A stretch of 34,906 nt of DNA. Source: an uncultured Oscillospiraceae bacterium (GTDB lineage Bacteria; Bacillota; Clostridia; Oscillospirales; Oscillospiraceae). This document shows positions 1-34,906 of this stretch, one piece after another. Within the stretch, counting starts at the first letter, position 1, and every line of letters starts with the position of its first letter. The notes beneath the pieces were generated by a model. The model was given only the letters and a program-made list of their open reading frames with translations. It made no database searches and was not told the origin of the DNA. The stretch spans positions 1-34,906 of the forward strand of contig CANQSD010000006.1 in assembly GCA_947626385.1 (NCBI GenBank), written 5' to 3'. The position numbers were made by a program, and so were the translations under genes.

Positions 1-130
1 GAGCCCTCCCCGCAGGGCGGGGAGGGGGAGGGGTGAGGTGGGAGCCGAAGGGCTTTGAGCGGTTCCGATGAACGCACGCACCTCATCCGGCGCCTGCGGG
101 CGCCACCTTCCCCACTTTGTGGGGAAGGCT
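1..130. repeat. Palindromic GC-rich interspersed repeats, intergenic
   Basis: Hairpin-rich units (ggcgcctgcgggcgcc; ccttccccactttgtggggaagg). The unit GGTTCCGATgAACGCAC is similar, as reverse complement, to units at 24408-24433 and 24698-24733. Confidence 0.6.
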
Positions 131-165
131 AAGACGGGGGAACCCTTCCGGCGCTTCCCCGCCGT

Positions 166-200
166 AAAAAACCTTCGCCGCGCTTTTGGCGCGGCGAAGG
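166..200 (-). terminator. Intrinsic terminator of the dusB-sigma-antisigma operon
   Basis: 12-bp perfect stem ccttcgccgcgc/gcgcggcgaagg (172-183/189-200), with a T6 tract on the minus strand just downstream of the anti-sigma stop. Confidence 0.85.
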
Positions 201-204
201 GGGG

Positions 205-894
205 TTATTGGGGCTCGGCGGCGAGGACTGCCATGTATTGGGTGCCGGTGGGGGAGGGGTGGGTGACGCGGAGGGCGGTGGGGAGGAGCTGCTGGAACTG
301 GTCCTCCGTCAGGTCGCAGCCCACAGAGCCGTCGGGGAAGAGGGTTTGGGGGGCGGCGGTCAGGATCTCCTCCGGGAGGGCGTCGAACCAGGCCACGGCG
401 GCGTAGGCGGCGCAATATTCCTCCACGGTGAGGGGCGTGTCCGGGTCGTCGGGGCGGGTGAGGCGGAAGCCGGTGGGGTCACCGGCGTATCCGGCGGGGT
501 CCTCGGCCACGGGGGTGTCGTTCTCCCGCGTCAGGGACACGGGGGCGATGTCGGCCTCCTCCGTCTTGTCATGCCGGGGGAGGGCGGCGGGGAGGATCGC
601 CACGGCCAGCACCGCCGCGGCGGCCAAGGCGCCGGCCAGGGCGCGCAGGCGGATCTTCTTCCGGTTCTTCTCCGCCCGGACGGCCTCCATGATGTTCGTT
701 TTCAATTCCTCCGGCGGCTCCGCCTCAAAATCCAGCGCCTCGTGGGCGGCGGAGAGGACGGCCATGAGCTCCCGGCAGTCCGGGCAGGAGGCCAGGTGGG
801 TCTGGAGCTCCCGCTCGCCGGCGGCGGTGATGACGCCGTCCAGCTTTTCCGATATGAGGTCTTCAAAACGCGTATGCGCGCCCATCGGCGTCAC
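205..894 (-). CDS. Anti-sigma factor, zinc-finger (zf-HC2) with one TM segment
   Basis: N-terminal HLASCPDC motif, central hydrophobic helix ALAGALAAAAVLAVAILPAAL. ATGA overlap with the sigma factor stop. Confidence 0.85.
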   Translation of the reverse strand: MTPMGAHTRFEDLISEKLDGVITAAGERELQTHLASCPDCRELMAVLSAAHEALDFEAEPPEELKTNIMEAVRAEKNRKKIRLRALAGALAAAAVLAVAILPAALPRHDKTEEADIAPVSLTRENDTPVAEDPAGYAGDPTGFRLTRPDDPDTPLTVEEYCAAYAAVAWFDALPEEILTAAPQTLFPDGSVGCDLTEDQFQQLLPTALRVTHPSPTGTQYMAVLAAEPQ

Positions 895-1502
895 CCCTTC
901 CGTTTGTTGGTCTGATTGTTAGACTGTGGCGGTGCTTGAAAAGTTCCGCGTTTTTTCAAAATTTCAGCAAGGGCGGCGCGGGCCCGGGCCAGCCGGGATT
1001 TGACGGTGCCCTCCTCCAGCCCCAGGGCCCGGGCGATGTCCTGATAGGACATGCCGTTATATTCCCGCATCAGCAGGATCCTGCGCTTGTCCTCGTCCAG
1101 CTGCCCAAGGGCTTCGCGGACCTCCTCCAGCTCCTCCCGGCGCAGGGCCTCCTCGTCCGGGGTGGGGGAGGGGTCGGGGATCTCCAGCTCCGCGCCCTCC
1201 TCGTCGGCGGGGAGGGGGACCAGCGTCCCCCGGCGGGACTTTTTGAGGATGTCCATGCTGGCGTTGTAGGTGAGGCGGTAGAGCCACACGGACACGCGGC
1301 TCTCGCCCCGGAAGGAACGGAGGTTCTGAAACGCCTTCAAAAAGGCGTCCTGGGAGGCGTCCATGGCGTCCTCGGCGCTGCCGGTGAGCTTCAGCGCCAG
1401 GGAGTAGACGTGCTTCTGGTGGGCCAGGACCAGCTTTTCAAAGGCGGCCTCGTCCCCCCGCGCGGCGGCGCGGACGATCCGGGCCTCCTCATCGGCTGTC
1501 AT
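891..1502 (-). CDS. RNA polymerase sigma factor, sigma-70 ECF type
   Basis: Region 2 (VYSLALKLTGSAEDAMDASQDAFLKAFQNLRSFRGESRVSVWLYRLTYNASMD) and region 4 (RILLMREYNGMSYQDIARALGLEEGTVKSRLARAR). Confidence 0.93.
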   Translation of the reverse strand: MTADEEARIVRAAARGDEAAFEKLVLAHQKHVYSLALKLTGSAEDAMDASQDAFLKAFQNLRSFRGESRVSVWLYRLTYNASMDILKKSRRGTLVPLPADEEGAELEIPDPSPTPDEEALRREELEEVREALGQLDEDKRRILLMREYNGMSYQDIARALGLEEGTVKSRLARARAALAEILKKRGTFQAPPQSNNQTNKRKG

Positions 1503-2490
1503 GGGCTTCCCTCCTCTCCTCGTCCCGCAAAAAGTCCAGGATGCCGCGGGAGACGTCGTATATGTCCGCGAGGGTGCACACGCTCATGACCTTTTCCTTG
1601 AAAAAGGAGGCGCGGGGCATCCCCTTGAGATACCAGGCGAAGTGCTTCCGGGCCTGGAGGCACGCCGATTTCTCGCCCTCGATCTGCGCGGCGCGCTCAA
1701 ACTGCCCCACGGCGGTTTTTACCCGCCGGGAATAGGGCGGCATAGCGGGGATGTCCCGTCCCTCCAGAGCGGCGCGGCACCGGTCGAAGAGCCAGGGGTC
1801 GCCCATGGCGCCGCGGGCGAGCATGGCCGCGTCCGCGCCGGTTACCTTTAAAATGTGTACGCAGTCCTCCGCCGTGAACACGTCGCCGTTGGCGACGACG
1901 GGCACGGAGACGGCGGCCTTGACCTCTCCTATTATGTCCCAGTCGGCGCGGCCTGAGTACATCTGCGCCCTGGTGCGGCCGTGGACGGCGATCATGGCCG
2001 CCCCGGCGCTCTCCAAAAGGACCGCCAGCTCCACGGCGTTGACGCTCCCGGCGTCGAAGCCCTTGCGGAGCTTTACGGTGACGGGCCGGTCGGCGGCCCT
2101 ATGCACCGCCTCCACAATTTTCGCCGCCAGGTCCGGCGCGCGCATCAGCGCCGAGCCGTCGCCGGAGCGGACCACCTTCCCCACGGGACAGCCCATGTTG
2201 ATGTCGATGAAGTCGCAGTCGGAGACCTCGCAGACCTTGGCCGCCGCCTCCGCCATGCACACGGGGTCGGAGCCGAAAAGCTGCACCGCGGCGGGGCGCT
2301 CGCCTTCGCCCAGCTCCATGAGCTTGAGGGTCTTCTTGTCCTGAAACATCAAAGCCTTGGAGCTGATCATCTCCGTGTAAGTGAGACCCGCGCCGTGGGC
2401 GCGGCAGACCTCGCGGAACGCCAGATCCGTCACCCCGGCCATGGGCCCGAGCACAAGGCGCGTATTGACTTTGACGCCGCCGATGTCCAT
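1489..2490 (-). CDS. dusB: tRNA-dihydrouridine synthase (DusB-like)
   Basis: LGPMAGVTDLAFREVCRAHGAGLTYTEMISSKAL, DINMGCPVGKVVRSGDGSALMR, VHGRTRAQMYSGRADW. Confidence 0.93.
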   Translation of the reverse strand: MDIGGVKVNTRLVLGPMAGVTDLAFREVCRAHGAGLTYTEMISSKALMFQDKKTLKLMELGEGERPAAVQLFGSDPVCMAEAAAKVCEVSDCDFIDINMGCPVGKVVRSGDGSALMRAPDLAAKIVEAVHRAADRPVTVKLRKGFDAGSVNAVELAVLLESAGAAMIAVHGRTRAQMYSGRADWDIIGEVKAAVSVPVVANGDVFTAEDCVHILKVTGADAAMLARGAMGDPWLFDRCRAALEGRDIPAMPPYSRRVKTAVGQFERAAQIEGEKSACLQARKHFAWYLKGMPRASFFKEKVMSVCTLADIYDVSRGILDFLRDEERREAHDSR

Positions 2491-2552
2491 ACCGCGCCTC
2501 CTTGAAGCTCCATGCCGCGTAAAGAGGCCCCGGGGCCTCTCGGCAAGACATT

Positions 2553-2581
2553 ATTTTACGCAATTTGCGGCCGGTTGTCAA
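2553..2581 (-). promoter_or_regulatory. SigmaA-type promoter for dusB operon
   Basis: Minus strand TTGACA-N17-TAAAAT. Confidence 0.75.
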
Positions 2582-2614
2582 GGGAGCGCCGGTCAGCGGA
2601 GGGCCGCAACCCAT

Positions 2615-2644
2615 TTGACATTTTCCTTCTTTGGGTGAATAGAT
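2615..2644 (+). promoter_or_regulatory. Possible promoter for the tyrosine recombinase
   Basis: TTGACA, then AATAGA at N17 or ATAGAT at N18. The -10 is imperfect. Confidence 0.45.
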
Positions 2645-2695
2645 GAGGTGTGCCCCGCGGGGCAGAATAACATCGAACGGTCAAAGGAGGACAAC

Positions 2696-3532
2696 ATGGA
2701 AAAACGGTATGTGGCGGCACAGCTTATGGAGCGATTCGAGGCGTATCTGATCGCGGAGGAGCGCAGCGCGGCCACGCGGGAAAATTACCTGCGCGGCGTG
2801 AGGATGTACGCGGCCTTTCTGGACGGCCGGGAGGCGTCCGGGGAGGAGACGCGCCTGTTCAAGGAGCGCCTGCGGGAAAGGGGGTACGCCGCCGGAAGCG
2901 TCAACACCGTCCTTGCCTCCCTCGCCGCCCTGTTCCGATTCCTCGGCTGGGACGGCTGCGGCGCGAAGAGACTGCGGACACAGAAAAGGACCTTCTGCCC
3001 GGAGGAGAGGGTCCTGAGTAAAAAAGAGTACGAACGGCTCGTCCGGGCCGCGTCGCCCGGACGGGAAAGACTGCTTGTGGAGACGCTGGGCTCCACCGGC
3101 ATCCGCGTCTCCGAGCTGCGCTGGTTCACCGTGGAGGCGGTGAGGCGCGGTGAGGTGGAGGTCACCTGCAAGGCCAAGACAAGGCAGATCCTGCTTCCCG
3201 GAAAGCTCAGAAAATCCCTGCTGGCCTTCGCTCAACGGCAGGGCCTCACCACCGGCCCCATCTTTCTGGGCAAAAACGGACAGCCGCTGAGCCGGGGGAG
3301 CATCTGGGCGTCCATGAAGCGGCTGGCGAAACGCGCCGGGGTGGCGCTGACGAAGGTGTTCCCCCACAATCTCCGCAAGCTCTTCGCCCGGATGTTCTAC
3401 GCCCTGGAACGGGACATCGGGAAGCTGGCGGACCTTCTCGGCCACAGCAGCATCGACACCACGCGCATCTACATCATGACCACCGGCGCGGAGCACCGGC
3501 GGGCCATAGACCGCCTGAACCTCATCCTTTAG
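2696..3532 (+). CDS. Tyrosine-type site-specific recombinase
   Basis: SAM-like N-terminal domain. Catalytic set R (STGIRVSELR), K (CKAKTRQILLPG), HxxR (PHNLRKLFA), H (LGHSS), Y (TTRIYIM). AAAGGAGG ribosome-binding site before ATG 2696. Confidence 0.95.
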   Translation: MEKRYVAAQLMERFEAYLIAEERSAATRENYLRGVRMYAAFLDGREASGEETRLFKERLRERGYAAGSVNTVLASLAALFRFLGWDGCGAKRLRTQKRTFCPEERVLSKKEYERLVRAASPGRERLLVETLGSTGIRVSELRWFTVEAVRRGEVEVTCKAKTRQILLPGKLRKSLLAFAQRQGLTTGPIFLGKNGQPLSRGSIWASMKRLAKRAGVALTKVFPHNLRKLFARMFYALERDIGKLADLLGHSSIDTTRIYIMTTGAEHRRAIDRLNLIL

Positions 3533-3542
3533 CCGAATGGGC

Positions 3543-3579
3543 AAAAAAATAACGCGACATTATTGATATAATGTCACGC
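3543..3579 (-). terminator. IR-L read on the minus strand as an intrinsic terminator
   Basis: Minus strand gcgtGACATTATatcaATAATGTCgcgttaTTTTTTT: 8-bp stem extended by 4 pairs (two wobble), then U7. Confidence 0.6.
3556..3575. repeat. IR-L: inverted repeat / putative recombination site
   Basis: GACATTATTGATATAATGTC, the exact reverse complement of 3798-3817. 8-bp palindromic arms around an asymmetric TGAT centre. Confidence 0.85.
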
Positions 3580-3622
3580 ACCTTCCGGGGAAAACGCAAG
3601 CCTCATGAAATTCTTCCACTAC

Positions 3623-3651
3623 ATAGTAGCACCATAAAAGCGTAATGTCAA
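3623..3651 (-). promoter_or_regulatory. SigmaA-type promoter inside the invertible segment, pointing away from the prepilin gene
   Basis: Minus strand TTGACA (3646-3651), N17, TACTAT (3623-3628). Confidence 0.8.
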
Positions 3652-3797
3652 CGGTTTTTTCTTAAAAATTCAAAAAATTCCACGCCGCGACAGGCCCAAA
3701 CCGGCCGGTCGCGCGAAAGCGTGTCCATTTTCGCCGCGTAAGAGCCTCCTTTTCGGCTGCGGCCCTCCGGTTTTCCGCCTTCAGGCGCAAGCGGTTT

Positions 3798-3817
3798 GAC
3801 ATTATATCAATAATGTC
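3798..3817. repeat. IR-R: inverted repeat / putative recombination site
   Basis: GACATTATATCAATAATGTC, the exact reverse complement of IR-L. Confidence 0.85.
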
Positions 3818-3867
3818 CCTTCCAACCGGGGAAGGTGCAAGCTGAAGCTTTGTAAGGAGGTTTTACA

Positions 3868-5442
3868 ATGCAAAAGCGGGTCAATCAAAAGGGCTTCACG
3901 CTGGTGGAGCTGGTGGTCGTCATCGCTGTGCTGGCGATTTTAGCCGGCGTCGGCGTGGTGGCGTACAACGGGTATATTGAGTATGCACACAAGGGCGTGG
4001 ACAAAAATCTTGTTGGGGAGATCAAGCACGCCATGTCTGTCGGGGCGGCATATGACGCATCGCTGCTCGACGCCGTAGACGAGGAAGGGAACCCCATTCC
4101 GGTTGGTCAAATCAACCTGTACCCGGATAAGGGTGCTTTTGTGATTGAAGGGCTTGAGGGAAGCACTTTTGTTGACACCGCCCTTAAAGACGCCTTTGGC
4201 GAGAATTACGCAGATTCGTTGAAGCTTTCCTGGGACAAATGGCAAAACGGGAACGGCAGCAACTACTTTGGCTCTAACTTTGGAAAAATCGGAAACACAG
4301 AGTTGCTCAAGGGCGTAAACAGCTGTGTAACGCAGATGGCAAGCTTTCTTGCGGGCGTCAACGTCAATGAATCGCAGATAAATATGTTTTACGGCGATGG
4401 AGCCGCTGATCAATTTGATGAACTGGCAGAAAGACTGGGATACGGAAGCAAAGACGACATATTTAAGAATGGAACTGCCCTTGCCAACGCAACGGTTCTA
4501 TTTACAGCGCAAGCGTCCGATGATAACCCTGATTTTGTTAAAAAGGTCTTTGGTGAGAGAGATTATATTTTGCTGAATAAGCAGTTTAACGCTTCTGACG
4601 GTGCTTCCGAGATTTACGCCATTGCTTATGTCTATGCGGCGCAATATGCGCTTGTCTCTTACCTTGACGATCCCGACATAACCGCTGATTTCACAAAAGA
4701 TATAGACGCAGAAGACTTGCTGACAAAATTTATGGCCGAGGATCCAGAGGCATTTTCAAGCAAGTTGATTGAAGGAAAAATCAATTCTGACCCTGTACTC
4801 AGGCAGCGTTATAACGAGTATTACACCAAGGAAGTGTCTAACGGTAAGACCCAGGCGGAGATTGACGCTGACAGCTTCCTTGGGATAATGAGTGAAGTGG
4901 TCAAACAGCAGGATTTGGTACTCAACAAGGCTGATATGACAAATCCGAATACCTTTGGCCCAAGCGGAAAAGTCCTGGAAAAAATGAATGAATATACTGA
5001 CAGCATGAACGGAATCGTTATTACGGTCTATTCCAACGGAAACTGTAAAGCCGACCCGATCGATGACGAGAGCTGGACGCCGGGCAAAATGCCGGAGGCT
5101 TTCAACGGGACCGTTACCTCCTGCCCGTTTGAGGAAGAGCATACGGTATCGTGCAGTTATACGGTACAAGCTTCTACTAAGAGAATTAGAGTAACTTCCG
5201 TGCCTTCCAGTATTATCCTTTGCAACATTGAAAAAGAACATAATACCTGTCAGATCTCCCCGTCCGGCGATATTCCGGCAGGATGTGTAGTGACCTTTGA
5301 AATCAGTTCGGGGGATGGAATCGTTTCCGTCACCAGTGACGGCACGCTGACAGCGTTGGCTTCCGGTAACGCCACATTGAAAATCAACGTTCAGAAAGAT
5401 ACGCTGAACGGGTACTTGGAAATACCTGTAAGAATTCATTGA
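3868..5442 (+). CDS. Prepilin-type N-terminal cleavage/methylation domain protein with C-terminal Ig-like (Big_2-like) region
   Basis: Class III signal KG|FTLVELVVVIAVLAILAGVGVVAY; C-terminal VTFEISSGDGIVSVTSDGTLTALASGNATLKINV. TAAGGAGG ribosome-binding site upstream. Confidence 0.9.
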   Translation: MQKRVNQKGFTLVELVVVIAVLAILAGVGVVAYNGYIEYAHKGVDKNLVGEIKHAMSVGAAYDASLLDAVDEEGNPIPVGQINLYPDKGAFVIEGLEGSTFVDTALKDAFGENYADSLKLSWDKWQNGNGSNYFGSNFGKIGNTELLKGVNSCVTQMASFLAGVNVNESQINMFYGDGAADQFDELAERLGYGSKDDIFKNGTALANATVLFTAQASDDNPDFVKKVFGERDYILLNKQFNASDGASEIYAIAYVYAAQYALVSYLDDPDITADFTKDIDAEDLLTKFMAEDPEAFSSKLIEGKINSDPVLRQRYNEYYTKEVSNGKTQAEIDADSFLGIMSEVVKQQDLVLNKADMTNPNTFGPSGKVLEKMNEYTDSMNGIVITVYSNGNCKADPIDDESWTPGKMPEAFNGTVTSCPFEEEHTVSCSYTVQASTKRIRVTSVPSSIILCNIEKEHNTCQISPSGDIPAGCVVTFEISSGDGIVSVTSDGTLTALASGNATLKINVQKDTLNGYLEIPVRIH

Positions 5443-5446
5443 CATA

Positions 5447-5755
5447 GGGACACGGGGACGGTTCTTTTGGGAGAGACAAGGGGACGGTTCTTTTGTCCCA
5501 ACTTCGTCACAGCCTGACATAATATAATCCAACCCCCTGCGGGCGTGACAGAGGGACGGTTCTTTAGTCCCACCTCCGCCTTACGGCTACGGTGTGACGA
5601 AAAAACCGTCCCTCAGTCCCGCGGGAAGGTGCTTCCTTATCGATAGATTCTTTTTGCGTTTGTTCTACTGAGTAGGTGGGACAAAGGGGACGGCTTCTTT
5701 TGTAACACCAGTGCGCACACTGGTGGAACCAAAGAACCGTCCCCGTGTCACACCG
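5447..5755. repeat. Cluster of GGGACGGTTCTTTtGTCCC-type palindromic repeats
   Basis: At least six direct or inverted copies of the gggacggttcttt core. A long hairpin spans 5686-5744, with inner palindrome caccagtgcgcacactggtg at 5706-5725. Confidence 0.85.
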
Positions 5756-5790
5756 GCCCCCGTAGACGCTTTTTTTAGGAGGCCGCCCCC

Positions 5791-6126
5791 ATGGACACCC
5801 CTTTCCCCCATTCGCGCCGCTACCTGGCTCTGGCCGTCGGGACGCAGATCCTGAGCCTTCTTGACTTCATCTACACCACCTTCGGCCTGCGCCTCATTCC
5901 GGGGAGCTTCGAGATGAACCCCTTCCTGGGTGGCATCCTCGGCACCCCCTGGGCGACGCTGGGGCTCAAATTCATCCTCATCCCCGCGTCCCTCTGGACG
6001 CTTTACCACTTCCGACGCCGGCCGCTGGCCCGCTTCGGCCTTTGGCTGTGCTTCTTCGCGTATCTCGTCTTCGACGCCTTCGCTCTCACCATAGTCCTCA
6101 CTTACTGGCGGCGGGTTTTGGCCTGA
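5791..6126 (+). CDS. Small membrane protein, DUF5658-like
   Basis: 111 aa with several TM helices; ILSLLDFIYTTFGLRLIPGSFEMNPFLG pattern. ttAGGAGG ribosome-binding site. Confidence 0.65.
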   Translation: MDTPFPHSRRYLALAVGTQILSLLDFIYTTFGLRLIPGSFEMNPFLGGILGTPWATLGLKFILIPASLWTLYHFRRRPLARFGLWLCFFAYLVFDAFALTIVLTYWRRVLA

Positions 6127-6198
6127 GAAGCCGCGATACAAAAAATTTTCAAAAAATCAAAAATTTCTCTTGACAAGCCGCGGGACATTTGGTATTCT
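6127..6198 (+). promoter_or_regulatory. Strong sigmaA promoter with A-tract UP-like element
   Basis: A/T tracts (aaaaaattttcaaaaaatcaaaaattt), then TTGACA (6170-6175)-N17-TATTCT (6193-6198). Confidence 0.85.
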
Positions 6199-6204
6199 AT
6201 CAAA

Positions 6205-6511
6205 GCGCCTGTGGGCGAGGTTTGCCCACGCGCGTACTGCGATGATCCGGGAGATTGCGCGAAAGCGGTAACTTCCGGGGAGTATGTCCGGTCGAAGCTG
6301 GAAACTTTTCCACCCGGCCGCGAGCCCAGTGAAACGGGTCGCGGACGGAAAGGAGGAGCGAAACCCGCGCCTGAGCCCGACCAACGGGAGGGCGAGGTAA
6401 AGCGGTTTCAGCGACGACGCAATCGGGCGGCTGAAAGATTTACTGTACTAGGGACGATAACAGCGTATATCGTCTGAGCAGAAGGTCAGCCGGATTCGTC
6501 CGGCGCTTTTT
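6205..6511 (+). ncRNA. Structured noncoding RNA or long attenuator-like leader upstream of rpsJ
   Basis: Strong promoter at 5' end, many internal stems (gtgggc/gcccac; ccgcgagccc/gggtcgcgg; gacgat/atcgtc; ttcagc/gctgaa), intrinsic terminator at 3' end. No convincing ORF. Confidence 0.7.
6489..6511 (+). terminator. Intrinsic terminator upstream of rpsJ
   Basis: GCCGGA-TTCG-TCCGGC-GC-TTTTT. Confidence 0.8.
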
Positions 6512-6593
6512 GTGGGCAGAAGTGATACGCACGGAACCGTGGACGGAAAATTTTTCACCGTACTATCAAATGTACGTTTTGGAGGAAACAATC

Positions 6594-6905
6594 ATGGCAG
6601 CAAAGAAATCCATCCGCATCAGACTCAAGGCTTACGACCACCAGCTCATCGACCAGGCCGCCGAGCGGATCGTGGAGACGGCGAAGAGGACCGAGGCCAA
6701 GGTCTCCGGCCCCATCCCCCTGCCCACGAAGAAGGAGGTCGTCACCATCCTGCGCTCTCCCCACGTCAACAAGGACTCCCGCGAGCAGTTCGAGCGCCGC
6801 ACCCACAAGCGCCTCATCGACATCGTCTCCCCCACCCAGAAGACCGTGGAGGCGCTGATGAGCCTGGAGCTCCCCGCCGGCGTGGAAATCGAGATCAAGC
6901 TTTAA
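6594..6905 (+). CDS. rpsJ: 30S ribosomal protein S10
   Basis: [46 protein letters not shown]. Confidence 0.98.
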
Positions 6906-6914
6906 GGAGGGCCC

Positions 6915-6962
6915 CTTCAGTCACGGCTGACGCCGTGCCAGCTCCCCCAGAGGGGGCGCCAA
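6915..6962. repeat. Interspersed repeat CCYTCAGTCACGG..CCGTGCCAGCTCCCCC..GGGGG
   Basis: ccttcagtcacggctgacgccgtgccagctcccccagagggggcgcc; same family as 13420-13516 and 24907-24962. Confidence 0.8.
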
Positions 6963-7092
6963 AAAACCTCAGTTTACACCCATTGGCCGCGACTTGCGTT
7001 AAGCGGCCAGGGTCATGTCGGCGGAAGGGCCTACGGTTGCTGAAAGCCCAGGCCGTCGACCAATAACCTTATAAAGGAAGGATAGATCAAGA

Positions 7093-7797
7093 ATGGAAAT
7101 GACAAAGGTCATCATCGGCAAAAAGGTCGGCATGAGCCAGATCTTCGATGAAGCCGGCAAGGTCGTCCCCGTCACGGTCATCGAGGCGGGCCCTTGCGTG
7201 GTCACCCAGGTCAAGACCGTGGACAAGGACGGCTACGACGCCATCCAGCTCGGTTTTGAGGACGTGGCCGAGAAGAAGCTCACCAAGCCCGAGATCGGGC
7301 ACCTCAAGAAGGCCGGCGTCGGCCTCAAGCGGCACCTCAAGGAGTTCCGCCTGGCGGACTGCTCCAAGTTCGAGGTCGGCGACGAGATAAAGGCCGACAT
7401 GTTCCAGAAGGGCGACCAGGTGGACATCACCGGCACCAGCAAAGGTAAGGGCTATCAGGGCGCCATCAAGCGCTTCAACGCCCAGCGGACCCCCACCAGC
7501 CACGGCGGCGGCCCCGTGCACCGTCACGCCGGCTCCATGGGCTCCACCTCCACCCCCTCCCGCATCTACAAGGGCAAGATCGGCGCCGGCCATATGGGCG
7601 ACGAGCAGGTCACCGTCCAGAACCTGGACATCGTGGCCATCGACCCTGAGCTCAACATGATCGCCGTGCGCGGCGCGGTGCCCGGCCCCAAGGGCGGCAT
7701 CGTCACCCTGAAGAACACCGTCATCAACCGCAGCAAGGTCAAGGGCCCGGCCCAGACCGTCAGCTCCAACCCGCAGAAGCGTTCTGCCCGTGGTTGA
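7093..7797 (+). CDS. rplC: 50S ribosomal protein L3
   Basis: [60 protein letters not shown]. Confidence 0.98.
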
Positions 7798-7815
7798 GAA
7801 AGGAGAGACTGAAAT

Positions 7816-8439
7816 ATGCCTAAAGCAACATTAGTCAACATGGCCGGGGAGGTCATTGGCGATATTGAGCTCTCCGAGGCCGTCTTCGGCATCGAGCCCA
7901 ACGTGACGGCCATCCACACCGTGGTCCGCAATCATCTCGCCAACCTCCGCCAGGGCACCCAGAGCGCCCTCACCAAGGCCGAGGTCAGCGGCGGCGGCAT
8001 CAAGCCCTGGCGTCAGAAGGGCTCCGGCCGCGCCCGTCAGGGCAGCACCCGCAACCCCCACTGGACCCACGGCGGCGTGGCCTTCGCCCCCAAGCCCCGT
8101 ACCTACGGCTTCTCCGTCAACAAGAAGGTCCGGGCGCTGGCCATTCGTTCCGCCCTCTCCGACAAGGCCCAGGAGGCCAACGTCATCGTGGTGGACGGCC
8201 TGAAGCTGGACGAGGTCAAGACCAAGACCTTCAAGGCCTTCATGGATAAGATCGGCGCGGACAAAAAGGCCGTCGTGGTCACCGCCGACGTGGACCGCAA
8301 CGTGGTCCTCTCCGCCAGGAACATCCCCGGCGTGCTCACCACCCCCGCCAACATCCTGAACGCCTATGACCTTGTCAACGCCGACAAGCTGGTGGTGGAC
8401 AAGGCCGCCCTTGAGAAAATCCAGGAGGTGTACGCGTAA
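7816..8439 (+). CDS. rplD: 50S ribosomal protein L4
   Basis: QGTQSALTKAEVSGGGIKPWRQKGSGRARQGSTRNPHWTHGGVAF. Confidence 0.98.
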   Translation: MPKATLVNMAGEVIGDIELSEAVFGIEPNVTAIHTVVRNHLANLRQGTQSALTKAEVSGGGIKPWRQKGSGRARQGSTRNPHWTHGGVAFAPKPRTYGFSVNKKVRALAIRSALSDKAQEANVIVVDGLKLDEVKTKTFKAFMDKIGADKKAVVVTADVDRNVVLSARNIPGVLTTPANILNAYDLVNADKLVVDKAALEKIQEVYA

Positions 8440-8735
8440 TGAAAACCTCTTACGATGTGATCGTCCGCCCCATCATCACCGAGCAGTCCATGGAGGCCAT
8501 TGACCTGAAGAAGTACGTCTTCGAGGTCGCCAAGGACGCCACCAAGGCCGACGTGAAGCGCGCCGTGGAGGAGATCTTCTCCGTCAAGGTCGACTCCGTC
8601 AACACCCTGAACGTCCGGGGCAAGGCCAAAAGGACCGGCCGGTACCCTCTGGGCTACACCAAGTCCTGGAAAAAGGCCGTGGTGAGGCTCGCCGCCGACT
8701 CCAAGCCCATCGAGTTCTTTGAGGGCATGGTATAA
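8439..8735 (+). CDS. rplW: 50S ribosomal protein L23
   Basis: [41 protein letters not shown]. Confidence 0.98.
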
Positions 8736-8749
8736 GGGAGGATAAGGAA

Positions 8750-9586
8750 ATGGCTATAAAGAATTACAAACCGACTACTCCGTCCAGGCGGCACATGTCC
8801 GTCTCCGGCTTCGACGGAGTCGATAAGAAGGCCAAGCCCGAGCGGGCGCTGACCGAGGTCCTCAAGAAGCACTCCGGCCGCAACAGCTACGGCCGCATCA
8901 CCGTCCGCCACAAGGGCGGCGGCAACCGCCGCAAGTACCGCGTCATCGACTTCAAGCGCTCCAACGTCGGCGTTCCCGGCACGGTCCTGCGCCTGGAGTA
9001 CGACCCCAACCGCAGCGCCTATATCGCCCTGGTGGAGTTTGAAGGCGGCGAGCGCCGCTACATCCTGGCTCCCGTGGGCCTCAAGGCCGGCGACACCGTC
9101 ATGAGCGGTCCCGACGCCGACATCAAGCCCGGCAACGCCCTGCCCTTCCAGAGCATCCCCGTGGGCACCATCGTCCACAACATTGAGCTCTACCCCGGAC
9201 GCGGCGCGCAGCTGGTGCGCTCCGCCGGCGCGGCGGCCCAGCTCATGGCCAAGGAGAACGGCATGGCGCAGGTGCGCCTCCCCTCCGGCGAGTACCGGTA
9301 TATCCGGCTCGACTGCATGGCGTCCATCGGCCAGGTGGGCAACATCGACCACGCCAACGTCCATCTGGGCAAGGCCGGCCGTGTCCGCCACATGGGCATC
9401 CGTCCCACCGTCCGCGGCTCCGTCATGAACCCCGTTGACCACCCCCACGGCGGCGGCGAGGGCAAGAGCCCCATCGGCCGTCCCGGCCCCGTGACCCCCT
9501 GGGGCAAGCCGGCTCTCGGCTACAAGACCCGCAAGACGAAGAACCGCACCGACAAGTTCATCGTCAAGCGCCGCAACTCGAAGTAA
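8750..9586 (+). CDS. rplB: 50S ribosomal protein L2
   Basis: [55 protein letters not shown]. Confidence 0.99.
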
Positions 9587-9600
9587 GGAGGGACTAAGGA

Positions 9601-9876
9601 ATGAGCAGAAGCATCAAAAAGGGACCCTTCGCGGCTCCCGAGCTCTTAAAGAGAGTCGATGAAATGAACAAGACCGGCGACAAGAAGGTCCTCAAGACCT
9701 GGAGCCGCGCCTCCACCATCTTCCCCTCCTTTGTCGGCCACACCATCGCCGTTCACGACGGCCGCCGCCACATCCCGGTGTACATCACCGAGGACATGGT
9801 GGGCCACAAGCTGGGCGAGTTTGCTCCGACGCGTACCTTCCGGGGCCACTCCGGCAGCAAGACCGCCGCGAAGTAA
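9601..9876 (+). CDS. rpsS: 30S ribosomal protein S19
   Basis: [50 protein letters not shown]. Confidence 0.99.
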
Positions 9877-9887
9877 GGAGGACAGAC

Positions 9888-10226
9888 ATGGAAGCTAGAG
9901 CACAGATCAAATACGCGCGTATCTCCCCCCGCAAATGCACGATCGTCTGCGATCTCATCCGGGGCAAGGACGCCAATGTGGCCCGCGCCATTCTGATGAA
10001 CACCCCCAAGGCCGCCAGCGAGATCATGGTCAAGGTCCTGAACTCCGCCATGGCCAACGCCGAGAACAACTTCGGCATGGACCCCGCGAAGCTCTACGTC
10101 AGCGAGACCTACGCCAACCCCGGCCCCATCCTCAAGCGGATGCAGCCGGTCTCCAAGGGCCGCGGCTACCGCATCAATAAGCGCACCAGCCACATCACCA
10201 TCGTTCTGAAGGAAAGGGAGGCGTAA
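9888..10226 (+). CDS. rplV: 50S ribosomal protein L22
   Basis: [40 protein letters not shown]. Confidence 0.98.
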
Positions 10227-10228
10227 GC

Positions 10229-11062
10229 ATGGGACAGAAAGTGAATCCTCACGGACTGCGCGTGGGCGTTATCAAGGACTGGGATTCCCGTTGGTACGCC
10301 AGAGACGATAAAGTGGGCGACCTCATCGTTGAGGACCACAAGATCCGCAAGTACCTGAAAAAGCGCCTCTATGAGGCGGGCGTGCCCAAGATCGAGATCG
10401 AGCGGGACAGCTCCAAGGTCAAGATCTTCCTGCACTGCTCCCGTCCCGGCCTCGTCATCGGCAAGGGCGGCCAGGACATCGAGAAGCTCCGCCAGGATAT
10501 GGAGAAGATGCTGGGCAAGACCGTGGCTATCTCCATCATCGAGGTGAAGAGCCCCGACGCCAACGCTCAGCTGGTGGCCGAGTCCATCGCCCTGCAGCTG
10601 GAGAAGCGCGCCAGCTACCGCCGGGCCATGAAGAACGCCATGGGCCGCGCCATGCGGATGGGCGTGCGCGGCATCAAGATCAAGCTCTCCGGCCGTATCG
10701 GCGGGGCCGAGATCGCCCGCACCGAAAGCTATCACGAGGGCACCATCCCTCTGCAGACCCTGCGCGCCGACATCGAGTACGGCTTCGCCGAGGCCGCCAC
10801 GACCTACGGGCGCATCGGCGTCAAGGTCTGGATCTACAAGGGCGAGATCCTCAGCTCCACCCTGCGCACCACCCCCCGGACCATGGACACCAGCCGTCCT
10901 CCCCGTGAGCGCCGCGAGCGCCGGGACGACCGGAGAGGCCCCCGTCCCCAGGGCCAGGGCTTCAACAGGGACCGTCAGAACGGGCCGCGCCCCCAGGGCA
11001 ATTTCCAGAACCGGGGTCCCCGTCCGGCGCCCAATACTCCTAGAGAAGGAGGAAACAACTGA
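10229..11062 (+). CDS. rpsC: 30S ribosomal protein S3 with long RG/PQG-rich C-terminal extension
   Basis: [24 protein letters not shown]; ends in a low-complexity [47 protein letters not shown] tail. Confidence 0.98.
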
Positions 11063-11484
11063 TGCTTTTACCGAAGAGAGTCAAATACCGTAAGCAGCAG
11101 CGCGGCCGCATGACCGGCGTCGCTACCCGCGGGAACACCGTGACCTACGGCGAGTGGGGCCTGGTCGCCACCGAGCCTTCCTGGATCACCTCCAATCAGA
11201 TCGAGGCCGCCCGTGTGGCTATCACCCGTTACACAAAGCGCGGCGGTAAGGTCTGGATCAAGATCTTCCCCGACAAGCCCGTCACCGCCAAGCCCGCCGA
11301 GACCCGCATGGGTTCCGGTAAAGGCGCCCCCGAGTACTGGGTGGCGGTGGTAAAGCCCGGCCGCGTCCTCTTTGAGATCGCCGGTGTCAGCCCCGAGGAT
11401 GCCCAGGAGGCCCTGCGCCTCGGCGCCCACAAGCTGCCCTGCAAGACAAAGATAGTCGCCCGTGAGACCGAGGAGGGTGAATGA
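11062..11484 (+). CDS. rplP: 50S ribosomal protein L16
   Basis: [34 protein letters not shown]. Confidence 0.99.
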
Positions 11485-11485
11485 G

Positions 11486-11680
11486 ATGAAGGCAACTGAA
11501 GTCAGAAAAATGAGCGTCCCGGAACTTGAGGCCAAGCTCACGGACCTGAAAAAGGACCTGTTCACGCTCCGTATGCAGCACGCTACGAACCAGCTCGACA
11601 ACCCCGTGAGGATCAATCTGGTGAAGAAGGACATTGCCCGCGTCCAGACGATCATCCGCGAGAAGTCCGTAGAGCAGTGA
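11486..11680 (+). CDS. rpmC: 50S ribosomal protein L29
   Basis: [43 protein letters not shown]. Confidence 0.98.
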
Positions 11681-11693
11681 GGAGGTAACGTAA

Positions 11694-11957
11694 ATGAGTG
11701 AAGAAAGAACGTCTTCCCGGAAGACCAGGGTCGGCCGCGTGGTGTCCGACAAGATGGACAAGACCATCGTCGTCGCCATCGCCGAGCGCGTCCCCCATCC
11801 CCTCTATAAGAAGATAGTCAAGAGGACCTACAAACTCAAGGCCCACGATGAGAACAACGAGTGCGGCGTCGGCGATACCGTCCGCGTCATGGAGACCAGG
11901 CCCCTTTCCAAGGAGAAGCGCTGGCGTCTCGTTGAGATCGTGGAGAAGGCGAAGTAA
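11694..11957 (+). CDS. rpsQ: 30S ribosomal protein S17
   Basis: [47 protein letters not shown]. Confidence 0.98.
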
Positions 11958-11970
11958 GGAGGCGGCATAA

Positions 11971-12339
11971 ATGATACAGCAGGAGTCTTATCTGAAGGTC
12001 GCCGACAATACCGGCGCCAAGGAGATCAAGTGCATCCGCGTGATGGGCGGCGCCAAGCGCAAGTGGGGCAACATCGGCGACGTGATCGTGGCCTCCGTCC
12101 GCAAGGCCGCTCCCGGCGGCCAGGTGAAGAAGGGCGATGTGGTCCGCGCCGTCATCGTCCGCTCCGCCAAGGGCGTCCGCCGCGCCGACGGCACCTACGT
12201 CAGGTTCGATGAGAACGCCGCGGTGCTCATCCGCGACGACAAGAACCCGGTCGGGACCCGCATCTTTGGGCCCGTCGCCCGCGAGCTGCGCGACAAGGAC
12301 TACATGAAGATCCTGTCCCTGGCTCCCGAGGTCATTTGA
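11971..12339 (+). CDS. rplN: 50S ribosomal protein L14
   Basis: [27 protein letters not shown]. Confidence 0.99.
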
Positions 12340-12352
12340 GGAGGGCCAGACA

Positions 12353-12658
12353 ATGAACATTAGAACGAATGACACCGTCGTCGTCCTGTCCGGCAAGGAC
12401 AAGGGCAAGCAGGGCAAGGTCATCTCCGCCGATCCCCAGGGCCGCAAGGTCATCGTGGAGGGCGTGAACGTGGCCAAGCGCCATCAGAAGGCCCGCCGTC
12501 AGGAGGAGCAGAGCGAGATCATCAAGAAGGAGACCCCCATCTACGTCTCCAAGGTCCAGCTCGTGTGCCCCAAGTGCGGCAAGGCCACCCGCGTCGGCCA
12601 TAAGATGGACGGCGACAAGAAGGTCCGCGTCTGCAAAAAGTGCGGCGCGTCCATGTGA
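12353..12658 (+). CDS. rplX: 50S ribosomal protein L24 (KOW plus Cys-rich CPKCG/CKKCG form)
   Basis: NDTVVVLSGKDKGKQGKVISADPQGRKVIVEGVN; CPKCGKATRVGHKMDGDKKVRVCKKCG. Confidence 0.98.
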   Translation: MNIRTNDTVVVLSGKDKGKQGKVISADPQGRKVIVEGVNVAKRHQKARRQEEQSEIIKKETPIYVSKVQLVCPKCGKATRVGHKMDGDKKVRVCKKCGASM

Positions 12659-12675
12659 GAGAGGGAGGATAGATC

Positions 12676-13218
12676 ATGCCCAGACTGAAAACAAAGTACA
12701 ACGAGGAGATCGCCCCCGCCCTCATGAAGAAGTTCGGCTATAAGAGCGTCATGCAGATCCCGAAGCTTGACAAGATCGTCATCAACGTGGGCTGTGGCGA
12801 CGCTAAGGACAACGCCAAGGTCACCGACAGCGTGGTTAAGGAGATATCCGCCATTGCCGGCCAGCACGCCGTGGTCACCAAGGCCCGCAAGTCCGTGGCG
12901 AACTTCAAGATCCGCGAGGGAATGAACATCGGCGTGAAGGTCACCCTCCGCCGGGACCGGATGTGGGAGTTCCTGGACCGCCTCTTCAACGTGGCCCTGC
13001 CCCGTGTCCGCGACTTCCACGGCATCAACCCCAACTCCTTTGACGGCCGCGGCAACTACGCCCTCGGCATCAAGGAGCAGCTCATTTTCCCCGAGATCGA
13101 CTACGACAAGATCGACAAGATCCGCGGCATGGACATCGTGATGTGCACCACCGCCAAGACGGACGAGGAGGCCCGGGAGCTCCTGACTCTCCTCGGCGCC
13201 CCGTTCTACAGAAACTAA
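12676..13218 (+). CDS. rplE: 50S ribosomal protein L5
   Basis: [54 protein letters not shown]. Confidence 0.99.
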
Positions 13219-13233
13219 GGGAGGAGAGAAGTT

Positions 13234-13419
13234 ATGGCCAAGAAATCGATGATCCTCAAGCAGCAGAGAGATCCCAAGTTCTCCACCCGCAAGTACAACC
13301 GCTGCAAGATCTGCGGCAGGCCCCACGCCTACCTCAGAAACTACGGCATCTGCCGTATCTGCTTCCGGGAGCTCGCGTACAAAGGAGAAATTCCTGGTGT
13401 GAAAAAGGCTTCCTGGTGA
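13234..13419 (+). CDS. rpsN: 30S ribosomal protein S14 type Z
   Basis: 61 aa; [38 protein letters not shown]. Confidence 0.98.
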
Positions 13420-13516
13420 CCCCTCAGTCACGGCCTTCGGCCGCGACAGCTCCCCCACGGGGGAGCTACCCTTCAGTCACGGCCTTCGGCCGTGCCAGCT
13501 CCCCCAAGGGGGAGCC
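13420..13516. repeat. Two tandem copies of the CCYTCAGTCACGGCCTTCGGCCG..GGGGGAGC repeat
   Basis: Copy 1 about 13420-13467, copy 2 about 13468-13516. Each has hairpins ggccttcggcc and ctcccccacgggggag or ctcccccaagggggag. Confidence 0.85.
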
Positions 13517-13545
13517 AAAGAGGTACTTTTATTTGTAAATAGGAT

Positions 13546-13611
13546 GGCGAAAGGTCCGCGGCAATCACGTTATTGCCGTGGATACCTCGCCGCCTGAACC
13601 GCGTGAGCGGT
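13546..13611 (+). promoter_or_regulatory. Structured rpsH leader (candidate autoregulatory hairpin)
   Basis: GGCGA-aa-GGT-CCGCGGCAAT-cacgtt-ATTGCCGTGG-at-ACC-TCGCC, followed by ACCGC-GTGA-GCGGT. Confidence 0.55.
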
Positions 13612-13638
13612 AACTCTGATCAAGGAGGAACAGTAAAC

Positions 13639-14034
13639 ATGCAAGTGACCGATCCCATTGCGGATATGTTGACCCGCATCCGCAACGCCAACTCCGCAAA
13701 GCATCCCACTGTGGATATCCCCTGCTCAAACATGAAAAAGGCCATCGCCCAGATCCTGCTTGACGAGGGATACATCAAGAGCTTCCAGATCGCCGAGGAC
13801 GGCGGCCAGGGAGTCATCAAGGTGACCCTGAAGTACAACGGCAACGAGAAGGTCATCCAGGGCCTGCGCCGTGTGTCCAAGCCGGGCCTTCGCGTCTATG
13901 CCGGCACGGACGAGATCCCCTATGTTCTCAAGGGGCTGGGCACCGCCATTATTTCCACGTCCAAGGGCGTCATGACCGACAAGCAGGCTCGGAAAGAGCA
14001 CGTCGGCGGCGAAGTCCTGGCGTTCGTGTGGTAA
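13639..14034 (+). CDS. rpsH: 30S ribosomal protein S8
   Basis: [40 protein letters not shown]. Confidence 0.99.
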
Positions 14035-14049
14035 GGGAGGTAGAAGAAT

Positions 14050-14589
14050 ATGTCCAGAATCGGAAGAGCTCCCATTGCCATCCCCGCGGGTGTGGACGTG
14101 ACGATCGCCGAAGGCAACGTCGTCACCGTGAAGGGCCCCAAGGGGACCATCACCAAGACCCTTCGCCCCGAGATGACCATCGAGAAGGACGGCGCGGTCC
14201 TGCACGTCAAGCGCCCCAACGACGAGAAATTCGAGCGCAGCGTCCACGGCCTCACCCGTACCATCCTTGCCAACATGGTCCACGGCGTGACCCATGAGTT
14301 TTCCAAGACTCTTGAGATCAACGGCGTCGGCTACCGCGCGGCCAAGGAGGGGAAGAACCTGGTCATGAACCTGGGTTATTCCCATCAGGTCATCGTCCCT
14401 GAGATCGACGGCATCGGCATCGATGTTCCCAACCCCAACCAGGTGGTCATCCACGGCGTCGACAAGCAGCTTGTCGGCCAGTTCGCCGCGGACGTGAGGA
14501 ACAAGAGGCCCCCGGAACCCTACAAGGGCAAGGGCATCAAGTACGCAGACGAAGTCATCCGCCGCAAGGAAGGCAAGACTGGTAAATAA
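14050..14589 (+). CDS. rplF: 50S ribosomal protein L6
   Basis: MSRIGRAPIAIPAGVDVTIAEGNVVTVKGPKG; RPPEPYKGKGIKYADEVIRRKEGK. Confidence 0.99.
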   Translation: MSRIGRAPIAIPAGVDVTIAEGNVVTVKGPKGTITKTLRPEMTIEKDGAVLHVKRPNDEKFERSVHGLTRTILANMVHGVTHEFSKTLEINGVGYRAAKEGKNLVMNLGYSHQVIVPEIDGIGIDVPNPNQVVIHGVDKQLVGQFAADVRNKRPPEPYKGKGIKYADEVIRRKEGKTGK

Positions 14590-14605
14590 AAGGAGGTGTG
14601 CCTAA

Positions 14606-14965
14606 ATGATCAACAGACCCAATACAAACGCTCAGCGCTTAAAGCGCCATAAGAGAGTCAGAGCCAAGATCTCCGGCACGCCGGAGTGCCCCAGACTCAA
14701 CGTGTTCCGCAGCGAGAAGAACATCTACGCCCAGATCATCGACGACACCAGGGGTGTCACGCTGTGCGCCGCTTCTTCCGTTGAGAAGGATTTTGAAGGC
14801 AGCGGCTCCAACAAGGAGGGCGCCCGCAAGGTGGGCAAGCTCATCGCCGAGCGCGCCCGGGCCAAGGGAATAGAGGACGTGGTCTTCGACCGCGGCGGCT
14901 ATATCTACCACGGCCGCGTCCAGGAGCTGGCCGAGGGCGCCCGCGAGGGCGGACTCAACTTTTAA
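14606..14965 (+). CDS. rplR: 50S ribosomal protein L18
   Basis: [60 protein letters not shown]. Confidence 0.99.
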
Positions 14966-14983
14966 CGCAGGGAGGGAACGAAT

Positions 14984-15514
<531 letters not shown>

Positions 15515-15526
15515 GGAGGGCTTGAC

Positions 15527-15709
15527 ATGGCTAAACTGAACATTAAGCTCATAAAGAGCCTCAACGGCAGGATCGAGAAGCACATCGCCACCGCCGCGTC
15601 CCTGGGACTCCGGAAGATCGGCGATGAGACGACTCAGCCCGACAACCCCCAGACCAGAGGGAAGATCGCCAAGATCGGCTACCTCCTCCAGGTCACCGAA
15701 GAGAAATAA
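15527..15709 (+). CDS. rpmD: 50S ribosomal protein L30
   Basis: 60 aa: LNIKLIKSLNGRIEKHIATAASLGLRKIGDETTQPDNPQTRGKI. Confidence 0.97.
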   Translation: MAKLNIKLIKSLNGRIEKHIATAASLGLRKIGDETTQPDNPQTRGKIAKIGYLLQVTEEK

Positions 15710-15723
15710 GGAGGTAAGCGAAC

Positions 15724-16164
15724 ATGAAACTCAACGACTTATCTCCCGCCGCCGGCTCCACCGCCAAGGCGTGGAGGAAGGGCCGCGGGATCGGCTCCGG
15801 CAACGGCAAGACCGGCGGCCGCGGCCACAAGGGCCAGAAGGCCCGCAGCGGCGGCGGGGTCCGCGTGGGCTTTGAGGGCGGCCAGATGCCCCTTGCCCGC
15901 CGTATCCCAAAAAGGGGCTTCAACAACATCTTCGCAAAGCCCCTGGACGCAGTGAACGTATCCATGCTCAACCGCTTTGAGGACGGCGCGACGGTGGATG
16001 TGGAGGCCCTCGAGAAGGCCGGCATCCTCTCCGGCGTCAAATACGGCGTCAAGGTCATCGGAAACGGCGAAGTTACCAAGAAACTCACTGTCAAAGCTTC
16101 AGCTTTTTCCGAGACCGCCAAGACGAAGATCGAGGCGGCTGGCGGAAAGGCTGAGGTGATCTGA
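15724..16164 (+). CDS. rplO: 50S ribosomal protein L15
   Basis: [44 protein letters not shown]. Confidence 0.99.
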
Positions 16165-17475
16165 GTGATCCAGACATTAAAGAACGCCTGGAAGGTCATC
16201 GAGCTTCGTAAAAAGCTGCTCTTCACGCTTTTTATGATCATCCTCTTCCGTCTGGGCAGCGCCATTCCCGTTCCCCACATCGACGCAGGCGCGCTGAGCG
16301 CGGCCTTCAAGTCCACCGAGCTTGGCAACACCATTCTGGGGCTCTATAACGTCATGAGCGGCTCGGCCTTCCAGTACGGAACGGTCTTCGCCCTCTCCAT
16401 CCAGCCCTATATCAACGCCAGCATCATCATCCAGCTCCTTGCCATCGCCATTCCCGCCCTGGAGCGCCTCTCCAAGGAGGGCGGCGAGGAAGGCAAGCGC
16501 AAGCTGGAGAACATCACCCGCTACACCACCGTGGGCATCGCCCTTTTGCAGGCTTATGGCTACTATGTGCTCCTCTCCAGCAACAACGCGCTGGCAGATG
16601 AGAGCTTCCTCACCGGCCTTGTCATCGTGGCGACCCTGGTGGCCGGCTCCTGCCTTGTAATGTGGATGGGCGAACAGATCACGGAGTTCGGTATCGGCAA
16701 CGGTATCTCCATGATCCTCTTCGCCGGCATCATCGCCCGGGTGCCCAACGTAGTGGTCACCATGTTCAACAACCTCATCAGCAACCCCTCCAACTGGAGG
16801 CTGTGGGTCATGTACCCCCTGATGATCATCGGCGGTCTTGCCATGATCGTCCTCATCGTTATCGTCACCAACGCCGAGCGGCGCATCCCCGTGATGTACT
16901 CCAAGCGCGTGGTGGGCCGCAAGGTCTACGGCGGCCAGAGCACCCACCTTCCTCTGAAGGTGAATATGTCCGGCGTGCTGCCCGTTATCTTCGCCGGCTC
17001 CATCGCCAGCCTCCCCGCCACCATCGGTATGTTCTTCAACAAGACCAGCCTGTCTGAAGGCGGGTGGGGCACGTTCCTCCGGCTCTTCAACCAGACCAGC
17101 CCCCTCTATATGGTGATCTACTTCCTGCTGATCATCTTCTTCAGCTACTTCTACAGCACCATCCAGTTCAACCCCATCGAGGTCTCCAATAACCTCATGA
17201 AAAACGGCGGGTATATCCCCGGCTTCCGTCCCGGCAAGCCCACCAGCGCCTTCATCGCCAAGGTCCTCAACAAGGTCACCCTCTTCGGCGCCATTTACCT
17301 GGCGGTCATCGCCCTGGTGCCCCTGATCGTGGGCGCCGTGTTCCCCACCGCCGGCAATTCCGGCATCAGCGTGGGCGGCACGTCCCTCATCATCGTCGTG
17401 GGCGTGGCTCTGGAGACCGTGAAGGCCCTGGAGGCCCAGCTCATCATGCGCAACTACAAGGGATTTCTTGAGTAA
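16165..17475 (+). CDS. secY: Preprotein translocase subunit SecY
   Basis: Multi-TM; LFTLFMIILFRLGSAIPVPHID, ENITRYTTVGIALLQAYGYY, FNPIEVSNNLMKNGGYIPGFRPGKPT. Confidence 0.98.
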   Translation: MIQTLKNAWKVIELRKKLLFTLFMIILFRLGSAIPVPHIDAGALSAAFKSTELGNTILGLYNVMSGSAFQYGTVFALSIQPYINASIIIQLLAIAIPALERLSKEGGEEGKRKLENITRYTTVGIALLQAYGYYVLLSSNNALADESFLTGLVIVATLVAGSCLVMWMGEQITEFGIGNGISMILFAGIIARVPNVVVTMFNNLISNPSNWRLWVMYPLMIIGGLAMIVLIVIVTNAERRIPVMYSKRVVGRKVYGGQSTHLPLKVNMSGVLPVIFAGSIASLPATIGMFFNKTSLSEGGWGTFLRLFNQTSPLYMVIYFLLIIFFSYFYSTIQFNPIEVSNNLMKNGGYIPGFRPGKPTSAFIAKVLNKVTLFGAIYLAVIALVPLIVGAVFPTAGNSGISVGGTSLIIVVGVALETVKALEAQLIMRNYKGFLE

Positions 17476-17541
17476 ACCGACGCCGTCCCTCTCCCGGAGA
17501 CGGGGGAGGGACGGCAGGAAGACGATTAAGGAGTGTTCTGC

Positions 17542-18174
17542 ATGAAGCTCATACTTCTGGGAGCCCCCGGTGCCGGTAAGGGCACCCAGGCGGACATCAT
17601 CTCCCGCAAGCTTGGGATCCCCACCATCTCCACCGGAAACATCCTCCGCGCCGCCATCCGCGAGGGCACGCCCGTGGGCTTGCAGGCCAAGGCCATCATC
17701 GAGGCCGGCGGGCTCGTCCCGGACGACGTGATCATCGGTATCGTCGCCGAGCGCGTGGCCAAGGACGACTGCCAAAACGGTTACATCCTGGACGGCGTTC
17801 CCCGGAACACGGCCCAGGCCGACGCCTTGGAGGCGAACGGCATCCACGTGGACAAGGCGCTGTGCATCGACGTGCCCGACGAGGTCATCGAGAAGCGTAT
17901 GTCCGGCCGGCGCACCTGCTCCGTCTGCTCCGCTACCTACCATGTGGAGAGCAATCCCCCCAAGGTGGAGGGCGTCTGCGATGCCTGCGGCGGAGCGCTT
18001 ACCATCCGCAAGGACGACATGCCGGAGACGGTGAAGAACCGCCTTGCGGTGTATCACGCCCAGACCGAGCCGCTGCTGGCCTACTACGAGGCCCGCGGCA
18101 AGCTCCTCCGGGTGAAGGGGGAGGCTACCATCGAGGCCACCTCCGAAAAAGTGTTCGAGGCCCTGGGGATCTAA
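17542..18174 (+). CDS. adk: Adenylate kinase (zinc-type lid)
   Basis: MKLILLGAPGAGKGTQADIISRKLGIPTISTGNILRAA; CSVC...CDACG lid. Confidence 0.97.
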   Translation: MKLILLGAPGAGKGTQADIISRKLGIPTISTGNILRAAIREGTPVGLQAKAIIEAGGLVPDDVIIGIVAERVAKDDCQNGYILDGVPRNTAQADALEANGIHVDKALCIDVPDEVIEKRMSGRRTCSVCSATYHVESNPPKVEGVCDACGGALTIRKDDMPETVKNRLAVYHAQTEPLLAYYEARGKLLRVKGEATIEATSEKVFEALGI

Positions 18175-18177
18175 CGC

Positions 18178-18939
18178 ATGATACGGATCAAGACTCCCCG
18201 GGAGATCGATAAAATGCGCCGGGCGGCTCAAATCACCGCGGCTGCCCGCATCTACGCGGGAAAGATGATCGCCCCCGGCGTGACCACCAAGGAAATCGAC
18301 AAAGCGACCGAAAGCTTCATAAGATCCCAGGGCGCGATCCCCTCCTGCCTGGGCTACGGCGGATTCCCGGCCAGCGTGTGCATCTCCGTCAACGACGAGG
18401 TGATCCACGGCATTCCGGGAAAACGGGTCATCCGCGACGGAGACGTTGTGAGCATCGATCTGTGCGCCGGCATCGAGGGCTTCATTGGGGACTGCGCCGC
18501 CACCTTCATAGCGGGAAAGCCGCGTTCGGAGGAGGACGTGAGGCTCCTGTCAATCACTAGGCAGGCGTTTTACGAGGGGCTGAAATACGCCCGGCCCGGT
18601 TACCGGGTCTCCGACATCAGCGCGGCCGTCCAACAGTTTGTGGAGGCAAATGGTTTTTCCGTCATCCGCGACTACGTGGGCCACGGCATCGGCTCCGAGA
18701 TGCACGAGGAGCCTGAGGTGCCCAATTTCGGCAAGCCCGGACACGGGCCGAGGCTCGTGAAGGGCATGACCATCTGCGTGGAGCCCATGGTGGCCGCCGG
18801 GGCCTGGCCCGTCCGGGTCCTGGGGGACGGCTGGACCGTGGTGACACGGGACGGGTCCCGCGCCGCCCACTACGAGAACACCATCCTCATCACCGACGGG
18901 GAGCCGGAGATTCTGACGCTCCCGGAACCGGAGGCGTGA
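18178..18939 (+). CDS. map: Type I methionyl aminopeptidase
   Basis: IKTPREIDKMRRAAQITAAAR; GDVVSIDLCAGIEGFIGDCAATF; VGHGIGSEMHEEPEVPNFG; CVEPMV. Confidence 0.97.
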   Translation: MIRIKTPREIDKMRRAAQITAAARIYAGKMIAPGVTTKEIDKATESFIRSQGAIPSCLGYGGFPASVCISVNDEVIHGIPGKRVIRDGDVVSIDLCAGIEGFIGDCAATFIAGKPRSEEDVRLLSITRQAFYEGLKYARPGYRVSDISAAVQQFVEANGFSVIRDYVGHGIGSEMHEEPEVPNFGKPGHGPRLVKGMTICVEPMVAAGAWPVRVLGDGWTVVTRDGSRAAHYENTILITDGEPEILTLPEPEA

Positions 18940-18940
18940 G

Positions 18941-19237
18941 ATGGCCATCGAGAAAGCGGATGTGGTCCGATCCCTGGCCGGACGCGACCGCGGAGAGCTC
19001 TTCTTCGTCACCGGACTTGAGGAGAACTACGCGTCCATCGTCAACGGACGGGACCGGAGACTGGAAAAACCGAAACGAAAAAAGCTCAAGCACCTTGCCT
19101 TCGTGGAGCGCTCCGCCGACAGGACGGATCAGAAGCTCCGGGACGGCGAAAAGGTGACCAACAGCGAGCTGAGAAGGGCGCTGGCCGCAAAGCTCGGCGC
19201 CGACGAAAAAGGAGGTATGCCAAATGGCGAAGGATGA
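18941..19237 (+). CDS. KOW-like RNA-binding protein (L14e-like)
   Basis: 98 aa, [36 protein letters not shown]; located map-X-infA. Confidence 0.75.
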
Positions 19238-19442
19238 CGTTATCGAGCTGGAGGGTACGGTCGTCGAGTCCCTGCCCAACACGATGTTCAATGTGGATAT
19301 CGGCAACGGACATATGATCCTCGCCCATATCTCCGGAAAGCTCCGCATGAACTTCATCAGGATCCTCCCCGGCGACAAGGTCACGGTCCAAATGAGCCCC
19401 TACGACCTGACCCGCGGGCGGATCACATGGCGCACGAAATAA
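19224..19442 (+). CDS. infA: Translation initiation factor IF-1
   Basis: [70 protein letters not shown]. Confidence 0.99.
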
Positions 19443-19589
<147 letters not shown>

Positions 19590-19630
19590 CAGCACCCACG
19601 ACGAAACGTAGAAAGGATTGGTCATAAAGT

Positions 19631-19999
19631 ATGGCAAGAATTTCCGGCGTTGACCTGCCCCGCGACAAGCGGGTCGAGATCGGCCTCACCTATGTGTACG
19701 GCATCGGCAGGACCAGCGCGAAAAAGATTTTGGAAGAGACCGGCATCAACCCCGACACCCGCGTCAAGGACCTGACCGAGGCGCAGGAGGCCGCGCTTCG
19801 TGAGTGCATCGACCATCACTATGTGGTGGAGGGCGATCTTCGCCGCCAGGTGGCCCTGGACATCAAGCGTCTCACCGAGATCGGCTGCTATCGCGGCACC
19901 CGCCACAGAAGGGGCCTGCCCGTCCGCGGCCAGAGAAGCAAGACGAACGCCCGTACCCGCAAGGGTCCGAAGCGCACCATCGCCAATAAGAAGAAGTAA
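19631..19999 (+). CDS. rpsM: 30S ribosomal protein S13
   Basis: [33 protein letters not shown]. Confidence 0.99.
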
Positions 20000-20013
20000 A
20001 GGAGGGATATGTC

Positions 20014-20415
20014 ATGGCAGGAAACACGAAAGGCAAGGTCGTCCGCACCCGTCGCCGTGAGCGCAAAAACATTGAAAAGGGCCAGGTGCATATCAGCTCC
20101 AGCTTCAACAACACCATGGTCACCGTGACCGATTCCTTCGGCAACGCCCTCAGCTGGGCCTCCGCCGGCGGGATGGGCTTCCGGGGCAGCAAGAAGAGCA
20201 CTCCCTTTGCCGCCCAGACGGCTGCCGAGACCGCGGCGCGCGCCGCCATGGAGCACGGCCTGAAGACCGTTGAGGTCTTTGTCAAGGGTCCCGGCTCCGG
20301 CCGTGAGGCCGCCATCCGCGCCCTGCAGACCGTGGGCCTCGAGGTCACCATGATCAAGGACGTGACCCCCATCGCCCACAACGGCTGCCGGCCCCCGAAG
20401 CGCCGCCGCGTGTAA
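20014..20415 (+). CDS. rpsK: 30S ribosomal protein S11
   Basis: [47 protein letters not shown]. Confidence 0.99.
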
Positions 20416-20439
20416 TCGAAGAAGGAGGAAGATCATACT

Positions 20440-21051
20440 ATGGCTAAGAATATGCAGCCCATCGTGAAGCGCTGCAAGGCGCTGGGCATTTCTCCTGCTT
20501 ACATGGGATACACGGCGAAGACCAAGTCCAACACCATCCGCGACCCCAAGGGCCAGATGCGCCGTAAGCAGGGCGAGTACGCCATGCAGCTCAATGAGAA
20601 GCAGAAGGTCAAGTTCGTATACGGCATCCTGGAGAAGCAGTTCCGTCTCTACTATGAGAAGGCCGCCAAGGCCCCCGGCCAGACCGGCGAGGTGCTGCTG
20701 ACCACCATCGAGCGCCGTCTTGACAACGTCATCTACCGTCTGGGCTTTGCCATGACCCGCCGCGAGGCCCGTCAGGCTGTGAACCACGGACACTTCAACG
20801 TCAACGGCAAGAGAGTGGACATCCCCTCCTACCTCGTCAAGCCCGGCGACGTCATCGAGGTCCGCGAGAAGAGCCGTCAGAGCCCCATGTTCAAGCGCCT
20901 CACCGGCGAGGACGCCGTCATCGTCACCCCGCCGAAGTGGCTGGAGAAGGATCTTTCCAAGCTCTCCGCCAAGGTCCTGACCAACCCCACCCGTGAGGAT
21001 ATCGACCTGCCCGTGGAGGAGCAGCTCATCGTCGAGCTCTATTCCAAGTGA
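20440..21051 (+). CDS. rpsD: 30S ribosomal protein S4
   Basis: [59 protein letters not shown]. Confidence 0.98.
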
Positions 21052-21115
21052 TCCGTAAACCCTCATCCGCGAAGGAAACCGGTCGTTAGCGCACAATTTA
21101 AAGGAGGGTATTTAT

Positions 21116-22072
21116 TTGATCGAAATTGAAAAGCCGCGTATTGAGTGCATCGAGTCCCCGGAGGACGATTCCTACGGCAAGTATGTCGTGGAGCCCCTGG
21201 AGCGCGGCTACGGCATTACCTTGGGAAACTCCCTGCGCAGGATACTCCTCTCGTCCCTCCCCGGCACGGCGGTCACCAGCGTCAAGATCTCCGGCGTCCA
21301 GCATGAGTTCAGCACCATCCCCGGCGTGAAGGAGGACGTGACCGAGATCGTCCTGAACCTGAAGAGCATCATCGCCAAGCTCCACAACGAGGGTGAGAAG
21401 ACCGTCTACATCGAGGCCATCGGCGAGGGCGAGGTCACCGCCGGCGACATCAAGGCCGACGGCGAGGTGGAGATCCTCAACCCCGAGCTGCACATCGCCA
21501 CCCTGGGCCCCGACGCCCAGCTGCGCATGGAGCTCACCATGAACCACGGGCGCGGCTACGTCAGCGCCGAGCGCAACAAGGCCGCCCAGACCCAGCAGAT
21601 CATCGGCGTCATCCCCGTGGATTCCATCTACACCCCGGTCCTGAAGGTCAACTACACGGTGGAGAACACCCGCGTGGGCAACATGACGGACTTTGACAAG
21701 CTGACGCTGGAGGTCTGGACGGACAAGACCATCTCCGCCCGGGACGCCGTCAGCATGGGCGCCAAGATCCTCTGCGACCACTTCACGCTGTTCACCGACC
21801 TCTCCGAGGCCGCCGGCTCCAAGAGCCTCATCGTGGAGAAGAGCGAGACGCAGCGGGACAAGGTCCTGGAGATGACCATCGAGGAGCTGGACCTGTCCGT
21901 GAGGAGCTTCAACTGCCTGAAGCGCGCCAACATCAACACCGTGGAGGAGCTGATCTCCAAGACCGAGTCCGAGATGATCAAGGTCCGCAACCTGGGCCAC
22001 AAGTCTCTGGAGGAGGTCATCCACAAGCTGGCTATGATGGGTCTTTCCCTCGCCAGCGACGACAATAACTAA
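21116..22072 (+). CDS. rpoA: DNA-directed RNA polymerase alpha subunit
   Basis: TTG start; [54 protein letters not shown]; alpha-[16 protein letters not shown]. Confidence 0.98.
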
Positions 22073-22101
22073 GTCACTCTGGTAAGAAGGAGGAGAAAGA
22101 T

Positions 22102-22443
22102 ATGCCCGGAACACGTAAGCTCGGCAGGACCACCGACCAGCGCAAGGCCATGCTCCGTCAGCTCGTCACGGATTTCCTTGACAAGGGCCGCATGGAGACG
22201 ACCTTCACCCGCGCCAGCGAGGTCGCGCCCCTGGCCGAGAAGATGATAACCCTCGGCAAGAAGGGCACCCTGGCCGCCCGCCGGGAGGCCCTGGAGTTCA
22301 TTACCCGCGAGGACGTGGTCACCAAGGTCTTTAAGGACCTGAGCGAGAAGTACGCCACCCGCGCCGGCGGCTACACCCGCGTCACCCGCACCGGCCCCCG
22401 CCGCGGCGACGGCGCCGAGATGGCCGTCATCGAATTGGTGTAA
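22102..22443 (+). CDS. rplQ: 50S ribosomal protein L17
   Basis: [50 protein letters not shown]. Confidence 0.99.
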
Positions 22444-22457
22444 GCGCCTGAACGCGT

Positions 22458-22496
22458 AAAAATACCGCTCTTTCGTAAGGAAAGGGCGGTATTTTT
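22458..22496 (+). terminator. Intrinsic terminator ending the ribosomal operon
   Basis: aaaaataccgctcttt-cgtaagg-aaagggcggtattttt. Confidence 0.88.
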
Positions 22497-22559
22497 AGTT
22501 TTGCATAATTGAGGCCCGCCGGGAAAAGCTAAAGGCAAAATCAAATGCGAGGTGCAGCC

Positions 22560-23003
22560 ATGAAAATGACCAACAAGGAGTACGCCGCCTACGTCAAGAA
22601 GGTGACGCCTAACTCCAAGCTTATCCCGAATATGCTGAAGGCCTTCCTGGTGGGCGGGCTTATCTGCTGTCTGGGGCAGGGGATCCTGGACGGCATGAAG
22701 GCCGTCGGCCTATCAGAGGAGAGCGCCGCCATTGCCGAAAGCATCATCATGGTCCTCCTGGGCGCCCTGCTCACCGGCGTGGGGCTCTACGACGACATCG
22801 CCAAATTCGCCGGCGCCGGGACACTGGTGCCCATCACTGGCTTTGCCAACTCCGTCGTCTCCCCGGCCCTGGAGTTCAAGACCGAGGGCTATATCACCGG
22901 CACGGCGGCCAAAATGTTCATCATCGCCGGCCCTGTCATCGTCTTCGGCATCGCCAGCAGCGTGGTGTACGGGGTCGTGCTGGTGCTGTTTAAGCTGATA
23001 TGA
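22560..23003 (+). CDS. spoVAC: Stage V sporulation protein AC (orphan)
   Basis: NKEYAAYVKKVTPNSKLIPNMLKAFLVGGLICCLGQ; GVGLYDDIAKFAGAGTLVPITGFANSVVSPALEFKTEG. Confidence 0.92.
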   Translation: MKMTNKEYAAYVKKVTPNSKLIPNMLKAFLVGGLICCLGQGILDGMKAVGLSEESAAIAESIIMVLLGALLTGVGLYDDIAKFAGAGTLVPITGFANSVVSPALEFKTEGYITGTAAKMFIIAGPVIVFGIASSVVYGVVLVLFKLI

Positions 23004-23012
23004 TTTTCAGAG

Positions 23013-23044
23013 AAAAGCGCGGAGCTATCCCTTCCGCGCTTTTT
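23013..23044 (+). terminator. Intrinsic terminator after spoVAC
   Basis: aaaagcgcgga-gctatccct-tccgcgcttttt. Confidence 0.8.
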
Positions 23045-23054
23045 CTGTCCGATC

Positions 23055-23768
23055 TCACCTGTTTTTATTATAATCTAGGCAGAGCAGATTCATGGATTTG
23101 AGAAGCTTATACATAAAGATAAACGGACCGACCACGATGAGACTGCCTAACACCTCCCAAAGCCAGAAGGTCTTTGCGTTCAATGTATAGGGAATGTTGC
23201 GACGCGCCAGCTCTGACCCGATCCGGCTGCAAAGCCTGTGGCTCCATACCAGCGGAGCGATGCCGAGGGTGAGCCAGGAAAAAAGGAAAAGGATGAGCAG
23301 GAAAGGCATCGTCCTCTTCTTATCATAGCGAGTGGCAATCACGTTGATGTCGGAGGAGATCCCGGACATGACGACCAGGGCGTAGATATCAAACGTAATA
23401 AGCGAGAGCAGGATATATTTAAGAAGTCCCCGGTTCGTTTTGAGCCGGCACAGGACGACCGGCGTATCGGAGGAATCGGCTGAAGCCTCAACTGCCGCAC
23501 ACAGAAGACTGCTCTTCACATAGATCGCAAGGCAGAGAAGAGCGAACCCGAGGACTAAAAAAGCGACAAAGAACCATACCAATTGAGGCAGGTCCGCTCC
23601 CGGACGCAGGACGTCGGAAACCGGAGGAAAGAAGCCGCGAAAGCCGGCAATACGGTACATCAGAGCAGTTATTAAGGCGCCGACAGCTCCTGAAACGGCT
23701 AAAAGCGTTCCGAATAGGAAGCCGTTGTTGATATCTTTTTTGTCTTCAGCGGACAGATACGCGTTCAT
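23055..23768 (-). CDS. DUF4234-like multi-TM membrane protein
   Basis: LLKYILLSLITFDIYALVVMSGISSDINVIATRYDKKRTMPFLL; ILFLFSWLTLGIAPLVWSHRLCSRIGSELARRNI. Confidence 0.75.
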   Translation of the reverse strand: MNAYLSAEDKKDINNGFLFGTLLAVSGAVGALITALMYRIAGFRGFFPPVSDVLRPGADLPQLVWFFVAFLVLGFALLCLAIYVKSSLLCAAVEASADSSDTPVVLCRLKTNRGLLKYILLSLITFDIYALVVMSGISSDINVIATRYDKKRTMPFLLILFLFSWLTLGIAPLVWSHRLCSRIGSELARRNIPYTLNAKTFWLWEVLGSLIVVGPFIFMYKLLKSMNLLCLDYNKNR

Positions 23769-23986
23769 TTATGTACAGCCTCTCTTTCTTTAGTTTGATT
23801 GAGATCTTGAGGAGCGCCAATGGACCTGATGCGGAGTGTTTTATAAAGCCTGCCTTATCCCATAACACAGCTCACCACCGTGACTTCCTAGTAACAGGAA
23901 CTAATCTTCCTAAAATTATGACACGATTCTTCCTATTAGTCAAGACAAAAAGGAACTAAAATTCATATTAAGAGGAATTAAGGTGG

Positions 23987-24331
23987 GTGAAAAGCGTGCG
24001 TCTATTGGGAATGCGTGAAATAGGGAACCGCTTGTTGGCGCTGAGGAAAAAGATGGGGCTCACGCAGGCTGAGATGGCGGAAAGAGCCGGGATATCCGAC
24101 CGCACATATGCCGATATAGAGCGCGGGACCGTGAATATGAGGCTGGAGACGTTCCTGCAAATTTGCCAGGCGCTCTATGTTACGCCGGATGAGCTTTTGG
24201 TGGAAGAAAAAGAAGCCGAAAGCCCGCGGCAGGAGGAGCTGTTTGAAAGATTGAGGGCCTGTCCTCCCAAAGAAAGGCAAACGGCCCTGCGCCTGCTCTC
24301 GACCTATTTGAATGCCGAGCTTGAGAATTAG
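23987..24331 (+). CDS. XRE-family HTH transcriptional regulator
   Basis: IGNRLLALRKKMGLTQAEMAERAGISDRTYADIERGTVNMRLETFLQICQALYVTPDELL. Start uncertain (GTG 23987 or ATG 24011). Confidence 0.9.
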   Translation: MKSVRLLGMREIGNRLLALRKKMGLTQAEMAERAGISDRTYADIERGTVNMRLETFLQICQALYVTPDELLVEEKEAESPRQEELFERLRACPPKERQTALRLLSTYLNAELEN

Positions 24332-24350
24332 AAATGAAAAAACGCTAGAC

Positions 24351-24967
24351 GTCCCCACCCTGGCCGTCGCTTCGCGCGGCCACCCCTCCCGGAGGGAGGG
24401 GCTTTGGCGGGTGCGGTTTATCGGAACCGCTCTGTCATCCAACCCTCGCTTCCCCCCTGCCCCCCTCCTACGAGGAGGGGGCTTAAAAAGGATGCGCCGC
24501 TGTGTAGCGCAATTTTTTATAAACGCGGCGCGAAGCGCCGCATCCTTATTCCCCTGACCCCTTTTTCGGAAAAAGGGGTGCCGCCGCGGCGGGGTATTCG
24601 AGCCCGTTGGTCGTAACTGATGCTTTCGATATTCGGATTGCAGCACCACCCCGGCCTCGCTTCGCTCGGCCACCCCTCCGTAGGAGGGGCTGGAGATGGT
24701 GCGTTGAGGGAACGGTTCCAATAAAACGCACCCGCCCCTGTCTCAGGGCCCCCTCCTCGTAGGAGGGGGGCAGGGGGGAAGCGAGCGTAGGACGACAGAA
24801 CGGTTTCGACAAATCGCACCCGTCTCCGACTACGTTGCCCCTCCAACGGAGGGGACAGCCGCGAAGCGGCAGGGGTGGTTCGTGCGGCGGCGGGCCCTTC
24901 CGGCGCTTCGCGCCACCTCCCCCAAGGGGGAGCTGGCACGGCCGCAGGCCGTGACTGAAGAGTCCCC
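24351..24967. repeat. Mosaic cluster of GC-rich palindromic interspersed repeats
   Basis: Includes a ~74-bp imperfect inverted pair (24408-24481 vs 24749-24822), several cccctcc..ggagggg hairpins, and a reverse copy of the CAGTCACGG family at 24907-24962. Confidence 0.85.
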
Positions 24968-25024
24968 AATTGATCATTTTTTCCGTCGGCGTGTACGTCG
25001 GGAAAAATCCCTTTTGTCACGCAA

Positions 25025-25066
25025 AAACTCCCTCCTTGAATTCCATAGAATTCAGGGAGGGAGTTT
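25025..25066 (-). terminator. Strong hairpin/terminator downstream of hsp20
   Basis: aaactccctccttgaattc-cata-gaattcagggagggagttt; A5 on the plus strand gives U5 on the minus strand. Confidence 0.7.
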
Positions 25067-25081
25067 CGCACGTTCCCCTTT

Positions 25082-25116
25082 GGCATTTGAAGGCCGCTTC
25101 GCGGCCTTCAAATGCC
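25082..25116. terminator. Perfect 16-bp palindrome after hsp20
   Basis: ggcatttgaaggccgc-ttc-gcggccttcaaatgcc. Confidence 0.7.
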
Positions 25117-25120
25117 AGCC

Positions 25121-25576
25121 TTACTCGATCTCCAGCGTGTGGCTCTCGGGGAGCTGCTGCTGTTTCTTGGGCATGGTGAGCTTCAGGACGCCGTTTTCGT
25201 ACTTGGCCTTGATGGCCTTGGCGTCGATGCCGGTGATGTCGAACTGGCGGCTGTACTGGCCGTAGGAGCGCTCCAGGCGGATATAGTTGCCCTTCTTGTC
25301 CTTGTCCTCGTGCTCGGAGTGGCGCTCGGCGTTGATGGTCAGGACGTCGCCGGAGATGTCCAAGTGGATGTCCTTCTTCTCAAAGCCGGGCAGGTCGGCC
25401 TCCAGAAGGTAGCTGTCGCCCTTATCGGAGATGTCGGTCTTGAACTCGGCGATGTCGCCCGTCTCAAAAAAGCCGGTGAAGGGGTCCTCAAAGAACCGCT
25501 TCTCGAAGTCCTCCATGGCCTTGAAGGGGTTGTAGGTGATGTCCTGATTGCGGTGGAAGGGTCTGAGTTCAAACAT
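25121..25576 (-). CDS. Small heat shock protein, Hsp20/alpha-crystallin
   Basis: FKTDISDKGDSYLLEADLPGFEKKDIHLDISGDVLTINAER; ENGVLKLTMPKK. Confidence 0.96.
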   Translation of the reverse strand: MFELRPFHRNQDITYNPFKAMEDFEKRFFEDPFTGFFETGDIAEFKTDISDKGDSYLLEADLPGFEKKDIHLDISGDVLTINAERHSEHEDKDKKGNYIRLERSYGQYSRQFDITGIDAKAIKAKYENGVLKLTMPKKQQQLPESHTLEIE

Positions 25577-25741
25577 TTTAAATTCCTCCATTCAAATATT
25601 CCTAGTATGCCCGCCCTGACTTTAAAGATTCCCGATGGGGCGGACCGGGTGTCGGTTCCTGGGCTCTTGCCCTTGTTACGAGCTTATAGTAGTCCCGGAT
25701 TATGAAGAATGGATGGAATTTTTATGAAATTTTTGTGAAAA

Positions 25742-25768
25742 TTAGCACTCTTGACATGAGAGTGCTAA
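25742..25768. promoter_or_regulatory. CIRCE element (HrcA operator)
   Basis: TTAGCACTC-N9(TTGACATGA)-GAGTGCTAA, an exact consensus match. Confidence 0.95.
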
Positions 25769-27166
25769 TTTTGCCTGTCCTGGGGCGCCGAGCTCCCGGT
25801 AGGTCTGGCGGATGAGGACGGCGGCCAGGAGGAAGGTGAGGAGGTCCGAGACGGGCATGGAGTAGAGGACCCCGTCCAGGCCCCAGAAGAGGGGGAGGAG
25901 CAGGGCAAAGCCCACGCCGAAGAGGATCTCCCGCACCATGGAAAGCGCCGTGGAGGCCGCCGCCTTGCCCATGGCCTGGAGGAAGATGAAGCACGCCTTA
26001 TTGACGCAGGCGAAGACCACCATACAAAGGTAGATCCGGAAGGCCCGGACGGCGAAGTCCGTATAGTAGGCGCTTTCGTGGGCCGCGCCGAAAAGACCGA
26101 TGAGCGCCTGGGGGAAGCACTCCACGATGACGAGGGCAACGAGGCCCACGGCGGCCTCGGCGATCAAAAGCCGGGTGAACAGGGCCTTGACGCGATGCCT
26201 CAGGCCCGCGCCCATGTTGAAGCCGGCGATGGGGATGCACCCGGCGGCCATGCCCACCACGACGGAGATGACGATCTGGAAGAACTTCATGACGATGCCC
26301 ACCACCGCCATGGGAATCTGGGCGTATTGGGCCTGCCCGAACACCGGGTCCAGGGCCCCGTACTTGCGGATCATGTTGTTGATGGCGGCCATGGCGGCCA
26401 CCAGAGAGATCTGGGACAGGAAGCTGGTGATACCCAGCGTCAGCGTCCGGGCGCAGATGTGCCGGTCGGGGACGTAGTCGCCCTTTCCGGGCTTGATGAC
26501 GCGCATATGGAGGAGATACCACACCGACAGCGCCGCCGTGACAAGCTGCCCCAGCACTGTGGCTACTGCCGCACCGGTCATGCCCCAGCGGAAGACGAAG
26601 ATGAACACCGGGTCCAGGATGGTGTTGAGCGCCGCCCCGGCCAGGGTGGAGGCCATAGCGAAGCGCGGCGCGCCGTCGGCGCGGATCACCGGGTTCATGC
26701 CCTGGCCGAAGACGTAAAAGGGGATGCCCAGGCTGATCCAGAAGAAGTATTCCTTGGAGAGCCGGAAGGTCTCCGCGTTCACGGTGCCGCCGAAGACGGT
26801 GATGATGGGGTCGGCGAAAAGAAGATAGAGGGCGCACAGGGCAAGGCCGCCGGCGGTGAGCATCACCACGCAATTGCCCATGCTCCTTTTGGCGTCTCCC
26901 GGCTTGCCCATGCCAAGGCTCAGGCTCACAAAGGCGCAGCAGCCGTCCCCGGCCATGACGGCGACGGCCAGGGCGATGACCGTCAGCGGGAAGACCACCG
27001 TGTTGGCCGCGTTGCCGTAGGAGCCCAGATACGAGGTGTTGGCGATGAAAATCTGGTCCACGATGTTGTAAAGCGCCCCCACCAGCAGGGAGATGACGCA
27101 GGGCACGGCGTACCGCGCCATGAGCTTCCCCACGCTCTGGGAGCCTAAAAACTGGTTGGTTTCCAT
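25742..27166 (-). CDS. MATE family efflux transporter
   Basis: 12-TM; FLGSQSVGKLMARYAVPCVISLLVGALYNIVDQIFIANTSYLGSYGNAANTVVFPLTVIALA; ggaaaggaaatctctATG ribosome-binding site. Confidence 0.94.
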   Translation of the reverse strand: METNQFLGSQSVGKLMARYAVPCVISLLVGALYNIVDQIFIANTSYLGSYGNAANTVVFPLTVIALAVAVMAGDGCCAFVSLSLGMGKPGDAKRSMGNCVVMLTAGGLALCALYLLFADPIITVFGGTVNAETFRLSKEYFFWISLGIPFYVFGQGMNPVIRADGAPRFAMASTLAGAALNTILDPVFIFVFRWGMTGAAVATVLGQLVTAALSVWYLLHMRVIKPGKGDYVPDRHICARTLTLGITSFLSQISLVAAMAAINNMIRKYGALDPVFGQAQYAQIPMAVVGIVMKFFQIVISVVVGMAAGCIPIAGFNMGAGLRHRVKALFTRLLIAEAAVGLVALVIVECFPQALIGLFGAAHESAYYTDFAVRAFRIYLCMVVFACVNKACFIFLQAMGKAAASTALSMVREILFGVGFALLLPLFWGLDGVLYSMPVSDLLTFLLAAVLIRQTYRELGAPGQAKLALSCQEC

Positions 27167-27185
27167 AGAGATTTCCTTTCCAGAC

Positions 27186-27234
27186 AAAAAAATAGCGCGG
27201 CATCTGAGCTGGACTTACGCATCAGATGCCGCGC
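27186..27234 (-). terminator. Intrinsic terminator/attenuator between aroQ and the MATE gene
   Basis: Minus strand GCGCGGCATCTGA-(14 nt)-TCAGATGCCGCGC-TA-TTTTTTT. Confidence 0.85.
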
Positions 27235-27245
27235 GTTCGGTTTGT

Positions 27246-27274
27246 ATTGTAGCACTTTTTGACGCCGTGGTCAA
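27246..27274 (-). promoter_or_regulatory. SigmaA promoter for the MATE gene
   Basis: Minus strand TTGACC (27269-27274)-N17-TACAAT (27246-27251). Confidence 0.75.
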
Positions 27275-27311
27275 AGGACATTCTGCACAAAAATGGGGAA
27301 CGCTGTGATGT

Positions 27312-27743
27312 TCAATTTGCCCCGCCGGCAAGATACCGCAGGGCCTCCAGGTAGCCCTCGAAGCCGTGGCCCTTGACGGTCATGACGCAGGCGGCGCGGA
27401 TGTAGCTTGTACGGCGGAAGTCCTCCCGGGTGTCGGGGTCGGAGATGTGGACCTCCACGGTGGGGATGCCCACGGCCTTGACGGCGTCCAGGAGGGCGAC
27501 GCTGGTGTGGGTATACGCGCCGGGGTTGATGACGATGCCGTCCGCGCGCCCGTAAGCGCCCTGGATGGCGTCCACCAGGGCCCCCTCGTGATTGGACTGG
27601 AAAAATTCCACCTCCACCCCCAGCCTGTCCGCCTCGGCGCGGATCAAGGCCACGAGGTCGGCGTAGGTGGCGCTGCCGTAAATGGCGGGCTCGCGGATGC
27701 CCAGCATATTGAGGTTGGGGCCGTTAAGCACCAGTATTTTCAC
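27312..27743 (-). CDS. aroQ: Type II 3-dehydroquinate dehydratase
   Basis: MKILVLNGPNLNMLGIREPAIYG; FQSNHEGALVDAIQGA; INPGAYTHTSVALLDAV; EVHISD. Confidence 0.97.
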   Translation of the reverse strand: MKILVLNGPNLNMLGIREPAIYGSATYADLVALIRAEADRLGVEVEFFQSNHEGALVDAIQGAYGRADGIVINPGAYTHTSVALLDAVKAVGIPTVEVHISDPDTREDFRRTSYIRAACVMTVKGHGFEGYLEALRYLAGGAN

Positions 27744-28968
27744 AAAAATCCCTCCAGATCTCCTCGGCGGCGTCCTCCAGGGCGCCGTTATTTTGGACGG
27801 TCACATCGGCGAAGCGGGCGTAGAGAGGGTCCCGAACCGCGTAGAGCGCCCGGAGGCCCTCGATCCCCCCGGCGGAAAGGGGCCGGCCCCGGGTGGATAG
27901 CTCCTCCAGATGCCGCTCTATGCGGTAGATACGGCCTGTCTGGTGGAGGAGGGGGTAGTTCTCCGGGACGGTGACGCACCCGCCGCCGGTGGTGACGATT
28001 TTCCCGCCGGAGGCGCAGACCTCCCGAAGAAGCGATGTCTCCAGCTTCCGGAATTCCGCCTCGCCCCGGCTTGTGATGATGTCGCCGGGACGGACGCCCT
28101 CGCGTTTCAGGATGAGCTTGTCGATGTCCACCAGCTCCCGGCCGGAGAGGGCGGCGACAAACTTGCCCACGGTGGTCTTGCCGGAGCCGGGCATCCCGAT
28201 AAGGACGATGTTGGTCACGTCCCTGGCCAGGGACGCGGCGATTTTTTCAACGGCGGCGTCCTCGAAGCTTTTGTGGAAAAACCGCTGTTCCGCCGCCTTC
28301 GCCTGGGCCACCAGCATGGCAAGACCCCCGGCATGGGGGATGCCCAGCTCCTCGGCCTGCATGAGAAGCCCGGTGCGGATGGGGTTGTAGACCACGTCCA
28401 TCACGCCCTGAAGGCGCGGAAAGGCCCGCAGGTCCATAGGCGCGGCGGGGCAATTGGGGTACATGCCCACGGGAGTGGTGTTGATGAGGATCTGGGTGTC
28501 GGCATTGCGCTCCAGATTCCCGTAGTGATTCTCTCCGGAGCGGGAGATGACCACGATCTCCCGCGCGCCCAGGGCCTTCGCCGCCGCCGTGGCGGTGCGG
28601 GAGGTGCCGCCGGAGCCGAGAATGGCCACCTTTTTGCCGTTGGGGTCGATGCCGCCCCGGCGCAGGGCGTACCGGAGGCCGTCGATGTCGGTGTTATAGC
28701 CGTAGAGCTTCCCGCCCCGGTTGACCACGGTATTGATGGCGCCGATCTCCAGCGCCGTGGGCTCCACGCTGTCCACGTACTTGAACACCTCCCGCTTGTA
28801 GGGGATGGTCACGTTGACGCCCCCCAGGTCGGGACGGCGCAAAAAGCCCTCCAGCTCCTCGGGGGGGAGCTCGTAGAGCTTATACCCCTTGCACCCCAGG
28901 GCGGCGTGGATCTGGGGCGACCAGCTGTGCCCCAGCTTGCCGCCGATGAGGCCGAAGATACGGTACAT
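27724..28968 (-). CDS. Fused shikimate dehydrogenase-shikimate kinase
   Basis: N-terminal AroE (FGLIGGKLGHSWSPQIH, NVTIPYKREV, LGSGGTSRTA). C-terminal AroK (NIVLIGMPGSGKTTVGKFVAALSGRELVDID, VTTGGGCV, RGRPL). ATG 28968. Confidence 0.95.
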   Translation of the reverse strand: MYRIFGLIGGKLGHSWSPQIHAALGCKGYKLYELPPEELEGFLRRPDLGGVNVTIPYKREVFKYVDSVEPTALEIGAINTVVNRGGKLYGYNTDIDGLRYALRRGGIDPNGKKVAILGSGGTSRTATAAAKALGAREIVVISRSGENHYGNLERNADTQILINTTPVGMYPNCPAAPMDLRAFPRLQGVMDVVYNPIRTGLLMQAEELGIPHAGGLAMLVAQAKAAEQRFFHKSFEDAAVEKIAASLARDVTNIVLIGMPGSGKTTVGKFVAALSGRELVDIDKLILKREGVRPGDIITSRGEAEFRKLETSLLREVCASGGKIVTTGGGCVTVPENYPLLHQTGRIYRIERHLEELSTRGRPLSAGGIEGLRALYAVRDPLYARFADVTVQNNGALEDAAEEIWRDFCENTGA

Positions 28969-28969
28969 C

Positions 28970-30112
28970 TCAGACCTCCTGATAGTTGCCCAGATACCGG
29001 AGGGACCGGCAGGAGTGCTCCAGACTCTCCAGCATATCCACCACCTTGGGGTCGCGGACGCTGGCCTCGATCTCGAAGAAGAAGAGGAACTCAAAGTCGT
29101 GGCCCACCATGGGGCAGGACTCCAGCTTTATCAGGTTCAGCTCCAGCGCGGAGATGTGGCTCAGCACATCGTAGAGCGCGCCGGGGCGGTGCTCACAGGA
29201 GAGGACCAGGGTGATGCGGTTGGCGCCGGGGTAGACCACGGGCTTTTTGGCCACGCAGATGAAGCGGGTGTAGTTGTTATCGGAGTTCTGGATGCGCCCG
29301 CAGTCCAGGGCCTCCAGGCCGTAGAGCTCGGCGCAGTTGGAGCTGGAGAGGGCCGCTACGGTGTTGTCCGGGCACTGGGAGACATATTTGGCGGCCACGG
29401 CGGTGTTCTCCACCTTCTCCACCTCCACCTTGTCCCCCAGGGACTTGAGGAACCGGTCGCACTGACCCAGGGCCTGCTCGTGGGAGACGATCTTGCGGAT
29501 GTCGGAAAGCTTCGTCCCGGGCTTTACCAGCAGCTCGTGGGAGATGCAAAGCCGCTCGGAGCGGACAATGGAGACGTTTTTCACCTGGAGAAGGTCGTAG
29601 ACCGCCCGGACGGACCCGTTGGAGCTGTTCTCAATGGGCAAAATCCCGAAGGTGCAAAGACCCGACTCCACCGCGTCGAAGACGGCCTCGAAGGTCTTGA
29701 AGTAGATGATGTTCCCACGGGGGAACATCCGGTCCGCCGCCATCTGGGAGTAAGCCCCCTCCACCCCTTGACAGGCCACCAGACCCGTCTCCGGGAAGAG
29801 CTCAGGAGTCTCCGCGAGGGACTTCTCGATGAAGTCGCGCACGTGGGAGCCGGTCTTCAAAAAGGTGCGCTGATAGGTGCGGCTCAGCTCCAGCACCGTG
29901 GAGAAGAGCCGGTGGGAGTAAAGGTCAAAGTCCCCGGAGCGCTCCTGTACGGCCCGCAGGATCTCCCGCTCCCGCTCCTTGTTGAGGATGGGCAGGCCCT
30001 CCCTGGATTTCACCTCGGCGATCTCGCGGGACAGCTCCATGCGGTCCAGGAACAGCCTCAGAAGCTCGCTGTCGATCCCGTCGATTTTTTTGCGGATCTC
30101 AGTCATTTCCAT
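28970..30112 (-). CDS. pheA: Bifunctional chorismate mutase/prephenate dehydratase
   Basis: CM domain (IRKKIDGIDSELLRLFLDRMELSREIAEVKSREGLPI); PDT domain (ACQGVEGAYSQMAADRMFP, LPIENSSNGSVRAVYDLL); ACT domain. Confidence 0.96.
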   Translation of the reverse strand: MEMTEIRKKIDGIDSELLRLFLDRMELSREIAEVKSREGLPILNKEREREILRAVQERSGDFDLYSHRLFSTVLELSRTYQRTFLKTGSHVRDFIEKSLAETPELFPETGLVACQGVEGAYSQMAADRMFPRGNIIYFKTFEAVFDAVESGLCTFGILPIENSSNGSVRAVYDLLQVKNVSIVRSERLCISHELLVKPGTKLSDIRKIVSHEQALGQCDRFLKSLGDKVEVEKVENTAVAAKYVSQCPDNTVAALSSSNCAELYGLEALDCGRIQNSDNNYTRFICVAKKPVVYPGANRITLVLSCEHRPGALYDVLSHISALELNLIKLESCPMVGHDFEFLFFFEIEASVRDPKVVDMLESLEHSCRSLRYLGNYQEV

Positions 30113-31193
30113 ATCCTTGTTCCTCCAAAAGTATGTCTAACAGGGTAAAGGCCGTGACGGCCTCGATGACCGGGACGGCGCGGACAGCCACGCATGGGTC
30201 GTGGCGGCCCTTGACGGTGAGCTCCTCCGGCTCCATGGTGGAAAGGCGCACACTTTGCTGGGGCTTCCCGACGGAGGGGGTGGGCTTCATGGCGCATTTG
30301 AGGACCAGGGGCATCCCGGTGGTGATGCCGCCGATGATGCCGCCGGCGTCGTTTTTGGCGGTACAGATTTCACCGTTTTCCACGATGTACGGGTCGTTGT
30401 GCTCGCTTCCCCGCATGGCCGCGGCCTCGAAGCCCGCGCCGAACTCCACGCCCTTCACCGCCGGGACGCCGAAGAGCGCGGCGGCGAGGTGGTTTTCCAC
30501 TCCGTCGAACATGGGCGAGCCAAGGCCCACGGGGAGGCCCACGGCGGCGCACTCGACGACGCCGCCCACGCTGTCCGCCTCCGCCCGCGCCGCCTCGATC
30601 TCGGCGGCCATCCGCGCCCCGGCCTCGTCCGAGAGGACGGGGATGGGCTTTTGCGCCACGGCATCAAAGAGCGCCTTCGTGGGGCGGAGGGGGAAGGGTT
30701 CGTCGCGCTCCTTCCCGACGGAGAGCAGGTGCGCGCCCACGTAAATGCCCTTGGTTTCTAAAATCTGCCTGGCAATGCCCCCGGCGATACAAAGGGGGGC
30801 GGTGAGGCGGCCGGAAAAATGCCCGGAGCCACGCATATCCACGTCCGTGCCGTAGCGCATTTTAGCGGTGTAGTCGGCGTGGGAGGGGCGGGGCAGATCG
30901 GTGAAATCGGCGTAATCGCCGGAGCGGGTGTCGGTATTTTCAATGACCGCGCAAAGGGGTGACCCGGCGGTGACGCCGTCCGCAAGGCCGGAGAGAAACA
31001 CCGGCCGGTCGTCCTCCCGTCGTTGGGTGGTCAGGCGCGAGGTCCCCGGCTTGCGGCGGGAGAGGAAGCCGTACAGCGCCTCCTCGTCGAGCCTGAATCC
31101 GGCGGGCAGGCCGTCCACGACGACGCCGATGGCCTTGCCGTGGGACTGGCCGAAGACCGAGATCTTCAAAGCTTTTCCGATTTCAGAGGACAT
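30099..31193 (-). CDS. aroC: Chorismate synthase
   Basis: KISVFGQSHGKAIGVVVDGLPAGF; RPSHADYTAKMRYG; GSGHFSGRLTAPLCIAGGIA. Confidence 0.97.
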   Translation of the reverse strand: MSSEIGKALKISVFGQSHGKAIGVVVDGLPAGFRLDEEALYGFLSRRKPGTSRLTTQRREDDRPVFLSGLADGVTAGSPLCAVIENTDTRSGDYADFTDLPRPSHADYTAKMRYGTDVDMRGSGHFSGRLTAPLCIAGGIARQILETKGIYVGAHLLSVGKERDEPFPLRPTKALFDAVAQKPIPVLSDEAGARMAAEIEAARAEADSVGGVVECAAVGLPVGLGSPMFDGVENHLAAALFGVPAVKGVEFGAGFEAAAMRGSEHNDPYIVENGEICTAKNDAGGIIGGITTGMPLVLKCAMKPTPSVGKPQQSVRLSTMEPEELTVKGRHDPCVAVRAVPVIEAVTAFTLLDILLEEQGYGND

Positions 31194-32337
31194 CCGCGAT
31201 CCCTCCAAGCTTTCTAAAGTCGTCAAAAAAGGCGGGGTAGGACTTGTCTACGGCCTGCGCGCCGAGAATCGTGACGGGCCCATTAGCGCGGGTGGCCAGA
31301 ATGGCGGCGGCCATGACGATCCGGTGGTCGCCCGCGCCGTCCACGGTGCCGGCGGAAAGCTTGTCCGTCCCCGTGACGGCGAGGAAGTCCGGCCCCTCCT
31401 CGCACTTGACGCCGAAGGCGCGGAGCATATTGGCTGTGGCGGCAATGCGGTCCGATTCCTTCATCCTGAGCCGCGCGGCGTTCACAAAGCGCGTCGTGCC
31501 CGCCTTCACCGCCGCCATGGCCGCCAGGGGCGGCAGGAGGTCGGGGATCTGGGACAGATCCACGGTGTCGGGCAGGGCCTCGCTGTATGCCGCCGCCAGC
31601 TTGTCCCCCTGAGGGGAGGCCGGGTCCAGGCCGAGGACGGCCACGTCGTGCCCCAGCGTCCGGGCGGCGTACCAGAAGCCCGCCTGGGACCAGTCGGCCT
31701 CCACGGCATAATCCGCGGGGACGTACCGCTGATTTCCGGGGACGGTAAACCGGGAAAAACCGTGGTTTTCCACGGAAATCCCGTACCTTTTCAGGACCTC
31801 CAGCGTCATGGTCACGTACTCCCGGCTCTGGAGCGGGGAGGTGACGTCGATCTCGCTGCCGCCGTCTGTCAGCGGCAGGGCGTAGAGGAGGCCCGTGACG
31901 AACTGGCTGGACACATCGCCGGGGAGTTCGTACCGTCCCGGCGTCAGCACGCCGGAGACAAAGAGCTCGCCGCCGGTCTGTTCGAAGTGGATGTGTTTTT
32001 GGCGGAAAATGGCAAAATACGGCTCCTGGGGCCGCTCCATGAGCCGCCCGCGCCCCGTAAACCGCGCCCCGCCCCGCAGGACCAGCGCCAGGGGGATGAG
32101 AAACCGCAGAGTGGAGCCGGATTCCCCGCAGTCAAGGACGGGGAAGCCGTTTTCTACGTCAAAAAGGGCGTCCAGGCACCGCCGCGTGGCGTTGATGTCC
32201 TGGGAATCCGCCAGATTCGTCACCCGCTCCGCCGACCCGGCCAGCGTCGCCGCGATCAGCGCCCGGTGGCTCAGGGACTTGGAGGGGGGCGGCGTCACCG
32301 CCCCGCGGAGGGGGCACGGCGTGATACGTATGTCCAT
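31183..32337 (-). CDS. aroA: 3-phosphoshikimate 1-carboxyvinyltransferase (EPSP synthase)
   Basis: PPSKSLSHRALIAATLA; DCGESGSTLRFLIPLAL; LRMKESDRIAATANMLRAFG; DHRIVMAAAI. Confidence 0.97.
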   Translation of the reverse strand: MDIRITPCPLRGAVTPPPSKSLSHRALIAATLAGSAERVTNLADSQDINATRRCLDALFDVENGFPVLDCGESGSTLRFLIPLALVLRGGARFTGRGRLMERPQEPYFAIFRQKHIHFEQTGGELFVSGVLTPGRYELPGDVSSQFVTGLLYALPLTDGGSEIDVTSPLQSREYVTMTLEVLKRYGISVENHGFSRFTVPGNQRYVPADYAVEADWSQAGFWYAARTLGHDVAVLGLDPASPQGDKLAAAYSEALPDTVDLSQIPDLLPPLAAMAAVKAGTTRFVNAARLRMKESDRIAATANMLRAFGVKCEEGPDFLAVTGTDKLSAGTVDGAGDHRIVMAAAILATRANGPVTILGAQAVDKSYPAFFDDFRKLGGIADVL

Positions 32338-32339
32338 CC

Positions 32340-33422
32340 TTACCTCCCGCGCATTTCGGCGAGGACGTCCAGGACCTGCGCCTTGGGGAGCCTCAGGGGC
32401 CGGACTGCGCCGATCTTCTCAAGCAGAATGAGGGTCACGTCGTCCCCGGCGCTCTTTTTGTCGATGCCCACGGCCTTTTCAAGGTCGCTGAAAGCGCAGT
32501 CAATGGCTGTAGGCAGGCCCAGGGGCGTGAGGATCGCCTCGATTTGCCCCGGCACGTCCGGGTCCGTGACGCCCAGCGCCACGCCAAGCTTCGCCGCCGT
32601 CACCATGCCGGCGGCCACGGCCTCGCCGTGGATCCAGCGGGCGTAGCCCCCCGCCAGCTCGTAGGCGTGGCCCAGGGTATGGCCGAAGTTGAGGATCATC
32701 CGAAGGCCGGTGTCGTGCTCGTCCGTCTCCACCACCTGGCGCTTGATGTCACAGCAGATGTGGAGAACGCGGCCGATATCGGCCATCAGCGCCTCCCGCG
32801 AGGGGCGGGCCTTCAAAAAGTCAAAGAACGCCGCGTCCCAAATACAGCCGTACTTGACGACCTCCGCCATGCCGGCGGCAAACTCCCGGTCCGGCAGGGT
32901 GCGCAGCGCCTCCGGGTCCATGAGGACGAGGCGCGGCTGGGTGAAGGTCCCGGCCAGATTCTTGCCGGTGGCGAGATCGATGGCCGTCTTGCCGCCCACG
33001 GAGGAATCGACTTGGGACAGAAGGGTCGTGGGGATCTGCACCAGCCCCACGCCCCGCAGGACGGTGGAGGCGGCGAAGCCTGCCAGATCCCCCACCACGC
33101 CGCCGCCCAGAGCCACCACGCCGTCGGTGCGGGTGACGCCGTGGGCGGTCATCCACTCCCAGAGGGCCACGAGATTGGAAGCGCTCTTGGACGTCTCCCC
33201 GGCGGGGAGGACATAGGTGTGGACCTCGAAGCTCTCGATCTCCAGCGACGCCACAAGGCGCGGGCCGTAGAGAGGGGAGACGTTGGTATCGGTGACCACG
33301 AAAAGCCGTTTGGCACGGGGCAGGGCGGCCTTGATGAGCCCGCCGGCCCGGTCCAGAACGCCGTGGTCGATGAGGATATCGTATCCGCCGCCGGCGGATA
33401 CGTGTAAGGTCATAACGTCCAT
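32340..33422 (-). CDS. aroB: 3-dehydroquinate synthase
   Basis: VVALGGGVVGDLAGFAASTVLRGVGLVQIPTTLLSQVDSSVGGKTAIDLATGKNLAGTF; NFGHTLGHAYE. Confidence 0.98.
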   Translation of the reverse strand: MDVMTLHVSAGGGYDILIDHGVLDRAGGLIKAALPRAKRLFVVTDTNVSPLYGPRLVASLEIESFEVHTYVLPAGETSKSASNLVALWEWMTAHGVTRTDGVVALGGGVVGDLAGFAASTVLRGVGLVQIPTTLLSQVDSSVGGKTAIDLATGKNLAGTFTQPRLVLMDPEALRTLPDREFAAGMAEVVKYGCIWDAAFFDFLKARPSREALMADIGRVLHICCDIKRQVVETDEHDTGLRMILNFGHTLGHAYELAGGYARWIHGEAVAAGMVTAAKLGVALGVTDPDVPGQIEAILTPLGLPTAIDCAFSDLEKAVGIDKKSAGDDVTLILLEKIGAVRPLRLPKAQVLDVLAEMRGR

Positions 33423-33423
33423 C

Positions 33424-34263
33424 TCAAGTCCCTCCTGCCGTCATTTTGAGCTCCCGGCCCTCTCGGAGAAGGGCCCGCAGCCGCTCCCGGTCCCGGTCGC
33501 CCAGGGCGTCCCGGTACTCCTGAAGGTGCGTGATGAGCGTGTCCAGCTCCCCGGTGAGGTAGTCGGCGTCGGCCAGGAAAAGCTGGGTCCACATGGCCTC
33601 ATCGAGATACGCCACCCGTGTCATGTCCCGGAAGGACCCGGCGGAGAAGCCCATGTGGGTCTGAGCCGTGGGGGATTTGACGAAGGCGGAGGAGGTGATG
33701 TGGCAAAGCTGGGAGGTGTAGGAGATAATCCTGTCGTGCTCGGCGGGGGTGGCGTAGGTGACGGTCCCGAAGCCCAGGGCGAGGAAGAAGGTCTTGAGCC
33801 GCTCCAGAAGCGGCGCCCCGGTGGTCTCGTCGGGTGTCAGAATCATGGACGCGCCGGAGAAGAGCAGCGCCGTGGCGTGCTTGAAGCCCCCGCGCTCCTT
33901 ACCCGCCATGGGGTGTCCGCCCACGTAGGCAAAGCCGTACCGCCGGGCCAGGGGCCGCAGGGCGTCCACGATGAGCCGCTTGACGCCGCACAGGTCCACC
34001 ACCACGGCGCTCCTGGCGATGCTTGCCGCGTTGGCCTGCGCCCAGGCGATCAGCGCCTCCGGCGGCAGGGCCAGGAGCAGGAGATCGCACGAACCCAGGC
34101 TCGTCCCGTCCAGCTCCCCGTCGATAGCCCCGGAGGCGAAGGCCAGGGCCATGGTGTCCTGGTCCAGGTCCGCGCCGAGGACCGTGTGGTCAGTGTGAAA
34201 TTTAATGGCCTTGGCCATGGAGCCCCCAATGAGCCCCAGGCCGACAATGCCGATGGTTGACAT
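33424..34263 (-). CDS. tyrA: Prephenate dehydrogenase
   Basis: MSTIGIVGLGLIGGSMAKAIK; YVGGHPMAGKERGGFKHATALLF. Confidence 0.94.
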   Translation of the reverse strand: MSTIGIVGLGLIGGSMAKAIKFHTDHTVLGADLDQDTMALAFASGAIDGELDGTSLGSCDLLLLALPPEALIAWAQANAASIARSAVVVDLCGVKRLIVDALRPLARRYGFAYVGGHPMAGKERGGFKHATALLFSGASMILTPDETTGAPLLERLKTFFLALGFGTVTYATPAEHDRIISYTSQLCHITSSAFVKSPTAQTHMGFSAGSFRDMTRVAYLDEAMWTQLFLADADYLTGELDTLITHLQEYRDALGDRDRERLRALLREGRELKMTAGGT

Positions 34264-34276
34264 ACGATCAACTCCC

Positions 34277-34906
34277 TTATTTTTGAGCGGAAACGACCTC
34301 ATGAATGGCCCGGAGCTTGTGGGCCAGCGCGTCGAAGACGGCGGGCTTCAGGGACTGGGGCCCGTCGCACAATGCGTGGGCCGGGTCATTGTGGACCTCG
34401 ATGATGAGGCCGTCGGCCCCCGCCGCCACGGCGGCGCAGGAGAGGGGGTCCACCAGCTCCCACTTGCCGGCGGAGTGGCTGGGGTCGATGATCACGGGCA
34501 GGTGGCTAAGCTTCTTGAGCACCGGCACGGCGGAGACGTCCAGGGTGTTGCGGGTGTACGTCTCAAAGGTGCGGATGCCCCGCTCGCAGAGGATGACCTT
34601 CTGGTTGCCGCCGGCCATGATGTACTCAGCGGACATCAAAAGCTCCTCGTAGGTGTTTGCAAGGCCGCGCTTTAAGAGGATAGGCTTGTCGATGTGGCCT
34701 AAGAGCTTCAAAAGCTCGAAATTCTGCATATTCCGGGCACCCACCTGAATAATGTCCACGTCCTCGAAAAGAGGCAGGTGGGAGGCGTCCATGAGCTCGG
34801 TGACGATGGGAAGGCCCGTGACCTCCCGTGCCAGCTTCAAAAGCCGGATGCCCTCGCCGTGGAGGCCCTGGAAGGAGTAGGGGGAGGTGCGGGGCTTGAA
34901 GGCGCC
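34277..34906 (-). CDS. aroF: 3-deoxy-7-phosphoheptulonate synthase (partial, N-terminus beyond window)
   Basis: Minus-strand frame open to window edge: [77 protein letters not shown]. Confidence 0.96.

Follow-up and report, generated by a model that had tools for sequence, protein, structure and literature searches.

A dispersed structured repeat in the third hairpin of a putative S10-Clostridia-type ribosomal protein leader from an uncultured Oscillospiraceae bacterium

The first gene of the S10 operon in an uncultured Oscillospiraceae bacterium is preceded, in the 34,906-nucleotide stretch of DNA analysed here (hereafter the window), by what is very probably an S10-Clostridia-type ribosomal protein leader acting by conditional termination, whose third-hairpin loop holds a tolerated dispersed repeat, as do the P12 loop of RNase P RNA and the region directly before tmRNA. 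The leader type is already known; what is new is the uncatalogued folded repeat that enlarges the tip of the third hairpin. The features of the region, with the evidence for each, are as follows.

6139..6198, + strand: A/T-rich tracts and a sigma-70-type promoter, TTGACA-N17-TATTCT, with extended -10 TG (sequence scan).
6205..6233, + strand: 5' hairpin of the transcript, GCGCC-GTGGGC..GCCCAC-GCGC (predicted fold; present in relatives with altered sequence).
6239..6291, + strand: S10-Clostridia core, comprising GCGATGA, the hairpin CCGGGAGATTGC..GGTAACTTCCGG and then GAGTATGTCCGG, the 5' arm of the third hairpin (RF03136, covariation, order-wide recurrence).
6292..6419, + strand: copy of the dispersed structured element, occupying the apical loop of the third hairpin (R1 model, DNA identity, covariation).
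6314..6348, + strand: element hairpin 1, CCG-GC-CGCGAGCCC..GGGTCGCG-GA-CGG (compensatory pairs GC/CG, GC/AU and CG/UA between species).
6352..6418, + strand: element domain 2, helix G-GA-G-GA-GC / GC-GA-C-GA-C with G-A mismatch steps (fold and covariation).
6423..6428, + strand: 3' arm of the third leader hairpin, TCGGGC, pairing with GTCCGG at 6286-6291 (insert-free in other genera).
6453..6474, + strand: hairpin GACGAT..ATCGTC with the nearly invariant loop GCGTAT at 6463-6468 (leader alignment).
6489..6511, + strand: intrinsic terminator (attenuator), GCCGGA-TTCG-TCCGGC-GCTTTTT (scan, recurrence, covariation of the arms).
6525..6530, + strand: ATACGC, predicted to pair with the loop GCGTAT at 6463-6468 across the terminator (alignment).
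6559..6576, + strand: small hairpin CGTAC..GTACG immediately before the ribosome-binding site GGAGG at 6581-6585 (alignment, covariation).
6594..6905, + strand: rpsJ (S10), first gene of the S10 operon (Pfam PF00338 Ribosomal_S10, E 4e-40).

Since rpsJ is followed by rplC and rplD, the leader constitutes the 5' UTR of the S10 operon. In the promoter scan, TTGACA-N17-TATTCT at 6170-6198 fits the consensus at 10 of 12 positions, and the -35/-10 pair is kept in the leaders of relatives; the 1.8 kb scanned contain this one promoter-like site against 0.5 expected, and no other before rpsJ. Transcription is inferred to start near 6204. The resulting 308-nt RNA has a predicted folding energy of -138.6 kcal/mol, compared with -117.0 kcal/mol in shuffles, and is more stable than all 100 of them (z = -3.8). 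An earlier, sequence-only reading had described A/T tracts before this promoter and a stem-rich RNA of about 307 nt with no convincing ORF, all of which agrees with these results. A GTG frame of 88 codons is present at 6211-6477; it matched no family in a Pfam search and its sequence is not kept among the relatives, and it was therefore rejected as a real gene.

The identity of the leader was examined against Rfam, as the sequence-only reading had proposed. No match was obtained in the window at the gathering threshold. The best permissive match in 6150-6600 is the S10-Clostridia ribosomal protein leader (RF03136), which spans 6234-6323 with 31.0 bits (E 1.4e-4), below the gathering score of 35.1 for this family; at E <= 10 the region gave this match, two others at chance level and nothing more. 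The raiA motif, RNase P, tmRNA, SRP and 6S RNA had no match in the stretch even at E <= 10; the last four had already seemed dissimilar from the sequence, while the raiA motif, then considered possible, was rejected along with other known RNA classes. Among 20 rpsJ loci of the genus and family, 15 match RF03136, 12 of them above gathering, with a top score of 46 bits. The insert was considered as the cause of the low score and this explanation was dropped: some filled leaders (L049, L053 and L058) pass the gathering threshold, while the empty leader of the sister species G021 (L041) is absent from the RF03136 matches at E <= 0.01, so that the insert alone fails to explain the sub-gathering score. 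In numerous further families of the order, rpsJ is preceded by the core GCGATGA..GGAGATTGC..GGAGTATGTCCG, and almost every one of 50 leaders from across the order has this core, a terminator and a post-terminator box ahead of rpsJ. Many clostridial examples of the Firmicutes S10 r-leader have been described, and conditional terminators are among the mechanisms known for r-leaders (PMC7247131). Taken together, the RF03136 match, the relatives, the order-wide core, the terminator and the mechanism known from the literature identify the region, by sequence comparison, as an attenuation leader, a member-like case of a known r-leader and not a free ncRNA.

The sequence-only reading had left two alternatives, an attenuation leader controlling the ribosomal cluster or an abundant stand-alone ncRNA, and it is the former that is supported. 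A stand-alone RNA merely preceding rpsJ would account for the region having its own promoter, its own terminator and a stable fold. However, the RNA is invariably placed before rpsJ, its core, terminator and post-terminator box are co-conserved up to the start codon, it matches an r-leader family (RF03136), and the scanned stretch offers no second promoter-like site from which rpsJ could be served. The stand-alone interpretation is thus very improbable and was rejected on context and conservation.

Terminator-like sites in the scan are by themselves no commoner than in shuffles (3 against 2.6); what argues for this terminator is that one is found at the equivalent position in leader after leader. 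It lies between the core and the start codon in 29/29 leaders of the genus and in 48/50 overall, the figure outside the genus being approximate because the detector was a simple one. In the window its U tract ends 83 nt before the rpsJ start at 6594, which confirms the clean terminator previously placed about 80 nt before rpsJ. An alignment of 14 leaders, with the insert removed, supports the core helix, the terminator arms and the pre-RBS hairpin, answering the call for a covariation analysis of homologues; in G004 the pre-RBS hairpin reads CGAACG..CGTTTG instead. The same alignment backs the GCGTAT/ATACGC pairing more weakly: 94% of cells are paired, with one compensatory species (G027, GTGTAT/ATACAC) and three mismatching species. 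The sequence is suggestive of a pairing that would form only after read-through.

Within this conserved framework, about 130 nt (6292-6420) are an inserted dispersed repeat, which the view of a single RNA of some 307 nt had missed. The covariance model of the repeat, R1, matches 6335-6419 of the window with 84.3 bits (E 3.4e-13). A DNA search of the source genome found the leader once and gave 44 partial matches elsewhere to window 6347-6419; the 73-nt core of the insert is up to 89% identical to dispersed copies in the source genome and 93% in relatives, with E down to 8.9e-25. The relatives' named contigs are from uncultured Oscillospiraceae, chiefly rabbit-gut metagenome assemblies, and some of their leaders align with a gap at the position of the insert. 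In other genera the third hairpin reads GTCCGA-CAA-TCGGGC or GTCCG-ATTTTAAAC-CGGGC without any insert. Its loop is 3-24 nt in most leaders, compared with about 128 nt here, and is 129-149 nt in 14 leaders and 38-104 nt in shortened ones; R1 matches 14 filled leaders at E < 1e-4. Two species of the crown clade have a cleanly empty leader, with a loop of about 20-25 nt like that of the basal members, namely G021, the sister of the window's species, and G022; five carry a shortened insert (G019, G024, G001, G027 and G030). With gain and loss placed on a tree of rpsJ-rplC DNA, the best reading of these sequences is that the insert was gained once at the base of the crown clade and later lost, partly or wholly, several times. 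The natural variability of the hairpin tip, 8-32 nt in basal members of the genus, might suggest instead that the hairpin grew in place, through duplication or extension of a palindrome, and owes nothing to the dispersed repeat. This is refuted by the DNA identity of the 73-nt core to dispersed copies, unless the leader was the source of all of them, and the R1 match also stands against it; we regard local growth as almost certainly wrong.

The element is about 100-130 nt long and its fold was defined from 12 dispersed copies. It comprises a hairpin CCCC..GGGG, followed by the helix with G-A mismatch steps described above, then a stem that varies between copies and an inner arm that has GA steps of its own. 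In the leader of the window, the domain 2 stem pairs GAAACC at 6360-6365 with GGTTTC at 6404-6409 and the inner arm is CCTGAGCCCGACC-AAC-GGGAGGGCGAGG. Pairs of this stem are swapped between copies (GAAACC/GGTTTC, GATGCC/GGCATC and GAACAC/GTGTTC). In the 12 defining copies, 93% of cells pair, 15 pairs are changed on both sides and none of 500 shuffles reaches the score, a result which is partly by construction because the structure was drawn on these copies; slid controls drop to about 34-41%. Thirteen leader copies from 13 species, not used to draw the fold, have 98.4% of cells paired with 40 compensatory cells when placed on it, the leader-specific first hairpin being drawn by eye. Likewise, 18 matches from viral contigs are 92.9% paired with 77 compensatory cells, and 0/500 shuffles reach their score; this figure leans towards the model because the alignment was fitted to it.

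The source genome carries 54 R1 copies. R1 matches were found in 27 of the 34 genomes of the genus, with a maximum of 76 copies per genome among the other crown members, and are rare elsewhere in the order (9/199 genomes, three of these from the genus). The conserved ends of the element occur in 26 viral contigs, and its relatives occupy intergenic positions in phage or prophage contigs (L344-L369), several of them sharing a site while their stems have diverged; a blastn search against plasmids and phages gave no match. Rfam searches of the copy-bearing loci found no family at gathering besides adjacent RNA genes, and the element is an uncatalogued dispersed structured repeat, absent from Rfam 15. 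Other repeats were observed alongside it. At L126-L133 (e.g. C94:6702-6802 of the source genome), the element sits in the loop of another dispersed palindromic repeat, CTACGCCCGCAGGCGTGTTTCGGAGGCCAACCGC..GCGGCTCTTAGGCCGGAGATG; at L122 the nesting is reversed, with the palindromic repeat inside the element. In the window, the rpsJ-rplC spacer (6906-7092) carries a further dispersed repeat of 58 nt that shares 83% identity with part of L142, and palindromic repeats of the GGGACGGTTCTTTTGTCCC type are clustered at 5443-5760, upstream of a DUF5658 gene.

The element is also present in or beside other structured RNAs. In the RNase P RNA gene of the source genome (L175/L213, C183:43-477, minus strand), it lies within the P12 loop; the full length of RF00010 aligns to this RNA (222.8 bits, E 9.1e-72), and the element stands out as a single insertion in P12. 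In the genus, the RNase P stretch ACAGAAA..GGTAAGAGC measures 52-72 nt when empty, 103 nt in G033 and 160-182 nt when filled. R1 matches P12 in seven genomes, several of them on long contigs, and misbinning of the small contig C183 would therefore leave the P12 finding intact. Insertion into a hairpin loop of a structured RNA, with the loop empty in relatives, was thus found for both the S10 leader and RNase P P12. In 14 of 24 genomes a copy of the element stops 1-4 nt short of the tmRNA 5' end; in the source genome (L395, C1:35423-35885, minus strand) the copy ends 1 nt before the mature 5' end, and 13 other genomes of the genus are arranged likewise. A weak tmRNA-like match in L084 (E 2.2e-6, below gathering) was judged spurious because ARAGORN found nothing there. 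An R1 search of the two full-length 23S genes of the source genome gave no match.

Y1 transposase (PF01797) and reverse transcriptase (PF00078), the two mobilising enzymes searched for, had no match in the source genome, which is 92% complete; with neither enzyme found there, classification as a REP/RAYT or group II intron-derived element lacks support. The ends of the element, GGGGTCCCC and GCGACGACG, are not inverted repeats, and target duplications, checked by eye at the copies, were not consistent. At L188 (C5:20395-20694 of the source genome), a tRNA 3'-part without a complete tRNA adjoins a copy and is possibly an integration remnant. At least eight distinct copies clearly host a further copy of the element in their inner loop, some of which may be unit amplifications. 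The flanks of dispersed copies are more complementary than shuffled flank pairs (p 0.005) and barely more so than random genome positions (17/43 against 26%, one-sided p 0.04; rank tests not significant). A general preference of the copies for hairpin loops is just suggestive, because the excess over random positions is slight in a palindrome-rich genome. The element is presumably mobile. A wider proposal, which we consider rather unlikely, is that it represents an uncatalogued mobile RNA-folding family of Oscillospiraceae and gut viral contigs which enters the hairpin loops or edges of structured RNAs (its own loop, the S10 leader, P12, pre-tmRNA) without Y1 or reverse transcriptase, some copies now serving as processing or protein-binding modules shared by ribosomal, RNase P and tmRNA loci.

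The filled leader would work as follows. The promoter would initiate a leader of about 390 nt upstream of rpsJ, in which the core at 6239-6291 together with 6423-6428 would fold into a protein-recognition domain. With its cognate r-protein in excess, the terminator at 6489-6511 would form and switch the operon off; otherwise, polymerase would continue through the terminator into rpsJ. The predicted fold places the element in a closed arm of the leader, at a naturally variable tip, and the repeat would form a self-contained helical arm directed away from the core, so that the leader should still fold and function; this would explain why the repeat is tolerated and retained. The same reason may apply to the repeat in the P12 loop and directly before tmRNA. 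The element is most likely a selfish palindromic repeat tolerated where it merely lengthens a hairpin, much as 23S intervening sequences are.

Counting against a mere passenger, compensatory changes have preserved the insert helices across 13 species, an upkeep that could reflect an acquired use. The element might in that case have been domesticated and now contribute to the working of the leader, of RNase P RNA and of pre-tmRNA alike, perhaps by giving all three a site where a protein binds or RNase III cuts. G-A mismatch steps, which the element has, are characteristic of RNA motifs bound by proteins; compensatory changes maintain its helices, and the same element type is found throughout the crown clade at three loci for stable or regulatory RNAs. 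On the other hand, the leaders of G021 and G022 are cleanly empty, five crown species have shortened inserts, and P12 is empty in the RNase P of G015, a close relative, which together indicate that the element is dispensable at each site. We therefore consider domestication rather unlikely and retain the tolerated repeat as the preferred reading.

An r-protein control leader and the RNase P ribozyme can thus take up one and the same dispersed folded element at the tips of hairpins, and the natural pairs of empty and filled forms are material for probing the modularity of both RNAs. The element is a strongly covarying structure outside Rfam 15, in up to 76 copies per genome. Annotation pipelines are liable to take such copies for new ncRNAs, as nearly happened here. 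Among known systems, the P12 of cyanobacterial RNase P RNA carries repetitive DNA in the form of tandem heptamers; repetitive DNA is tolerated in the P12 loop in both cases, whereas here it is a single folded dispersed element. With the S10-Clostridia leader (RF03136, PMC7247131) the present one shares the site before rpsJ, the core sequence, the helices, the downstream terminator and the cis-regulatory layout, but its third hairpin is enlarged by a mobile-like element of about 128 nt, and it runs beyond the 81-position RF03136 model, with the terminator, the GCGTAT/ATACGC pairing and the pre-RBS hairpin. In the intervening sequences of bacterial 23S rRNA, extended stem-loops have replaced small tetraloops (PMC4990558); there too a folded element replaces a small hairpin loop without destroying the host RNA, whereas here an mRNA leader and the RNA of RNase P serve as hosts, the copies number dozens and the element carries no ORF in the leader. 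Rickettsia palindromic elements (RPE), ERIC, BOX and MITE-like repeats (PMC10969869) are similarly about 100-150 bp, non-coding, dispersed, folded, multi-copy and sometimes intragenic; compared with these, the present element shows no clear terminal inverted repeats or target duplications and is distinguished by its G-A-rich two-domain fold, its placement in functional RNA loops and its self-nesting.
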